From the NCBI RefSeq assembly GCF_022637455.1, contig NZ_CP093341.1:1364001-1428000 (forward strand): a stretch of DNA of 64,000 bases. Direction: 5' to 3'. This DNA is from Lysobacter sp. S4-A87. Lineage in GTDB: Bacteria; Pseudomonadota; Gammaproteobacteria; Xanthomonadales; Xanthomonadaceae. Below are positions 1 to 64,000 of the stretch, piece by piece; position 1 is the first letter of the stretch, and each line of letters begins with the position of its first letter. The notes beneath the pieces are model-generated. The model had not been told where the DNA came from and did no database searches. It saw nothing but the letters and a program-made list of their open reading frames with translations. The position numbers and the translations under genes were made by a program.

Positions 1-97
1 TACGCCCCGACGTGTATTGCGATCTCCGCCTTGCGGCGGGCGGCAAGTATAGCCGCTTGTTGCCGTGTCCGGCCATCCATCTGGCCGGTGTGCCGCG

Positions 98-454
98 TCA
101 GCGGCGCAGGAGCGTCAGGACCTCTTCCAGCTCCATCCGCACCTGCTTGATGATCTGCGAGCTCAGCGCGGACTCGTCCTTGGCCGATTCGCCTTCCAGG
201 CGCAGGCGGGCGCCGCCGATGGTGTAGCCCTGTTCGTACAGCAGGCCGCGGATCTGCCGGACCATCAGCACCTCGTGCCGCTGGTAGTAACGGCGGTTGC
301 CGCGACGCTTGACCGGATTGAGCATCGGGAACTCGGTCTCCCAGTAGCGCAGCACGTGCGGCTTGACGTCGCACAGCTCGCTGACCTCACCGATGGTGAA
401 GTAGCGCTTGGCCGGGATCGGCGGAAGTTCACGATTGCTGCCGGGATCAAGCAT
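98..454 (-). CDS. MerR-family transcriptional regulator
   Basis: A 118-residue DNA-binding protein. The N-terminal MerR winged helix is clear around residues 18-45 ([21 protein letters not shown]), followed by an RRYY wing (about 55-58) and a C-terminal helix rich in Leu and Glu that probably dimerises. No Cys-rich effector loop is present, so it is not a metal sensor of the classic kind. It overlaps the end of ihfA by 8 bp and is the last gene of the leftward translation operon, the position this short MerR protein holds in xanthomonads and pseudomonads. Its targets are unknown. Confidence 0.9.
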
Positions 455-764
455 GCTTCACTCCTGCCTGTTCAACGCCGCTATACGCTTCCACTCGTTC
501 CTTGAGCTTCTGTCCTGGACGGAACGTCACCACGGTGCGCGCGGAAATCGGAATCTCCTCGCCGGTCTTCGGGTTGCGACCCGGCCGCTGGTTCTTGCGG
601 CGCAGGTCGAAGTTGCCGAAACCCGACAGCTTCACCTGGCGGCCCTGCTCCAGCGCCTCCCGAAGGGCGTCGAAGAAGGAATCGACGAATTCCTTGGCCT
701 CGCGCTTGTTCAGCCCGACTTCGTCGAACAGGCGCTCGGCCATCTCAGCTTTGGTCAGTGCCAT
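447..764 (-). CDS. ihfA: Integration host factor subunit alpha
   Basis: A 105-residue HU/IHF-fold protein that pairs with IhfB to bend DNA. It starts [18 protein letters not shown] and carries the DNA-intercalating arm with [12 protein letters not shown] and the downstream [12 protein letters not shown] helix, all typical of the alpha subunit. A purine-rich ribosome site (GAAGGAAAAAAG) lies just before the ATG. It follows pheT by 16 bp and overlaps the MerR gene, as in the conserved pheST-ihfA operon. The C-terminus has about ten extra residues ([11 protein letters not shown]) relative to the E. coli protein. Confidence 0.97.
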
Positions 765-780
765 CTTTTTTCCTTCAACC

Positions 781-3168
781 TCAGCCTCGGATCACGGCAC
801 CGTGTTCGCGCTGCAGGGCCTGGGTTACCGAAGCCACCGCCGCGTCCACGTCACGGTCAGTGAGCGTGCGCGATTCATCCTGCAGAATCAAGCCCATAGC
901 AAGACTTTTGAAACCCGGTTCCACGCCCTTGCCCTGGTATTTGTCGAACAGGACCAGGTCGCGAAGAGCGGTTCCGGCGGCCCGACGAACGGCGGCCGAC
1001 AGCTGGCCCCAGGTCACCGATTCAGCCACCACAAACGCCAGGTCGCGGCGCACTGACGGGTACTTCGACAGCGCGCCGGCCTTGGCCACCGCGCGGCTGA
1101 ACAGCGGCTCCAGATCGAGCTCGAAGGCCACCACGTCGACGTCCAGGTCCAGCGAGCGCTGCAGGCGCGGGTGCAGATGGCCGATCCAGCCCAGGTACGC
1201 ACCATCGCGGTAGACGTCGGCAGAGCGCCCCGGGTGCGCCCAGGACGGCTGCGACGGGCGGTACTCGAGGCTGGCGCCGGCAAGGGCGGCCAGGCTGTCC
1301 AGATCGCCCCTGAGGTCGTGGAAACCGGCCGGACGGGCGGTCGTCGCCCACTGCTCGGCGGTCGCCTCACCGCAGATGGCGGCGGCGATGCGCGGGGTCT
1401 CGCGCGGCGACTCGGAGCCGTTTGCGCTGAAGACATTGCCCAGCTCGAACAGGCGCACGCGCGGCTGCTGGCGCACGGTGTTGCGTGCCAGCGCGGCGAC
1501 CAGGCCCGGCAGCAGGGCCGTGCGCATCACGCCCAGCTCGGCGCTGAGCGGATTGGCCAGCGGCACGGCGCCGTCGGCCTTGCCCCACTTCGCCAGCAGG
1601 TCGGCGTCGACGAAGGCGTAATTGACCGCTTCCAGATAGTCGCGCGCGGCCATCTGGCGACGGGCGCTGGCGTCCTCGACGCGGGTCTCGCTCGGCGCGA
1701 CCAGGCGCGCGGCGCCGGTCGGCAGCGTCGTCGGGATCGCGTCATAGCCGTGGATGCGCGCGATCTCCTCGACCAGGTCTTCTTCGATCGCCAGATCGAA
1801 GCGGCGGCTCGGCGGAATCACGCGCCAGCCGTCGGCGAGGTTCTCGACCGACAGGCCGAGCGCGCGCAGGATGCGCTCGACTTCGGCATCGGCGACCTGC
1901 AGGCCCAGCACGCGCGCCAGGCGCGCGCGACGCAGCGTGATCGGCTGCGACGGCTGCAGGTGTTCGGGCAACGCGGCTTCGATGATCGGGCCGGTCGTGC
2001 CGCCGGCGATGTCGAGGATCAGTTTCGTCGCGTATTCGACCGCGATGCGCGGCAGTTCCGGATCGACGCCACGCTCGAAGCGGTGGCCGGCGTCGGTGTG
2101 CATGCCCAACTTGCGGCTGCGGCCGATGATCGCCGACGGCACCCAGTGCGCAGCCTCGAGGAACACGCTGCGGGTGTCATCGGTCACGCGGGTATCGAAG
2201 CCGCCCATGATGCCGCCCAGCGCGACGGCACGCGCGCCATTGCCGCCACGGCTGTCGGCGACGACGAGGAACTCCTCGTCGAGCGCGACCGTGCGGCCAT
2301 CGAGCAACTTCAGTTCCTCGCCCGCGCGCGCCGGGCGCACGACGACGGCGCCTTCCAGCGTCGCCTTGTCGAAGGCGTGCATCGGCTGGCCCAGTTCGAG
2401 CATCACGTACTGGGTGACGTCGACAAGGAAGCTGATCGGGCGCACGCCACTGCGGCGCAGGCGCTCGGCCATCCAGGCCGGCGTCGGCACCTTCGCGTCG
2501 ACGTTGTCGATCACGCGGCCGACGAAGCGCGGCACGCGCGCACCGGCCTGCAGCTCGACGGCCACCGTCGCGTCGCTCTGCGCCGCCATCGGTGCGGCGT
2601 CGAAATCACGCACTTCGCTCGCCAGCGCCGCCGCCACGTCGTAGGCGATGCCACGCACGCTGAAACAATCGGCGCGGTTGGGCGTGAGCTTGATCTCGAT
2701 GCTGGCGTCGGGCAGTGCGAGGTACTGCGCGAGCGGCGTTCCCACCGGCGCGTCGACCGGCAGCTCGAGCAGGCCCGAAGCGTCCGGATCCACGCCCAGC
2801 TCCTTGGCCGAGCACAGCATTCCCGACGACTCCACGCCGCGCAGCTTGGCGGCCTTGATCGCGATGCCGCCGGGCAGGTTCGCGCCGACCATCGCCAGCG
2901 GTGCCTTCAGGCCCGGGCGCGCATTGGGCGCGCCGCAGACGATCTGCACGGTTCCGTTGCCGGTGTCGACCTGGCAGACCTGCAGGCGGTCGGCTTCGGG
3001 GTGTTTTTCGGCGCTGACGATGTGGCCGACGACGACGCCGTCGAGCGATTCGCCCAGCACGGTGACGTCCTCGACCTCCAGGCCGATCGCGGTCAGCGTC
3101 GCGGCGAGTTCCTCGCGCGTCGCGGTGGTCGGCACATGCTGTCGCAGCCAGTTTTCGGAGAATTTCAT
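781..3168 (-). CDS. pheT: Phenylalanine--tRNA ligase beta subunit
   Basis: 795 residues, the usual bacterial length. It is the non-catalytic and editing subunit of the alpha2-beta2 PheRS, which charges tRNA-Phe in the cytoplasm. In order: N-terminal tRNA-binding OB domain ([19 protein letters not shown], about 50-70), B3/B4 editing module, B5 domain and a C-terminal anticodon-binding FDX-ACB domain ([12 protein letters not shown] onward). The ATG at 3168 ([12 protein letters not shown]) is chosen because it matches the family N-terminus; in-frame codons upstream run into an intergenic repeat. It is cotranscribed with pheS. Confidence 0.97.
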
Positions 3169-3202
3169 TGCGGCGTTGGTGTCCGGTATCTCTGCTTCGT
3201 CA

Positions 3203-3234
3203 TCCCGGCGAACGCCGGGATCCATTTGCTGTTT
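3203..3234. repeat. Short palindromic intergenic repeat (REP-like)
   Basis: A copy of the motif CATCCCGGCGAACGCCGGGA, an inverted repeat (CCCGGCG..CGCCGGG), sits between pheS and pheT. Related copies occur at 4259-4288, 4361-4387, 31449-31474 and about 41205-41235, always between genes. Confidence 0.75.
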
Positions 3235-3237
3235 CGC

Positions 3238-4248
<1,011 letters not shown>

Positions 4249-4256
4249 CTATCCCG

Positions 4257-4390
4257 TACGTCATCCCGGCGAAAGCCGGGACCCATTTTGACTTTCGCCG
4301 TCACCGGCATGCACTGGAAATGACGAACAGAGAAAACAACTGCAGGAACAACGGCAAACTGGATTCCGGCTTTCGCCGGAATGACGGGCA
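4257..4390. repeat. REPIN-like element: two inverted REP copies about 70 bp apart
   Basis: 4259-4288 reads CGTCATCCCGGCGAAAGCCG, and 4361-4387 is its near reverse complement (GGATTCCGGCTTTCGCCGGAATGACG). Together they form a long imperfect palindrome with a spacer, the arrangement of a REP doublet. It lies in the pheS leader. Confidence 0.75.
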
Positions 4391-4417
4391 GACCCAGGGG
4401 CCAGCTCGAATTTGGCG

Positions 4418-4461
4418 GTTCCAAAACGAAACATGGGGAAGGACTTGCGCCCTTCCCCATG
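4418..4461 (-). terminator. Terminator or attenuator between rplT and pheS
   Basis: On the minus strand an 11-bp perfect stem (CATGGGGAAGG / CCTTCCCCATG, 4432-4461) with an 8-base loop is followed by TTTCGTTTT. It begins about 60 bp after the rplT stop, so it likely ends part of the transcription before pheS. Confidence 0.75.
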
Positions 4462-4524
4462 CGTGTACTGCGTTGTGCCTCGGCAACACGATCCGCATGC
4501 GGACCGTGGGACCGGGCGAACAAC

Positions 4525-4884
4525 TTACGCCGCGAGCGCGCTCTTCGCCTTCTCTGCCAGCGCTGCAAAACCCTGCGCGTCGTGCACGGCGATGTCCGCC
4601 AGCACCTTACGGTCGAGGGTGATGCCAGCCTTCAGCAGGCCGTTGATGAAACGGCTGTAGCTCATGCCGTTGATGCGGGCAGCCGCATTGATGCGGGTGA
4701 TCCACAGCGAACGGAAATGACGCTTCTTCTGCTTACGACCGATGTAGGCGTACTGCAGGGCCTTCGTCACCGCCTGCTTGGCGACGCGGAAGACCTTGCG
4801 ACGGGCGTGATAGTAGCCCTTGGCCTGCTTCAGGATTTTCTTGTGACGGCGGCGCGCCGTAACACCACGCTTAACTCGTGCCAT
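4525..4884 (-). CDS. rplT: 50S ribosomal protein L20
   Basis: 119 residues, normal length. The very basic N-terminal extension ([19 protein letters not shown]) and the globular C-terminal domain ([20 protein letters not shown]) are textbook L20. It binds 23S rRNA early in 50S assembly and in enterobacteria represses rpmI-rplT translation. It follows rpmI by 13 bp; spacing and order are the conserved infC-rpmI-rplT arrangement. Confidence 0.99.
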
Positions 4885-4897
4885 TGTTCAGTCCTCC

Positions 4898-5095
4898 TCA
4901 GAGATAAGGCAGCATGCGGTCCAGACGGCCCGCGTCCTCGGCACGAACATGGTTCGTCTGCCGCAGGTTGCGCTTCCGCTTGGTCGCCTTCTTGGTGAGG
5001 ATGTGGCTCTTGTTGGCGTGGCCGCACTTGTACTTGCCGGAAGCAGTCTTCCGGAAGCGCTTGGCTGCCGCCCGATTGGTCTTGATCTTGGGCAT
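4898..5095 (-). CDS. rpmI: 50S ribosomal protein L35
   Basis: 65 residues starting [17 protein letters not shown], the invariant L35 N-terminus. The rest is rich in Lys and Arg, as expected for an rRNA-binding protein. AAAGGAC precedes the ATG at 5095. It lies 288 bp after infC; that unusually long gap carries a hairpin that could host L20 autoregulation or attenuation. Confidence 0.99.
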
Positions 5096-5221
5096 TGCGA
5101 TGTCCTTTCGGAGTTTGGTCACTGGCCTGGGCGGTGGCTCGCGCCACTCTTTCCGTCCTGCCCTTGCCGGCTTGTAAGTCGTTGATCTTGAAAGGATTCT
5201 ACGACAGGTTCCTGGTACAGC

Positions 5222-5246
5222 ACACAACAAACCCGGCGAACCGGGC
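5222..5246 (-). terminator. Hairpin with T-rich tail upstream of rpmI
   Basis: On the minus strand CCCGG-TTCG-CCGGG (5232-5245) is followed by TTTGTTGTGTG. It sits between infC and rpmI, about 130 bases before the rpmI start, so it is a candidate partial terminator in the rpmI-rplT leader. A second hairpin (5352-5375, CTCCCTCTCCCGCC / GGGAGAGGG type) lies just after infC but has no T run. Confidence 0.55.
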
Positions 5247-5383
5247 CGCACATTATGCGGAAAGGTCACCGGGCTTGCAAATGTTTTCTTTGAGAATCAG
5301 GGATTTGGGCTTCAGTGAGCGCTGGAGGCGCCCCGCCCTCACCCCCGGCCCTCTCCCGCTGGCGGGAGAGGGAGCAGATCTCG

Positions 5384-5908
5384 TCAGATCTTCTTCTTCG
5401 GCGCGATCATCATGACCATCTGCCGGCCTTCCAGGCGCGGACGCGACTCGATCACGATGTCCTCGCCCAGGTCGGCCTCGATCCGCGCGGCCATCTCGCG
5501 GCCGAGCTCCTGGTGGCTCATCTCGCGGCCACGGAAGCGGATGTTGACCTTGACCTTGTCGCCCTCTTCCAGGAAGCGGCGCATGTTGCGCAGCTTGATC
5601 TGGTAGTCGCCTTCGTCGGTCACCGGACGGAACTTGAGTTCCTTGATCTCGACCTGCTTGGTCTTCTTCTTCGCCTCGTTGGCCTTCTTCTGCTGCTCGA
5701 AGCGGAACTTGCCGAAGTCCATGACCTTGCAGACCGGCGGATCGGCGTTGGGCTGGATTTCGACGAGGTCGAGGCCTTCGTCTTCGGCCATGCGCAGCGC
5801 TTCGTCGCGCGTCAGCACGCCGATCATCTCGCCATCACTGCCAATCACGCGCACGCGCGGGACGCGGATTTCCTGGTTCTTGCGATTCGGCTTTTCGGGG
5901 GTACTGAT
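5384..5908 (-). CDS. infC: Translation initiation factor IF-3, apparent AUC start
   Basis: 174 residues as called. IF-3 N-domain ([22 protein letters not shown]-like stretch, about 10-30), linker rich in Lys (about 70-85) and C-domain (EIKELKFRP, then [11 protein letters not shown]) are complete. No ATG/GTG/TTG gives a full N-terminus: the first GTG in frame would drop the conserved residues before VRVIG. ATC at 5908-5906 gives (M)[12 protein letters not shown] and has GGAG eight bases upstream. IF-3 genes are known for rare start codons (AUU in E. coli) that let IF-3 repress its own translation. Lies 68 bp after thrS. Confidence 0.93.
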
Positions 5909-5976
5909 GTTGCAATCTCCGGTATGGATCGTGCCGGCCGCCGGGGGTGGCAGCCGGACCTGGGCAGCTTACGGGC

Positions 5977-7878
5977 TTATTGAACGCCCTCACTGCGCAA
6001 ACGCGAGGCGAATTCGGAGACGGTCATCGTCCCGAGGTCCTCCCCTCCCCGCGTGCGCACAGAAATCTGGCCGTTTTCCTTCTCGCGGTCACCGACCACG
6101 AGCAGGTAAGGCACGCGCTGCAGGGTATGCTCGCGAATCTTATAGCCGATCTTTTCGTTGCGCAAATCGGCATGGACCCGGAATCCTTGATTTGCAAGGG
6201 TTTTCCTGACCTCGTCCACGTAATCGCCCTGGGCGTCGGTGATGTTCATCACCACCGCCTGGATCGGGGCCAGCCAGGCCGGGAACTGGCCGGCGTGGTG
6301 CTCGATCAGGATGCCGATGAAGCGCTCCATCGAGCCGACGATGGCCCGGTGCAGCATCACCGGGTGGCGGCGCTGGCTGCTTTCGTCGACATATTCGGCG
6401 CCCAGGCGGCCCGGCATCATGAAATCGACCTGCATGGTGCCCAGCTGCCAGGTCCGGCCGATGGCGTCCTTGAGGTGGTATTCGATCTTGGGGCCGTAGA
6501 AGGCGCCCTCGCCGGGCAGCTCCTCCCACTGCACGCCGGCCGCGCTCAGGGCCGAGCGCAGGGCGTTCTCGGCCTTGTCCCAGGTGGCGTCGTCGCCCAG
6601 GCGCTTGTCCGGGCGCAGGGCGATCTTGATCTGGATCTCACTGAAGCCGAAGACGTCGTAGACGGCCAGGGCCTGCTGGTGGAAGGCGCTGACCTCGGCC
6701 TCGATCTGGTCCTCGGTGCAGAAGATGTGGCCGTCGTCCTGGGTGAAGCCGCGCACCCGCAGGATGCCGTGCAGCGCGCCGGACGGCTCGTTGCGGTGGC
6801 AGGCGCCGAACTCGCCGTAGCGGATCGGCAGGTCGCGGTAGCTGTGCAGGCCGTGGTTGAACACCTGCACGTGGCCCGGGCAGTTCATCGGCTTGAGCGC
6901 GTAGGTGCGCTTCTCCGACTCGGTGAAGAACATGTTTTCCTGGTAGTTGTCCCAGTGGCCGGACTTCTGCCACAGCGACACGTCGAGGATCTGCGGGCAG
7001 CGCACTTCCTGGTAGCCGCTGTCGCGGTAGACCTTGCGCATGTACTGCTCGACGACCTGCCAGATCGACCAGCCCTTGGGATGCCAGAAGATCAGGCCCG
7101 GGGCCTCTTCCTGCAGGTGGAACAGGTCCTGCTGCTTGGCGATCTTGCGGTGGTCGCGCTTCTCGGCTTCCTCCAGCTGGGTCAGGTAGGCCTTGAGGTC
7201 CTTGTCGTTGAGCCAGGCGGTGCCGTAGATGCGGCTGAGCATCTGGTTGTTGGAATCGCCGCGCCAGTAGGCGCCGGCGACCTTCATCAGCTTGAACGCG
7301 CGCAGCTTGTCGGTGGACGGCACGTGCGGGCCGCGGCACAGGTCGGTGAACTCGCCCTGGCTGTACAGCGACAGGTCTTCGCTGGCCGGGATCGACTCGA
7401 TGATCTCGGCCTTGTAGGCCTCGCCGATGCCGCGGAAGAAGGCCACGGCGTCGTCGCGCGACTTGACGCTGCGCGAAACAGGCTGGGCTTCTTTCACAAT
7501 CTTCTGCATTTCCGCCTCGATCGCCGGCAGGTCTTCCGGCGTGAACGGGCGCTCGTAGGCGAAGTCGTAATAGAAGCCGTTGTCGATGACCGGGCCGATG
7601 GTGACCTGCGCGCCCGGATACAGGCGCTGCACGGCCTGCGCCAGCAGGTGCGCGGTGGAGTGGCGCAGCACCTCGAGGGCGTCGGGGTGCTTTTCGGTGA
7701 CGATCTCGAGCGAGACGTCGTGGTCGATGCGGAAGCTGGAGTCGACGAGCTTGCCGTCGACCTTGCCGGCCAGGGCAGCCTTGGCCAGGCCGGCGCCGAT
7801 CGAGGCGGCGACCTCGCCGACGGACACGGGCTGTTCGAATTCGCGGCGGCTGCCGTCAGGAAGGGTGATTGCGATCAT
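5977..7878 (-). CDS. thrS: Threonine--tRNA ligase
   Basis: 633 residues, normal length. In order: TGS domain (about 1-62), the second editing domain with [11 protein letters not shown] (about 74-84), class II catalytic core with Zn-binding MNCPGH near 335 and motif 3, and an anticodon-binding domain (about 530-633). It charges tRNA-Thr and edits Ser-tRNA-Thr. The start ATG at 7878 ([16 protein letters not shown]) matches the family. First gene of the operon; its 5' leader carries a probable threonine attenuator. Confidence 0.98.
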
Positions 7879-7962
7879 GAGAGGGCGTCTTGCTGGCGCG
7901 CGGGTGCGCGGCTTGGCGGTTGGAGATCGTCGGAACCGGCAACAAACCGGGCTTCCGGAAAT

Positions 7963-7985
7963 GAAAAACGGCGCCGCGGCGCCGT
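7963..7985 (-). terminator. Attenuator hairpin in the thrS leader
   Basis: On the minus strand ACGGCGCCGCGGCGCCGT (7985-7968) is a perfect inverted repeat, followed directly by TTTTTC. It lies 22 bases after the stop of the Thr-rich leader peptide and about 85 bases before the thrS ATG, the position of an intrinsic attenuator. Confidence 0.8.
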
Positions 7986-8007
7986 CCTGCAGGGGCGTCG
8001 TCGGCGT

Positions 8008-8034
8008 TCAGCGATGGGAAGTGGTAGTGCTCAT
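8008..8034 (-). CDS. Threonine-rich leader peptide of thrS (MSTTTSHR)
   Basis: An eight-codon frame, ATG AGC ACT ACC ACT TCC CAT CGC TGA, encodes MSTTTSHR with three consecutive Thr codons. It lies between a promoter-like sequence (8112-8140) and a GC-rich hairpin with a U run (7985-7963), upstream of thrS. By analogy with thrL and pheL, ribosome stalling at the Thr codons when charged tRNA-Thr is low would favour read-through into thrS. The ribosome site is weak (GAG seven to nine bases upstream). I see no clear alternative antiterminator stem by eye. The function is inferred from position and codon content. Confidence 0.6.
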   Translation of the reverse strand: MSTTTSHR

Positions 8035-8111
8035 GTCGCACGCTCGGCCGGCGGTTTTGCCGCGGGCCACCTCTGGATCCTGCCTCCGGCCGATGCCGGA
8101 GCTAGGGTGAA

Positions 8112-8140
8112 ATAGTTGGGTCTTCGCGCGGCCAAGTCAA
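8112..8140 (-). promoter_or_regulatory. Candidate sigma-70 promoter of thrS operon
   Basis: On the minus strand TTGACT (8140-8135) and AACTAT (8117-8112) are 17 bp apart, about 75 bases before the leader-peptide ATG. The -35 is good and the -10 is weak. Confidence 0.45.
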
Positions 8141-8184
8141 CGCCGGCGCGCGGGCCGGCCTGCGGGCGTCGAAAATACGGGCCC

Positions 8185-8220
8185 CGAAAAGCAGAACGGC
8201 CGGGCAGAGCCCGGCCGTTC
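8185..8220 (-). terminator. Terminator after tRNA-Val
   Basis: Strong GC stem (GAACGGCCGGGC / GCCCGGCCGTTC, 8194-8220) directly downstream of tRNA-Val on the minus strand, followed by TGCTTTTCGG. Nearly the same hairpin recurs at 21185-21211 and 27253-27276. Confidence 0.75.
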
Positions 8221-8229
8221 GCAACATAT

Positions 8230-8304
8230 TGGTGGGCGGTACAGGGTTCGAACCTGTGACCCCTACCATGTCAAGGTAGTGCTCTACCGCTGAGCTAACC
8301 GCCC
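8230..8304 (-). tRNA. tRNA-Val (anticodon GAC)
   Basis: Minus-strand cloverleaf of 75 nt with encoded CCA (8232-8230). Acceptor GGGCGGT pairs with ACCGCCC, the D arm has AGCTCAGCGGTAGAGC, the anticodon GAC is at 8272-8270, and the T arm has GGTTCGAACC. Confidence 0.97.
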
Positions 8305-8378
8305 TTCGTTTCGCCACAAGTGGCTCACGAGGGCGCGCAGTTTAGCCCGTCGGCGCGATGGCGGCAACACCTTTGCCA

Positions 8379-10412
<2,034 letters not shown>

Positions 10413-10563
10413 CAGGCGATGGCTCCGGGCTAAACCTTCAGTGTAGTCGGTGCTGGAGATGGGGACAGCGACGGGTGTTCCCTACCCCCGCGCGCCTCGA
10501 CACGCCGACTGGATTCAGGTGCCGACGCACCGATAGTCGGCTGCCGGATCTGGAGTACATGCC

Positions 10564-11097
10564 ATGGATCGGCACTCGCGGGGCCTGACCCTGCTGGAAC
10601 TGATGGTCGCCCTCGCGGTGCTGGGCATGGTTCTGGGCATGGGCGTTCCCGCGTTCAGGCGCGCGTCCAGTGCGGCCCGGGCGGACGGGGTGTTCCATGA
10701 TCTGACCGCATCGCTGGCGATGGCCAGAGCAATCGCGGTGAGCCGCGGCGTCCCGGTCGTGACCTGTCCAAGCCGGGACGGGATCAGCTGCAGGCAGGAC
10801 GGCGCATGGGACCTGGGTTGGATCGCATTCCAGGCCCGAAGCCGCCAGCAGCGCGACGCCGCATCGCTCGAGCTGGTGCGGATGCATGATGCGTCGTCAG
10901 CGCGGAAGCTGGTCATTCAAAGCACCCGGCCCCGCGTCCGCTTCCAGCCAAGCGGTCGCAGCGAAGGCAGCAACGTCAGCTTGTGCATCTATGGCGGCGC
11001 AGATGGCCCCCTGATTGGCCGCATCGCGGTCAACCGGAGCGGCCGGATTCGATCGGAACGGACGCCAAACGCCACGATCTGCGGCAATTCGCCATGA
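10564..11097 (+). CDS. GspH/FimT-family type IV pseudopilin
   Basis: 177 residues with a class III prepilin signal: short basic leader then G-LTLLELMVALAVLGMV, with Glu at +5 after the cleaved Gly (about residue 7). The rest is a GspH-like domain with Cys pairs (CPSRDGISC). It would be processed by PilD and added to a pilus as a minor pilin. It stands alone on the plus strand between uvrB and tRNA-Asn, whereas the main minor-pilin operon, with its own FimT (17926-18471), lies on the other strand just beyond the tRNA. It is a second, diverged FimT paralogue. Confidence 0.85.
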   Translation: MDRHSRGLTLLELMVALAVLGMVLGMGVPAFRRASSAARADGVFHDLTASLAMARAIAVSRGVPVVTCPSRDGISCRQDGAWDLGWIAFQARSRQQRDAASLELVRMHDASSARKLVIQSTRPRVRFQPSGRSEGSNVSLCIYGGADGPLIGRIAVNRSGRIRSERTPNATICGNSP

Positions 11098-11115
11098 TCC
11101 ACAGGCTGGAGACTA

Positions 11116-11143
11116 TTGACCCTGCCGTTGGAGGCTTTACAAT
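11116..11143 (+). promoter_or_regulatory. Sigma-70 promoter of tRNA-Asn
   Basis: TTGACC (11116-11121) and TACAAT (11138-11143) with a 16-bp spacer, the -10 ending 10 bp before the mature tRNA. Confidence 0.75.
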
Positions 11144-11153
11144 GCCCGTCCCC

Positions 11154-11230
11154 GCCCGAATAGCTCAGCCGGTTAGAGCACTTGACTGTTAATCAGGGGG
11201 TCGTTGGTTCGAGTCCAACTTCGGGCGCCA
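11154..11230 (+). tRNA. tRNA-Asn (anticodon GTT)
   Basis: 77 nt with encoded CCA. Acceptor GCCCGAA pairs with TTCGGGC, the D arm is AGCTCAGCCGGTTAGAGC, anticodon GTT is at 11188-11190, and the T arm is GGTTCGAGTCC. Confidence 0.97.
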
Positions 11231-11238
11231 AATACTGA

Positions 11239-11266
11239 AAGCCGCGAGCAATCGCGGCTTTTTTGT
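11239..11266 (+). terminator. Terminator after tRNA-Asn
   Basis: AAGCCGCGA-GCAA-TCGCGGCTT followed by TTTTTG, nine bases after the tRNA CCA. A classic Rho-independent terminator. Confidence 0.9.
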
Positions 11267-11325
11267 TGCGCGGGATTCGCGCTCGGCCCTGCTTCCCGAT
11301 CGACGGCACGAAGCAATCGGGCAAG

Positions 11326-11356
11326 AGAAAGCCCACGTCGCCGTGGGCTTCTTTTG
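11326..11356 (-). terminator. Terminator of the minor-pilin operon
   Basis: AAGCCCACG-GCGA-CGTGGGCTT on the minus strand with a pyrimidine-rich tail (TCTCTT), twelve bases after the pilE stop. The top strand also has TTCTTTTG after the stem, so it may act in both directions. Confidence 0.8.
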
Positions 11357-11367
11357 CATCTTCAGCG

Positions 11368-11823
11368 TTACCAGCAACCGGGCCCTGAGCCCGTCGCGGA
11401 CTTCGCACCGGCCTGGGTCAGGCTGAGCGAACCGCACTTGGTGTCCTTCTCCTGGCCCGTGCCCGAAATCGGTGCGGCGGTGAGCGTGTACGTATCGACG
11501 GTGGCCACGATCTTGACCCCGTAATACGCCTTGCCCGTACGCGGCGACTTGCCAAGGCTGCCCGCCAGCGTGCCATCACCTGCCGGAGTGCCGAATCCGA
11601 CGTAGGTGTTGTTGACGGTGCGCCAACGCTCAGCCAGCTGGGCAAGCTCCAGGACGTCTGCCTTTGCCTGACCGCGCCGACCCTTGCGCACGCTGTCGGC
11701 GTAGGTCGGGTACGCGATCGAGGCGAGGATCGCCACCACCACCACCACGATCATCAACTCGATGAGGGTAAAGCCGCGGGCGGCCCGGCGAGGGGCGCCC
11801 GTGCCGGATGCAACGTTGATCAT
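11368..11823 (-). CDS. pilE: Type IV pilin-like protein PilE
   Basis: 151 residues. The type IV prepilin signal RGFTLIELMIVVVVVAILASIAYP lies at residues 16-40, with cleavage after Gly and the essential Glu at +5. It has the C-terminal disulfide Cys pair (C near 128 and the penultimate residue) typical of the PilE minor pilins encoded beside pilY1. It overlaps the pilY1 stop by 4 bp (ATGA), so it is translationally coupled as the last gene of the operon. By family it helps prime pilus assembly with PilVWX and PilY1. Confidence 0.92.
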   Translation of the reverse strand: MINVASGTGAPRRAARGFTLIELMIVVVVVAILASIAYPTYADSVRKGRRGQAKADVLELAQLAERWRTVNNTYVGFGTPAGDGTLAGSLGKSPRTGKAYYGVKIVATVDTYTLTAAPISGTGQEKDTKCGSLSLTQAGAKSATGSGPGCW

Positions 11824-14800
11824 CGGATCTGTCTCCAGGATTGACGGCCACACGGTCTCACTCGATACAGCGGCTTCGAGCCTGCGACCGAGACGATCGC
11901 CATGCAGTACTCAGGCGGCAATGCATCGTAGGCGGCAACGGCGGCATCGTCCGGCGTACCCGACAGGCCACCTTGCTTACCGGTGGTGAGCACGGTCACG
12001 TCCTTGACCGGCGCAGAGCCGTCCGTTTCGAGGGTCAGGCGTCCACTGCCCTCCGCGGCTGCAGTGCCCGTCGGCGAACCGACCCGCACCGTGCCCAGGT
12101 TGCCGCCACCGCTCAGCGCGTTCAGGCCGTACAGGTAGTTGGTACCGCCACCGGAGCAAGCATCAACCGCGGTAGGTGCGTATGTCGCGAAGTAGAGCGT
12201 GCCTCCATCCAGGCGCGGATAGCTGACCATGCGCTCGCCGTCGTACTTGAGTTTGCCGTCGGTCCCCGGGATGACGAGGTCCACATACCAGCCGCGACTG
12301 GTGTAGTAGTCGACGTCGCTGTTGCTGACCGCACTGACGCCATTGGTCGCCGCACCGGCCGACTGCTGGACCAGGTTGGCTCGCGTCAGCGGCAGAGCCG
12401 ATGCCAGCTCTCCCGGCATGTCGAGGACGCCGTAGATGCTGTGGACGTCCCTGTTCTCCTTGTCACCGTTGTAGGAGAAGCTGCCGGTACCGAACAGCAG
12501 CATCACGCCGCCGCGCGGTCCAAGCGCCGCTTCAAAACCACCGGTGATGGCCTGGCGCTTGGACGTGGTCAGCGTGCCGTCCTTTGCCGTGAACAGCGGC
12601 TTGCCGCCGAGCGCGAGGCGTGCGGTGCCGCTCTTGGTCAGGTCGAACTTCCAGACGTTGCCGTGCAGGTCGCCGCCGTAGACCGTATCGATCATGCCGT
12701 CGGAACCAGTGACGAATGCCGAGGTAGCCGAGCTGTACTGCTTCTGGTCGATGGCGACGATGTTACCCAGGCCGTTGGCCGTGGCCGGACCGCCGGTTTC
12801 CTTGGCATCGATGTAGTCCACATCGCCGGTCTTCATGTCGACCACGAACAGAGTCGCGGTACCAATCGTGGTGGTGGCGGTGTCGGCGTTGACCTTGTTG
12901 CCGTAGCCGCCGCCAAACACTGCCTTCCACACCGGCTTGCCGCTGCTGTCGCGCACCGGAACGATCAGCGGCTTGCCCAGCACGTAGCCGATGCGGTCAC
13001 CGACTGCGCCGGCGATCTTGTCATTGACTTCCCACAGCACGTCATCCGCGGCGAACTTCGTCTTGCCTACGTCGCTGATATCGAGGCCGAAGACGCTGCG
13101 GCCACCGGCTCCGGACGTGCCGACCAGCACCGTGCGCCAGTCGTCGGTCGCGAACAGCGCATCGGAGATCGCGACGGGGCCGTCGACAAAGTAGCGATGC
13201 TGGAAGTTCGGGCTGGTCGGGAACAGCAGGTTGCCCATGTAGCCAACTGCGGTCGCCGGGATGAACCCGAACTGCTCCACGCCGGTATCGCCATGAAACG
13301 CGTGCAGCATGCCGTCGTTGGCGCCGACGTAGACCATGCGCTTGCGGGTCTTCTTGTCGTCCAGGTACTTGTTGTACGCGTACGGGTCGTAGCCGAAGCT
13401 GCCGTCGGCCTTGCGCATCAGCGCATAGCCGAAGTCGTCGGTCGGCGCGGCCACGAGCGGGCTCGAGTTGACGATGTCGCCCAACGGGCTGGTACGCGTG
13501 CGCAGGCTGCTGCCCTCAAGCGTGCGGTCGCCACTCAGGTAGGCCACGGCCTGGGTGGCGGTCACGCCGAGCGTCGTCACGTCCGCGCCCGAAGTCGGAC
13601 CGCAACCGGAGGTGTAGTTGGCGCACAAGGCCGTCAGCGTCGACGGGCCTGCCGTCACGAAGTCGGCAACCGTCGGCGTGCTGTCGTCCGTGGTGGTTGC
13701 ATAGAGCAGATTGCGTGCGGTCGCGGCCGGCAGCTTCGTGCTGGCCGTCCAGCTGGCGGTGTAGGTGATCATGCCACCGGTGCCGCGGGTTGGCTTGCTG
13801 GCGGCCACATCGCCGTACCAGTCGGTGCCGTTACGACCGAAGCGCGGCGTGACCTGGAGCGAGTCGTCGCCGATCTTGGTGCCCGTAATCGCGATGCTGC
13901 CGGATACGCCGCCCGCCACACCGACCGAAGCCAGCACGTCGCGCATCGCGTTGGTAATGGCCGCGGGCGTCTGCGCGTTGATATAGGAGCCGCGCGCGGT
14001 CATCGTGGCGTGCCAGATCTCGTCCACGGTGTTCGGGTTGTCATTGGTGCGCACTTCCCAGGCCGGAGACGTCGCCGACGCCAGTGCCTGCTTGGTGGCG
14101 AGCGGACCGTCACCGCGCCCATTGGGAAGGACACCATAGTTGACGCCGAACTGCTTGCCACGGGCACCCAGGGTGATGCCATAGAAGTTCATGTGCAGAT
14201 TGGTCTTGCAGTCCACGCCCTTCTTGGCGTTGGCGTCCGAGCTCTCGCAGATCGCTGGATTGGACGTGGGCACTCTGCCGGCGGTGAAGGAACCCGAGCG
14301 CAACGTGCGGTTGTAGTAGTACGCGGCAATGTCTGCCAGCGTGTCGGAATGAGTATCCTCGAACGGAACTCCGAGCCCGCTGTCGGCGTTGCCGACCGTC
14401 GGGCCATCCTGGTTGCTGTAACCATCGGTAAACAGCATGCCGGCGTTCTTCTGGCACGCGTGCAGGATGACGTTGGTGTTGGTATCGAACTGCTTGCCGA
14501 TGTTCTCGACCGCGAAGCGGTTGGGCGTGCTGCCATTGGCGTCAAGCTTGATCACGTCGGTCAGCAGCGCGGTCTTGTCGGCCGCCACATCCATGTCGCG
14601 CATCGACAGGTTGGTGTAATTGCCGTTCTTGTCGCGAGCGTTGATCGTGAAATAGCCGACGCGAAGCTTGCTCACGTCCTTCAGCGAGCGGGTAAGGCCC
14701 GCGACCATCGCGCGGTTGCGGTTACCGTAGAACGAGTACCAGTTGGCAAAATTCTGCCGGGTCTTGTCCTCGTTCGGCGTGTAGCGATAAAGCGAACAAC

Positions 14801-15596
14801 CGGTGCCGCAGGCGTTGGTAATCGCGGCGCTCTTGTCGTAGCCGGCGATGGTCCGGTCGGCCTTCAGATAGAACGTACCGGGGGTGTACTCAATGGCGAT
14901 GGGCTGCGCACCACCATTCCAGGTGAAGCTGCTGGCGGCGGTGTAGGACTTGTCGACGTCTCTCCACGCGTTGCAGTTGCCATTGTTGTAGTTGCTGCAG
15001 ATGAAAGTGGTGTACTTGGTGTCTTTCGGGATGACCATGCCATCCTGGACAAAGAAGCTCTCGCCGACGTTCTTTTCGTAGCGCGCACCGAACAGATTCA
15101 CCGTCGCGGTGCCGCGGGGATCGATAAGTGTTGCCGTCAACGAAGCGTTGGCGTAGTCCTGCAGATCCGGCTTGACCCACCGGTCATACGTCACGTCAGG
15201 GCTGTAGTACGTCGGATTGTAGTCCGGCGAACGAGCGAAGCCGTAGGCATCGAATGGCGGGATGCCGCGGTAGTTGTTGATGCGCGTTCCCGGAAGCACG
15301 TACAGGTAGTCGCAGCTTCCCGAAGTCCTCAGATTGAGGCCATTGAAGAAGCTGTTGCTGCTCCAGCAACCCTCGCCGTCAGCACCCGGGAACATCGTCT
15401 GGAACGTCATCGAGCCCGAGTCGTCGATGGCCATGATGAAGTTCGGGGACACCGTCGAACCCAGGTGCATCGGCTCCTGGGCGAGGATGCCGTCGCCTTG
15501 GCGGGTGGCGTTGGCCCCCACGTAGTGCGTCAGCGCCAGCAGGCCGACTACGCCAGCCGTGGCGATGGAAACTATCAGCAATCGTTCGAGTTTCAT
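11820..15596 (-). CDS. pilY1: Type IV pilus tip-associated protein PilY1
   Basis: 1258 residues. An N-terminal hydrophobic export signal (residues 7-22) precedes AIDDSGSM (56-63), which fits the D-x-S-x-S MIDAS of a von Willebrand A-like domain, and the C-terminal half is the PilY1 beta-propeller (KRMVYVGANDGMLHAFHGD, DLHGNVWKFDL). PilY1 is a pilus-tip adhesin and mechanosensor. The Ca-binding loop before VYGGDL reads TGSDGMID, lacking the first acidic ligands seen in P. aeruginosa PilY1. Ribosome site AAAGGGCG precedes the ATG. It sits between pilX and pilE. Confidence 0.95.
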   Translation of the reverse strand: MKLERLLIVSIATAGVVGLLALTHYVGANATRQGDGILAQEPMHLGSTVSPNFIMAIDDSGSMTFQTMFPGADGEGCWSSNSFFNGLNLRTSGSCDYLYVLPGTRINNYRGIPPFDAYGFARSPDYNPTYYSPDVTYDRWVKPDLQDYANASLTATLIDPRGTATVNLFGARYEKNVGESFFVQDGMVIPKDTKYTTFICSNYNNGNCNAWRDVDKSYTAASSFTWNGGAQPIAIEYTPGTFYLKADRTIAGYDKSAAITNACGTGCSLYRYTPNEDKTRQNFANWYSFYGNRNRAMVAGLTRSLKDVSKLRVGYFTINARDKNGNYTNLSMRDMDVAADKTALLTDVIKLDANGSTPNRFAVENIGKQFDTNTNVILHACQKNAGMLFTDGYSNQDGPTVGNADSGLGVPFEDTHSDTLADIAAYYYNRTLRSGSFTAGRVPTSNPAICESSDANAKKGVDCKTNLHMNFYGITLGARGKQFGVNYGVLPNGRGDGPLATKQALASATSPAWEVRTNDNPNTVDEIWHATMTARGSYINAQTPAAITNAMRDVLASVGVAGGVSGSIAITGTKIGDDSLQVTPRFGRNGTDWYGDVAASKPTRGTGGMITYTASWTASTKLPAATARNLLYATTTDDSTPTVADFVTAGPSTLTALCANYTSGCGPTSGADVTTLGVTATQAVAYLSGDRTLEGSSLRTRTSPLGDIVNSSPLVAAPTDDFGYALMRKADGSFGYDPYAYNKYLDDKKTRKRMVYVGANDGMLHAFHGDTGVEQFGFIPATAVGYMGNLLFPTSPNFQHRYFVDGPVAISDALFATDDWRTVLVGTSGAGGRSVFGLDISDVGKTKFAADDVLWEVNDKIAGAVGDRIGYVLGKPLIVPVRDSSGKPVWKAVFGGGYGNKVNADTATTTIGTATLFVVDMKTGDVDYIDAKETGGPATANGLGNIVAIDQKQYSSATSAFVTGSDGMIDTVYGGDLHGNVWKFDLTKSGTARLALGGKPLFTAKDGTLTTSKRQAITGGFEAALGPRGGVMLLFGTGSFSYNGDKENRDVHSIYGVLDMPGELASALPLTRANLVQQSAGAATNGVSAVSNSDVDYYTSRGWYVDLVIPGTDGKLKYDGERMVSYPRLDGGTLYFATYAPTAVDACSGGGTNYLYGLNALSGGGNLGTVRVGSPTGTAAAEGSGRLTLETDGSAPVKDVTVLTTGKQGGLSGTPDDAAVAAYDALPPEYCMAIVSVAGSKPLYRVRPCGRQSWRQIR

Positions 15597-15606
15597 TGGT
15601 CGCCCT

Positions 15607-16104
15607 TTAAGGCATGAATACGGTTTCGACGGCGGCGTCGGAGGTGGGAGCTGCCGCTACGTCGGTGGAAAACGACGAGATCTGCCAGATCACCGGCTTC
15701 TCGTTGACTGGACGCGAGCCCTGGGCAATCGAGAAGCCGGGCGTGCATTCGTTGAGGCGGGAGACGACGATCGCCGTGTCGGGATCGTCGTCGTTGCTGC
15801 GCGCTTCGGCCCAGGCCGAACCGCGGACGGGACTGGGGTCGTCGCAGCGACGCTCTTCGTCGCGCTCGCCGGCGCGCGGCACGAAACGCGTGCCGGTGTT
15901 GAGCTGCACTTCCTGCAGGCGCGCCAGGCCTTCGGCGCGCTGGAAGGCCATGTTGGTGGCGCGGTAGTTGGATGCCATCCGCTCCTGCAGCGAAGCCACC
16001 TGCATGCCGACGATGCCCAGCAGCGACAGGAGGATGAGGAAGATGAGGGCAACATAGAGGACCGCGCCGCGCTGCTGCCTGGGAAACGAAGGTTGACGAT
16101 GCAT
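15607..16104 (-). CDS. pilX: Minor pilin assembly protein PilX
   Basis: 165 residues. A short basic leader (MHRQPSFPRQQRG) is followed by a hydrophobic helix AVLYVALIFLILLSLLGIVGMQ and the PilX signature region (QERMASNYRATNMAFQRAE). The prepilin cleavage Gly is followed by Ala rather than Phe and the +5 residue is not Glu, which is usual for PilX. It is 11 bp after pilW and 10 bp before pilY1. Confidence 0.88.
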   Translation of the reverse strand: MHRQPSFPRQQRGAVLYVALIFLILLSLLGIVGMQVASLQERMASNYRATNMAFQRAEGLARLQEVQLNTGTRFVPRAGERDEERRCDDPSPVRGSAWAEARSNDDDPDTAIVVSRLNECTPGFSIAQGSRPVNEKPVIWQISSFSTDVAAAPTSDAAVETVFMP

Positions 16105-16115
16105 GGCGGGCGGCC

Positions 16116-17411
16116 TCAGTTGCCGAACAGACGGTTGCGCAGGGCCACCGTCGTCTCGTAGACGGATCGATAGTGACCATCGGCGGTGGTATCGGTCGCG
16201 CCGCGCTTCATGGTCACGCCGAGCACCTTGGGTGCAGTGGAGGACTGCTGTGCACGCGACCGGTCGGCACTGCGCATCAGCAGGCCGACCTGGACCGTTC
16301 CGACGCGACGCCACAGGTCACCGGCGGTGTTGTCGGGATTGGTCGAGTTGGAGACCGCCGAGGCGATGCGCATGCGCTCGACGTTGCCGCGCGGCAGGTT
16401 GGCCGGGAGGTGTTCGTCCATGCCATATAGCAGCTGGATGGTTTCGATGCCCTCGACCAGTTCTTCGGCAACGAACGTGAATCCGGTGCCGTCGTTGATT
16501 GCGCGGGCACGGAACAAGGCCGGCGGACGGGTACCGTCGGCATTGGTGCCGGCGCCAGCGGCGACGTAGTAAACGACGGTTTCGGCGCGAAAGAGCATCG
16601 GCTTGTTCGCCGCACCCTCGTAACCCCACTCGTCACCAATCAGGCCGCTGGCGTTGAGACCGGTCACATCGACCGTGAGGGCGCCGGAGGTGGCATTGAC
16701 CGTCTTGGAGGCGAAGATGCTGGCCTGCTTGCAGTCGGCCAGCCCGAACAGGCCGGTGGAATTGGTCGTGCTGACGCTGCTGCCGTAGGAATCGGGCGTG
16801 ATCGTGTAGCTGGTGGCCGACGAAGACACCAGCGAAGCAGGTACGCCGTCGCGCGAAAGGAACCGCACGACGATGATGTCGCTGCCTGCGATGGGGCCAA
16901 GGTTGGCAATGGCCGTGGGCAATGCCGGCGACCACTGGTTGGCGTTGCCCGCCACCGGGGTTCCAGCCGCCAGCACCGCGGTGTCACCCGGGGCCGTCGT
17001 CGAGGCCTCGTAGCCCTGCACGCCCAGGTCGAAACGCAGTGCGACGTTGGCGCCGGTGTTGAGGGCGGCGTAGTTGCGTGCCGTGCGCTGGGCAGCGGTC
17101 AGGAACCACAGGTTGAGACCCTGCCGGCTGGCGTCGCTCGCACCAGGCATCTCCGGCGACATGTGCGCCTGGTCGTTGACGCAACCCATGTGGCCGGCCA
17201 TGCGCACGTCGCGCTGGATGAAATCCACCGCAAAACGGGCGTTCTCCTGCGTCCTGGCGACACCGGTCGACAACTGGTAGGCCGCGCGCGATGCGCTCAT
17301 CACCTGCACCAGGCCAAGCAGCAGGACGACACCAATGGCCATGGCGATCATCAGCTCGATCAGCGACAGACCGGCCGCGGAACGCGGGGTATTGGAAGGG
17401 CGGCTGTTCAT
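16116..17411 (-). CDS. pilW: Minor pilin PilW
   Basis: 431 residues. Prepilin signal AGLSLIELMIAMAIGVVLLLGLVQ at about 13-36 has Glu at +5, and the stretch QENARFAVDFIQRDVRMAGHMGC (about 59-81) is the PilW family block. The ATG at 17411 overlaps the pilV stop (ATGA). It belongs to the set of minor pilins that prime type IV pili in the inner membrane. The long body (usual size about 300-400) is unconserved. Confidence 0.9.
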   Translation of the reverse strand: MNSRPSNTPRSAAGLSLIELMIAMAIGVVLLLGLVQVMSASRAAYQLSTGVARTQENARFAVDFIQRDVRMAGHMGCVNDQAHMSPEMPGASDASRQGLNLWFLTAAQRTARNYAALNTGANVALRFDLGVQGYEASTTAPGDTAVLAAGTPVAGNANQWSPALPTAIANLGPIAGSDIIVVRFLSRDGVPASLVSSSATSYTITPDSYGSSVSTTNSTGLFGLADCKQASIFASKTVNATSGALTVDVTGLNASGLIGDEWGYEGAANKPMLFRAETVVYYVAAGAGTNADGTRPPALFRARAINDGTGFTFVAEELVEGIETIQLLYGMDEHLPANLPRGNVERMRIASAVSNSTNPDNTAGDLWRRVGTVQVGLLMRSADRSRAQQSSTAPKVLGVTMKRGATDTTADGHYRSVYETTVALRNRLFGN

Positions 17412-17929
17412 AGGGTGGAGGTGACCTGGAACGTAGTGGTCTTGCCGGGAACGCCTGCCTGGCCATCGGCACGACCGACGTCGTCGGACCAGCTCAGCGA
17501 GACGGTGGCGGTGAAGCCGGCGGCCTCGCTGCCTGCAATCACGATGCTGCCGCGCCCGGCCGGAAGCTGGGACGCGACATCGCAGCGCCAGCGCACGATG
17601 TTGTTGAGTGCAGTCGCGGCGTCGTCGCCAACCTTGCTGCAACCGGCGGTGTCGGGCGTGTAGCCGGTGAAATAGCCCTCGGTCACACGGTTGTAGACCA
17701 CCAGGTGACGGGGATTGGAGCGCATCATGTCGAACGCTTCGGTCGCCAGGTTGGTCGCCATCGTGCGGTGTTCGGCGCTACTGGTGTAGCGCACGTTCAA
17801 CACCTGCAGGAACGCCAGGCCAAGCAGGCCCAGTGCCAGCACCAGCAGTGCCATCAACACTTCGATGAGCGAAAAGCCGCTCTGGCGGCCTTGCGGGGAA
17901 TGCGTCACTTTCGCGCTGCGTCGGATCAC
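17408..17929 (-). CDS. pilV: Minor pilin PilV, GTG start
   Basis: 173 residues. Prepilin signal SGFSLIEVLMALLVLALGLLGLA (about 17-39) with Glu at +5, followed by the AEHRTMATNLATEAFDMMRSNP block typical of PilV. The start is GTG at 17929, overlapping the fimT stop (GTGA), so expression depends on translational coupling. C-terminal beta-rich pilin head with CSKVG and WRCDV Cys pair. Confidence 0.9.
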   Translation of the reverse strand: MIRRSAKVTHSPQGRQSGFSLIEVLMALLVLALGLLGLAFLQVLNVRYTSSAEHRTMATNLATEAFDMMRSNPRHLVVYNRVTEGYFTGYTPDTAGCSKVGDDAATALNNIVRWRCDVASQLPAGRGSIVIAGSEAAGFTATVSLSWSDDVGRADGQAGVPGKTTTFQVTSTL

Positions 17930-18471
17930 TGGCAGGTCTCCTTGGCCATGCGGGCCTGTCCGGATCGCCTGATCACGATCCGCCGCTGGTAGTCCTGGCC
18001 GGTCTTGCAGCCAGTCAGTTTCAGGGAAAGATCAACCGCCTGCGTTACTCGGCCGGAGCGGTCGAACGCCACCTGGGAGATCGTGCCCGTGCCGGATTCG
18101 CCGGCACCGGCGGCGGCGGTCAGCCCCAGCTGGTTGTTGGCTTCGATGTAGCGCAGCGCCGTGTCGCCAGCCGTCCAGTCTCCGCTGCCGTCGAGGTCGG
18201 TGTAGGCGAGGTAGCCCACGTTCCAGTCGGAGCCGTTGCAGGACGTGCCGGTCGAGGACGGACACACGCCGGCGCCGCGGTTGCTGCGGATGGCCTCGGT
18301 GCGTGCCAGGTTGAGCGCCGCGATGACGTTGTTGGTCGATGTGGCGATGCGGTTGGAGCGGATGACGCCGTTGAACGATGGATAGGCCAAGGCCATGCCA
18401 ATGGCCATGATGGATATCGTGATCATGAGCTCGATGAGGGTGAACCCCCGGCTCGACGTTGCGCTCGACAT
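17926..18471 (-). CDS. fimT: Minor pilin FimT/FimU (GspH family)
   Basis: 181 residues. MSSATSSRGFTLIELMITIS gives the classic prepilin cleavage (G/F) and Glu at +5. The GspH domain follows (NNVIAALNLARTEAIRSNRG) with Cys residues CPSSTGTSC. GGGGAA lies just before the ATG at 18471. First gene of the fimT-pilV-pilW-pilX-pilY1-pilE operon; the promoter should lie in the 18472-18658 gap shared with the divergent sensor kinase. FimT or FimU cannot be separated by eye. Confidence 0.88.
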   Translation of the reverse strand: MSSATSSRGFTLIELMITISIMAIGMALAYPSFNGVIRSNRIATSTNNVIAALNLARTEAIRSNRGAGVCPSSTGTSCNGSDWNVGYLAYTDLDGSGDWTAGDTALRYIEANNQLGLTAAAGAGESGTGTISQVAFDRSGRVTQAVDLSLKLTGCKTGQDYQRRIVIRRSGQARMAKETCQ

Positions 18472-18658
18472 GCAGATTCCCCTTACAGCCCCAGAGGCAT
18501 AGTTGAACGCCCTGCTCCGGCGGACAAGGCCGCTGGGGACGAACGGTCATATCGGCCGATGGACGCGGCAAACGCCTCGCGCCGTCCCGGCTATGGCCCC
18601 CGCCACATCCGGACAGGCAATATGGTGACACCGCGAGCCCCGCCACCGCAGTGCGCCA

Positions 18659-19693
18659 ATGCCCAAATCGCAACCCGCACACAGCCCGCTGGACGCCCTT
18701 TGGCAGCCGTCCGCGATCCTGTGGACGATGCTTTCGGGCGAGGCCGTGGCACTGCTGCTGGCACTGGCGCCAGGCATGGACGAACAGCGGCTGCGCTATT
18801 TCGCCCTGGTTTCGGTGGCGATCCAGTGGATGCTGCTGTGGAGCATCGCCACGCTCTACCTGCTGCGCCGACCGCTGCGCTCCTTGCCGCCGCAGCGGAT
18901 CGCCTATGTGGTCCTTGCCATCCTGCTGATCAGCACTTGGGCGATCACCGCCGCGATCGGATTCTTCTTCCGCGATGGCTGGAATCTGTCCGCAGGGGAA
19001 TGGCGCTGGACCCAATGGCGCCTGATCGGCATGGTCATGACGGTGGGCGCGCTGGGCGTGGCCGTGTTCCAGAGCCAGTGGCGGGCACGCCAGCTCGCCC
19101 TGCGCGCCAAGCAGCTCGAACTGGAAGCGCTGCAGGCGCGTATCCGCCCGCATTTCCTCTTCAATACCCTCAACACCGGGGCCGCGCTGGTGCACCGCCG
19201 CCCGGAAGAAGTGGAGCGGCTGCTGCTGGACCTGGCCGATCTGTTCCGCGCGGCGCTGGCCGGGCCGCGCGACATCTCGCTCGAAGACGAGCTGGCGCTG
19301 GCGCGGCGCTACCTGGAGATCGAGTCGCTACGCTTCGGCGAGCGCCTGCAGGTGAACTGGAAACTGCCCAGGGAGCTTCCGCCGGTGACGGTTCCGGCAT
19401 TGTCGATCCAGCCCCTGGTGGAAAACGCGATCCGCCACGGCATCGAGCGCCGGCCGGGCGGCGGCGAAATCGAGATCGCGGTGACGACGACGCCCGAAAC
19501 CGTGATCGTGCGCATCATCAATCCGCTGCCCCCCAGTGGCCAGGAGAACCGCCTCGGCCATCAGGTAGGCCTCAACGCCTCCCAAGTCCGGATCGAGGCG
19601 TTCACCAGCGGCCGCGGCAGTGTCCATACCCAGCTTGAAGGCAAGCGCTTCATCGCGACGGTGCGACTGCCGGTTGCAGGGGCTCCGGACTGA
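18659..19693 (+). CDS. LytS/AlgZ-type sensor histidine kinase
   Basis: 344 residues. Four hydrophobic segments (about 22-40, 48-68, 82-105, 120-135) anchor it in the inner membrane. The His_kinase block LEALQARIRPHFLFNTLNT (about 164-182) carries the phospho-acceptor His, and a GHKL domain follows with N-box VENAIRHG. The C-terminal G-box is atypical (GHQVGLNASQVRIEAF), so ATP binding may be altered. Divergent from the minor-pilin operon, much like FimS (AlgZ) beside the fimU-pilE genes of Pseudomonas, where AlgR is the partner. No response regulator follows here; the next gene is convergent ppnN. Confidence 0.85.
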   Translation: MPKSQPAHSPLDALWQPSAILWTMLSGEAVALLLALAPGMDEQRLRYFALVSVAIQWMLLWSIATLYLLRRPLRSLPPQRIAYVVLAILLISTWAITAAIGFFFRDGWNLSAGEWRWTQWRLIGMVMTVGALGVAVFQSQWRARQLALRAKQLELEALQARIRPHFLFNTLNTGAALVHRRPEEVERLLLDLADLFRAALAGPRDISLEDELALARRYLEIESLRFGERLQVNWKLPRELPPVTVPALSIQPLVENAIRHGIERRPGGGEIEIAVTTTPETVIVRIINPLPPSGQENRLGHQVGLNASQVRIEAFTSGRGSVHTQLEGKRFIATVRLPVAGAPD

Positions 19694-19710
19694 TGCCCCG
19701 CCCTTGTGCA

Positions 19711-19737
19711 GACCACTCCCGCCGGGCGGGAGTGGTC
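19711..19737. terminator. Bidirectional hairpin between sensor kinase and ppnN
   Basis: GACCACTCCCGCC-GGGC-GGGAGTGGTC-type stem between two convergent genes; no long T run on either side. Confidence 0.55.
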
Positions 19738-19745
19738 CCGATCAC

Positions 19746-21125
19746 TCAGGCAACCACCCGATAGCACGGCTTGTACTCGCCGGCGATCTTCATGCGGCGC
19801 TGCTCGACGAACGCACGCAGCAGCGCATCGAGCGACTGCATCATGTCGGCGTCACCGTGAATCTCGAACGGGCCGTGCGCCTCGATCCGGCGCATGCCGT
19901 CTTCCTTGACGTTGCCGGCGACGATGCCGGAGAACGCGCGGCGCAGGTCGGCGGCCAGCTCGTGCGGCTTGCGGCCGTGGTGCAGGTCGAGCGAGGCCAT
20001 CGCCTCGTGGGTCGGCACGAACGGACGCTGGAACGCCAGCGGGATGTCGACCGACCAGTTGAAGAAGAACGAATCCTTCTGCGCGATGCGGTGCTCGCGG
20101 ACCTTGCGGATGCCGGTCGACATGCGCTTGGCGACCTTGTCCGGGTCGCCGACGATGATCTCGTAGCGCTTGGTCGCTTCCTCGCCCAGGGTCAGGCGGA
20201 TGAACCTGTCGATCTGCTCGAAGTACGGCGCCGACGCGGTCGGGCCGGTGAAGATCAGCGGGAACGGCAGGTGCGCGTTCTCTTCGCGCAGCAGGATGCC
20301 GAGCAGGTAGAGGATTTCCTCGGCGGTGCCGACACCACCGGGGAACACGATGATGCCGTGGCCGAGCCGGACGAACGCCTCCAGGCGCTTTTCGATGTCC
20401 GGCATGATCACCAGGTGGTTGACGATCGGGTTCGGCGATTCGGCGGCGATGATGCCCGGCTCGGTGATGCCGATGTAGCGCGTGCGGTTCCGACGCTGCT
20501 TCGCATGGGCAATCGTCGCGCCCTTCATCGGGCCCTTCATCGCGCCCGGGCCGCAGCCGGTGCAGATGTCGAGGCCGCGCAGGCCCAGCTCGTAACCCAC
20601 CTGCTTGGTGTAGACGTATTCGTCGCGCGAGATCGAGTGGCCGCCCCAGCACACCACCAGGTTGGGTTCGGTCGGATGCAGGATGCGCGCGTTGCGCAGC
20701 AGGCCGAACACCGAGTCGGTGATCCCCGACGAGGTCTCCAGGTCCTTGTTGCTGTCCGGCCCGAGTTCCATCGCCGTGTAGGCCAAGTCCCGGACCACGG
20801 CGAACAGGAGCTCGGCGACGCCGCGGATGATCTCGCCGTCGACGAAGGCCATTGCCGGCGCATGGGCCAGGTCGATGCGCACGCCGCGATCCTGCTGGTG
20901 CACCTGGATGTCGAATTCGGGGTACAGCTCGCGCGCGGCGCGCGGGTCATCGGATGCGCTGCCGCTGGTCAGCACCGCCAGCGCGCAGCGGCGCAGCAGG
21001 TCGTGCATGCCGGTGGACACATCGCGCAGGCGCGCGACCTCGTCCCGCGAGAGGACGTCGAGCCCGCCCTTGGGGTAGATGCGGGCGTTGACGGTGGGGA
21101 GGGTGGTTTCAATGGTGGCGCTCAT
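19746..21125 (-). CDS. ppnN: Pyrimidine/purine nucleotide 5'-monophosphate nucleosidase
   Basis: 459 residues, matching E. coli PpnN (YgdH). The LOG-family Rossmann core shows FPGGVGTAEE (about 295-304), the substrate motif, with GCGPGAMKGPMKGA upstream (about 192-205). Extended N- and C-terminal domains that gate the enzyme and bind (p)ppGpp in E. coli are present. It cleaves NMPs to base and ribose 5-phosphate. Stand-alone gene; the Oar-like receptor downstream of its promoter region is on the same strand, with a strong terminator between them. Confidence 0.93.
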   Translation of the reverse strand: MSATIETTLPTVNARIYPKGGLDVLSRDEVARLRDVSTGMHDLLRRCALAVLTSGSASDDPRAARELYPEFDIQVHQQDRGVRIDLAHAPAMAFVDGEIIRGVAELLFAVVRDLAYTAMELGPDSNKDLETSSGITDSVFGLLRNARILHPTEPNLVVCWGGHSISRDEYVYTKQVGYELGLRGLDICTGCGPGAMKGPMKGATIAHAKQRRNRTRYIGITEPGIIAAESPNPIVNHLVIMPDIEKRLEAFVRLGHGIIVFPGGVGTAEEILYLLGILLREENAHLPFPLIFTGPTASAPYFEQIDRFIRLTLGEEATKRYEIIVGDPDKVAKRMSTGIRKVREHRIAQKDSFFFNWSVDIPLAFQRPFVPTHEAMASLDLHHGRKPHELAADLRRAFSGIVAGNVKEDGMRRIEAHGPFEIHGDADMMQSLDALLRAFVEQRRMKIAGEYKPCYRVVA

Positions 21126-21180
21126 CTTTCTCTTCTTTCGTCCTGTTTACCGGCATGACTCTAGCCTGCCTCCCCCACAA

Positions 21181-21211
21181 AAGAAAACGGCCGGGAAACC
21201 CGGCCGTTTTC
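21181..21211 (-). terminator. Terminator after the TonB-dependent receptor
   Basis: AAAACGGCCGGG-TTT-CCCGGCCGTTTT on the minus strand with TCTTTTG tail, 22 bp after the receptor stop. Confidence 0.85.
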
Positions 21212-21233
21212 AGGTGCTTCAGACAACCTGTGA

Positions 21234-24200
21234 TCAGAACTTGTAGCGCACGCTGACCTGGGCGGCCCAGCGCGAGATGCCCTTGTCGTCGTAGATCGTC
21301 AGAGCGTCAGGCGTATTGACGCGGTAGATGTACTTGCCGGTCGCGGTATCGACGCCGCCGTACTCGACCACGCCGCGCATGCCCGGGAACGACATTTCCT
21401 CGACTCGGCCCCAGTCCTTGTTGAGCAGGTTGCCGACGTTGAGGATGTCGACCGACACTTCACCCTTGTGACCGTCCATGAAGCCCGGGAATTCCTGGGC
21501 GATGTGCAGATCGAACTGGTTGACCCATTCGCTTTCCACCGCGTTGCGCTCGGCAACCTGGCCGCGATGCGAATTGAGGTACTCGTTGTTGTTGATCAAC
21601 GCCCAGAACGTTGCCTCTTCCGCAGCCTTCGTGGCGCCCTGCCCGATGATCACGTCGTCGAGACCGGCCGGGATGTACAGCAGGTCGTTGACGCGACCGT
21701 CGCCGTTGGCATCGTTGTCGAAGGTGTAGCTGTACGGACGACCCGAACGGCCCTCATAGACCAGCGACACGATGGTGTTGCTGTCGCCGAAGAACGCGTG
21801 CTTCCAGCTGGCCGTGGCCAGGAAGCGGTTCTTGATCTCGTAGCTGGAGGTCGCGCTGACTTCCTCGTTGGACTGGAAGACCGAGACGTTGCCCAGGTTC
21901 GAGCTCGAGGTCGAGCTGGTCAGCGGGCTGACTTCATTGGCGTTGGTGTAGGTGTAGGACGCGGCCCACGACCAGTCGCCGTCGTTGAAGGGCTTGTTCA
22001 GCGACAACGTCAGCTGCTGGCTTTCGCCCTTGCCGGTGCGCTTGGCGATGATGGCGTCGTTGAAGCTCGTCGAGCGGTTGGCGCGCGCGGTGGCACCGCC
22101 GCTGGAGACGCCATCGCGGTTCCAGTTAACGGGGTTGTAGCCAGCCGTGTTCCAGAAGAGCGCGCGACCATCCGTGCCGAGCCTGGTCGCGTTACCCAGG
22201 TTGAGCTGCTGGTAGTAGATGCCGTCCTTGACCGAGGTCAGAACCAGCTCGGTCGATGCGACCACGCCCCACCACGGCAGCTCGGTGTCGAACGCGATGT
22301 TGGACTTCCAGACCGACGGCTGCACCACATCGTTGTCGATGAAGTCGACCGACTGCAGGCCCGGAGTGCCGCCCGACTGGGCAACCGCCAGCTGGCCGCG
22401 CGGATCAGGCGAGAACAGGGTGGTGCCGTTGGAGTCGAAATAGTCGGTGTAGGTGACACCGTTGTTGGCGTACGGGTTGGCCAGCCACACCGTTGCCGCC
22501 GCGCCCTTGAACAGGCCAACGCCACCACGGACCTGGCTCGGACGCTCGCTGTCCAGGGTGTAGTTGAAGCCGAAGCGCGGCGACCACAGGTCGGCGCCGT
22601 CGATGGTGTTGTCGTTACGCACGCCGAACAGCGACGAGGCCTGCGCATTGAACACCGGCTTGTCGTCGACGATCGAATGGTCGTAACGCAGGCCGTAGGT
22701 CAGGGTCAGGTTGGCGTTGACCGCCCAGCTGTCCTGCACGAACAAGCCCAGGTTCTCCTGGGTGAACACGGCTGCCATCGCGTCCAGGTCGCCGCCCTGC
22801 GGGTAGAACAGCTGGTAGCGGCTGGACTGGTTGGCGGCGTAGGCGGCGATGCTGTTGAAGGTGTAGACACCATTCGTGCGGCGGCCGAACAGGTTGTAGA
22901 CCTCGTTGGACTCGTAGTCCACGCCGAACTTGACGGTGTGGTCGCCGAGGAAGAGGTTGCCGGCGAAGAAGCCGTTCCAGGTCTTCGTACCGAGGACGTT
23001 GGCGTGGGTGTTCTCTTCCGTGCCGAAGTTCAGGGTGTTGCTGCCGACGCGCACGGCGATGGCCGGCAGGTCTGCCAGCGGATTGCGCACGGCGGTGTAG
23101 TCGCGGTACGAAACCTTGGCTTCGGTGGAGAACGTGTCGGTCCAGTCACTGAACAGCTGCGCGCTGTAGGTCTCCAGTTCGAAGTCCTGCACGTAGTGGT
23201 AGGTGTTCAGGGCGAGCGACGAGTTGCTGAAGCCCTGCAGGAACGGCGTGCTCTGCTCGGTCTTGCCGTAGCGGAAGCTGGCGCGCTGTGCGTCGGTGAT
23301 GTTCCAGTCAATCTTCAGGCCGTACTCTTCGCTCTCGGTGTCGAGGGAAGGCTTGGCCAGCGTGCCCGGGTTGAAACCCTTGGCCTGGGAAATCGCGATG
23401 ATCTCGTCGATCTGCGCCTGGGTGATGCCGACGATGTTGCTCTCGCCCGAACCGACCGGACCGAAACCGGAGTTGCCGGTGAACAGGTCCTTGCCGGTGT
23501 AGTTCTCGTAGTTGGCGAAGAAGAACAGCTTGTCCTTGATCAGCGGGCCGCCGAAGGTCATGCCGTAGGTCTGCTCGTTGTCGAACAGCTTCGGACGGAT
23601 GTCGTTCTGGTTCTTGCCCGACCAGTCGTTGTCACGGTAGATGCCGTAGACCGAACCGTGGAACTCGTTGGTGCCCGACTTGGTCACGGCGTTGATCACG
23701 CCGCCGGTGCCGCCGGAGATGGTCACGTCGTAGTTGGCGACGTCGACCGCGATCTCATCGATGGTGTCCATCGAGAACGGCTGGCGCGGGGTCGGCAGGC
23801 CGTTGCCCTGCAGGCCGAAGGAGTCGGCGCTGCTGATGCCGTCGACGCGGATCACGTTATAGCGCGGGTTCTGGCCGCCGACCGTGATTTCGTTGCGGGC
23901 CTTGTCGCTCTGCACGATGCGCGGGTCGAGGCGGGCGAAATCCTGCAGGTTGCGATTGATGCTCGGCATCGTCTCGATCTGCTCGCGGGTCACGTTCGAG
24001 CCGGCGCCCATCTTGTTGGCGCTGAACACTTCCGAGCCGCCGTACGAGATTGCCTGCACCGATTCCAGCGTGGTGACTTCGTTGTTCAACGACAGGTCGA
24101 CCTGGTTGACCTTGTCGAGGTTGAGGAAGACGCCATCCTGGCTGGTCGTGCCGGCACCGGCCTTGTTGATGGTGACCGTGTACGGACCACCGACGCGCAG

Positions 24201-24428
24201 GCCGCGGGCGTTGTAGCGACCATCTGCACCGGTGATGGCGCGGCTGACCGTGCCCGACTCGGTGTGGGTGATGACGACTTCGGCGCCGGCGACCGGCTGG
24301 CCGTCTGCAGCGACGACGCGGCCACCGATACCGGCCGAAGTGGCCTGGGCGAACACAGAAGAAGTGGCAAGGGCGGCGAACAGACCAAGCGCGAGCTTGG
24401 ACATACGTACGCGGTTCGGATGGGTCAT
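21234..24428 (-). CDS. Oar-like TonB-dependent outer-membrane receptor
   Basis: 1064 residues. Signal peptide MSKLALGLFAALATSSVFAQA, then a carboxypeptidase-regulatory-like beta domain (GIGGRVVAADGQPVAGAEVV, about 30-110), a TonB plug (VTREQIETMPSINRNLQDFARLDPRIVQ region) and a long beta-barrel ending in aromatic Phe (VSVRYKF). This is the Oar family, used for large or unknown substrates and, in Myxococcus and Xanthomonas-like bacteria, linked to adhesion or protease-dependent uptake. I chose ATG 24428, preceded by GAGG; an ATG at 24443 is also in frame. Single gene with its own terminator. Substrate unknown. Confidence 0.9.
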   Translation of the reverse strand: MTHPNRVRMSKLALGLFAALATSSVFAQATSAGIGGRVVAADGQPVAGAEVVITHTESGTVSRAITGADGRYNARGLRVGGPYTVTINKAGAGTTSQDGVFLNLDKVNQVDLSLNNEVTTLESVQAISYGGSEVFSANKMGAGSNVTREQIETMPSINRNLQDFARLDPRIVQSDKARNEITVGGQNPRYNVIRVDGISSADSFGLQGNGLPTPRQPFSMDTIDEIAVDVANYDVTISGGTGGVINAVTKSGTNEFHGSVYGIYRDNDWSGKNQNDIRPKLFDNEQTYGMTFGGPLIKDKLFFFANYENYTGKDLFTGNSGFGPVGSGESNIVGITQAQIDEIIAISQAKGFNPGTLAKPSLDTESEEYGLKIDWNITDAQRASFRYGKTEQSTPFLQGFSNSSLALNTYHYVQDFELETYSAQLFSDWTDTFSTEAKVSYRDYTAVRNPLADLPAIAVRVGSNTLNFGTEENTHANVLGTKTWNGFFAGNLFLGDHTVKFGVDYESNEVYNLFGRRTNGVYTFNSIAAYAANQSSRYQLFYPQGGDLDAMAAVFTQENLGLFVQDSWAVNANLTLTYGLRYDHSIVDDKPVFNAQASSLFGVRNDNTIDGADLWSPRFGFNYTLDSERPSQVRGGVGLFKGAAATVWLANPYANNGVTYTDYFDSNGTTLFSPDPRGQLAVAQSGGTPGLQSVDFIDNDVVQPSVWKSNIAFDTELPWWGVVASTELVLTSVKDGIYYQQLNLGNATRLGTDGRALFWNTAGYNPVNWNRDGVSSGGATARANRSTSFNDAIIAKRTGKGESQQLTLSLNKPFNDGDWSWAASYTYTNANEVSPLTSSTSSSNLGNVSVFQSNEEVSATSSYEIKNRFLATASWKHAFFGDSNTIVSLVYEGRSGRPYSYTFDNDANGDGRVNDLLYIPAGLDDVIIGQGATKAAEEATFWALINNNEYLNSHRGQVAERNAVESEWVNQFDLHIAQEFPGFMDGHKGEVSVDILNVGNLLNKDWGRVEEMSFPGMRGVVEYGGVDTATGKYIYRVNTPDALTIYDDKGISRWAAQVSVRYKF

Positions 24429-24770
24429 TGCAGATGGCCTCATGCGTCAGATCAAAGGAAGAAAAAATGCGTGGCCTGCGCGGGGCGACTTCCGCGCGGC
24501 ATGTACTTCGAGATTGCGTAGCCCCAACACCCGGTGGGTGTGGGCCCCCAGCCCGTTTGTTAACAGTAGTTTAACAGGCTAGGTGGGGCTTGTGACAGAG
24601 TCGTGACGGCTGTCAAGAAACGCCACGGGCGGCAAAACCCCGGGCCGCTGGCCGCTGGCTTTGCCCCCTGCGCCGAACCGTTGCCCCCTCCCCCAGCCAC
24701 GGCCACCGCGCCCCAGGGTTCCGGGCACGGCCGGGCCGCCCCGGTGGGGCGAGCGGACGCGGGCGGCCAA
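24429..24770. other. Intergenic region upstream of the Oar-like receptor
   Basis: 342 bp without a supportable gene, between the receptor start and the marC stop. It holds an inverted repeat at 24558-24576 and a GC-rich stretch next to marC. No convincing -35/-10 pair for the receptor was found. Confidence 0.7.
24558..24576. promoter_or_regulatory. Inverted repeat TGTTAA-N7-TTAACA, possible operator
   Basis: A perfect 6-bp inverted repeat with 7-bp spacer in an AT-rich island, about 130 bp upstream of the receptor ATG. It could bind a dimeric regulator; nothing else supports this. Confidence 0.35.
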
Positions 24771-25367
24771 TTACGGGGGAGCGATCTGCAGGTAGGTGCC
24801 CAGGCCGTCGAGGAACATCTGCACCGAGATGGCAACCAGCAGCATGCCCATCAGTCGCTCGATGGCGGTCAGCGCGCGGATGCCCATGAGCTTGTAGAGC
24901 AATGTGGCGCTGAAAAGGATCGCCGCGGTCGCGCCCCAGGCGATCAGCAGGGCCAGGCTCCATTCGCCCAGGCGGGTGGGCTCGTTGCTGCCCATCAGCA
25001 TCACCGCGGCCATGCCCGACGGCCCCGCCACCAGCGGAATGGCCATCGGCACGATGAAAGGCTCGCCATCGGGGATCTCGCCCATCAGCCCTTCCGGCGG
25101 CGGGAAGATCATGCGGATGCCGATCAGGAACAGGACGATGCCGCCGGCGATCGACACCGACTCCTGGCGCAGGTGCATCAGTTCCAGGGCGTACTTGCCG
25201 CCCCACAGGAACATCATCAGCACGCCCAGCGCGATCAGCAGCTCGCGCGCGAGCACGATCCGCTGCCGCTTGGGCGGCAGGCCGCGCAGCAGGCTCAGGA
25301 ACACCGGCACGTTGCCGAGCGGGTCCAGGATCAGGAACAGCAGCAGGGCTGCCGAGGCAATCGTCAT
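24771..25367 (-). CDS. MarC-family integral membrane protein
   Basis: 198 residues with six predicted transmembrane segments. Family signatures LILDPLGNVPVFLSLL (near 12-27), GIRMIFPPPEG (about 83-93) and PMAIPLVAGPSGMAAVML (about 107-124) are intact. MarC/UPF0056 proteins are inner-membrane proteins of unclear transport role, and older claims of a role in multiple antibiotic resistance were withdrawn. 24 bp downstream of yciK on the same strand. Confidence 0.92.
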   Translation of the reverse strand: MTIASAALLLFLILDPLGNVPVFLSLLRGLPPKRQRIVLARELLIALGVLMMFLWGGKYALELMHLRQESVSIAGGIVLFLIGIRMIFPPPEGLMGEIPDGEPFIVPMAIPLVAGPSGMAAVMLMGSNEPTRLGEWSLALLIAWGATAAILFSATLLYKLMGIRALTAIERLMGMLLVAISVQMFLDGLGTYLQIAPP

Positions 25368-25391
25368 GGGCGTGGCGTCATCGGTGCGGCG

Positions 25392-26162
25392 TCAAAGGCC
25401 GGAAAGCGTCGGCAACGTCGGCAGTGCGGTGGCGGCCGGAGGATTCCAGACCTGGCCACGGTGGGCCGCGCCGGCCGGCGACAGGAGGGTGACGCAGGCA
25501 GCGGCGTAGGCCGCCGGTTCGACCGCGGCGCGGTCGCTGTCTTCGACGTAGGCCTTGGCACGCAGCGGCGTGCGCATCGGGCCCGGTTGCAGACCGGCCA
25601 CGCGCACGGACGTGTTGGCCAGTTCGCCATGGAGGGTGCCGACCAGGCCGGCCAGGCCCTGCTTGGCCACTCCGTAGCCACCCCAGTAGGCCTTGCCGAT
25701 GCGGGCGGGATCGTCGAGCACGAACACCACCGAGGCATCCGGCGCCTTGCCCAGCAGCGGCAGGCAGGCCTGGGTCAGCCACCACGGTGCGGTGAGGTTG
25801 ACGTGGATCGCGCGCGCGAACACCGCCGGGTCGGTCTGCGCCAGCGGCGTCAGCCCGGCGAACTCGGCGGCGCAGTGCAGCACGCCATCGAGGCGCCCCA
25901 CTTCGCTTTCCAGCCGCTGCGCCATCTCGGCGTAATCGTCGGGCGATGCACCTTCGAGGTCGAGCGGATACAGCAGCGGCTCCGGCCCGGCCTGGCTCAG
26001 CGCGTCGTACACGCGGTTCAACTTCGGCAGCTTGCGTCCGAGCAGCACGACCGTTGCACCGGCACGCGCGCACGCCAGCGCCGCGGCCTGGCCCAGGCCA
26101 CCGTGGGCGCCGGTCACCAGGATCACGCGACCGTCGAGGGGGCGGTCCACTACCGGATTCAC
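25392..26162 (-). CDS. yciK: YciK-like short-chain dehydrogenase, GTG start
   Basis: 256 residues. Rossmann NAD(P) motif [11 protein letters not shown] (about 16-26), NVT-like [13 protein letters not shown] and active-site Y-x-x-x-K in [10 protein letters not shown]. Substrate unknown; YciK of E. coli is an uncharacterised SDR. No ATG is available; GTG at 26162 overlaps the grxD stop (GTGA), which fixes the start by coupling. The 4-bp overlap with grxD and the short gap to marC indicate a grxD-yciK-marC operon. Confidence 0.85.
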
Positions 26163-26479
26163 TGGCTGTGCGTCTCGCTGATCATGCGCGCCAGCTCGCC
26201 GGACTCGAACAGCTCCATGGTGATGTCGCAGCCGCCGATCAGCTCGCCGTGGATGAACAACTGCGGAAACGTCGGCCAGTTCGAATAGCGCGGCAGGTTG
26301 GCACGGATCTCCGGATCCTCGAGCACGTTGACGGTGTGCAGCTCGTTCGCTCCGGCGGCCTTGAGCGCCTGCACCGCGCGGCTGGAAAAGCCGCACATCG
26401 GGAACTGCGCCGTCCCCTTCATGAAAAGGACGATCGGATGGCTTTCGACTTCAGCCTGGATCCGCTCCATTACGGACAT
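26159..26479 (-). CDS. grxD: Monothiol glutaredoxin 4
   Basis: 106 residues. Monothiol active site CGFS at 29-32, preceded by KGTAQFP, with TVP-like [18 protein letters not shown] for glutathione binding. Such proteins carry a bridging [2Fe-2S] cluster with glutathione and hand it to target proteins. It is divergent from sodB, so two iron/oxidative-stress genes share a 159-bp intergenic region. Confidence 0.97.
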
Positions 26480-26638
26480 GGGTGCAACTCCTGCGATGGT
26501 GCGTTGCGAACCTTTGACGGCACGGCAACGAAGCGTGGGGATAGAATGTCCAATTGTAAGCCTTCCCGAGCCGCGGACGCTCCGGCAACCCGGATCGCGC
26601 CCCCGGCCCTCCCCTTAGCCAGCCCTCTGGAGCCCGCA

Positions 26639-27232
26639 ATGGCCATCGAACTGCCCGCCCTGCCCTACGACCGCACCGCGCTCGAACCGCACATCTCCGG
26701 CGAAACCATCGACTTCCACTACGGCAAGCACCACAAGACCTACGTCGACAACCTCAACAAGATGATCGAAGGCACCGAGTTCGCCGGCATGGCGCTCGAG
26801 GAGATCATCCGCAAGTCGCAGGGCGGCATGTTCAACAACGCCGCGCAGATCTGGAACCACACCTTCTACTGGAACTGCCTGGCACCGGCGGCTCCTGCAG
26901 GGCGCGGCGGCGGCGAGCCCGGCGGCAAGCTGGCCGAGCTGATCAACAAGGCCTTCGGCGACTTCGCCAAGTTCAAGGAAGAGTTCACCAAGGTCACGGT
27001 CGGCACGTTCGGTTCGGGCTGGGGCTGGCTGGTGCAGCGTCCGGACGGTTCGCTGGCCCTGGTCAGCACCTCCAACGCCGCCACCCCGCTCACCGGCGAC
27101 GACACCCCGCTGCTGACCTGCGATGTGTGGGAGCACGCCTACTACATCGACTACCGCAACGCCCGCCCGAAGTACGTCGAGTCGTTCTGGAACCTGGTCA
27201 ACTGGGACTTCGTGGCTGCAAACCTGAAGTAA
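26639..27232 (+). CDS. sodB: Superoxide dismutase [Fe]
   Basis: 197 residues. Metal ligands are visible as H27, H74 ([12 protein letters not shown]), D162 and H166 ([11 protein letters not shown]). Gln in AAQIWNH and GGMFNNAAQ fit the iron-type enzyme. A Gly/Ala-rich insertion ([15 protein letters not shown]) between the two domains is longer than in E. coli SodB. Cytoplasmic, converts superoxide to peroxide and oxygen. A TAGAAT box lies at 26542-26547 but no properly spaced -35 was found. Confidence 0.96.
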
Positions 27233-27252
27233 CGGCGCCTGCTGCAAGAACG

Positions 27253-27276
27253 AACGGCCGGGGAAACCCGGCCGTT
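27253..27276. terminator. Bidirectional terminator between sodB and purK
   Basis: AACGGCCGGG-GAAA-CCCGGCCGTT followed by TGCATTTGTG, between convergent genes. Same stem as the hairpins near 8.2 and 21.2 kb. Confidence 0.8.
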
Positions 27277-27302
27277 TGCATTTGTGCCGATGACGGCAAT
27301 CG

Positions 27303-28448
27303 CTACGAACGTGCCAGCGCCACAATCACCGGATCGACCTGGTCCCGTCGGCCCAGCCCATCGCCGATGCGCTGCAGCGACGTCGCCAGCGCCTGCGCCG
27401 AATCGGCGCGCACGGTGGCGTGGCCGACCTTGCGTCCGGCCCGCGATGACTTGCCGTAGTCGTGCCAGTGACCGCCCGGCTCGGCCAGCACCGGTGTCGG
27501 CGACGGCATCTCGCCGATCCAGTTGAGCATGCAGGCCAGGCCGACCATGCGCGTATCGCCCAGCGGCAGGCCGAGCACGGCGCGCAGGTGGTTCTGGAAC
27601 TGCGAGGTCTCGCTGCCTTCGATGGTCCAGTGGCCGGAGTTGTGCACGCGCGGGGCCAGCTCGTTGGCGAGCAGCTCACCGTCACGGCAGAACAGCTCGA
27701 GGGCGAACACGCCGACGTAATCCAGCGCCTCGCCCAGCTTGCGGGCATGCTCGTAGGCGACGTCCGCCAGCGCGCCGTCGACACGCGCCGGGGCAAGACT
27801 GGCCGACAGCACACCGTCGACATGCCAGTTCTCGGTCAGCGGCCAGGTGCGGAACTCGCCGTCGCGGCCGCGCACGGCGACCACCGACAGTTCGCGTTCG
27901 AAGTGGACAAACCCTTCCAGGATCAGGCCGACCTTGCTCGCCTGCGCGCCCAGCGCGTCCCATGCGCCGTCGGCATCGGCCGGGGTCTTGATGCGGAACT
28001 GGCCCTTGCCGTCGTAGCCAAGACGGCGGGTCTTGAGGATGCACGGCGTGCCGATCTGCGCGATCGCCGCATCGAGCTGCTCGCGCGTATCAATGGCGGC
28101 GAACGGCGGCACGGGAATGCCCAGCTGCTGGAACAGGGTCTTCTCGGCCAGCCGGTCCTGCGCCGTCGCCAGCGCGCGCGGGTTCGGAAACACCTGCACG
28201 CGCTCGCTCAGCCACTGCGCCGATTCGGCCGGCACGTTCTCGAAATCGAACGTGGCCACGTCTACGCGCGAGGCGAACTCGGCAAGTGTCGATTCGTCGC
28301 GATAGTCACCGACGACCATAGGCGCGAACTGTCCGGCGCAGGCGTCGGCGACGTTGTCCATCACCAGGAAGCGCAGGCCCAGCGGTGCGCCGGAAAGCGC
28401 CAGCATGCGGGCCAGTTGCCCGCCACCCAGGATGCCGACCGTGGTCAT
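27303..28448 (-). CDS. purK: N5-carboxyaminoimidazole ribonucleotide synthase
   Basis: 381 residues, ATP-grasp fold. The N-terminal [20 protein letters not shown], central [15 protein letters not shown]-binding loop and [17 protein letters not shown] signature are canonical PurK. It makes N5-CAIR from AIR, bicarbonate and ATP in purine synthesis. The start overlaps the purE stop by 4 bp, so purE-purK are coupled, reading leftward. Confidence 0.97.
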
Positions 28449-28963
28449 TTCCGCGGGTCGTCGTTGGCGAGCACGTCGTCGGTCTGGCGCGTGCGGAAGG
28501 ATTCGAGCGCGCTGCCGATGGCAGGATGCTCGGCGGACAGCATCGCCGCGGCGAACAGCGCGGCATTGGCGGCGCCGGCGTTGCCGATGGCGAACGTCGC
28601 CACCGGGATGCCGGCCGGCATCTGCACGATCGACAGCAGCGAGTCCATGCCGTTGAGCGCCTTGCTCTGCACCGGCACGCCCAGCACCGGCACGGCGGTC
28701 TTGGCGGCGAGCATGCCCGGCAGGTGGGCGGCACCGCCGGCACCGGCGATGATCGCGCGCAGGCCGCGCGACTGCGCCGTGGCGGCGTAGTCGAACAGGA
28801 CGTCGGGGGTGCGATGCGCCGAAACCACGCGGATCTCGTGCGGGACGCCCAGCGCCTCCAGCTTGGCGGCGGCGTGCTGCATCGTCTCCCAGTCGGAGCG
28901 CGAGCCCATCACGATGCCTACCAGCGGGGCCACTTCTGGGGCGTCACTTCTAGAAACGGACAT
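28445..28963 (-). CDS. purE: N5-carboxyaminoimidazole ribonucleotide mutase
   Basis: 172 residues, class I PurE. Signatures [13 protein letters not shown] (about 16-28), VVSAHRTPD and the GGAAHLPGM loop are intact. It moves the carboxyl group from N5 to C4 of the ring, the step after PurK. The ATG at 28963 gives a family-length protein. Divergent from the Trm112-like gene across 64 bp. Confidence 0.97.
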
Positions 28964-29027
28964 TGGTCGAGCCTTGGTGCAAAGACGTATTCTAACCGCC
29001 TGTTCCGTTCCCCTGGCATCACACCGT

Positions 29028-29297
29028 ATGGATCGCAAGCTCCTCGACCTGCTCGTCTGCCCGACCACCCGCCAGCCCCTGCAGCTGCTGGACAGCCGTG
29101 GCCTGCAGGCCCTGAACGCCGCGATCCAGGCCGGCGGCATCGTCCGCGGCGACGGCAGCGCCCAGGCCGACGCCATCAAGGAGGCGCTGGTCACCCGCGA
29201 CCGCAAGCTCGCCTACCGGATCGACGACGGCATCCCGGTGCTGCTGGCCGAAGAGGCCATCGCCACCGCCCAGGTCGACGCTTTCCCCGGCGCATGA
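29028..29297 (+). CDS. Trm112/UPF0434-family small protein
   Basis: 89 residues. [20 protein letters not shown] is the family start, although the usual second Cys of the CPxC knuckle is Thr here, so no zinc knuckle is expected. [15 protein letters not shown] is the conserved C-terminal block. It carries a central insert of about 20 residues compared with 60-residue UPF0434 proteins. Its stop overlaps the nadC start (ATGA). Confidence 0.85.
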
Positions 29298-30163
29298 CCG
29301 CCGCGTTCGCCCCGCCGCCGGCCGAGGTCATCGCCGCCGACGTCGCCCGCGCACTGGCCGAGGACCTCGGCAGTGGCGACGTCACCGCGGCACTGCTGCC
29401 CGATTCCGCCGACAGCGCCTACCTGCTGTGCAAGGAAGATGCGGTGGTGTGTGGCCGTCCGTGGTTCGACGCCTGCCATCGCGCACTCGATCCGGACGTG
29501 CGCATCGACTGGCGCGTCGCCGAGGGTGACCGCGTCGCCAAGGGCAGCGTGCTGGCGATCCTGCAGGGCCGGTCACGCGCCCTGGTCAGCGCCGAGCGCG
29601 CATCGCTGAATTTCCTGCAGACGCTTTCGGGCACTGCCACCACGACCGCGGCCTACGTCGATGCCGTGCGCGGCACCGGTGCGAAGATCCTCGACACGCG
29701 CAAGACCATCCCTGGCCTGCGCCTGGCGCAGAAGTACGCCGTGCGCGTCGGCGGCGGCGTCAACCATCGCATCGGCCTGTTCGATGCGGTGATGCTCAAG
29801 GAAAACCATGTCCGCGCCGCCGGTTCGCTGACCGCCGCCATCCGCGCCGCGCGGGCGATGCATCCGCAGCTGCCGCTGATCGTGGAAGTGGAGACGATTG
29901 CGCAGCTGGAAGAAGCCCTGCATGAAGGCTGCGACCGGATCCTGATCGATGACTTCGACGCGGACACGCGCCGTGAAGCCGTCCGCATCGCCTCGGGCGC
30001 ACCCTTCAACCGGCGCATCCCGCTGGAAGTCTCCGGCGGTGTCGACATGCAGACGCTGCGCGCGATCGCCGAGGATGGCGTCGACTGCATCTCGATCGGC
30101 GGACTGACCAAGCACGTCCGCGCCATCGACCTGTCGCTCAAGCTCGGCCCGCCGCCCGCCTGA
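29294..30163 (+). CDS. nadC: Nicotinate-nucleotide pyrophosphorylase (carboxylating)
   Basis: 289 residues. Quinolinate phosphoribosyltransferase of de novo NAD synthesis. [17 protein letters not shown] at the N-terminus, [38 protein letters not shown] (Arg/Lys/His substrate site) and the C-terminal [27 protein letters not shown] barrel end are all present. Start ATG 29294 overlaps the upstream stop. Confidence 0.97.
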
Positions 30164-30187
30164 GAGGCGGCGCGGCGTCCGGCCTGC

Positions 30188-31000
30188 TCAAAGCATCTGC
30201 AGGCCGCCCTGGCCCATCACCACGAAAGCGCCCGCAGCCGCCGCTGCGAGCAGCACGATGGCCAGCAGCCACGGCCACACCGGGCGCCGGCGCGGGGCCG
30301 GGCGCGGGGCTGCAAGGACCTGCACCGGCTCGGCCTTGGCCGTGGCAGCGAGACGGAAGCGCAGGGTATCGAAGGCGATCTCATCGCCTACCTGGGCCTC
30401 GCCGCGCAGCACGCGCTTGCCGTTGATGAAGCTGCCGTTGCTGGAGCCCAGGTCCTCGACCTGCACGCCGGTTTCGGTCGGCATCAGTCGGGCATGGTTG
30501 CGAGACAGCCCCGGCGAATCGAAGCGCATCGTGCTTTCGCTGCTGCGTCCGACGGTGATGACACCGACCAGCGGATCGCTGCGTCCGGACACCTCGGCCG
30601 ACACACCGCGCAGGAAGAAGCGCGGGACCACCGGGCGAACCGCGGTCACGCCCGGGTCGTCGTTGGCCGGCATCAGGTCGGGCCCGGCCGGTGTCGGCTG
30701 GCGGCCGACCACGGGCGCCGGGCCCAGCGCCGCCAGCTTGGCCTGGACCTGGTCGAAACCGACGCTGTCACCCGGCCGAAGCGTGATCAGGCCCGCCACT
30801 TTGCGGCCGTTGACGCTGACCGCAGTGCCGGGCGGGACATCGAGCATCACGCCCTGCGCGGTCACGTGCAGCTGGCAATGCTGCGGCAACACCCCGGGGT
30901 GGTCGATGACGATGGTGGAGAGTGGATCGGAGCCAACGCGATTGATGCCGTGGCCAAGCAGAACCTGCGGGTGTTCGCCACCCGGAAAGACGAGTTTCAT
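30188..31000 (-). CDS. Membrane-anchored protein with two FHA domains
   Basis: 270 residues. A first, diverged FHA fold (about 15-90; RVGSDP..IDHPGVLPQHCQLHV..VNGRKV) and a second canonical one (about 140-220; VGRSSESTMRF..LSRNHARL..DLGSSNGSFINGKRV) bind phosphothreonine peptides in known relatives. A C-terminal Arg/Pro stretch leads to one transmembrane helix (WPWLLAIVLLAAAAAGAFVVM), so the FHA domains face the cytoplasm. No kinase or phosphatase gene is adjacent, so the partner is unknown. Confidence 0.85.
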   Translation of the reverse strand: MKLVFPGGEHPQVLLGHGINRVGSDPLSTIVIDHPGVLPQHCQLHVTAQGVMLDVPPGTAVSVNGRKVAGLITLRPGDSVGFDQVQAKLAALGPAPVVGRQPTPAGPDLMPANDDPGVTAVRPVVPRFFLRGVSAEVSGRSDPLVGVITVGRSSESTMRFDSPGLSRNHARLMPTETGVQVEDLGSSNGSFINGKRVLRGEAQVGDEIAFDTLRFRLAATAKAEPVQVLAAPRPAPRRRPVWPWLLAIVLLAAAAAGAFVVMGQGGLQML

Positions 31001-31104
31001 CGTGGACCTGCTCCCCTGTCAGCAATGTCCTGTACCCCTTGCGGCCGGCGCGGCGCGCCGCCACATTTAGGACCTGGATATCCAATCCCGCGGTCCCGAA
31101 TTGC

Positions 31105-31428
31105 ATGCCGACTTTACTGATCCTGATGATTGCCGCTGCGATGGTGTTCGCATTCTGGAGCGCCGGCCGCGCCGCCGCAGAGCGTGCCGAGGCGGTCGGC
31201 CGGGACGCCTGCAAGGCCGCCGGCGTGCAGTGGCTGGACCAGAGCGTGCACGCGACCGGCATCCGCTTGTGCCGGCAAGCCAACGGCTGGCTCGGCTGGG
31301 AGCGCACGTTCCGCTTTGATTACTCGATCAATGGCGAGGACCGGCACGTGGGCCGGATGGTGCTGCGCGGGGATCGGCTGATTGCGTTCAGTGGCCCGGT
31401 GACGCGGGCGCCTGCGCAGTTGCACTGA
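31105..31428 (+). CDS. DUF3301-family membrane-tethered protein
   Basis: 107 residues. One N-terminal transmembrane helix (LLILMIAAAMVFAFWSA), then ERAEAVGRDACKAAGVQWLDQSV and GWERTFRFDYSINGEDR, the conserved block of the small gammaproteobacterial DUF3301 family. No function is known. The ATG at 31105 puts the helix at the very N-terminus. Faces sspB across a short repeat. Confidence 0.8.
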   Translation: MPTLLILMIAAAMVFAFWSAGRAAAERAEAVGRDACKAAGVQWLDQSVHATGIRLCRQANGWLGWERTFRFDYSINGEDRHVGRMVLRGDRLIAFSGPVTRAPAQLH

Positions 31429-31445
31429 ACGGCCACGGCGACGTC

Positions 31446-31475
31446 CTTGGACTCCCGCCTTCGCGGGAGTGACGG
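31446..31475. repeat. REP-like palindrome between DUF3301 gene and sspB
   Basis: ACTCCCGCCTTCGCGGGAGT, a palindrome with TGACGGG tail, related to the copies at 3.2 and 4.3 kb; it lies between two convergent genes. Confidence 0.7.
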
Positions 31476-31481
31476 GCTGGG

Positions 31482-31967
31482 TTACTTGACGATGCGCAGA
31501 TGCCCGCCGCGACGTGGCGTCGGCGTTGGCGCCTGCGGGCCGCCGTCATCGTCACCCTGCGGCGCCGGATCGCTGGGCACTGCGCTCAGGGTCGTGGTCA
31601 CGCCTTCTTCGGCGTTTTCGACATCGCCGTCGAGGTCACCGTCGTCGCCAGCGGCATGCACGTCATCCGGCAATGCCATGCCCTGCCCGGTCTCGCGGGC
31701 ATAGATCGCCAGCACCGCCTGCACCGGCACGCTGACCGGATAGCTGACGCCGCCAAAGCGGGCGCTGAAGCGGATGGCATCGTTGCCCATCTCCAGGTGC
31801 GAGACCGCACGCTCGGCGATATTGAGCACGATCTTGCCGTCCTTCACCGCGTGCATGGGCACCTGCACGCTCGGCCGTGCGGCATCGACCAGCAGGTGCG
31901 GGGTCATGCCGTTGTCGGCGATCCATTCGTACAACGCCCGCAGAAGATAGGGGCGGTGGCTGGTCAT
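31482..31967 (-). CDS. sspB: ClpXP protease specificity-enhancing factor SspB
   Basis: 161 residues. RPYLLRALYEWIADNGMTPHLLVDA at the N-terminus and the substrate-binding beta-barrel (NIAERAVSHLEMGNDAIRFSARFGG) match SspB, which delivers ssrA-tagged peptides to ClpXP. A long acidic, flexible linker ends in GGHLRIVK, the XB motif that docks on ClpX. I chose ATG 31967 (MTSHRPYLL) because AGGAAAG precedes it. Downstream of sspA on the same strand, with a strong terminator between them. Confidence 0.93.
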   Translation of the reverse strand: MTSHRPYLLRALYEWIADNGMTPHLLVDAARPSVQVPMHAVKDGKIVLNIAERAVSHLEMGNDAIRFSARFGGVSYPVSVPVQAVLAIYARETGQGMALPDDVHAAGDDGDLDGDVENAEEGVTTTLSAVPSDPAPQGDDDGGPQAPTPTPRRGGHLRIVK

Positions 31968-32037
31968 CGGGGGACTTTCCTGACTCATGCGGGCAAGTTT
32001 AGCGCCGTCGCGTCGTGGGCAGGTGGAAACCGGCGCC

Positions 32038-32068
32038 AAAAAAACGGAGCGGGCCGTGTGGCCCGCTC
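32038..32068 (-). terminator. Terminator after sspA
   Basis: GAGCGGGCC-ACAC-GGCCCGCTC then CGTTTTTTT on the minus strand, 26 bp after the sspA stop; sspB therefore probably has its own promoter or is read through. Confidence 0.88.
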
Positions 32069-32093
32069 GTCGGATCGGTGTCGCGGCCGCGGA

Positions 32094-32729
32094 TCAGGCC
32101 GGCATTTCGCGCAGTTTGCGTTCCTGCTCGGTCAGGCTGCGGGTGAAGCCGGGATTGCGGAAAATGCGGTTGCCGTAGTCCTCGATCGCCTTGCCGTCCT
32201 TGGGCATCGGCACGCCCAGCGCATCGAGCCGCCAGATGATCGGCGCCATCGCGCAGTCGGCCAGGCTCATCTCGGGATTGAGGAAGAACTTGCTCGCCTT
32301 GAACAGCGGCACCGAGGCGGTCAGCAGTTCCTTCAGGCGCTTGCGGCCGGCTTCGGCCTGGGCCTTGTTGCCCAGCTGGATGGCCTGCACCTGCGGCACC
32401 CAGTCGTGCTCCAGGCGCAGCATCGCAAGGCGCAGGCGTGCGCGCGAAAGCGGGTCGACCGGCATCAGCGGCGGGTGCGGGTAACGTTCGTCGAGGTACT
32501 CGCTGACCACGCTGGCCGCATAGAGCACCAGGTCACGCTCGACCAGGGTCGGCACCGAGTGGTACGGGTTGAGGTCGACGAGGTCTTCGGGGGGATTCTG
32601 CGGGTCGACCGGGACCAGATCGTAGGTGACACCTTTGGCCGCAAGCACCAGGCGCACGCGATGACACAGCACGCAATCGGTGGAGGAAAACAGCGTCAGG
32701 GCATTACGCATACGTGGACTCGCCGCCAT
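32094..32729 (-). CDS. sspA: Stringent starvation protein A
   Basis: 211 residues, glutathione-transferase fold. N-terminal thioredoxin-like half (LTLFSSTDCVLCHRVRLVLAAKG, about 12-34), PTLVERDLVLYAASVVSEYLDERYPHPPLMP and an all-helical C-half match SspA, an RNA-polymerase-binding regulator active in starvation and acid stress. I chose ATG 32729 (MAASPRMRNALTLF) because GAGAGG is upstream; the ATG at 32711 is an alternative. Follows petABC. Confidence 0.93.
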   Translation of the reverse strand: MAASPRMRNALTLFSSTDCVLCHRVRLVLAAKGVTYDLVPVDPQNPPEDLVDLNPYHSVPTLVERDLVLYAASVVSEYLDERYPHPPLMPVDPLSRARLRLAMLRLEHDWVPQVQAIQLGNKAQAEAGRKRLKELLTASVPLFKASKFFLNPEMSLADCAMAPIIWRLDALGVPMPKDGKAIEDYGNRIFRNPGFTRSLTEQERKLREMPA

Positions 32730-32833
32730 TATCGACCTCTCCCAGCCACCGGAATCCGCCAGTGGCAAGACGCCATCCACCCCGTGTGGACGGTCGTCAC
32801 GGCCTCGATCGCGCAGCCCGCCGCATCAACCAA

Positions 32834-32861
32834 GGAGCCCGCACATTGCTGGGCGGGCTCC
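32834..32861 (-). terminator. Hairpin after petC
   Basis: GGAGCCCGC / GCGGGCTCC stem with a 10-base loop, 18 bp after the petC stop; the T tail is weak. Confidence 0.55.
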
Positions 32862-32878
32862 AAGGGATACAGCAGCGA

Positions 32879-33664
32879 TCAGTGCTTGTCCACGTCTCGC
32901 CAGTACTCGATCTTGAGCAGGTAGGCGATGATGGTGAACATCGCCAGGAACAGGATCACCCACACGCCCAGACTCTGGCGCTTGAGGGCGGCCGGTTCGC
33001 CGGCGTACTCGAGGAAAGTGGTGATGTCGCGCACGGCCTGGTTGAAGCCCTTCTCGTCGAGCTGACCGGGCTGGGTCACCTTGAGCCCGTGCACCGGACG
33101 CTCGCCGGTCTTCTTGTCGGCTTCGCCGAACTCGGCGTGCTGGAGGCCCTGCAGTTCCCACAGCGGGTTCGGCATCGAGGCGTTCGGGAACAGCTGGTTG
33201 TTCCAGCCCAGCGGACGCGACTCGTCCAGGTAGAACGACTTCAGGTAGGTGTAGACCCAGTCGCTGCCGCGCACGCGGGCGATCAGGCTCAGGTCCGGCG
33301 GCATCTTGCCGAACCACTGGTTGGCGTGCTCCGGCGTCAGGCTGACCTGGATCTGCTCACCGACCTTGGCGCCGGTGAAATTCAGGTTGGCCATGACGTC
33401 GTCCTCGCTCAGGCCGAGGTCTTCGGCCATGCGCGAGTAACGCAGGTACTTGAGCGAATGGCAGCCCGAGCAGTAGTTCATGTACAGCTTGGCGCCGCGC
33501 TGCAGCGACGCCTGGTCGCCCAGGTCGGTGCCCGACTGCAGCAGGTGGCCACCCTCGGATGCGAAGGCGGTGACCGAGACCAACAGGCCGGCGGCAAAGA
33601 TGGCGAGCTTCTTCACGATGTGCGTCTTCTGGAAGGGCTGGCGGACGTCGGTCTGGTTATTCAT
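32879..33664 (-). CDS. petC: Ubiquinol-cytochrome c reductase cytochrome c1
   Basis: 261 residues. Signal sequence (KLAIFAAGLLVSVTAFAS), haem c site CSGCH (65-69), Met-ligand region and a C-terminal membrane anchor (LGVWVILFLAMFTIIAYLLKIEYW). It accepts electrons from the Rieske protein and passes them to a soluble cytochrome. It overlaps the petB end by 8 bp. Confidence 0.97.
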   Translation of the reverse strand: MNNQTDVRQPFQKTHIVKKLAIFAAGLLVSVTAFASEGGHLLQSGTDLGDQASLQRGAKLYMNYCSGCHSLKYLRYSRMAEDLGLSEDDVMANLNFTGAKVGEQIQVSLTPEHANQWFGKMPPDLSLIARVRGSDWVYTYLKSFYLDESRPLGWNNQLFPNASMPNPLWELQGLQHAEFGEADKKTGERPVHGLKVTQPGQLDEKGFNQAVRDITTFLEYAGEPAALKRQSLGVWVILFLAMFTIIAYLLKIEYWRDVDKH

Positions 33665-34916
33665 GCATCGTCACCCGTTCCGGCACCGGCTTGGTCTTGT
33701 CGAGCTTGGTCCACAGCGGCATGGTGATGAAGAAGGCGAAGTACAGGAAGGTCAGCACCTGGCCGATTCTGGTTTCGACCGGGTCGGTACCCGGGCCGGC
33801 GCCGATCTTGCCCAGCCACACGAAGCAGACCGCCAGCACGCCGAGCATCAGCTTGGTGATCCAGCCGCGGTACTTGTGCGACTTGACCGGCGACTTGTCC
33901 AGCCACGGCACCAGGAACAGCACCGCAATCGCCGAGAACATCACGATCACGCCGCTGAGCTTGTGCGGGATGACGCGCAACATCGCGTAGTACGGGGTGT
34001 AGTACCAGACCGGCTTGATGTGCTCCGGCGTCACCAGGCGGTTGGCCTCGGTGAAGTTGTCATGCTCCAGGAACCAGCCACCGAAGGCCGGCGCGAAGAA
34101 GATGACGAACGCGCAGATGATCAGGAAGAAGCCGACGCCGAACAGGTCCTTGACCGTGTAGTACGGGTGGAACGGGATGCCGTCGAGCGGCTTGGCCGCA
34201 TCCCAGCGGTTGCCCTTCGGACCCTTCTTGATGTCGACGCCGTCGGGGTTGTTGGAGCCAACCTCGTGCAGCGCGCCCAGGTGCAGCACGACCAGCAGCA
34301 GCAGCACCAGCGGCAGCGCGATCACGTGCAGGGCGAAGAAGCGGTTGAGCGTGGCATCGCCGGGCAGGTAGTCGCCCATGATCCACTCGGTCAGGCCGTT
34401 GCCGATCACCGGGATCGCGCCGAACAGCGAGATGATCACCTTGGCGCCCCAGAACGACATCTGGCCCCACGGCAGCACGTAGCCCATGAAGGCTTCGGCC
34501 ATGAGCACCAGGTAGATCAGCATGCCCAGGATCCACACCAGCTCGCGCGGCTTCTGGTACGAGCCGTACATCAGGCCGCGGAACATGTGCAGGTAGACGA
34601 CGATGAAGAACATCGACGCGCCGGTGGAGTGCATGTAGCGGATCAGCCAGCCCCACTCCACGTCACGCATGATGTATTCGACCGACGAGAACGCTTCGGC
34701 CGCGGACGGCTTGAAGTGCATCGTCAGGAAGATGCCGGTGACGATCTGGTTGACCAGCACCAGCAGCGCCAGCGAACCGAAGTAGTACCAGAAGTTGAAG
34801 TTCTTCGGTGCGTAGTACTCGGTCATGTGCTTGCGGTACGCCGGCATCATGCCGGGCGCGCGCGCGTTGACCCAATCCCAGGCGCCGAGGGCGGTGCGGG
34901 TAATGATGTTCGACAT
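33657..34916 (-). CDS. petB: Ubiquinol-cytochrome c reductase cytochrome b
   Basis: 419 residues with eight or nine transmembrane helices. Haem-ligand His pairs (YMHSTGASMFFIVVYLHMFRG and FALHVIALPLVLLLLVVLHLGALHEVGSNNPDG) and the Qo-site PEWY-like segment (PEHIKPVWYYTPYYAML) are visible. Core quinone-oxidising subunit of the bc1 complex in the inner membrane. Three bases after the petA stop. Confidence 0.97.
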   Translation of the reverse strand: MSNIITRTALGAWDWVNARAPGMMPAYRKHMTEYYAPKNFNFWYYFGSLALLVLVNQIVTGIFLTMHFKPSAAEAFSSVEYIMRDVEWGWLIRYMHSTGASMFFIVVYLHMFRGLMYGSYQKPRELVWILGMLIYLVLMAEAFMGYVLPWGQMSFWGAKVIISLFGAIPVIGNGLTEWIMGDYLPGDATLNRFFALHVIALPLVLLLLVVLHLGALHEVGSNNPDGVDIKKGPKGNRWDAAKPLDGIPFHPYYTVKDLFGVGFFLIICAFVIFFAPAFGGWFLEHDNFTEANRLVTPEHIKPVWYYTPYYAMLRVIPHKLSGVIVMFSAIAVLFLVPWLDKSPVKSHKYRGWITKLMLGVLAVCFVWLGKIGAGPGTDPVETRIGQVLTFLYFAFFITMPLWTKLDKTKPVPERVTMHE

Positions 34917-34919
34917 GAC

Positions 34920-35543
34920 TTACGCCGCTCCCTTGCTGCCGGACGACGGATCGACGCCGATCACGATCGTGGTGTCGCTCTCATAGTGGTGCGGCGGCAC
35001 GACCAGGTTGGTCGGCGCCGGGACGCCCTGGAACACGCGACCGGCCATGTCGAAGCGCGACTTGTGGCACGGGCAGAAGTAACCGCCCTTCCAGTCGTCG
35101 TCGAACGGCTCGGGGCGGATCTCGGCCTTCATTTCCGGCGAGCAGCCCAGGTGCGTGCACAGGCCGACCAGCACGGAGATATCCGGCTTGATCGAGCGCA
35201 GCTCGCCGGTGATGTAGGCCGGCTGCTGGTCCTTGTTTTCCGACTTCGGATCGCGCAGGCGCGCGTCCAGGGTCGGCAACGCGTCAAGGATCGCCTTGGA
35301 ACGCTTGACGATCCAGATGGGCTGGCCGCGCCACTCGAGGATCATGCGCTGGCCTTCGCCGAGCGCGCTGATGTCCGCCGAGATCGGAGCGCCGGCGAGC
35401 TTGGCTCGGGCACTCGGGTTCCAGGACTTGATGAACGGTACCGCCACAAAACCGGCCCCGACCGCACCGACCACGGCAGTGGTCGCGGTCAGGAACCGAC
35501 GGCGGCCCTGGTTGACAGGATCGTGGACCCCTTGGTTGGCCAT
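34920..35543 (-). CDS. petA: Ubiquinol-cytochrome c reductase Rieske Fe-S subunit
   Basis: 207 residues. The N-terminal RRRFLTATTAVVGAVGAGF is a twin-arginine-like signal anchor. The Rieske [2Fe-2S] ligands lie in CTHLGC (129-134) and CPCH (157-160), each with a disulfide Cys. ATG 35543 has GGAG upstream and gives the family length. First gene of petABC; its promoter must lie in 35544-35720. Confidence 0.97.
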   Translation of the reverse strand: MANQGVHDPVNQGRRRFLTATTAVVGAVGAGFVAVPFIKSWNPSARAKLAGAPISADISALGEGQRMILEWRGQPIWIVKRSKAILDALPTLDARLRDPKSENKDQQPAYITGELRSIKPDISVLVGLCTHLGCSPEMKAEIRPEPFDDDWKGGYFCPCHKSRFDMAGRVFQGVPAPTNLVVPPHHYESDTTIVIGVDPSSGSKGAA

Positions 35544-35720
35544 CCGGCACTCCGCAAAGCTGTTCGAAGTTACACCGCGTAGCCAGCCACTGGCGACGGC
35601 TCGCGGCACAAAAGACGGGGAAGTGTAACGGAACGGTGAATGGCCCGACAATCCGCCGATGTTGCGCAAACCGCCCGCTGGGGCCCGGCAGGCGCCCGGC
35701 AGGCCCTTAAAACCCTCAAA

Positions 35721-36686
35721 TCAGCGGACGACGCTGCCCGCGCCGCGGTAACGCTCGGCCAGCTGGGCCACGCGGACGACGTAGCGCTGGGTTTCGCTGT
35801 AGGGCGGCACGCCCTTGTACTTGTCCACGGCGCCCTCGCCGGCGTTGTAGCCGGCCGCGGCCAGGGTCAGGTTGTTGTTGAAGCGCTTGAGCAGCCAGGC
35901 CAGGTACTGCACGCCCCCCTGGATGTTCTGGCTGGCGTCGAAGGCGTTGCTGACGCCGAAGCGCCGCGCCGTCGCCGGCATCAGCTGCATCAGGCCCTGC
36001 GCGCCCACGCGCGAGAGCGCATTGGGGTTGTAGGCCGATTCGGCATGGATGATGGCGCGCACGATCGACTCGTCGACCCCGTGCTGGCGGGCGGCGGCGG
36101 CGATCTCGTTGCGGTAGGCGTCGGTGTTGAGCCGGACCGTGCCGAAGTTCACCCCAGGCCGGGCCCCGCAGGCGTAGCAGCTCTCGATGTAGCTGTAGCG
36201 GATGGTGCGCACCGCGCTGGCATTGGCCACGCCCCGCGGCGCCTGGCTGGTGTAGTGCCGGACCCCGTCCTTGATGTACGAGTAGACCTGCCCGCGGATG
36301 ACGCGCGGCGCCGTGCTGCTGGCGGGCGACATGGCGGCCGGCGCCGGCGTGGCAACGGCCGGCACGTTCATGGCGGCAGGCACGGCGGCCAGCCCTGCCG
36401 GCGCCGCGGACTGGATCGCGACGGGCGACCCGGCGACGGCGTTGACCGGCACGGTGCTGCCAATCGCGGCGGCGGATGCGGCGGAAGCCTTGGCCTTGGG
36501 CGCCGATGCGGACCGATGCTCCGCCCCACCCGATTGGCTGACGACGATGCAGTGGGCGCCCGAGGGCTTCTTGTTGACGTAGCTGCGGGTGCCGTCAGGC
36601 ATGTCGCAACGGTACAGGGCGCCGGCCACGGACGGAGCCGCAGCCAGCAGACAGGCAATCCCCAGTAGCAGTGAGCCCCCTCTCAT
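35721..36686 (-). CDS. Lytic transglycosylase (SLT family), paralogue 1
   Basis: 321 residues. Signal peptide (LLLGIACLLAAAPSVAGA), an N-terminal YRCDMPDGTRSYVNKKP element of the DUF4124 type, an Ala-rich linker, then the Slt catalytic domain: ESAYNPNALSRVGAQGLMQLMPATARRFGV carries the catalytic Glu, followed by AAGYNAGEGAVDKY. It would cleave peptidoglycan in the periplasm, forming 1,6-anhydro-muropeptides. A conserved YIESCYACG motif precedes the catalytic domain and recurs in the next gene. Confidence 0.92.
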   Translation of the reverse strand: MRGGSLLLGIACLLAAAPSVAGALYRCDMPDGTRSYVNKKPSGAHCIVVSQSGGAEHRSASAPKAKASAASAAAIGSTVPVNAVAGSPVAIQSAAPAGLAAVPAAMNVPAVATPAPAAMSPASSTAPRVIRGQVYSYIKDGVRHYTSQAPRGVANASAVRTIRYSYIESCYACGARPGVNFGTVRLNTDAYRNEIAAAARQHGVDESIVRAIIHAESAYNPNALSRVGAQGLMQLMPATARRFGVSNAFDASQNIQGGVQYLAWLLKRFNNNLTLAAAGYNAGEGAVDKYKGVPPYSETQRYVVRVAQLAERYRGAGSVVR

Positions 36687-36864
36687 GGCCGCGAGTGTGT
36701 CCTGTCCCCTTTACCGCTACAAGTGCTTGATCAGGCTGGCTGGAGCGAAACGTGACCCGTGCCGCGTCGCGCCTGTCGCCGCTTTCGAACCCTGCTTCCC
36801 ATGGCGGGCGAGGTCGGAGCCCCACCTCCGCCCTCGCCCTCCCGGGCCCCTGTCATTGCCTCGC

Positions 36865-37749
36865 TCAGGGCGCTGCCCTGGCGTTTCGATACCGGTCGGC
36901 CAGCACTGCGACGCGTTCGACGTAGCGCTGGGTCTCGCTGTACGGCGGCACGCCCCGATAGCGGTCCACTGCGCCCTCACCGGCGTTGTAACCGGCCGCG
37001 GCGAGGGTCAGGTTGCCGTTGAAGCGCTTGAGCAGCCACGCCAGATACTGCACGCCGCCGCGGATGTTCTGCCCGATATCGAAGACGTTGGCGACACCGA
37101 AGCGCCGCGCCGTGTCCGGCATCAGCTGCATCAGGCCCTGCGCCCCGACCCGCGACAGCGCGCGCGGGTTGTAGGCCGATTCGGCATGGATCACCGCCCG
37201 CACCACTGATTCGTCGACGCCGAAATCGCGCGCGGCCGAGGCGATCTCGCGCCGGTAGGCATCGGTGTTGAGGCTGACCGTGCCGAAGTCCACGCCCGGC
37301 TGCAGGTCACAGGCGTAGCAGGTTTCCATGTACGTGTAGCGCACACGGCTGACCGGGCCGATGCCCGCCGCGGCCTCTGGACGGCGGCTGCTGTAAACCA
37401 GTTCGCCGCCACTGGTGTAGCTGTAGACCTCGCCCTGAGCGACCCGCATCGAAACCGGGGCAACCGGCGCAGCCGTGGCAGTACTGGCTACCTGGGGTTG
37501 CTGCAGTTCGCGCGCGACGGGCGGCAGCTGGGCGGTTTCGCCGACCCGGGCCGGCATCGACGGCTGGCTGACCCGGCCCAGCGGCGCCGCGTCGACGGTG
37601 CCCGGGCAGGCCGGCGCGGAGACCGCCCCGGCGGACGCCACCAGCGGCTCGCCGGCACGCTCGCAGCGTCCCGGGCCCGCGGCCACCACCGGCGACAACG
37701 CCAGCAGGCACACGACCCGCAGCCACCACGCACCTGCCTTCACGGACAT
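36865..37749 (-). CDS. Lytic transglycosylase (SLT family), paralogue 2
   Basis: 294 residues. Signal peptide, Pro/Ala-rich linker, then the same SLT domain as the previous gene (ESAYNPRALSRVGAQGLMQLMPDTARRFGV, AAGYNAGEGAVDRY) and the same pre-domain motif YMETCYACD. The C-terminal 180 residues are nearly the same as paralogue 1, while the N-terminal parts differ and this copy lacks the YRCDMPDG element. It is divergent from miaB and 178 bp upstream of paralogue 1; a tandem duplication is likely. Confidence 0.92.
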   Translation of the reverse strand: MSVKAGAWWLRVVCLLALSPVVAAGPGRCERAGEPLVASAGAVSAPACPGTVDAAPLGRVSQPSMPARVGETAQLPPVARELQQPQVASTATAAPVAPVSMRVAQGEVYSYTSGGELVYSSRRPEAAAGIGPVSRVRYTYMETCYACDLQPGVDFGTVSLNTDAYRREIASAARDFGVDESVVRAVIHAESAYNPRALSRVGAQGLMQLMPDTARRFGVANVFDIGQNIRGGVQYLAWLLKRFNGNLTLAAAGYNAGEGAVDRYRGVPPYSETQRYVERVAVLADRYRNARAAP

Positions 37750-37913
37750 TCCCTCGACCCCGTCGGCGCACGTCGCGCCCTGCCCTTTCCTTCACCAACG
37801 CGAACCACGGCCCGACCCGGCCCGCCCCCTCTGCCGGCGCACCCGGACCGGCGCGGGTAGAATGACGGCCCCTCCGGCGCGGAATAACCGCCGCCCCTCC
37901 CGGATCGAGCCAG

Positions 37914-39311
37914 ATGACCGACACGACTGCCCCAGCCGCTCCCGTCTCCACGGGCGCCAAAAAGCTCTTCATCCAGACCCACGGTTGCCAGATGAACGAG
38001 TACGACTCGGCCAAGATGGCCGACGTGCTCGCCGCCAGCGACGGCATGGAGCTGACCGACAACGTCGACGAAGCCGACGTCATCCTGATCAACACCTGCT
38101 CGATCCGCGAGAAGGCCCAGGAGAAGGTCTTCAGCCAGCTCGGCCGCTGGAAGGCGCTCAAGCAGGGCGACCGCCCGGTGGTGATCGGGGTCGGCGGCTG
38201 CGTCGCCTCGCAGGAAGGCGAAGCGATCGTCAAGCGCGCGCCGTACGTCGACCTGGTGTTCGGACCGCAGACCCTGCACCGCCTGCCCGAACTGATCGCC
38301 GCCAAGCGCGCCACCGGCCTGCCCCAGGTCGACATCAGCTTCCCCGAGATCGAGAAGTTCGACCGCCTGCCCGAGCCGCGTGCCGATGGCCCCAGCGCGT
38401 TCGTCTCGATCATGGAAGGCTGCTCGAAGTACTGCTCGTTCTGCGTGGTGCCCTACACCCGCGGCGAGGAAATCAGCCGTCCGTTCGAGGACGTGCTGGT
38501 CGAAGTCGCCGACCTGGCCTCGCAGGGCGTGCGCGAGATCAACCTGCTCGGCCAGAACGTCAACGCCTACCGCGGGCCCATCGCTCCGGGCGAGGACAGC
38601 GGCGAGGACGGCGGCGAGGCAGAAGTCGCCGACCTGGGCCTGCTGATCCGCACCATCGCCGAGATCGAAGGCATCGGCCGTATCCGCTTCACCACCTCGC
38701 ATCCGCTGGAGTTCTCCGACTCGCTGATCGAGGCCTACCGCGACGTGCCCAAGCTGGCCAACTACCTGCACCTGCCGGTGCAGGCCGGCAGCGACCGAAT
38801 CCTGGCGGCGATGAAGCGCGGCTACACCGCGCTGGAGTTCAAGCAGAAGATCCGCAAGCTGCGCGCCGTGCGCCCGGACATCTCGGTGTCGTCGGACTTC
38901 ATCGTCGGCTTCCCGGGCGAGACCGATGGCGACTTCGACAAGACCATGAAGCTGATCGAGGACGTTGGCTTCGACCAGTCGTTCTCCTTCATCTACTCGC
39001 GTCGCCCGGGCACACCGGCCGCCGACCTGGAAGACAGCGTCTCCAGCGAGGAAAAGCACGCGCGCCTGTCGCGCCTGCAGGCAGCGATCAACGACAACGC
39101 CCGCAAGATCGGCCAGTCCATGGTCGGCAGCGTGCAGAGCGTGCTGGTCGAGGGCCCCTCGAAGAAGGACCCGAACGAGCTGACCGGCAAGACCGAGAAC
39201 ATGCGCTCGGTGAACTTCCCGGGCCACCCGCGCCTGGTCGGCCAGTTCGTCGACGTGGTGATCACCGAAGCGCTGAGCAATTCGCTGCGCGGACGCGTAG
39301 CGACCGCGTGA
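37914..39311 (+). CDS. miaB: tRNA-2-methylthio-N6-dimethylallyladenosine synthase
   Basis: 465 residues. Three cluster-I Cys at 25, 62 and 96 ([21 protein letters not shown]), the radical-SAM triad CSKYCSFC (170-177), and a C-terminal TRAM domain (about 400-465). It methylthiolates i6A37 in tRNAs reading UNN codons. An acidic insert ([14 protein letters not shown], about 224-237) is extra compared with E. coli. Usually next to phoH-ybeY-corC; here a 6-kb block separates them. Confidence 0.97.
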
Positions 39312-39314
39312 TCC

Positions 39315-39412
39315 GGTAGCCCGGGTAAGGCCGCAGGCCGCACCCGGGGTCCTGTGGCCGTTTCCCTGCGTCGTTTCCCCGGGTGCGCTTCGCTTACCCG
39401 GGCTACTTGGCT
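39315..39412. repeat. Inverted repeat GTAGCCCGGGTAAG..CTTACCCGGGCTAC between miaB and amidohydrolase gene
   Basis: GTAGCCCGGGTAAG (39318-39331) and its exact reverse complement (about 39393-39408) flank 60 bp; inner arms CACCCGGGG and CCCCGGGTG repeat the symmetry. It lies between convergent genes and overlaps the end of the amidohydrolase gene. This is a dispersed xanthomonad-type repeat and may act as a terminator. Confidence 0.75.
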
Positions 39413-41067
39413 GCGCGGTAGACCGGGCGGCCGTCGACGTACGTCGCTTCGACGGTCAGTTCGCGCAGGCGCGCCGGCGCGATCGCCAGCGGGTCTTCTT
39501 TCAGCACGACGAAATCGGCGCGCTTGCCGACCGCGAGGCTGCCGACTTCGCTCTCGGCAAACCCGGCATAGGCGGCGTCGAGGGTGAAGCCGCGCAGGGC
39601 TTCGAACGCTGTCAGCTTCTCCTGCGGGAACCAGCCGCCGAGGGGCAGCCCGTGCGAATCAGCGCGGGTGGCGGCCGAATAGAGCCCGAAGCGCGGATCC
39701 ACCGATTCCACCGGGAAGTCCGAGCCAAGGGCGAGGCGTGCGCCGCTGTCGCGCAGCTGGCGCCACGCATAGGCGCCGACGATGCGTTGCGGTCCGACAC
39801 GGTCTTCCGCCCACGGCATGTCGCTGGTGGCGTGGGTCGGTTGCATCGACGCGATCACGTGCAACTGCGCCAGGCGCGGCAGGTCCTGCGGCGTCAGCAC
39901 CTGGGCGTGCTCGATGCGCCAGCGGTGGTCGCCCGCCGCGTCCGCACCCAGCGCCTTCGCATAGGCTTCGAGCACTTCGTGGTTGCCGCGGTCGCCGATG
40001 GCGTGCGTCGCCACCTGCACGCCGCAGCCCTTGGCCTTGATCGCCGCGGCCAGCAATGCCTCGGGCGACACCAGCATCAGGCCGCGGTTGCCGTGGTCGT
40101 CGCTGTAATCCTGCAGCATCGCCGCACCGCGACTGCCCAGCGCGCCGTCGGCGTAGAGCTTGACGGTGCGCATCTGCAGGCGCCCGGACGGATGCCGGTA
40201 GAGGCCGTCGCGGCAGATCTGCGCAAGCGCGTCGCCATCGCCGGCAGCCATCGCGGTGATCCGCAGCGGCATTTCGTTGCGGTCGGCCAGGCGGCGGTAG
40301 CGCTGCAGTTCGGCCAGGCTGACGCCGGCGTCGTGGACGCCGGTCAGGCCGTGCTCGACTGCGGACTGCATGCCCAGCACCAACGCGCGTTCGGCCGTGG
40401 CGTCATCGAGCGGCGGTCGCGACTCGTCGACCAGTGCCATCGCGCCGTCGACGAATATGCCCGTGGGCTTGCCGACGGCATCGCGTTCGATGCGGCCGCC
40501 ATCGGGCTGCCACTTGCCGGCCAGATCGCGCTTTACCGCGCGCATCGCCGCGCTGTTGGCCCAGCCGGCGTGGCCGTCGATGCGCTCCAGCCAGACCGGG
40601 CGATCGGGAAACACCGCATCCAGGTCGGCCGCGCTGGGGAAACGCTTCTCGGGCCAGTCGTTCTGGTCCCAGCCGCGCCCGATCAGCCACGCATCGGCCG
40701 GCAGCTTGGCGGCGAACTCGCGCAGGCGCCGGATCACCTCATCCTTGCTGGTCGCATCGACCAGGTCGGCGGTGAGCATCGTCAGCCCGAGGCCGGAGAC
40801 GTGGGCATGTGCGTCGATCAGGCCGGGGATGACCGTGGCGTCACCGGCATCGACGCGCTTGGCCTTGGGGTAACGCTTGAGCAGTGCGGCGGTTTGCCCA
40901 AGGGCGAGGATCTGCCCACTGCCGTCGTAGGCCAGTGCCTGCACGCGCGGCTGGGCGGTATCCATCGTGTGGATCCTGGCCGCGCTCAGTACTGTGACCT
41001 CGGCCGCAGTTGCGCTGCCGGCCAGCGTGAGCAGCAACGTCGAAATGGCCAATCCGAGCTTGTGCAT
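39403..41067 (-). CDS. Exported YtcJ-like amidohydrolase
   Basis: 554 residues. Signal peptide HKLGLAISTLLLTLAGSATA, then the amidohydrolase-3 fold: N-terminal beta-sandwich, GLIDAHAHVSGLG (metal-binding HxH), carboxylated-Lys or Glu region, HAIGDRGNHEVL, RIEHAQVL, and C-terminal LGSDFPVESVDPRFGLYSA with the metal-binding Asp. The family cleaves amide or enamine bonds; the substrate is unknown. I chose ATG 41067 (GGGGAGGGC upstream) over an ATG 60 bp upstream so that the signal peptide is at the start. Confidence 0.88.
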   Translation of the reverse strand: MHKLGLAISTLLLTLAGSATAAEVTVLSAARIHTMDTAQPRVQALAYDGSGQILALGQTAALLKRYPKAKRVDAGDATVIPGLIDAHAHVSGLGLTMLTADLVDATSKDEVIRRLREFAAKLPADAWLIGRGWDQNDWPEKRFPSAADLDAVFPDRPVWLERIDGHAGWANSAAMRAVKRDLAGKWQPDGGRIERDAVGKPTGIFVDGAMALVDESRPPLDDATAERALVLGMQSAVEHGLTGVHDAGVSLAELQRYRRLADRNEMPLRITAMAAGDGDALAQICRDGLYRHPSGRLQMRTVKLYADGALGSRGAAMLQDYSDDHGNRGLMLVSPEALLAAAIKAKGCGVQVATHAIGDRGNHEVLEAYAKALGADAAGDHRWRIEHAQVLTPQDLPRLAQLHVIASMQPTHATSDMPWAEDRVGPQRIVGAYAWRQLRDSGARLALGSDFPVESVDPRFGLYSAATRADSHGLPLGGWFPQEKLTAFEALRGFTLDAAYAGFAESEVGSLAVGKRADFVVLKEDPLAIAPARLRELTVEATYVDGRPVYRAAK

Positions 41068-41202
41068 TACGCCCTCCCCAGGCGATTGGAGCCTGGCGAC
41101 TTTGCGCAATGATGCGTTGGCGTGCAAGTCGCGGGGAGACGGGACGTCCCCACCGCCATCACCGCGCCGCCATCACCGCGCCGCCATCACCGCGCCGCCA
41201 TC

Positions 41203-41246
41203 CCCGCGACCGTCATCCCCGCGAACGCCGGATGACCGGCGGGCGC
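41203..41246. repeat. REP-like repeat after the ABC permease gene
   Basis: CGTCATCCCCGCGAACGCCGGATGACCGGCG, a diverged copy of the REP found near pheS. Upstream (41155-41200) there is a short tandem array, ATCACCGCGCCGCC repeated about four times. Confidence 0.7.
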
Positions 41247-42365
41247 TCAATCCAGCCGTTTGCGGAAGCGCAGGATCGTCGCGGTCATCATCACCGTGAT
41301 GAAGGCCAGCAGTGCCAGCACCTCCGGCCACAGTTCCAGCAAGGTCGCGCCGCGCAGCATCACGCCGCGTATCAGGCGCAGGAAATGCGTCAGCGGCAGC
41401 ACCTCGGCCAGCCACTGCACGACCTTGGGCATGCCGGAAAACGGGAACATGAAGCCCGACAACAGGATCGACGGCAGGAACACGAAGAACGTCATCTGCA
41501 TCGCCTGGAACTGCGACTGCGCCTTGGTCGAGATCAGCAGGCCCAGGGTCAGGTTGGCGACGATCAGCAGCACGGAGGCGAGATAGACATCGAGCAGGCT
41601 GCCGCGGATCGGCACATCGAACAGCCATACGCCCAGCACGATCACCAGCGTGGTCTGGATCAGGCCGATGCCGGCATACGGCAGCACCTTGCCGATCATC
41701 AGCTCGCTGCTGCTCAGCGGCGTGGCGATCAGCAGTTCCATGTTGCCGCGCTCGCGCTCGCGGACGATGGCCACGCCGGTGAACATCACCATCGTCATGG
41801 TCAGGATGATGCCGATCAGGCCGGGCACGATGTTCACCGCCGATCGCCGCTCGGGGTTGTAGAAGCTCACCACGCCGATCTGGCCGGCAGCGACCTGGCC
41901 CGTGCCGCCGCGCGCCGGCCCCAGGTTGCTGGTGGGCGTGTTGCCCAGCGGCAGCTGCGCGAGCTGGACCGCTGCGCTCTGCACCACCGTGTCGCTGCCG
42001 TCGACCAGCACCTGCACCGCCTCGCGACCTTCGAAGCGGCGCCGCTCGAAGTCCGGCGGGATCACCACGCCGATGCTGATCTCGCCGCGACGCAACTGCT
42101 CCATCAGCTCCTGCGGCGAGGTCGCGCTGTAGGTCGGGTCGATGACCCCGGTGGCCACCATGTCCATGACCACCGCGCGCGAGCCGGCGGTGTTGGCCTG
42201 GTCGGCCACGCCGGTTTCCAGTCCGCGCAGGTTGAGGTTGATCGCGTAGCCGAACAGCACCAGCTGCATCACCGGGATGCCGACGATCATCGCCAGCGTG
42301 ATGCGGTCGCGGCTCATCTGCCGCAGCTCCTTCTGCACGATCGCGAACATGCGGCGCAGGTTCAT
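41247..42365 (-). CDS. ABC-2 type transporter permease
   Basis: 372 residues. One N-terminal helix (RITLAMIVGIPVMQLVLFGYAINLN), a periplasmic domain of about 140 residues, then five C-terminal helices (GLIGIILTMTMVMFTGVAIVRERERGNMELLIATPLSSSELMIGKVLPY) typical of YhhJ/YbhS permeases. Overlaps the ATPase gene by 4 bp. Works with the adjacent ATPase and HlyD protein as a tripartite exporter; an outer-membrane TolC partner is not encoded here. Confidence 0.92.
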   Translation of the reverse strand: MNLRRMFAIVQKELRQMSRDRITLAMIVGIPVMQLVLFGYAINLNLRGLETGVADQANTAGSRAVVMDMVATGVIDPTYSATSPQELMEQLRRGEISIGVVIPPDFERRRFEGREAVQVLVDGSDTVVQSAAVQLAQLPLGNTPTSNLGPARGGTGQVAAGQIGVVSFYNPERRSAVNIVPGLIGIILTMTMVMFTGVAIVRERERGNMELLIATPLSSSELMIGKVLPYAGIGLIQTTLVIVLGVWLFDVPIRGSLLDVYLASVLLIVANLTLGLLISTKAQSQFQAMQMTFFVFLPSILLSGFMFPFSGMPKVVQWLAEVLPLTHFLRLIRGVMLRGATLLELWPEVLALLAFITVMMTATILRFRKRLD

Positions 42366-43321
42366 GCGGCGCGCTCCTGCGGCTTGTCGGCACGTCCGCG
42401 CGTGGCCGATACGAAGACGTCCTCGAGGTTCGGATGCGAGGGCGCCACGGTCGCCTCAAGACGCGCGTCGGCCAGCGCCTTCTGCAGTCGCTCCGCGGCG
42501 TCGCCGTTGCGTTCGTTCAGCACCCGCAGCGTGTTGCCGATCTGCGCCACGCTCAGCACGCCCGGCACCTTCACGAGCATCTGCTGCGCGCGCCGCGGCT
42601 GCGCCGCCAGGACCTCGACGGTGCGTCCGGCCAGGGCCCGGGTGAGGTCGTCTGGCGTGCCGTCGGCGACCAGCACGCCGCGATCGAGGATGGCGATGCG
42701 ATGGCAACGCTCGGCCTCGTCCATGTAGTGGGTCGAGACCAGGATGGTCGTGCCGGCGTCGGCCAGGTCGAAGAGCTTTTCCCAGAAGTCGCGGCGCGAT
42801 TCCGGATCGACCGCGCTGGTGGGCTCGTCGAGGAACAGCAGCTCGGGGTTCTGGATCACCGCACCGGCCAGCGCCAACCGCTGCTTCTGGCCGCCGCTCA
42901 TGGTGCCGGCCAGCTGCTTCTGGCGATCCTCGAAGTGGTATTGCACGACCAGTTCGTCGATGCGCCGGGCCGCCTGTGCTCGCGGTATGTCCTGCACGGC
43001 GGCGAGGAATTCCAGGTTCTCCCGCACCGTCAGGTCTTCGAACAGGGAGAACTTCTGCGTCATGTAACCGATGCGCTTGCGCAGTTCCTCGGCCTGCTTC
43101 GGAATGTGCAGGCCCAGCACTTCGACCTCGCCGTCGCTCGGCGTCAGCAGACCGCAGAGCATGCGGATGGTGGTGGTCTTGCCGGAGCCGTTCGGGCCGA
43201 GGAACCCGTAGACGTTCGCCCGCGGCACACTCAGGTCGACATGGTCGACGGCGACCAGCGATCCGAAGCGCTTGGTCAGCCCGCGTGCGCGGATGGCAAG
43301 GTCGTCCGCGCCGGCGTTCAT
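42362..43321 (-). CDS. ABC transporter ATP-binding protein
   Basis: 319 residues. Walker A GPNGSGKTTTI (about 40-50), Q-loop in YMTQKF, signature MSGGQKQRLALAG (about 141-153), Walker B LLFLDEPTSAVDP and H-loop STHYMDEAERC. Drug or unknown-substrate export of the YbhF/RbbA type, here one nucleotide-binding domain. Overlaps its neighbours by 4 bp on both sides. Confidence 0.95.
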   Translation of the reverse strand: MNAGADDLAIRARGLTKRFGSLVAVDHVDLSVPRANVYGFLGPNGSGKTTTIRMLCGLLTPSDGEVEVLGLHIPKQAEELRKRIGYMTQKFSLFEDLTVRENLEFLAAVQDIPRAQAARRIDELVVQYHFEDRQKQLAGTMSGGQKQRLALAGAVIQNPELLFLDEPTSAVDPESRRDFWEKLFDLADAGTTILVSTHYMDEAERCHRIAILDRGVLVADGTPDDLTRALAGRTVEVLAAQPRRAQQMLVKVPGVLSVAQIGNTLRVLNERNGDAAERLQKALADARLEATVAPSHPNLEDVFVSATRGRADKPQERAA

Positions 43322-44304
43322 CTGGTGTCGGCCTCGAATTCGACCCGGACCGGCAGGCCCGCCGGCAGGTTTGCGGTCTGGCCGCCGACGAGCTCGACTT
43401 CCGCCAGGTAGCTGAGCCGCGCCGCGTCCTTGCCGATCAGCGCGTAGTACGGGGTGAAGCTGGCCTCGTTGCGGATCATCCGCACTTTACCCTGCAGCGA
43501 TCCGTCGCGACCGTCGATGAAGACGCGGGCGGACTGGCCGACGCGCACGCCGGCGCGGATCGGCTCGGGCACGTACACACGTGCGTACGGCGCATCGCCG
43601 ACCAGCATGATGGCCAGCGGCGCGCCGACCGGTGCCTGGTCACCCAGGCGGTACGGCAGGCTGTCGACGACACCGCTGCGTGGCGCGACCAGATCCAGCT
43701 TCTGCAGCGTCACGGCCTGCGATGCGGCCTGTGCCCGGGCGGCGGCAAGCGCCGACTCGCCCTGGGCGATCTGTTCGATGCGCGTGCCGTGCTCGAGTTC
43801 CAGCAGCGCCGCCTGTGCCGCGCGGACCTGAGCCTCGGCATTGCCAGCGAGGGCACGCGCACGGTCGACGTCCGAGGCGGCGACCAGCTGCTGCCGCCCC
43901 AGTGGTTGCAGGCGCGCGTAGTAGGTGCGCGCATCGACGGCCTCGGCCTGCGCCGCCGCCAGGTTGGCGCGTGCCTGCGCGATGTCTTCGCTGCGCGGGC
44001 CGGCCTCCAGTTCTGCCAGCACGTCGCCGGCCTGTCGCGCCTGCGCCTGCAATGCAGCGAGTTCGGCCTGGGTGCGCGTGACCTCGAGCTGCACCAGCCG
44101 CGCCCCGGCCTTGACCCGCTGGCCTTCGCGCACGTCGATGCGAACGATGCGCTCGGGCGCCGTTGCCGGCAGCGCGATGCGGTCCCATTCCAGCGTGCCC
44201 AGCGCCTGTGGCGGGTCCTTGCCGCAACCGGCCAGCAGCGCGGCGCAGGCCACGGCTAGCCAGGCCTTGTGCGTTGTCGTGGGGGTGCTCGTCGTGTCGT
44301 TCAT
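43318..44304 (-). CDS. HlyD-family periplasmic adaptor (lipoprotein)
   Basis: 328 residues. Lipoprotein signal ending LLAGC (about residues 24-28), a lipoyl-like half-motif (VREGQRVKAGARLVQLE), a long coiled-coil hairpin rich in Ala/Gln (about 75-190), the second lipoyl half (LVAPRSGVVDSLPYRLGDQAPVGAPL) and beta-barrel. It bridges the inner-membrane ABC pump to an outer-membrane channel. ATG 44304 has GGTGGAG upstream. First gene after the TetR repressor, 11 bp away. Confidence 0.92.
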   Translation of the reverse strand: MNDTTSTPTTTHKAWLAVACAALLAGCGKDPPQALGTLEWDRIALPATAPERIVRIDVREGQRVKAGARLVQLEVTRTQAELAALQAQARQAGDVLAELEAGPRSEDIAQARANLAAAQAEAVDARTYYARLQPLGRQQLVAASDVDRARALAGNAEAQVRAAQAALLELEHGTRIEQIAQGESALAAARAQAASQAVTLQKLDLVAPRSGVVDSLPYRLGDQAPVGAPLAIMLVGDAPYARVYVPEPIRAGVRVGQSARVFIDGRDGSLQGKVRMIRNEASFTPYYALIGKDAARLSYLAEVELVGGQTANLPAGLPVRVEFEADTR

Positions 44305-44315
44305 GGCTCCACCTT

Positions 44316-45023
44316 TCATCCCGCCGCCAGACCGCGATCCAGCAGCGCCAGCGTGTGCCGGCGCAGTGCATCGAAGTCCAGGTCGTCGGCCTGGAACATG
44401 CGGCGCCAGATCGGTGCACCGGCCGCCGGAAACAGGGTCAGACCGACCAGCGACACCATCAGCAGCCGCGGATCGAGGTCTTCATTGAGTTCGCCGCGCT
44501 GCTGCGCCTGGGCGAAGCGCGCGGCCATCATCTGCGGCAGCTGCGGGCCGATGCGTTCGAACAGCACCTCGCGCAGGGCACCGCCTTCGCACAGCACTTC
44601 GCGCACCCACAGCGCCGGCAGCCAGGGGTGTTCCGCGACCAGGCTGCCGATGCCCTTGACGAACGCGGCGACCAGCTCGGCGACGTCATCGCCTGCGTGC
44701 AGCAATGGCTCGCGCAGCCGGCCGAATGCCGGGAGCACGCGCTCGGCGACCACGGCCTCCTGCAGTTGCGCCTTGTCGCCGAAGTAGTAGTGCAGCAGCG
44801 CCGGGGTGACCCCCGCCTCGGTGGCGATCGCCCGCAATGGGGTGGCCGCGATGCCCTGGCGGGCAAAGCAGGCGATGGCGCCGTCCAGCAGGCGCTCGCG
44901 CAGGTCGGGACTGTCTGGCCCGGGCCTGCCCGGCGCGCGTCGGCCGGCGCCTTTGGCGGCCTTGCCGGTCTTGCCGGCCTTCGGCCCTGCCTTGGCGGCC
45001 CTGATCTGGCTGGAATCTGTCAT
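44316..45023 (-). CDS. TetR-family repressor (CerR/DUF1956-like)
   Basis: 235 residues. An Ala/Lys-rich N-terminal tail of about 40 residues precedes the TetR HTH (LLDGAIACFARQGIAATPLRAIATEAGVTPALLHYYFGDK). The C-terminal effector domain resembles the CerR group seen beside YbhFSR exporters. It heads the operon with HlyD, ATPase and permease, so local autorepression with an unknown ligand is likely. An AT-rich stretch with ATTTAATTCAACAGTTAATT (45031-45050) just upstream of the start is a candidate operator. Confidence 0.9.
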   Translation of the reverse strand: MTDSSQIRAAKAGPKAGKTGKAAKGAGRRAPGRPGPDSPDLRERLLDGAIACFARQGIAATPLRAIATEAGVTPALLHYYFGDKAQLQEAVVAERVLPAFGRLREPLLHAGDDVAELVAAFVKGIGSLVAEHPWLPALWVREVLCEGGALREVLFERIGPQLPQMMAARFAQAQQRGELNEDLDPRLLMVSLVGLTLFPAAGAPIWRRMFQADDLDFDALRRHTLALLDRGLAAG

Positions 45024-45029
45024 GGGCGC

Positions 45030-45056
45030 TATATTTAATTCAACAGTTAATTAGTT
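45030..45056. promoter_or_regulatory. Candidate TetR operator upstream of the exporter operon
   Basis: TTTAATTCAACAGTTAATTA is an AT-rich near-palindrome (TTAATT..AATTAA-like half-sites) in an otherwise GC-rich region, 8-30 bp before the tetR start. Position fits autoregulation; there is no other support. Confidence 0.45.
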
Positions 45057-45174
45057 TCAAGCTGGAGCCGACGAACGGTCCACCACCACCCGCATGCCGC
45101 CCGGACCCGCAAGCTCCGGCCGGTCGCCGTGCCCTATCGTGTCGCCAGCCCGCGCTTGAGATTGCCCTGTCGCC

Positions 45175-45405
45175 ATGCCCGACCCGACCTCCGCTCCCGG
45201 CCTCCTGCAACGCTGCGCCCTGGGCCTGTGGTTCTGCGCCATCGGCGCGCTCGGGCTGCTGCGCTACGCGATGGCCTACCTGCGCAAACCCGAGCATGCC
45301 GGCGACACGGTGATGTGGTTGTGGCTGATTGGCTCCTTGCTGGTCGGTGCGATCGGCGTGCGCCTGATCGTCCGTGCCTTGAAGCACGACGCTCCCGGCA
45401 ACTGA
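45175..45405 (+). CDS. Small two-helix membrane protein, unknown
   Basis: 76 residues with two hydrophobic helices (LWFCAIGALGLLRYAMAYL and VMWLWLIGSLLVGAIGVRLIV). Ends in a basic tail (RALKHDAPGN). I do not recognise a family. It is the only frame in the gap between the exporter operon and phoH that looks like a protein, and it points the same way as phoH. Confidence 0.5.
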   Translation: MPDPTSAPGLLQRCALGLWFCAIGALGLLRYAMAYLRKPEHAGDTVMWLWLIGSLLVGAIGVRLIVRALKHDAPGN

Positions 45406-45530
45406 ACTCCCGCCCGCTGCCGACCGCGCCACCGCCGCTTTGCGAAATGCGCCGCGCAGGCGCAAGCTGTTTGCCCCCCGGCGCGCCAGCGCGCGCACCC
45501 CCAGTTCGCCACGGAAGACACTTCCTCTCG

Positions 45531-46517
45531 ATGTCCTCTCGAACCACTTCCGAATTCGCCCTCGAACCCGCGCAAGCAGAGCGCCTGGCCAACCTCAGCG
45601 GCCCGTTCGACGGCCACCTGCGCATGATCGAACTGCGCCTGGGCGTGGAGATCGCCAATCGCGGAAACGTCTTCCGAATCGTCGGCCCGCCGCTGGCAGT
45701 CAACAAGGCCGAGCGGTTGCTGCGCGACCTGTGGCGCGACACCGCCGAAGAGACCCTGACCGAGCCGGCGATCCACCTGCGCCTCACCGAGATCGATGCC
45801 GACGCTGTCGCCAACGACGACGTCGAACCGCAGGAAGTCAGCATCCGGGTCAAGCGCGGCACGATCCGCGGTCGCGGCGCCAACCAGGCCAAATACCTGC
45901 ACGCGATCGCCACCCACGACATCAACTTCGGCATCGGCCCGGCCGGCACCGGCAAGACCTTCCTGGCCGTCGCCAGCGCCGTGGAGGCGCTCAACGACGC
46001 GCGCGTGCAGCGGTTGATTCTGGTGCGCCCGGCAGTGGAGGCCGGCGAGAAGCTCGGCTTCCTGCCCGGCGACCTGACCCAGAAAGTCGACCCCTACCTG
46101 CGCCCGCTGTACGACGCGCTGTACGAGATGCTCGGCGTGGAAAAGGTGGTCAAGCTGCTGGAGAAGAACGTCATCGAGATCGCGCCGCTGGCCTACATGC
46201 GCGGACGCACGCTTAACGATGCCTATGTGATCCTCGACGAAGCGCAGAACACATCCATCGAGCAGATGAAGATGTTCCTGACCCGAATCGGCTACGGCAG
46301 CACTGCCGTCGTCACCGGCGACCTGACCCAGATCGACCTGCCCAAGCACCAGAAGTCCGGACTGCGCGACGCGCTGGACGTGCTGCGCAACGTCAACGGC
46401 ATCAGCTTCACCTTCTTCGAATCGCGCGACGTGGTGCGCCACCCGCTGGTGGCGCGCATCGTCAACGCCTACGACGCCCGCGACGCCAAGGACGCGGTGT
46501 CCGGTCCGTCCACCTGA
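45531..46517 (+). CDS. phoH: PhoH-family P-loop ATPase
   Basis: 328 residues. N-terminal KH-like or R3H-like domain ([18 protein letters not shown], about 35-52), Walker [12 protein letters not shown] (about 136-146) and Walker [12 protein letters not shown], ending in an [11 protein letters not shown] block. The PhoH/PhoL protein is tied to ribosome-associated RNA metabolism and is encoded beside ybeY. ATG 45531 has GGAAG upstream. Operon phoH-ybeY-corC. Confidence 0.96.
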
Positions 46518-46528
46518 GCGCAGACACC

Positions 46529-47008
46529 ATGACCCGGGGCCCCATTCGACTCGAAGTTTCGATCAACTATGCAGTCCCGCGCACCGGCATCCCGGCGGCG
46601 GTGAGTTTTCGCAAATGGGTGGCGGCGGCGCTGGAGAGCCGCATCCGCGAAGCCGACCTGGCCATCCGCATCGTCGGCACCAAGGAAGGACGCGCGCTCA
46701 ACCGCCACTACCGCGGCAAGGACTACGCCACCAACGTGCTCAGCTTCCCCGCCGACCTGCCGGACGGTCTGCCCAAGGGCGTGAAGCTGCCGCTGCTGGG
46801 CGACCTGGTCATCTGCGCACCGGTGGTGGCGCGAGAGGCCAAGGAACAGAAGAAGCCGCTCGCCGCCCACTACGCCCACCTCACCGTCCACGGCGCGCTG
46901 CACCTGCTCGGCTGGGATCACGAGGACGAAAAGGAGGCGATCTGCATGGAGCAGCTCGAGCGCGAGATCCTGGCCGGGATGGGGATCGAGGACCCGTACC
47001 GGGATTGA
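46529..47008 (+). CDS. ybeY: Endoribonuclease YbeY
   Basis: 159 residues. Zinc motif HGALHLLGWDH (H3, about 124-134) and the NVLSFP block are exact. It acts in 16S rRNA 3' maturation and 70S quality control. Follows phoH by 11 bp. Confidence 0.97.
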   Translation: MTRGPIRLEVSINYAVPRTGIPAAVSFRKWVAAALESRIREADLAIRIVGTKEGRALNRHYRGKDYATNVLSFPADLPDGLPKGVKLPLLGDLVICAPVVAREAKEQKKPLAAHYAHLTVHGALHLLGWDHEDEKEAICMEQLEREILAGMGIEDPYRD

Positions 47009-47027
47009 GTCCGGAGCTTCCCCTGCG

Positions 47028-47100
47028 AGCCGGGGGAGGTTGCGGGCCCCCCTCGCCGGCCCTCCCCGTCGCTGGGCGCGAGGGAGCAAGCACCCCCGGG
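47028..47100. repeat. GC-rich inverted repeat between ybeY and corC
   Basis: Purine-rich and pyrimidine-rich arms (GAGCCGGGGGAGG, CCCTCGCCGGCCCTCC, GGGCGCGAGGGAGC) form imperfect hairpins. Related to the CTCTCCC/GGGAGAG repeats near 5.35, 48.08 and 52.75 kb. Confidence 0.55.
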
Positions 47101-47158
47101 CCGCTTCCGCGGTAGACTCCTCCCGTCGCCCTTCCCCCTGGGCGCCTTCAAGAACGCA

Positions 47159-48043
47159 ATGTCCGAGGACGACAGTGGTAGCTTCCACGCGCAGGAAACC
47201 CACGAGCGGCGGCACCACGAGAAGCCGCGCTCCTGGCTCGAACGCATCAGTTCGGCGCTTTCCGGCGAACCCACCACCCGCGAGGACCTGGTCGAACTGC
47301 TGCGCGACGCGCAAGCCGACGGCCTGATCGCCGCCGACACCCTGCGCATGATGGAAGGCGCCATCGCGGTGTCCGACCTGACCGTGGGCGACGTGATGAT
47401 CCCGCGCTCGCAGATGGTCTCGTTGCCGGCCGACGGCAAGTTCCTCGACCTGATGCGCCAGGTGGTCGAGTCCGGCCATTCGCGCTTCCCGGTCCATGGC
47501 GACGACAAGGACGAGATCCTCGGCGTGCTGCTGGCCAAGGACCTGCTGCGCGGCGTGGTCGCCGACAACGGCCCCGGCAGCGTCCACGAGCTGCTGCGCC
47601 CGGCCGTCCTGATTCCCGAATCCAAGCGCCTGAACGTGCTGCTGCGCGAGTTCCGCCAGTCGCGCAACCACATGGCGATCGTGATCGACGAGCACGGCGG
47701 CGTCGCCGGCCTGGTCACGATCGAGGACGTGCTGGAACAGATCGTCGGCGAGATCGACGACGAGCACGACGACGCCGAAGACCCCAGCGCCCTCATCGCG
47801 GCGCAGGCCGACGGCCAATTCGTGGTCGACGCGCTCACGCCCATCTCCGACTTCAACGAGCGCTTCAGTGCCGACTTCGACGACGACGAATACGACACCA
47901 TCGGCGGCCTGGTCACGGCTGCGATCGGCCACCTGCCCGAAGCCGGCGAGGAACTGACCCTTGGCCGCTTCGTCTTCCGCGTCTCCGGCGCCGACGCGCG
48001 CCGCGTCCACGCCTTCCACGTCGGCGTCCTGTCGGATGCGTGA
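47159..48043 (+). CDS. corC: CorC/HlyC-like CBS-domain protein
   Basis: 294 residues. Two CBS domains (DVMIPRSQMVSLPADG and LLRPAVLIPESKRLNVLL regions) and a C-terminal transporter-associated domain (FVVDALTPISDFNERFS onward). No transmembrane part, so it is the soluble CorC type linked to magnesium and cobalt efflux or, by neighbourhood, to RNA biology. Third gene of the phoH-ybeY-corC set; lnt, often next, is not here. Confidence 0.93.
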   Translation: MSEDDSGSFHAQETHERRHHEKPRSWLERISSALSGEPTTREDLVELLRDAQADGLIAADTLRMMEGAIAVSDLTVGDVMIPRSQMVSLPADGKFLDLMRQVVESGHSRFPVHGDDKDEILGVLLAKDLLRGVVADNGPGSVHELLRPAVLIPESKRLNVLLREFRQSRNHMAIVIDEHGGVAGLVTIEDVLEQIVGEIDDEHDDAEDPSALIAAQADGQFVVDALTPISDFNERFSADFDDDEYDTIGGLVTAAIGHLPEAGEELTLGRFVFRVSGADARRVHAFHVGVLSDA

Positions 48044-48045
48044 CG

Positions 48046-48106
48046 CTTCACTCCCCTCCCCCGGGGAGCGGACGGATCGAGCCCCCTCTCCCGCGTGCGG
48101 GAGGGG
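48046..48106. repeat. CTCCC/GGGAG hairpin repeat upstream of the DUF4105 gene
   Basis: CTCCCCTCCCCCGGGGAGCG followed by CCCCCTCTCCCGCGTGCGGGAGGGG, two stacked palindromes between corC and the next gene. This dispersed repeat argues against starting the DUF4105 protein inside it. Confidence 0.7.
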
Positions 48107-48140
48107 ATTGGGCTGGCGGCGAACCAAGCAGCTGCTCCTG

Positions 48141-49292
48141 ATGCTGCTGGTCACCGCGCTGGGCCTATTCGCCGGCGCCGCCGTCGCCGCCACGCCCCGC
48201 ATCGGCGTGGCCACCATGCAGCCCGGCGAAATCTTCTTCGAGCGCTTCGGCCACAACGCCATCGTCGTGGTCGACCCCGACACCGGTGCGGCGATCTCCT
48301 ACAACTTCGGCTTCTTCGATCCCAGCGAACCGGACTTCATCAGCCGCTTCGTCCGCGGCCACATGCGCTACCGGCTGGCAGCCCTGCCGTTCGAGGAAGA
48401 CCTGCTGCAGTACCGCGCCGAAGGCCGCGGTGTCGACGTGCAATGGCTCGACCTGAGCGATGCCCAGGCCCACGAACTGGCCGATGCCCTGGCCGAGAAC
48501 GCCAAGCCCGAGAACGCTTTCTACGCGTACCAGTACTTCGACGACAACTGCTCCACGCGCGTGCGCGATTCGCTCGACCGCGTGCTCGACGGCGGCCTGC
48601 GCCGCCAGATCGAAGGCCGCTCGCACGGCAGCACCTACCGCAGCGAGGCCGTGCGCCTGGCCTCGCCGGCATGGTGGATGTGGCTCGGCTTCGACGTCGG
48701 CCTGGGTCCGTCCTCGGACCAGCCGCTGCCGGTGTGGAACGAGTCGTACGTGCCGATGCGCCTGGCCGCTGCGCTGCGCGAAGTGAAGAACAGCGAAGGT
48801 CGGCCTCTGGTGAAGGCGGAGCAACCGATCCTCCCGCACCGCCTGCCGCCGGAACCGCAGGAACCGCCGCCGCGCTGGTGGCCGTGGTGCCTGGTGGGCA
48901 TCGTCCTCGGCATCGCCGCGGCATGGGCCGGCCGCCGGCAACCGCGCGCCGTGGCGGCGCTGGCGTTGCCGTTCTGGACGCTGTCGGGCCTGCTGGGTGC
49001 GGTAATGCTGTTCATCTGGCTCGGCACCGTGCATCGCTACGGGTGGGCCAACAACAACCTGCTGCTGCTCAGTCCGCTGGCCTGGCTGTTGCTGCCCGGC
49101 GGATGGCGCGTGCTGCGCGGTCGCGACCCGGGACCGTGGTTCCGGCGCTGGCTGGCGGTGATGGCCATCGCGGCGGTGGCGGCATTGTTCCTGTACTGGC
49201 TGCCGGTGTACCCGCAGCGCAACGCGCACTGGGTTGCACTGTTGCTGCCGATCCACCTGGGGCTGTGGTCGGCCTTGCGCAAGCGGCCGTAG
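48141..49292 (+). CDS. DUF4105-family exported membrane protein
   Basis: 383 residues from ATG 48141; a TTG at about 48109 would add a basic start (LGWRRTKQ) and is possible. A signal sequence (LLVTALGLFAGAAVAA) leads to the DUF4105 domain, with ERFGHNAIVV, SYNFGFFD and the hallmark FDDNCSTRVRD (about 135-145), which resembles a Cys/His hydrolase core. Five C-terminal helices follow. Function unknown; DUF4105 proteins are thought to be envelope enzymes. Confidence 0.85.
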   Translation: MLLVTALGLFAGAAVAATPRIGVATMQPGEIFFERFGHNAIVVVDPDTGAAISYNFGFFDPSEPDFISRFVRGHMRYRLAALPFEEDLLQYRAEGRGVDVQWLDLSDAQAHELADALAENAKPENAFYAYQYFDDNCSTRVRDSLDRVLDGGLRRQIEGRSHGSTYRSEAVRLASPAWWMWLGFDVGLGPSSDQPLPVWNESYVPMRLAAALREVKNSEGRPLVKAEQPILPHRLPPEPQEPPPRWWPWCLVGIVLGIAAAWAGRRQPRAVAALALPFWTLSGLLGAVMLFIWLGTVHRYGWANNNLLLLSPLAWLLLPGGWRVLRGRDPGPWFRRWLAVMAIAAVAALFLYWLPVYPQRNAHWVALLLPIHLGLWSALRKRP

Positions 49293-49359
49293 GCGCGGAT
49301 TTGCGCTTCCCGGGAATGGGTGGCTTGCCCTCGCGGCAAGGCGCGGGCACGATCGCGCC

Positions 49360-50352
49360 ATGAAGGATCCCACCCTCCCCCAGTGCGTGGTCAACTGCGC
49401 CGCATACACCCGCGACGGCAAGCGGCGCGACATCAGCCTCGACCAGATCAGCGACGTCCTTGCCGTCGATGACGGCACCTTCATCTGGGTCGGCCTGTAC
49501 GAGCCGGCCGATGAGATCCTCGAGAAGCTGCAGGAGGAATTCGGCCTCCACGACCTGGCCATCGACGACGCGCGCAACGCGCACCAGCGCCCGAAGATCG
49601 AGACCTACGGCAACTCGTTGTTCATCGTCGTGCACACCGCGCAGAGTGTGGACAGCCACATCCGTTTCGGCGAAAGCCACATGTTCGTCGGCCCGCGCTA
49701 CCTGGTGACGGTGCGCCATGGCGCTTCGACCAGCTACGCGCCCGCCCGCGCCCGATTCGAGCGCGACCCGGAGGACATGGTCCACGGCCCCGCCGCCGCG
49801 CTGTACGTGGTGCTGGACCAAATCGTCGACAACTTCCTGCCGATCGTCCAGGAGTTCAGCCAGGACCTCAACGAGCTGGAGCAGGACATCTTCGCCGACG
49901 AGTTCCGCAAGGACACCGTCAAGAAGCTCTACGAGCTCAAGCGCGAACTGACCCGCATGCGCATGGCGGTGGCACCCTTGCAGGACATCCTCGGCCAGCT
50001 GGCGCGGGCGCGCGGCGCGATGATCGACGAGGAAAGCGCGCTGTACTTCCGCGATGTCCTCGACCACGTCGTGCGCATCAACGAGACCACCGACACCCTG
50101 CGCGAGATGCTCACCGCGGCCATGAGCGTGAACCTGTCGCTGGTCACCATCTACCAGGGCGAAGTGGTCAAGCGCCTGGCCGGCTGGGCCGCGCTGCTGG
50201 CCGCCCCCACGCTGATCGCCAGCTGGTACGGGATGAACTTCGAAGCCATGCCGGAACTGCACGGGCGCTACAGCTACGCAATCCTGATCGGCGTCACCAT
50301 CCTCGTGTGCCTGATCCTCTTCGGTTTCCTGCGCCGGGCCAAGTGGCTGTAA
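49360..50352 (+). CDS. CorA-family magnesium transporter
   Basis: 330 residues. A cytoplasmic alpha/beta funnel, long coiled-coil stalk (VQEFSQDLNELEQDIFADEFRKDTV region) and two C-terminal helices with the selectivity motif YGMNF between them, ending in RRAKWL. Pentameric Mg/Co channel of the inner membrane. The ATG at 49360 has no clear ribosome site. It lies 67 bp after the DUF4105 gene. Confidence 0.95.
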   Translation: MKDPTLPQCVVNCAAYTRDGKRRDISLDQISDVLAVDDGTFIWVGLYEPADEILEKLQEEFGLHDLAIDDARNAHQRPKIETYGNSLFIVVHTAQSVDSHIRFGESHMFVGPRYLVTVRHGASTSYAPARARFERDPEDMVHGPAAALYVVLDQIVDNFLPIVQEFSQDLNELEQDIFADEFRKDTVKKLYELKRELTRMRMAVAPLQDILGQLARARGAMIDEESALYFRDVLDHVVRINETTDTLREMLTAAMSVNLSLVTIYQGEVVKRLAGWAALLAAPTLIASWYGMNFEAMPELHGRYSYAILIGVTILVCLILFGFLRRAKWL

Positions 50353-50465
50353 ACACTGGGATTGTTGTCGCGGTTAGACCAAAGTCGCAGGGTTCATTGC
50401 GCACTGCGCATTGACCCGGCGCCATCGGCGGCGCGACCCTTCGTTGATCCTTACGGAGGGGTGTC

Positions 50466-52526
50466 ATGAAAGCATTGTCCTGGCTTGGCTGGGTCGCGCT
50501 CGCGGTCCTTGCCGTCTTCTGCATCGGCACCATCGCCCTGCACCGTGGCGAGACCATCAGCGCGATGTGGCTGGTGGTGGCCTCGGTGTCGGTGTTCACC
50601 ATCGCGTATCGCTTCTACGGTCTGTACATCGCGCGCAACGCGCTGATGGTCGATGCCACCCGCGCGACGCCGGCCTGGCGACGCAACGACGGCCTCGATT
50701 ACGTCCCCACTCCGCGCAGCGTGCTGTTCGGCCACCACTTCGCCGCGATCGCCGGCGCCGGCCCGCTGGTGGGCCCGGTCCTGGCCGCGCAGATGGGCTA
50801 CCTGCCTGGCACGATGTGGATCCTGTTCGGCGTGGTCCTGGCCGGTGCGGTGCAGGACATGCTGGTGCTGTTCTTCTCCACGCGCCGTGACGGCCGCTCG
50901 CTCGGCGAGATGATCCGCGCCGAGATGGGCCCGGCAGCCGGTGTGATCTCGATGGTCGGCATCCTGATGATCATGGTGATCCTGCTGGCGGTGCTGGCAC
51001 TGGTCGTGGTCAAGGCGCTCGCGGACAGCCCGTGGGGCACCTTCACCGTCGCGATGACCATCCCGATCGCGATCCTGATGGGCCTGTACCTGCGCTACTT
51101 CCGTCCGGGCCGGATCATGGAAGTTTCGGTGATCGGCTTCGTCCTGCTGATCCTGGCGATCTGGAGCGGCGGCAAGGTCGCGGCGAATCCGGACTGGGCG
51201 CCCATCTTCCACCTCACCGGCACCACCCTGGCCTGGCTGATGATCGGCTACGGCTTCGTTGCCGCGGTGCTGCCGGTGTGGCTGCTGCTGGCGCCGCGCG
51301 ACTACCTGTCGACCTTCCTCAAGATCGGCACCGTGCTGGTGCTGGCACTGGCGATCCTGATCGCCATGCCGGACCTGCAGATGCCGGCGATGACCAAGTT
51401 CGTCGACGGCACCGGCCCGGTGTTCAGCGGCAAGCTCTTCCCGTTCCTGTTCATCACGATCGCCTGTGGCGCAGTCTCCGGCTTCCACTCGCTGATCAGC
51501 TCCGGCACCACACCGAAGATGATCTCGAACGAATCGCAGATCCCGCTGATTGGCTATGGCGGCATGCTGATGGAAGCCTTCGTCGCGATCATGGCGCTGA
51601 TCGCCGCCTGCGTGCTGCAGCCGGGCGTCTACTTCGCGATGAACGCACCGGCCGCGCTGATCGGTACCACCGCCGAGTCGGCCGCCGCGGCGATCTCGAG
51701 CTGGGGCTTCGTGCTCACGCCTGACATCCTCACCGCGACCGCCAAGGAAATCGGCGAAACCACCATCCTCTCGCGCACCGGCGGTGCGCCGACACTCGCG
51801 GTCGGCATGGCGCAGATCCTGCACGGGCTGGTTGGCGGCGAAGGCATGATGGCGTTCTGGTACCACTACGCGATCCTGTTCGAGGCGCTCTTCATCCTGA
51901 CCACGGTGGACGCCGGCACGCGCGTCGCCCGCTTCATGATCCAGGAGCTGATCGGCCTGGCCTACGCACCGTTCAAGCAGACCGAAAGCTGGGCGGCGAA
52001 CGTGGCCTGCACGGCATTGGCGGTGGCCTTGTGGGGCTACTTCCTCTACCAGGGCGTGGTCGATCCGCTGGGCGGCATCAACACCCTGTGGCCGCTGTTC
52101 GGCATCGCCAACCAGATGCTCGCCGGCCTGGCGCTGGTGTTCTGCAGCGTGGTGATGGTGAAGATGAAGCGCGAGAAGTTCCTGTGGATCCCGCTGATCC
52201 CGACCGCGTGGCTGCTGATCTGCACCCTCACCGCCGGCTGGCAGAAGCTGTTCCACCCGGATCCGAAGATCGGCTTCATCGCCAACGCCCGCAAGTTCGC
52301 CGACGCCGCCGCGCGCGGCGAGGTGCTGGCACCGGCCAAGTCGATGGACGACATGACGCGGGTGATCTTCAACAACTACCTCGACGCCGGCCTGTGCGCA
52401 CTGTTCGTGTTCGTGGTGCTGGCGACGGTCTACTTCGGCATCAAGGCAGCGCTTGCGGCACGCCGCAACAATGCCCCGACGGCCAAGGAGAGTGAGTATG
52501 TCGCGTTCGATGCGGTCTCTCGCTGA
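50466..52526 (+). CDS. cstA: Carbon starvation protein A (peptide/pyruvate transporter)
   Basis: 686 residues with about 16 transmembrane segments. CstA family signatures: [52 protein letters not shown] and [26 protein letters not shown] lies just before the ATG. In enterobacteria CstA/BtsT proteins import peptides or pyruvate. Its end overlaps ybdD by 29 bp, the normal cstA-ybdD pairing. Confidence 0.96.
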
Positions 52527-52734
52527 CACCGGCACGCTGGCCCTGGAGCTGCTCGCACGCTGGTGGCGTGCGGCAGCCCAGACCGCGCGCCTGGCGATCG
52601 GCATTCCCGACTACGACAACTATGTCGAGCACGTCCAGCGCAACCATCCGGACCGGCTGCCGATGAGCCGGGACGAGTTCTTCCACGAGCGGATGATGGC
52701 GCGCTACGGCAAGGGCCGGTCGCGCTGCTGCTGA
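52498..52734 (+). CDS. YbdD/YjiX-family small protein
   Basis: 78 residues. [38 protein letters not shown] is the DUF466 block that accompanies CstA/BtsT. In E. coli the YjiX partner helps pyruvate uptake. AAGGAG precedes the ATG at 52498; the 29-bp overlap with cstA suggests coupling. It ends GRSRCC. Confidence 0.93.
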
Positions 52735-52742
52735 CTGGACTC

Positions 52743-52775
52743 CGCGCCCCTCTCCTCTGTGAGGAGAGGGGCGCG
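52743..52775. terminator. Palindromic hairpin after ybdD
   Basis: GCGCCCCTCTCCT-CTGTG-AGGAGAGGGGCGC, a 12-bp perfect stem between two convergent genes; no T run, but well placed to end both transcripts. Confidence 0.65.
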
Positions 52776-52786
52776 GCAAATCGGCG

Positions 52787-53197
52787 TCAGCCCGCCGCCT
52801 GCGCCCGGATCACATAGTCCTGATAAGCCGGAATCGCGATCGCGGCCAGGATCGCCAGGCCCATCACGCCGAATGTCAACACCAGGCCCCAGATCGACCA
52901 CTTGCGCTGCACGCGCTGGAAGTGCTCGACGCTGTCCCAGCGCGTGTTCTGCCACGACCATTCGCGACCCTTCATGCCGAGAATGATCGCCATCACGATG
53001 CCGACATACGGGATGAGGCACACCAGCCCGATCCAGGTGCGGTTGCCCACCGCCCAGATCCAGTTCAACAGGAACGCGCCCCAACTCCAGCCGGCGACGC
53101 CCTTGGGAATGGCTGCGCCCTTGCCCATGCCCGAGGTGTTGTCACCCATCGACAGCTCGGCCAGCGTCGCGGCCGGCGCCTGATACGGATTCTGCAT
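52787..53197 (-). CDS. Small membrane protein with Pro-rich N-terminus, unknown
   Basis: 136 residues. N-terminal MQNPYQAPAATL is typical of a large set of small xanthomonad membrane proteins, followed by VAGWSWGAFLLNWIWAVGNRTWIGLVCLIPYVGIVMAIILG (two helices) and a C-terminal pilin-like helix (WSIWGLVLTFGVMGLAILAAIAIPAYQDYV). Resembles DUF2628-type or ribosome-inactivation-like small integral proteins only in topology. GGGGAAG precedes the ATG. Confidence 0.75.
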   Translation of the reverse strand: MQNPYQAPAATLAELSMGDNTSGMGKGAAIPKGVAGWSWGAFLLNWIWAVGNRTWIGLVCLIPYVGIVMAIILGMKGREWSWQNTRWDSVEHFQRVQRKWSIWGLVLTFGVMGLAILAAIAIPAYQDYVIRAQAAG

Positions 53198-53385
53198 TTG
53201 CTTCCCCTTGGTTTGACTGATTGCGCCGACCCTTCGATCGGCCGCATGGATGGCCCCGGGTGCAACCGGTGCCGCGATGCCCTCCCCAGGACACCGGTCG
53301 CAGGATAGTCGCGGCCGGGCACCCGCCGCCAGAGGGGCGCTACGGGGCCGTCCCGGAACGGCCTATCGCGATCGCCCGGGAGTCG

Positions 53386-53919
53386 TCAGTTGCACAACTG
53401 CTTCTCACACGGCTCGCCATCGTTGTTTCCGTCCATTTTGGTGTTCGGACAGTGCTGCAGGAAGTACGTCGCTTCCGCGCAGGAGGTCATCTGCGAACAC
53501 ATCGTGCGGCCATCGCATTTGAACTGCGCCACCGCCGGCGTTGCGGCGGCCGGAACAACACGCGAGACAGCGTTGCCAACGGGCACCGACTTGCTGAGCT
53601 CACGATAGCCGTACATCGCAATGGCGGCGATCGCCGCGGCCACGGCAATGCCGGCCAGGCTGATGCGACCACGCCCAGTGGTCTCGCGATGGCGCGGCGT
53701 GCGCTTGGCGGAAGTACCGGGACGCATGACCCGGACCGCACGCATCCTTCCGTCCGGACCGGCCTGGGTCTCAAAGGAGATCAGCTCGCCAACCGTGGGA
53801 CGTGAGCCGCCCGGAAACGAGGAGATGTGGACGAAGATCTCGTCGGATCCCTGCGCGGGAGAGATGAAGCCAAAGCCGCGGTCGTCGTTCCACTTCGACA
53901 ACGTGCCGTGTGTTCGCAT
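53386..53919 (-). CDS. Cold-shock domain / TM / Excalibur fusion protein
   Basis: 177 residues. Residues 1-68 are a cold-shock domain (RNP1 GFGFIS, RNP2 EIFVHIS). A basic linker leads to one transmembrane helix (ISLAGIAVAAAIAAIAMYGY, about 88-107), then a periplasmic tail with Cys-rich Excalibur motif (KMDGNNDGEPCEKQ), a calcium-loop-like repeat. The layout puts a nucleic-acid-binding domain on the cytoplasmic side and a Ca-like loop outside. ATG 53919 is preferred to a TTG two codons earlier. Nothing shows its function. Confidence 0.85.
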   Translation of the reverse strand: MRTHGTLSKWNDDRGFGFISPAQGSDEIFVHISSFPGGSRPTVGELISFETQAGPDGRMRAVRVMRPGTSAKRTPRHRETTGRGRISLAGIAVAAAIAAIAMYGYRELSKSVPVGNAVSRVVPAAATPAVAQFKCDGRTMCSQMTSCAEATYFLQHCPNTKMDGNNDGEPCEKQLCN

Positions 53920-53969
53920 ATGCAATGCCCAGGGAGCGCCAAGTGGCGGAGTAGCACGGTCGGTTCTGG

Positions 53970-54431
53970 TCAGGCGCCATCAAAGCCGGGAAGGAACGAG
54001 AGGTCCATGTAGTACCTGTCGCTGCGCTGCGGATCGATGTAGACCACGACGTGGTCCTGCCTGATGAACACCGTCGGGTCGTACCAGAGGTTCCAGCTCT
54101 TGAAGGTGTGCATCTCGCCCGTTGCGGGGTCCATCCACTGCGCCTCAATCCGGTAGGGCGAGCGGCCATTGACCTGGAGCATCCCGCTGACCTGGACGCG
54201 GCGAACCAGGGCATCCACCTGCCGGCCATGCCGCATCAGGCCGACCGCCAGGCTCCTTCGCCTGCGCCTCCACAGCATGATCGACAGACCCACGGCAGCG
54301 ACCGCGACGCCTATCAACGATTCCAATGGCCTGGCCGAGACCAGCAGCGTCGCAGCAAGCCCGCTGCCGAAGAACAGCAGCGCAGTCGATGCAAAGGTCG
54401 AGCTGGGATAGTTGGATACGCGATCAATCAT
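53970..54431 (-). CDS. Two-helix membrane protein, unknown
   Basis: 153 residues. Two adjacent helices (STALLFFGSGLAATLLVSA and LIGVAVAAVGLSIMLWRRRRR) followed by a soluble domain (GRQVDALVRRVQVSGMLQVNGRSPYRIEAQWMDPATGEMHTFKS) with the layout of DUF3592-like proteins. ATG 54431 follows GGGGGA; an in-frame ATG at 54494 is possible. It is the last chromosome-type gene before the integron array. Confidence 0.65.
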   Translation of the reverse strand: MIDRVSNYPSSTFASTALLFFGSGLAATLLVSARPLESLIGVAVAAVGLSIMLWRRRRRSLAVGLMRHGRQVDALVRRVQVSGMLQVNGRSPYRIEAQWMDPATGEMHTFKSWNLWYDPTVFIRQDHVVVYIDPQRSDRYYMDLSFLPGFDGA

Positions 54432-54666
54432 GGTCGCGTCCCCCAAGCCGGCCGGCGGCTGCATTCGTGCCCGGCATCGCGATGCCGACGACATTCCGAT
54501 TCAAGGAGCCCCCCTTCAAAGCCCCGATCCCCGGAAACAGACGCTATCACCTGGATTGGCGACCGACAACCAACCCCAGCCAGCGCCTCAGAAGCCGGAC
54601 CGGAATGCGGCTACGTCTTGACGAATGGTCAGTGCCCCGCCCCGTGAGCACCGAGCCGATCAACTG

Positions 54667-54804
54667 TCATGTGTTAGCCGGAATATTGACGATCGTGGCC
54701 TGCATGAGCGCAATGGTCTCCCGACGCGAGCCTTGCTCGCCGATGACCTCGCCCTGACACACCGTCAACGTCTTGCCCGCCTTTGTGACCCGGCCAAGCT
54801 CGCG
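54667..54804 (-). pseudogene. C-terminal remnant of a PaaI-type thioesterase
   Basis: Read on the minus strand, about 46 codons give RELGRVTKAGKTLTVCQGEV, then GEQGSRRETIALMQATIVNIPANT and a stop. GRVxKAGxTLTVCxGEV is the last strands of hotdog-fold PaaI thioesterases. An in-frame stop and unrelated sequence precede it, so at least two thirds of the gene are missing. Its stop lies beside GTTAGCC (54673-54679), a good attC core, as in other cassettes here. It looks like a decayed cassette at the distal end of the array. Confidence 0.6.
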
Positions 54805-54822
54805 GAAATCTTCTGTTCCAGG

Positions 54823-55389
54823 TCAGACATTGAGGCACTCCACGTAACACCCGGCACCAGAGTCAATCCGCGCCGAGAAGCGGCTTCGGCTTGAGCGAAC
54901 TGGCCGGCGCAAACTGCCTGCGAAACTCGAACACGATAACCGCGTATTGCTGGCATCGCGGACGATTTCCACGACGGTCGCGAAAGGTAGAGATGCCGAA
55001 ACGGCGCCGGGATCATGGCCCTGCAGGGCTACCAGCTGCTGCTCCAGGTGACGGAGGACAACGCTCTCAACCGCGACAGTAGTGGCGGCAATGGCACTCG
55101 CACCGCAGATGCCCGTGATCAGGCCGAGCAGATAACCTCCGAGACCGCATAGCCAGTAGCTGCGGCAACGCGGCCGGCCCCGACGCAACTCAGCCCCGAA
55201 TATGGCGCGGTGCCCTAGCTCATGCGACCCGACCTCGGTCAGCTCACCGACCATCGCCGGCGCAGTGAACCGCGCCATGTGGATCTGACTGGAGTAGATA
55301 CAGATTGCCCTGTGCTCGCCAGCGTGATTGACCTTCATGTTCCGGTCGCCAACGCTCTTTGCGGCAATGGCTTGAACAGCTGCGTCCAT
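54823..55389 (-). CDS. Coq7-like demethoxyubiquinone hydroxylase homologue (cassette, degraded C-terminus)
   Basis: 188 residues from ATG 55389, which has AGGAG nine bases upstream. DRNMKVNHAGEHRAICIY (15-32), HELGH (56-60), and ATTVAVESVVLRHLEQQL (102-119) match the Coq7 di-iron hydroxylase, supplying Glu25, Glu57-x-x-His60 and Glu108. The last ExxH ligand pair, expected after VVEIVRD (about 145), is replaced by SNTR, and the final 35 residues run through a degenerate attC. A different frame there ends SLKPKPLLGAD, the usual attC tail. It is likely inactive or frameshifted as it stands. In life Coq7 hydroxylates C6 of demethoxyubiquinone. Confidence 0.75.
   Translation of the reverse strand: MDAAVQAIAAKSVGDRNMKVNHAGEHRAICIYSSQIHMARFTAPAMVGELTEVGSHELGHRAIFGAELRRGRPRCRSYWLCGLGGYLLGLITGICGASAIAATTVAVESVVLRHLEQQLVALQGHDPGAVSASLPFATVVEIVRDASNTRLSCSSFAGSLRRPVRSSRSRFSARIDSGAGCYVECLNV
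54858..54914 (-). repeat. Degenerate attC overlapping the coq7-like 3' end
   Basis: CGCGCCGAGAAGCGGCTTCGGCTTGAGC keeps the central stem of attC, but the core sites GTTAGGC/GCCTAAC are lost. Confidence 0.6.
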
Positions 55390-55464
55390 GGGGCACCGCT
55401 CCTGCAATCTGCACAAAACCGACACCCAGGAGGACAGCGGCAACAAATGAGTAGTGCTGCATGG

Positions 55465-55496
55465 CATTGCCTCAGCAGCAGATCAATTGTTATGTC
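55465..55496 (-). repeat. Remnant attC, central stem deleted
   Basis: GGCATTGCCTCAG then AATTGTTATGT: the outer arms of attC remain, the palindromic middle is gone. The stop of the MazG-like gene falls in GTTATGT, as in intact cassettes. Confidence 0.4.
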
Positions 55497-55816
55497 CGCA
55501 GCTCGCTGGATACGTACTCCGATAGCTCCCTGATGTTCCTGGCAAACTCCGCCTCCAGATCGATGCCGCACTTGTTTGCAAGGACAATGATCGACCACAG
55601 ACAGTCCGACAGTTCATGACCAAGTTTCGCTTTGCAGTCATCGATATCCCGGATGCCAGCGTTCGCCTGGATCAGCTTTGCCAGATCGCCTACGTCCCCT
55701 ACGAAACCAAGCGCAAGCTCTTCCGTGGTCCAGATGCGCCCATACCTCTTGATCTCGAGCTGTTCGTAGAGCTCGTTTAGCTGAAGTGCCGACTTTTCAA
55801 AATCACTGAGTTTCAT
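55490..55816 (-). CDS. MazG-like nucleotide pyrophosphohydrolase (cassette)
   Basis: 108 residues. All-alpha MazG core: EELALGFVGDVGDLAKLI (about 33-50) in place of the usual E-x-x-E helix, then KLGHELSDCLWSIIVLANKCGIDLEAEF (about 63-90) with the ExxD metal ligands. The first helix has Asp where Glu is common (GDVGDL). Such enzymes hydrolyse non-canonical NTPs. The stop codon TAA lies in the core of a remnant attC. No clear ribosome site. Confidence 0.75.
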   Translation of the reverse strand: MKLSDFEKSALQLNELYEQLEIKRYGRIWTTEELALGFVGDVGDLAKLIQANAGIRDIDDCKAKLGHELSDCLWSIIVLANKCGIDLEAEFARNIRELSEYVSSELRT

Positions 55817-55819
55817 GTT

Positions 55820-55876
55820 GATCGCACAGGTTGAGCCGAGCCGAGAAGCTGCTTCGGTTTGGTTGAATTTTCAGGT
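55820..55876 (-). repeat. Degenerate attC between the MazG-like and YCII-like cassettes
   Basis: GAGCCGAGCCGAGAAGCTGCTTCGGTTTGGTTGAATTTTCAGGT retains the attC layout with many changes; the right core is TTTCAGGT, not GTTAGGY. Between it and 56009 a 59-residue frame (start 55998) ends STKPKQLLGSA, an attC-type tail. Confidence 0.65.
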
Positions 55877-56008
55877 CTCTCCATCAGGAAGGCACGTGGC
55901 AACCAGCTTAAGCCTGGCGACTGCCTCCACCGAACGCAGACCCGCCCCATCAGTGACCATTGCGGGTCTACTCCCGAACGCTCTCGCCGCGCCATCTCAG
56001 CGCCGCCC

Positions 56009-56350
56009 TTAGGACCGCGGGTCGTCCCCGAAAACCCGAAGCTCCTGATCGCAGCGGCAGGCCTTGGCGATGCGCGCCGCCCACGCGATGGCCTCATCGC
56101 GCGAAGGCAGTTCCAACACCGTGAAGCCGCCGTTGAGCTTGGGCGCCCAAGGATAGCCACCCGTTGCAATCGCGCCATCAGCAGAAACGAGTGCGGGCGG
56201 AATGCCTTCGTCGATTCCGCCGGCGAAGACGTAAACACCGGCGGCTTTCGCCTCATCGATCACAGCACTTGCGTCGCGACCCACCGCTTCCAATTCGCCA
56301 TCGGGCACAACCATCGCCGCACTTGGAAACGAGATCAGGTACTTGGCCAT
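56009..56350 (-). CDS. YCII/DGPF-like protein (cassette)
   Basis: 113 residues. MAKYLISFPSAAMVVPDGELEAVGRD at the start and GGYPWAPKLNGGFTVLELPSRDEAIAWAARIAKA (about 73-106) match the YCII-related ferredoxin-like fold, in which GGF..E..SRDEAI is the hallmark. AGGAGG precedes the ATG at 56350. Function of such proteins is unknown. The conventional DGPF motif is SADGAI here. Confidence 0.8.
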   Translation of the reverse strand: MAKYLISFPSAAMVVPDGELEAVGRDASAVIDEAKAAGVYVFAGGIDEGIPPALVSADGAIATGGYPWAPKLNGGFTVLELPSRDEAIAWAARIAKACRCDQELRVFGDDPRS

Positions 56351-56366
56351 GGTGCTCCTCCTGGGG

Positions 56367-56421
56367 ATTGATGGCGGTTGTGAGTTGGTCCAAGCCGCGA
56401 ATTGGCTTCGGCCTGGATGGG
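56367..56421 (-). repeat. Degenerate attC directly abutting the next attC
   Basis: GTTGGTCCAAGCCGCGAATTGGCTTCGGCCTGGATGGGGC resembles attC with an altered loop. It joins head-to-tail with the site at 56422 with no cassette body between, as if a cassette was lost. Confidence 0.55.
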
Positions 56422-56483
56422 GCTTAACGCGCCTCAACAAATCCGCGCCGCGGAACGGCGTCGACTTGAATGTAAAGTTAGCC
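56422..56483 (-). repeat. attC site (Coq4-like cassette)
   Basis: Cores GCTTAAC and GTTAGCC with imperfect stem CGCGCCGCGGAACGGCGTCG. Left arm is diverged (CAACAAATCC). Confidence 0.75.
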
Positions 56484-56492
56484 GTGCTTGCC

Positions 56493-57110
56493 TCAGTACA
56501 GGTCTTGCCGCTTCTTTGGCTTGACGGCTTGGAAGAAGCTGTAGCCGAGGCCGATGTCTGTAATGAGGCGCGCAACAAGCGCGGGAACTGCGATGAAAGC
56601 ATGTATCACCATTGCGACGGCAGCGTAACTACCAAACTCCATGTATCGAAACAACGGAAGTGCGTTGCGCGTCCTTGCACCCAGAACCGAATCACGGAGC
56701 AGGTCCACACTGGGCCACCGCCCAGAATCCACACCTCTGCGGGTGAGCTTTGAGTACAAATTCTTGCTATTGGTGCCTCGAACAAACGCACGCCACATCC
56801 GTCGTGGCTCGAGGACCAGGCCAGTGGACAACGCAATCAAGTTCATAAATGCGAGGGTGGGTGATGATAGGAGGGACCCAGTGCCCAACTCCCAAGCGCT
56901 CACCTCACCTTCGCCGATACGGCCGACGCTATAGCCGGTAATCAGATGGTGGAGGTCGTGGTACTTCAGGTAACGGTGCCGTGTCTCGATATTTGGCAAT
57001 GGGACAAGCAAGCACCCGGTATAGACAGGCACCGTGAGGGGGCGCTCGCCAAGGGTCTCCCCGAAGCCATGCTTAGCGTAGAACGCGGAAAGCTCTTGTT
57101 GCAGCTGCAT
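56493..57110 (-). CDS. Coq4-like ubiquinone biosynthesis protein (cassette)
   Basis: 205 residues. HDLHHLITGYSVGRIGE (51-67) fits HD-x-x-H-x11-E exactly, the zinc-ligand motif of Coq4, and is followed by AWELGTGSLL and SPTLAFMNLIALSTGL. The C-terminal third has a hydrophobic segment (SYAAVAMVIHAFIAVPALVARL). Coq4 takes part in the C1 decarboxylation-hydroxylation of the quinone head group and scaffolds the Coq complex. ATG 57110 follows GGGAG. The frame is complete, so it could be functional. Confidence 0.8.
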   Translation of the reverse strand: MQLQQELSAFYAKHGFGETLGERPLTVPVYTGCLLVPLPNIETRHRYLKYHDLHHLITGYSVGRIGEGEVSAWELGTGSLLSSPTLAFMNLIALSTGLVLEPRRMWRAFVRGTNSKNLYSKLTRRGVDSGRWPSVDLLRDSVLGARTRNALPLFRYMEFGSYAAVAMVIHAFIAVPALVARLITDIGLGYSFFQAVKPKKRQDLY

Positions 57111-57125
57111 TGCTGCTCCCTGTAC

Positions 57126-57185
57126 GGCTAACACCTGGGCTAAGCCGCACCGCGGAGCGGCGTCGGCTTGAATGAATTGTCAGGC
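57126..57185 (-). repeat. attC site with altered core (GTCAGGC)
   Basis: GGCTAAC and GTCAGGC flank the stem CCGCACCGCGGAGCGGCGTCGG. The invariant GTT is GTC, so this site may be a poor recombination substrate. Confidence 0.9.
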
Positions 57186-57186
57186 C

Positions 57187-57777
57187 TCACACCGACGGCC
57201 CGCGAGATTCGACCTTTGCAAGCAACTGTTGCACACGACAGGTTGCGCGATCGAGTGCACCACCCGTATAGCCCAGCCCCGCAGCCGCAGCCAGAAAATC
57301 GGCCGCAATGTCGGCTTGCCCCCGACTGGCCACGGCAGCAGCAAGGTTTGCATGGGGAATGGAGTAGAGCGGATCAATGATCAAAGCCTCCCGCCACGCG
57401 GCCTCCGCGGCGTCAACCTCCCCCATGGCCGCGTACGCGACGCCTATATTATTGAGACCCATGGCCTTTGCGCTCGGCGTATAGATGGACCACGACAGCC
57501 ATAGTGCCCACTTACGCCAAGGCTGGCGCTCAAGAATCTGCAGGAAATGCCTGAACTCAGATAACGCTAGCGCGGGGTCCAGCGTCGCGAGGGCCCGCTG
57601 ACCTCGGAAGAGCGGTCGGTAAAGCAAGCCTTGGATGCGACCGGGAACCAAAAGCAAGACAACTGCAATGACCGTTGCGTGATTGCTGCCAAGCGCACGC
57701 AGAGCCGAGAATGTTCCGGCCGCGAGGAGGGCCATGCAGGCGATACACGCTGCTCTGTAGCGGGTTGTCCGAGTCAT
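57187..57777 (-). CDS. Membrane protein with TPR-like repeat (cassette)
   Basis: 196 residues. N-terminal hydrophobic helices (ACIACMALLAAGTFSA and TVIAVVLLLVPGRI), then a soluble part with TPR-like helices (GLNNIGVAYAAMGEVDAAEAAWREALIIDPLYSIPHANLAAAVASRGQ). Stop TGA lies two bases after the attC. Unknown function; TPRs suggest protein binding near the membrane. Confidence 0.7.
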   Translation of the reverse strand: MTRTTRYRAACIACMALLAAGTFSALRALGSNHATVIAVVLLLVPGRIQGLLYRPLFRGQRALATLDPALALSEFRHFLQILERQPWRKWALWLSWSIYTPSAKAMGLNNIGVAYAAMGEVDAAEAAWREALIIDPLYSIPHANLAAAVASRGQADIAADFLAAAAGLGYTGGALDRATCRVQQLLAKVESRGPSV

Positions 57778-57788
57778 CTGTTTGTGAG

Positions 57789-57848
57789 GCCTAACGCCTG
57801 AACTAAGCCGAGCCGCGAAGCGGCTTCGGCTTGAATGAATTGTTAGGT
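57789..57848 (-). repeat. attC site
   Basis: GCCTAAC and GTTAGGT with stem CCGAGCCGCGAAGCGGCTTCGG. The GCCTGAACTAAG arm gives the preceding protein its TAG stop. Confidence 0.95.
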
Positions 57849-58285
57849 GCGGACCTGCTGCACCTTGCGAGCCAAATGCCCACCACTCCGAAAGCAACAA
57901 CAACGGCCGGCCAAGCTACCGAGAAGAACACAACCACACCAAAGAACAGAACCACTCCAAAACCCATCGCCGGCCTTGCCTCGGCTGGGCCGAACGCTAG
58001 GGCCCAGGCTGCAAGCGTGGCCAAGCCGAGCAACAGAGACAACACCAGGACCAAGGGAGGGCAGAGGAAGAGCTCGAATGTGGGGCGCTCCTCCAGCACG
58101 GGAACATACCAGCGGCCCATCCACCAGCCGACTGCGAGTGCAGCCAGCGACGACGCAATGCCAGCGATCCAAGAAGCCAGCGAGCCCGCGAGGTTGGGCG
58201 CAACAAGCAGGAAGAAGCCGACGGACACCGCCATGGCCGCGCCGTATCCGACTGCGCTTCTAAACCGCATGTTCCAGCTCAGCAT
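57803..58285 (-). CDS. Four-helix membrane protein ending in attC (cassette)
   Basis: 160 residues with about four hydrophobic segments (VGYGAAMAVSVGFFLLVAPNL, SWIAGIASSLAALAVGWW, LVLVLSLLLGLATLAAWALA, VLFFGVVVFFSVAWPAVVVAF). The gene has no stop of its own: the frame enters the attC at 57848 and ends NNSFKPKPLRGSA. Unknown function. Confidence 0.7.
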   Translation of the reverse strand: MLSWNMRFRSAVGYGAAMAVSVGFFLLVAPNLAGSLASWIAGIASSLAALAVGWWMGRWYVPVLEERPTFELFLCPPLVLVLSLLLGLATLAAWALAFGPAEARPAMGFGVVLFFGVVVFFSVAWPAVVVAFGVVGIWLARCSRSAPNNSFKPKPLRGSA

Positions 58286-58293
58286 CCGGCCGC

Positions 58294-58353
58294 ACCTAAC
58301 GCCTGAGTTAAGCCGAGCCGCGAAGCGGCTTCGGCTTGAATGAATTGTTAGGT
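58294..58353 (-). repeat. attC site
   Basis: ACCTAAC and GTTAGGT around the stem CCGAGCCGCGAAGCGGCTTCGG. Confidence 0.95.
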
Positions 58354-58362
58354 GCCGCCCGC

Positions 58363-58641
58363 CTACGGGTAGACGACGACAGCAAAGCCTGTCTCCAGTG
58401 CATCACGGAAAGCCCCGGCTTCTGGAGTGTCTTTTGCTTGAAACTGCTCATGATTAGTGACGTCCTTGTACCGATCAATAGCCATTGAGGCCCAGCCGAG
58501 GTCGGCGAGCTCGCGGGAGGCGACCTCCTCCAGCTCGTCGTCGCTGTGAACGTTTACGAAGAGAAGCGCCGGCAATGATGTGCCGGCGGCGTACTTCTCG
58601 TGACGGGATCCGGCGACCAAAGTTGCGCTTGCGAGGATCAT
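58363..58641 (-). CDS. Small hypothetical protein (cassette)
   Basis: 92 residues, MILASATLVAGSRHEKYAAG at the start, acidic middle (NVHSDDELEEVASRELADLG) and YP end. A family resembling small DUF-type cassette proteins, not recognised. It has its own TAG stop 10 bp before the attC. No signal peptide is evident. Confidence 0.6.
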   Translation of the reverse strand: MILASATLVAGSRHEKYAAGTSLPALLFVNVHSDDELEEVASRELADLGWASMAIDRYKDVTNHEQFQAKDTPEAGAFRDALETGFAVVVYP

Positions 58642-58650
58642 TAGTGCGGC

Positions 58651-58710
58651 ACCTAACGCCTGAATTAAGCCGAGCCGCGAAGCGGCCTCGGCTTGAATGA
58701 ATTGTTAGCG
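58651..58710 (-). repeat. attC site
   Basis: ACCTAAC and GTTAGCG with CCGAGCCGCGAAGCGGCCTCGG, a symmetric change that restores pairing (CTCGG to CCGAG). Confidence 0.93.
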
Positions 58711-59153
58711 CGCTTGCTGCGAGGCTGATACTTCACCCGGCAGACATAGGCCCCGTCCTCGGACTCTAGATTGGTGGATAGCCAGAACTCATAGGTGCCG
58801 GGAACTGTAAAGACAGGCTCCGGTGAGGAGCCAGTGCTCCACTCCAACCCAGCGAGCTCCGCTACACGAATCCGAATCTCCGTAGTTGCTCCCAATTGAT
58901 CTGGAGACATAAGGGGCTTCATTGCCTCCGGAGGTAGACCTACAACCAAGAAGTGCGGGGCTTTGCTACCAGGGCGACGAACGGCCAGCTCTCGTAGGGC
59001 GTCGGAATGCTTGTAGAGCACGAGAGTGTCGTCTGGGCCAACAACATTTGGGGTGCACCGGAACACGTCGGGGCTAGTCCAAAATGGAGTTGGTGGGGCG
59101 TCACTTTGCGCAGCCAATGCAGCTAGTGCCAAAACTGTGAGGATCTTTCCCAT
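58665..59153 (-). CDS. Exported hypothetical protein ending in attC (cassette)
   Basis: 162 residues. Signal peptide (KILTVLALAALAAQSDA), then a beta-rich soluble region with EPVFTVPGTYEFWLSTN near the end, likely periplasmic. The frame ends NNSFKPRPLRGSA inside attC (58710). No family recognised. Confidence 0.65.
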   Translation of the reverse strand: MGKILTVLALAALAAQSDAPPTPFWTSPDVFRCTPNVVGPDDTLVLYKHSDALRELAVRRPGSKAPHFLVVGLPPEAMKPLMSPDQLGATTEIRIRVAELAGLEWSTGSSPEPVFTVPGTYEFWLSTNLESEDGAYVCRVKYQPRSKRANNSFKPRPLRGSA

Positions 59154-59156
59154 GCG

Positions 59157-59216
59157 CGCTAACGCCTGAATTAAGCCGAGCCACGAAGTGGCTTCGGCTT
59201 GAATGAAATGTTAGCC
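59157..59216 (-). repeat. attC site
   Basis: CGCTAAC and GTTAGCC with CCGAGCCACGAAGTGGCTTCGG: the loop-proximal pair G-C is A-T, both sides changed together. Confidence 0.93.
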
Positions 59217-59220
59217 ATGA

Positions 59221-59709
59221 CTACCACCGTGTGCCAGCCTCGGTGATTAATCCGAGACGAGCGGATAAACGGTTGGAATCCCATTTGTAGTTTGGGTGCC
59301 TTTCTCTAAGCAAGAACCGACCAGCTATACGAGCGGGCACTGTGCGATCGATTGAGGGTAGCTGCTCCAAACCTGGCCCAAGCTCCTGTATAGCGGGGCC
59401 TTCTAGCACCACTGAGCCAATCCCCACTCCGGACTCTAGGGCCTCTCGAGTGAGGAACAGTGTTAGCTGGTGCCTATCACCACCAACCCATCCAGAAACG
59501 ATTACGAGCTTGCCATCGTAGAACTGTGGATTGGTAAGGAGCTGCGTGCCAGTGATGCCGCAATAGATCCTGTCCGCTCGATTGGACATAAAGATGCATG
59601 CGCCTGGTGGTGCCTCCCACTTTCCGTCCTTAGGGAACTCCGGCTGAGGCGAGGAGCAGCCAGAAAGCAAGCAAAGAAGGAGCACGAGCGACGGGGATCT
59701 CCGGGTCAT
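59221..59709 (-). CDS. Lipoprotein of unknown function (cassette)
   Basis: 162 residues. Lipobox LLSGC (about residues 14-18) predicts an acylated, envelope-located protein. The mature part has no recognised domain (IYCGITGTQLLTNPQFYDGKLVIVSGWVGGD). Own TAG stop. Resembles proteins seen in other xanthomonad cassettes only in its secretion signal. Confidence 0.7.
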   Translation of the reverse strand: MTRRSPSLVLLLCLLSGCSSPQPEFPKDGKWEAPPGACIFMSNRADRIYCGITGTQLLTNPQFYDGKLVIVSGWVGGDRHQLTLFLTREALESGVGIGSVVLEGPAIQELGPGLEQLPSIDRTVPARIAGRFLLRERHPNYKWDSNRLSARLGLITEAGTRW

Positions 59710-59769
59710 GGCTAACGCCTGAGTTAAGCCGAGCCGCGAAGCGGCTTCGGCTTGAATGAACTGTTAGAG
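59710..59769 (-). repeat. attC site
   Basis: GGCTAAC and GTTAGAG around CCGAGCCGCGAAGCGGCTTCGG; AATGAACTG arm. Confidence 0.94.
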
Positions 59770-60092
59770 TCCGACCAGCGGAACTCAAGCAGCCCACCTG
59801 GAATGACCTGGCGGGCAGGAGCGTCCGCCGGAGCAATACATTCGGCTTCAGGGTCAGATTTGAAGTTGGCCAGTACCCGAGCAACTGGCTCGCCTTCAAC
59901 AAATCCGCTGGCGCTGGTGTATGTGGATGAGAACTGGAGAAAAGCGGATTTAGCTATCCGCTCTAGGACACTGCCGAAGGTCTCTTTTCTGGAGATGCGG
60001 AGTGTGAGTTCAAGTGGCATGGTCTGATCATCTGCGGCGCAGACTGATTCACGTGTGACCCTGATCTCATCCACTGTGCACTCCATAGACAT
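59724..60092 (-). CDS. Hypothetical protein ending in attC (cassette)
   Basis: 122 residues starting MSMECTVDEIRV. No signal peptide or membrane helix. LTLRISRKETFGSVLERIAKSAFLQFSSTYTSASGFVEGEP suggests an alpha/beta fold. It lacks its own stop and ends NSSFKPKPLRGSA in the attC. The function is unknown. Confidence 0.6.
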   Translation of the reverse strand: MSMECTVDEIRVTRESVCAADDQTMPLELTLRISRKETFGSVLERIAKSAFLQFSSTYTSASGFVEGEPVARVLANFKSDPEAECIAPADAPARQVIPGGLLEFRWSDSNSSFKPKPLRGSA

Positions 60093-60101
60093 TGCTGAGG
60101 G

Positions 60102-60161
60102 CTCTAACGCCAGAGTTAAGCCGCACCGCGGAGCGGTGTCGGCTTGAATGAATTGTTAGGC
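60102..60161 (-). repeat. attC site
   Basis: CTCTAAC and GTTAGGC with CCGCACCGCGGAGCGGTGTCGG: paired A/T change relative to the GCGCC form. Confidence 0.93.
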
Positions 60162-60503
60162 GCCATTGCCCACGACGGAACTGACGCCCTTGTTGAGTTG
60201 CCACACGCCGAAGAATACCAGCGCACCACCAAGTACAACTCCAGAGCCAAATAGCAACATCCGGGGCCAGAGGTCCGGCCGGCCAGGCTGGTCTCCAACG
60301 ACGACAAACCCCATGAGAAGGATAGGCGTGAGCCCTCCAATGATCATGTTGGCGCATGCCCCGGCGATCCAAAGCACCTCTTTGGCGGAGCTCCAAGCGG
60401 ATCGGTTGAACTTGCGGATAGCCTGGAAGATGAAGCCCGAGGAGACGGAAAGACCGCTCACGTAGCCAGCACCGAATAGAGCAAGGATTTCGATGACTTT
60501 CAT
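60156..60503 (-). CDS. Three-helix membrane protein (cassette)
   Basis: 115 residues. Three hydrophobic segments (IEILALFGAGYVSGLSVSSGF, VLWIAGACANMIIGGLTPILLMGFVVV, LLFGSGVVLGGALVFFGVW). The start ATG is 1 bp from the next attC, so no upstream leader exists. Stop TAA is supplied by the attC core GTTAGGC. Unknown. Confidence 0.65.
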   Translation of the reverse strand: MKVIEILALFGAGYVSGLSVSSGFIFQAIRKFNRSAWSSAKEVLWIAGACANMIIGGLTPILLMGFVVVGDQPGRPDLWPRMLLFGSGVVLGGALVFFGVWQLNKGVSSVVGNGA

Positions 60504-60504
60504 C

Positions 60505-60574
60505 GCCTAACGCCAGAGTTAAGCCGACACCAAGCGCGTAGCGATTGGTGTTCGGCTTGAATGACTTGTTAGGC
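60505..60574 (-). repeat. attC site, 70-bp subtype
   Basis: GCCTAAC and GTTAGGC with an extended stem CCGACACCAAGCGCGTAGCG / GATTGGTGTTCGG and ATGACTTG right arm. Same subtype at 61485 and 63901. Confidence 0.93.
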
Positions 60575-60821
60575 CTTAGCGCCCTAACCGCAGCCCAGAA
60601 ACTGCGGCCGGCTGCAGTGCCATGACCTAACTCCAGGCGGAAATGTATCAGCTCGCCGGGCCTGGCGCCGCCGGAGACGGGGGCCCGACCGAAGCGGGAG
60701 AAATGCCGCTGGCAATGACAGAGGCTGGGGGCGTTGTGCGCACCACCGAAGCACATAGCCGGACGCGTACCCGCTGCCACAGCATGTCGATTCCGGACCG
60801 GCCGCAACGCTGCGACTACAG
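60575..60821 (-). other. Cassette body without a supportable gene, copy 1
   Basis: 247 bp, about 98% the same as 63654-63900. A minus-strand frame (start 60807) and a plus-strand frame (60643-60834) are open, but of the five base differences between copies all change a residue in the minus frame and two of the three in the plus frame, so neither shows selection for protein. It may carry a promoter or RNA; none is evident. Confidence 0.7.
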
Positions 60822-60881
60822 GCCTAACGCCTGAGTTAAGGGGAGCCGCGAAGCGGCTTCCCCTTGAATGAATTGTTAGGC
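60822..60881 (-). repeat. attC site with compensatory stem changes
   Basis: TTAAGGGGAGCCGCGAAGCGGCTTCCCCTTGAA in place of TTAAGCCGAG...CTTCGGCTTGAA: CCG to GGG on one arm, CGG to CCC on the other, pairing kept. Confidence 0.94.
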
Positions 60882-60932
60882 ACCAACCGCTGGAGCAGCA
60901 AGCGCCGACCTTGAGTGACCTGACGCAAAAGA

Positions 60933-61148
60933 CTAACCACGCTTTGACGGGCTGCCAAGCAAGGTTGCAAGCAATGCGCCGACGCCTATGACGGCAGCCA
61001 GTAGCGCAACAAGAATGGCCCCGGTAGCGGTGAGACTTGGATAAGAAAGCGCTGGGCAGTCATAGCCACAGCCAGTCCAGACGTAGAGCCCGCGGAATCC
61101 GAGGGCAAGGCCGATCAGCACTAATGCAATTGCGATGTACTTGGCCAT
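60933..61148 (-). CDS. Two-helix membrane protein (cassette)
   Basis: 71 residues. MAKYIAIALVLIGLALGFRGLYVW and ATGAILVALLAAVIGVGALLATLL are membrane helices joined by a loop with two Cys (TGCGYDCP). Own TAG stop. Unknown function. Confidence 0.65.
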   Translation of the reverse strand: MAKYIAIALVLIGLALGFRGLYVWTGCGYDCPALSYPSLTATGAILVALLAAVIGVGALLATLLGSPSKRG

Positions 61149-61151
61149 GGT

Positions 61152-61211
61152 GCCTAACGCCAGAGTTAAGCCGCACCGCGGAGCGGTGTCGGCTTGAATG
61201 AATTGTTAGGC
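61152..61211 (-). repeat. attC site
   Basis: GCCTAAC and GTTAGGC with CCGCACCGCGGAGCGGTGTCGG. Confidence 0.94.
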
Positions 61212-61481
61212 CCCAGCCAGCGCTGTGACCGACTCGACTGTGATGCTGCCATTGAACCCCTCGACAATGCACGCTGCGATGGCATCCGAGAACTCGTCCG
61301 TCAGGGCAGAGCCATCCGAGTCATAGTCATTGTCCGCTTGCAGCAGCAGCCGAGAGCCGTCCCAGGAGCATTGAACGTTCTGGTGCCATGGTCGGTGCTT
61401 GAACTCCTCGGCGATGTCACAGACGGCAGCGGCGCCGACGTGCTCAGGGACTCCACTACAGGCAAGCTTTACTCGGTACAT
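61206..61481 (-). CDS. Small hypothetical protein (cassette)
   Basis: 91 residues, MYRVKLACSGVPEHVGAAAV start. Two-layer alpha/beta look (QCSWDGSRLLLQADNDYDSDGSALTDEFSDAIAACI). The ATG at 61481 is 4 bp from the next attC; the stop TAA is supplied by GTTAGGC. No family recognised. Confidence 0.6.
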   Translation of the reverse strand: MYRVKLACSGVPEHVGAAAVCDIAEEFKHRPWHQNVQCSWDGSRLLLQADNDYDSDGSALTDEFSDAIAACIVEGFNGSITVESVTALAGA

Positions 61482-61484
61482 GGG

Positions 61485-61554
61485 GCCTAACGCCTGAGCT
61501 AAGCCGACACCAAGCGCGTAGCGATTGGTGTTCGGCTTGAATGACTTGTTAGGC
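61485..61554 (-). repeat. attC site, 70-bp subtype
   Basis: GCCTAAC and GTTAGGC with the CACCAAGCGCGTAGCGATTGGTG stem; GCCTGAGCTAAG arm. Confidence 0.93.
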
Positions 61555-61818
61555 CCCGCCGGATGACTGCGGCGCCCGCTTAGTGCCTGGCAGGTATCCC
61601 TTGACGGCGCCAATGATCGAGACGATGGCAGAGCCAACAAACACGTAGGACTGGAGCCACGCCACCGATGCGCCCGCAACCCTCCCAGCTTCAAAGGCCT
61701 TCTGCGGATCAGTCTCGCCCGCGCCCGCCACCATGCCAGCAATCATTGCAATCAGAAGGCCAATGACGACGTTCAGACCAATGAACCATAAGAATCCAAA
61801 TACAATCTTACGAAGCAT
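61549..61818 (-). CDS. Two- or three-helix membrane protein (cassette)
   Basis: 89 residues. Helices IVFGFLWFIGLNVVIGLLIAMIAGMVAG and YVFVGSAIVSIIGAVKGYL, then a short polar tail (GTKRAPQSSGGA). Stop TAA lies in GTTAGGC. Resembles glycine-zipper-like small membrane proteins of cassettes; unknown. Confidence 0.65.
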   Translation of the reverse strand: MLRKIVFGFLWFIGLNVVIGLLIAMIAGMVAGAGETDPQKAFEAGRVAGASVAWLQSYVFVGSAIVSIIGAVKGYLPGTKRAPQSSGGA

Positions 61819-61835
61819 GAACGCCCCCCCTGTGG

Positions 61836-61895
61836 GCCTAACGCCAGAATTAAGCCGAGCCGCGATGCGGCTTCGGCTTGAATGAATTGTTAGCT
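61836..61895 (-). repeat. attC site
   Basis: GCCTAAC and GTTAGCT with CCGAGCCGCGATGCGGCTTCGG; the tip has A-to-T. Confidence 0.94.
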
Positions 61896-62249
61896 GCCAC
61901 CGGCAAAAACTACCGAAGGCGCGCCTTTGGATGCCTCAGTCTCGGCGTAGAACCTGCCGCCACCGGTGCCTATTACAAGAAGCCCATCGCCGAGACCCAT
62001 GGCGCGGTGAGCCTCGGCCCAAGTGGCCGCCCTGAACCCTCTGGGGCTGGAAAGGATCAAACAGGACTCAGACGGCTCGTAGCTGCACCTGCCATTGGCG
62101 AGTGACGCCTCAAACAGATCGTCAGGGTTGTGGCAGACACGGGCGAGCAGCTTGTCCGGCTTCTTTTCCGCCTCATGCACGAAGCGATCGCGGAACTCCG
62201 GCCTGACAAAGGCCGACGCGAATGCCTCCAAGGTTTCCTTGTCACCCAT
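61890..62249 (-). CDS. Hypothetical protein (cassette)
   Basis: 119 residues, MGDKETLEAFASAFVRPEFRD. No signal or membrane segment. The N-terminal half is helical and charged (RDRFVHEAEKKPDKLLARVC), the C-terminal half has GLGDGLLVIGTGGGRFYAETEASKG. TAA stop from GTTAGCT. A cytoplasmic protein of unknown function; the N-terminal part recalls SMI1-like immunity proteins only vaguely. Confidence 0.6.
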   Translation of the reverse strand: MGDKETLEAFASAFVRPEFRDRFVHEAEKKPDKLLARVCHNPDDLFEASLANGRCSYEPSESCLILSSPRGFRAATWAEAHRAMGLGDGLLVIGTGGGRFYAETEASKGAPSVVFAGGS

Positions 62250-62252
62250 AGC

Positions 62253-62312
62253 AGCTAACGCCTGAGTTAAGCCGAGCCACGAAGTGGCTTCGGCTTGAAT
62301 GAATTGTTAGGG
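62253..62312 (-). repeat. attC site
   Basis: AGCTAAC and GTTAGGG with CCGAGCCACGAAGTGGCTTCGG. Confidence 0.93.
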
Positions 62313-63044
62313 CCCGTTCTTTGGCCGTCGGAGGTCACAGCGCGAAACATCATCAGCGCTTGCACTGGGAACAGAGTGAAGTGTCATGCAGTACTCGTAC
62401 TCCACGATCTCCGGGACAGCGCCTTTTTCGCGAAGGGACGACACAGCAGCCTCAGCCTTTCGATAGTCACGGCGCACGAGCGCCGAAATATTGGCCGCCA
62501 GAACTGCGTCCGACCCGTACTTGCGATCAATCAGCAGGGATGTGATCACATAGATTGCATCAAACTGATAGCGAGGACTGAGAGGTAGATTGTCGGAGAA
62601 CTCTGGAATGAGTGCGCATTCTGCCGTGCTCCCCTTACCCTGGCAGTTCAGGCTCAATAGTTGTTCCGCGTCCTGATGTTTGCCAAGCACGTCCAAGGCG
62701 ACGGCGCGCTGATAGTTTCGATACGCCTGCAGGTCTGGCCTTGGACTCTTGCCCACCTTCTCGTTGAACTGCAGAGATTTCCGGGCATCCGAAATATCGT
62801 GATTGAGGTAGGCACGCGTCAAGTAGATGTCTGCCAGAATGGCGTTGGCAAGCAGTGCGTCGTCCGCATCATCCGACTCGGCCAGCCTAGACAAACTGGT
62901 GAGCGCCTCGATATCGCTACCACCGTCATAGGCTCTCATTGCATTGCTATAGAGATCTTCCCGTCCAGGCGCCCCGCGCTGCGAGCACGCTATCAGCGAG
63001 CCTACAGCCAGCACCATTGCCAGCCGAATGATCGAAATCACCAA
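62307..63044 (-). CDS. TPR/Sel1-like lipoprotein, TTG or GTG start (cassette)
   Basis: 245 residues. Lipobox in VGSLIAC (about residue 20). The body is helical with SEL1- or TPR-like repeats (EDLYSNAMRAYDGGSDIEALTSLSRLAESDDAD; ALLANAILADIYLTRAYLN). The frame starts with TTG 63044 (GGGGAG seven bases upstream) or GTG 63041; no ATG gives the signal sequence. TAA stop from GTTAGGG. Likely an envelope protein; function unknown. Largest cassette gene. Confidence 0.65.
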   Translation of the reverse strand: MVISIIRLAMVLAVGSLIACSQRGAPGREDLYSNAMRAYDGGSDIEALTSLSRLAESDDADDALLANAILADIYLTRAYLNHDISDARKSLQFNEKVGKSPRPDLQAYRNYQRAVALDVLGKHQDAEQLLSLNCQGKGSTAECALIPEFSDNLPLSPRYQFDAIYVITSLLIDRKYGSDAVLAANISALVRRDYRKAEAAVSSLREKGAVPEIVEYEYCMTLHSVPSASADDVSRCDLRRPKNGP

Positions 63045-63075
63045 GTCAGACTCCCCTGCATTGCGCCCGGTGTGG

Positions 63076-63135
63076 GCCTAACGCCTGAGTTAAGCCGAGC
63101 CGCGAAGCGGCTTCGGCTTGAACGAATTGTTAGGC
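63076..63135 (-). repeat. attC site
   Basis: GCCTAAC and GTTAGGC with CCGAGCCGCGAAGCGGCTTCGG; right arm AACGAATTG. Confidence 0.95.
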
Positions 63136-63141
63136 GCCGAC

Positions 63142-63585
63142 CTAGTCACGGCAAGCGCTGACATAAACACTGAACTGTAGTTGGCGATCAGGTAGGGAGG
63201 CGATCTGTAGGGGCTCGCCGAAATCCTGATAGGGCACGACGGCCTCCAGCCGCCCCTTCGGCGGAACCTGCAGCTTCCCACCGCAGCCACCCGGGCAATA
63301 GCGGGACATCAGTGAATTTCCGGCGCGGGAAAATGCGAGATCTCCGGACACTACGAACATCGGGTCACCGCTCGCCCGGCCTGTCGGCCATGCGCCTTCC
63401 GCCAGGCATAGCGCTCTTGAGTCTTGGGAAGAGAGCACGAGCTTGAAGCGCTGTTGGGCTGGCTCGTCTTGGATGTCCAGGCGGTACGAAGCGGGCGCTG
63501 TATCGCGTCCCGGTACGCTGCAGGCGGAGAGGCACGCTAAGGTCAGCGCGCCTATTGCGAACTTCACGGAGTTCAGAAGATGCAT
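63142..63585 (-). CDS. Lipoprotein of unknown function (cassette)
   Basis: 147 residues. Signal with lipobox LSAC (about residue 22), then a beta-rich domain (SYRLDIQDEPAQQRFKLVLSSQ; YCPGGCGGKLQVPPKG). Cys residues CLAEG and CPGGC could pair. Own TAG stop 6 bp after the attC core. Envelope protein, unknown role. Confidence 0.7.
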   Translation of the reverse strand: MHLLNSVKFAIGALTLACLSACSVPGRDTAPASYRLDIQDEPAQQRFKLVLSSQDSRALCLAEGAWPTGRASGDPMFVVSGDLAFSRAGNSLMSRYCPGGCGGKLQVPPKGRLEAVVPYQDFGEPLQIASLPDRQLQFSVYVSACRD

Positions 63586-63593
63586 GTTCCGAC

Positions 63594-63653
63594 GCCTAAC
63601 GCCAGAGTTAAGCCGCGCCGCGGAGCGGCGTCGGCTTGAATGACTTGTTAGGC
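63594..63653 (-). repeat. attC site (GCGCC form)
   Basis: GCCTAAC and GTTAGGC with CCGCGCCGCGGAGCGGCGTCGG; ATGACTTG right arm. Confidence 0.94.
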
Positions 63654-63900
63654 CTTAGCGCCCTAACCGGAGCCCAGAAACTGCGGCCGGCTGCAGTGCC
63701 ATGACCTAACCCCAGGCGGAAATGTATCAGCTCGCCGGGCCTGGCGCCGCCGGAGACGGGGGCCCGACCGAAGCGGGAGAAATGCCGCTGGCAATGACCG
63801 AGGATGGGGGCGTTGTGCGCACCACCGAAGCACATAGCCGGACGCGTACCCGCTGCCAGAGCATGTCGATTCCGGACCGGCCGCAACGCTGCGACTACAG
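63654..63900 (-). other. Cassette body without a supportable gene, copy 2
   Basis: Five differences from copy 1 (60575-60821) over 247 bp; here beside a 60-bp attC rather than the 70-bp subtype. The minus-strand frame from 63886 ends KSFKPTPLRGAA in the attC. Coding seems unlikely from the substitution pattern. Confidence 0.7.
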
Positions 63901-63970
63901 GCCTAACGCCTGAGTTAAGCCGACACCAAGCGCGTAGCGATTGGTGTTCGGCTTGAATGACTTGTTAGGC
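63901..63970 (-). repeat. attC site, 70-bp subtype
   Basis: GCCTAAC and GTTAGGC with the CACCAAGCGCGTAGCGATTGGTG stem. Confidence 0.93.
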
Positions 63971-64000
63971 CTAGCGCCGTGACCGGAGCCGAGAACTGCA
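63971..64000 (-). other. Start of a third, diverged cassette body (cut by the window)
   Basis: CTAGCGCCGTGACCGGAGCC aligns with CTTAGCGCCCTAACCGGAGCC of copies 1 and 2. Only 30 bp are visible. Confidence 0.5.

Follow-up and report, generated by a model that had tools for sequence, protein, structure and literature searches.

Ribosome-mediated attenuators control amino-acid operons and the gamma-proteobacterial pheST genes, and the leaders of trp, his and thr typically contain a protector (1:2) stem. Control of thrS itself is known in other forms: in the Firmicutes T-box riboswitches sense uncharged tRNA-Thr, bind the tRNA directly and act through a terminator, and the E. coli gene is the textbook example of regulation through a translational operator. 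Its ribosome site is bipartite, with a hairpin between the two parts that ThrRS recognises (PMC3858243). The accessible text of PMC1262725 names attenuators of trpS, leuS and pheST and does not name thrS, and that of PMC2965389 names E. coli ThrRS only in passing. A threonine-dependent leader peptide has been proposed before thrS in Streptomyces lividans, with a hairpin that is not followed by a uridine-rich run, and therefore placing thrS under a Thr leader is not a new idea; that leader belongs to another phylum, encodes an 18-residue peptide with two Thr and has a leaderless start, and the available portion of the report gives no comparative evidence for an antiterminator (PMC8079986).

The window analysed here is a stretch of 64,000 nucleotides from Lysobacter sp. 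S4-A87, in which thrS lies on the minus strand (5977–7878, from the open reading frame list), followed by what we take from the translations to be infC, rpmI, rplT, pheS and pheT. Read 5′ to 3′ on the minus strand, where the features of the leader region are located, the region consists of a promoter-like pair, AGAGGUGG, a hairpin, GUGCGAC, a leader frame, ACGGCGCCGCGGCGCCGTTTTT (7985–7964) and thrS. The pair at 8140–8112 is a candidate promoter, promoter-like by sequence, with a −35 TTGACT (8140–8135), a 17-base spacer and a −10 AACTAT (8117–8112), from which a transcription start near 8105 would be expected; the −35 TTGACTTG is kept in all 12 genus members, and the −10 is variable (AACTAT, AACACT, AAGACT). 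A 5′-end hairpin found by folding (CTCCGGC-ATCG-GCCGGAG, 8084–8101) lies outside the conserved block. Next come an SD-like AGGU (8069–8072), which may be the upstream part of a split ribosome-binding site; a hairpin, H1 (8045–8069), that separates the SD-like AGG from the leader AUG; and the motif GUGYGAC, GUGCGAC in the window, directly 5′ of the AUG (8035–8041). The leader frame (8008–8034) reads ATG AGC ACT ACC ACT TCC CAT CGC TGA and encodes the eight codons of MSTTTSHR, with the Thr codons ACU ACC ACU at codons 3–5. Beyond it is an intrinsic terminator, GGACGGCGC-CGCG-GCGCCGTTT with its U-tract at 7968–7964 (7964–7987 overall), within which ACGGCGCCGCGGCGCCGT forms an uninterrupted 18-base palindrome at 7985–7968; from the T-run, TTTTT at 7968–7964, to the thrS ATG (7878) there are 85 bases. 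The original prediction had proposed the promoter-like pair, the MSTTTSHR frame, the inverted repeat with TTTTT and the 85-base gap, and each of these lies where it had been placed.

Chance occurrence of these elements was gauged with 20,000 dinucleotide shuffles of 7879–8140. Eighteen of them contained an ATG frame of 5–20 codons that includes three Thr codons in a row, 18 contained a 7-bp hairpin with T5, and none contained both. We regard conservation, described below, as stronger evidence that the leader block is real.

Some features further along the operon are recorded here for their own sake. The start of infC is apparently AUC (5908–5906), 8 bases 3′ of a GGAG; non-AUG starts are known for IF-3 genes. 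The gap between rplT and pheS contains a strong, terminator-like hairpin, CATGGGGAAGG-GCGCAAGT-CCTTCCCCATG followed by TTTCGTTTT (4461–4423, minus strand), and REP-like repeats, CGTCATTCCGGCGAAAGCCGGAATCC with the inverted partner CCCGGCTTTCGCCGGGATGACG (4386–4259). No Phe-rich leader frame resembling E. coli pheM was seen on reading between rplT and pheS.

The family sample comprised 12 genus and 149 sampled family genomes, 155 genomes together, from which 151 thrS upstream regions were read. A ThrS search gave a match in all 12 genus genomes (at 92–99% identity outside the window's own) and in every one of the 149 family genomes sampled, the match being partial in a few; G018, G025, G035 and G076 are not among the 151 because the match lacked a ThrS start, that in G035 being merely a weak partial one. 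By a strict parse the leader block is found in 132 of the 151 Lysobacteraceae thrS leaders, and a looser pattern finds it in 140, with a different leader in five and neither in six. The strict parse missed 19 leaders, among which L009, L123, L131, L157, L160, L162 and L164 carry the block by eye. The original prediction had staked itself on conservation of the Thr codons and the hairpin in related genomes; both are kept across the family, and the −35 is kept in the genus.

A covariance model was built from H1 and the start block, so that the members used to build it match by construction. In the window's own genome it gives one strong match, the thrS leader itself (E 1.4e-16); the next has an E-value of 0.12 (150 of 6157 first-look candidates scored), and a second strong copy was rejected on that ground. 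Four genomes have two matches, the second of which (E 0.001–0.01) was likewise not accepted as another copy. At the order level the block is present in at least 242 of 397 genomes, a lower bound because the filters were strict, and in 54 of 98 genera; one of the 242 belongs to family f184 and the rest to f1 and f2. At the class level there are matches in 6 of 369 genomes, five of which are in the order; the sixth (in genome G261, E 0.0042) is weak and, once 501 bases of it had been read, was put down to chance. Of the 80 named ThrS loci the model matches 16, including those of Dyella and Rhodanobacter (two of the 80, L074 and L079, match without a start and were excluded from leader counts), and it matches 0 of 33 loci that are betaproteobacterial by title.

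The leader peptides are strongly constrained in their Thr codons. Codon 3 is Thr in 131 of the 132 family leaders (ACT in 129, ACC in one and ACA in one), codon 4 in 120 and codon 5 in 60; at least two Thr are present in 120 peptides, one in 11 and none in one. The use of ACU at codon 3 is not explained by codon bias, because ACT is rare in the window, accounting for 8 of 248 Thr codons in seven genes, and its presence in 129 of 132 leaders is perhaps tuned to the tRNA-Thr(GGU) isoacceptor. ORF lengths are 18, 21, 24, 27 and 30 bases in 1, 7, 18, 104 and 2 leaders, respectively, and therefore every ORF (132/132) ends by AUG+30, just 5′ of the antiterminator arm described below. A short ORF with cognate Thr codons is the control element expected of a ribosome-mediated attenuator.

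Between the ORF and thrS a terminator is found in the window and, by script, in 114 of the 132 family leaders; a hairpin with U-tract is scripted in 11 of the 12 genus members and seen by eye in the twelfth, L009. An antiterminator stem, which could not be identified by eye when the leader was first described, was found in the hairpin spanning 7972–8006, whose 5′ arm, the bases just 3′ of the UGA (8006–7992), pairs with the 5′ arm and loop of the terminator (7987–7972). The two structures are mutually exclusive, the terminator 5′ arm being common to both, and the antiterminator arm co-varies with the terminator. Tests of this pairing used 110 leaders (104 distinct), 22 of the 132 being omitted: 18 without a scripted terminator, three with too weak a one, and L197, which was mis-parsed. 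Each arm paired with its own terminator gives a mean of −14.66 kcal/mol, compared to −13.16 kcal/mol when partners are permuted among species, a procedure that keeps relatedness and in which GC-rich sequence makes the permuted pairs strong too, and none of 5000 permutations was as low. When a 10-base window is moved along AUG+1 to +52, the strongest pairing falls at AUG+31 to +42; only windows covering AUG+29 to +44 have a clear excess (−0.7 to −1.6 kcal/mol, with −0.2 to +0.5 in the others; 22 windows). Examples of co-variation seen by eye are CGAGGC with GCGCCCUCG in many leaders, AAUUGGC with GCCAAU in L158, and GCCGACGC with GCGCUUCGGC in L128. The arm keeps its position at AUG+33 in 22 leaders with ORFs shorter than 27 bases, though the stop has moved, and therefore the conserved quantity is the spacing from the start and the Thr codons.

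Folding of the leader RNA for alternative stems, which the original prediction had called for, yields a choice between antiterminator and terminator that is set by the position of a masked ribosome. When the window RNA is masked to AUG+22, corresponding to a ribosome on the Thr codons, the antiterminator (−19.1 kcal/mol) beats and precedes the terminator (−15.1); when it is masked to AUG+37, corresponding to a ribosome on the UGA, the antiterminator is lost and the terminator forms. Across the 110 leaders, equilibrium folding with the ribosome at codon 4 gives the antiterminator in 76 and the terminator in 33, and folding with the ribosome at the stop gives the terminator in 95 and the antiterminator in 17. 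The outcome of masking hinges on the ribosome edge that is assumed: for 27-base ORFs, the share of leaders in which the arm is weakened by 5 kcal/mol or more is 62% with an edge of +12 and 86% with +15, and for 24-base ORFs it is 21% and 64%, respectively. The eight leaders with 18- or 21-base ORFs depart from the model in ribosome position, in that all seven with 21-base ORFs keep the antiterminator in foldings with the ribosome at the stop, and in the one 18-base ORF the footprint of a ribosome at the stop falls short of the arm.

We consider it highly probable, in line with the original prediction, that the thrS leader senses charged tRNA-Thr by ribosome-mediated transcription attenuation, and the operon is very likely turned up when charged tRNA-Thr runs short. 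By computation, the frame, its Thr codons, the antiterminator, the terminator and their geometry are all conserved; leader translation, ribosome stalling, the promoter used, and how strongly and in which direction the operon responds are what we infer. Transcription would begin near 8105 and a ribosome would load on the leader frame, probably by way of the candidate split site made up of AGGU, H1 and GUGYGAC-AUG. With tRNA-Thr charged, the ribosome would read MSTTTSHR and rest at the UGA with its front edge over the first part of the arm, so that, with the arm covered, the terminator would form and transcription would end before thrS. When charged tRNA-Thr is scarce the ribosome would stall at ACU ACC (codons 3–4) with its front edge near AUG+20, leaving the arm from AUG+29 to +43 free to form the antiterminator before the 3′ arm of the terminator is made, and RNA polymerase would read on through thrS into the downstream genes. 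That IF-3, L35 and L20 would be affected as well follows from gene order only.

The state of the leader with no ribosome on it bears on a variant of this scheme. Without a ribosome, equilibrium folding gives the terminator in 66 of 110 leaders and the antiterminator in 32, and the full-length window RNA folds to the terminator at equilibrium; with the transcript extending just past the loop, the antiterminator is found in 65 of 110. No protector (1:2) stem showing clear co-variation with the arm was found in windows from −60 to +34 (differences of −0.47 to +0.36 kcal/mol), and a candidate in the window's genus, GCGUGCGA of the GUGCGA region paired with UCGC-UGA-ACGC, is no better than shuffled sequences across the family; we do not count such a stem as obligatory for the attenuator class. 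The leader might be a switch with two inputs that lacks a general protector stem. The hairpin-split ribosome site and the GUGYGAC-AUG block would turn leader initiation itself into a second, separately sensed step, with ribosomal protein S1, ThrRS or free 30S subunits as conceivable mediators. Failed initiation would in that case induce thrS-infC-rplT, unlike trp or his leaders, which it shuts off, and the operon, with its genes for IF-3 and ribosomal proteins, would be responsive not only to Thr-tRNA but also to initiation capacity. We view this extension as doubtful.

It is improbable, to our judgement, that the Thr frame is a real sensor whose output runs through Rho, RNA decay or thrS translation and not through the intrinsic terminator. 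Such an output would accommodate the 18 of 132 leaders that lack a scripted terminator, 16 of which retain adjacent Thr codons and five of which resemble by eye the named Xanthomonas leader L042, and the Streptomyces thrS Thr leader is also reported without a clear U-tract (PMC8079986). It does not account for the hairpin and U-tract of the other 114 leaders, including those of the genus, nor for an arm that co-varies with that hairpin. Two of the 18, L120 and L137, have a hairpin with a short U-run. As a separate observation, the U-tract is absent after the hairpin region in L174, L171, L172, L179 and L186 (e.g. GCACCGGC..GCCGGUGC), and in L174 the Thr codons are gone too (MSPPIAHR), which looks like joint decay.

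The attenuation scheme assigns the segment upstream of the leader frame to ribosome loading, and this segment is itself highly conserved. In a hand-picked alignment of 40 leaders (three named loci and 37 of the 151 family leaders), none of the 40 departs from the GG of AGG, from GUG-GAC-AUG or from the C of ACU, the A of AGG is present in at least 90%, and every column of GUGYGAC before the AUG other than Y is invariant. H1 is paired in 80.7% of cells and has double changes in all nine of its pairs, the middle pair being unpaired in 23 of 40 leaders; there are 39 double-change cells, compared to 12.9 after shuffling, the covariation is 0.330 compared to 0.132, and none of 500 shuffles was as good. 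The signal drops sharply when H1 is slid by one column. AGGU, H1 and GUGYGAC-AUG may constitute a split ribosome site of the leader frame, and their conservation seems to exceed what attenuation alone needs; pairing of GUGYGAC with 16S rRNA, and H1 as an RNA-polymerase pause hairpin, are ideas that we have considered by thought only. A GTG start at the conserved AGGUG was rejected, its distance to the ATG not always being a multiple of three (it is in frame in L002 and not in L007).

The placing of H1, like that of the hairpin in the E. coli split site, also raises the reading that thrS is governed by an E. coli-type translational operator, in which ThrRS would bind anticodon-arm mimics before thrS and block the ribosome; the window has one mimic-like hairpin, CCGG-UUUGUUG-CCGG at 7950–7936, with a UGU anticodon as in tRNA-Thr(UGU). 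However, that hairpin is not kept in relatives, only 5 of 110 leaders have a mimic in the stretch from terminator to thrS (shuffles predict 1.4), these are at differing places, and there are none in 132 leader regions. No conserved anticodon mimic was found at H1, whose loops have no constant NGU by reading, and on these two counts H1 was rejected as a mimic for ThrRS. Moreover, ThrRS bound at H1 would be expected to lower leader translation and raise thrS, the wrong sign for autorepression. We therefore hold operator control to be highly improbable here.

A tRNA-Val(GAC) gene identified by ARAGORN (8230–8304, minus strand) lies about 200 bases upstream of the frame and outside the proposed switch, and the hairpin might merely terminate its transcript with the short frame being accidental. 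By reading, the tRNA has a hairpin of its own downstream, GAACGGCCGGGC-TCT-GCCCGGCCGTTC at 8220–8194, with the promoter-like pair in between; a tRNA 3′ end occurs within 500 bases of thrS in 54 of 151 leaders by a simple pattern that may miss some, compared to 132–140 with the block; and codon 3 is near-invariant, all of which makes this account scarcely credible.

At gathering thresholds Rfam reports only two tRNAs in the whole window, and at 7870–8150 nothing comes near threshold, the best sub-threshold hit being isrK at 13.7 bits against 50; no T-box covariance model matches at the leader, and neither the Lysobacterales nor the betaproteobacterial leader type has an Rfam match in the sequences searched. 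That the ligand is a different one, sensed by a riboswitch, T-box or protein-bound leader in which the Thr codons are incidental, would suit the strong conservation of H1 and GUGYGAC, but with no Rfam family above threshold, a rare ACU kept at codon 3 and Thr peptides before thrS in betaproteobacteria too, we give it next to no chance.

The betaproteobacterial leaders share with those of the Lysobacterales the layout of a Thr-rich peptide, a terminator and a co-varying arm; the peptides differ. This layout, with the complementary arm near the stop, is seen in 20 of the 33 thrS loci (L049–L053, L055–L059, L063, L065, L066, L068, L072, L078, L080, L081, L089 and L090, picked by hand). Their arms co-vary with their own terminators (−15.9 compared to −12.8 when permuted, 0 of 5000 permutations as low; 18 distinct of the 20), with pairs such as UCAAGG/CCUUGG in Ralstonia, UCGAGG/CCUUGG in Cupriavidus and CGAGCC/GGCUCG in Vogesella. 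ACUAC is present in 15 of the 20, and the peptides include MTPRTTT.., MTPRTLTETTSERR and MFKRTTTTR... In the Burkholderia types the stop lies within CGAC-GCUA-GUCG, which is a possible protector stem.

Yet another conserved leader replaces the block in L146, L147, L153, L155 and L156 of the family and in L028, L044 and L048. It has the form GUAGUUCGAACGAACACGAUCACC-AUG-ACG-CG.., with peptides such as MTRNGIHR, MTRTGLLN and MTRTGYP in which Thr is at codon 2. These leaders also have a terminator of their own, a small hairpin, and two distant arms that match each other (e.g. CCAGAG/CUCUGG) and seem by eye to co-vary.

With classical attenuators the Lysobacterales leader shares a short peptide rich in the cognate residue, an intrinsic terminator, an exclusive antiterminator and matching output genes. 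It differs from them in that its target is thrS, no family-wide protector stem was found, a co-varying hairpin parts the SD-like site from the AUG, and the arm is spaced from the AUG and not from the stop. The E. coli operator concerns the same gene and also involves a bipartite site with a hairpin, but there the site is that of thrS itself and its hairpin is bound by ThrRS (PMC3858243), whereas the candidate split site here precedes a leader peptide and has no conserved anticodon mimic. T-box thrS leaders differ in binding the tRNA directly. A search of open PubMed Central gave, among the titles listed, none on a thrS leader in Lysobacterales or betaproteobacteria, and among the papers listed no account was found of either of these two systems, of their antiterminators or of the H1 block. 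Novelty is not certain, because Vitreschak in 2004 and Lopatovskaya in 2010, who reportedly described attenuation of amino-acid and aminoacyl-tRNA operons, may list thrS.

These results indicate that in the Lysobacteraceae, in related Rhodanobacteraceae and, with other leaders, in many betaproteobacteria, thrS and its translation operon are under transcription attenuation. The regulatory logic of one gene would thus have been exchanged, and a covariance model is available with which to annotate the leader. Its geometry, a peptide of 5–9 codons with one near-invariant rare codon and a fixed distance between AUG and antiterminator, is open to simple tests.
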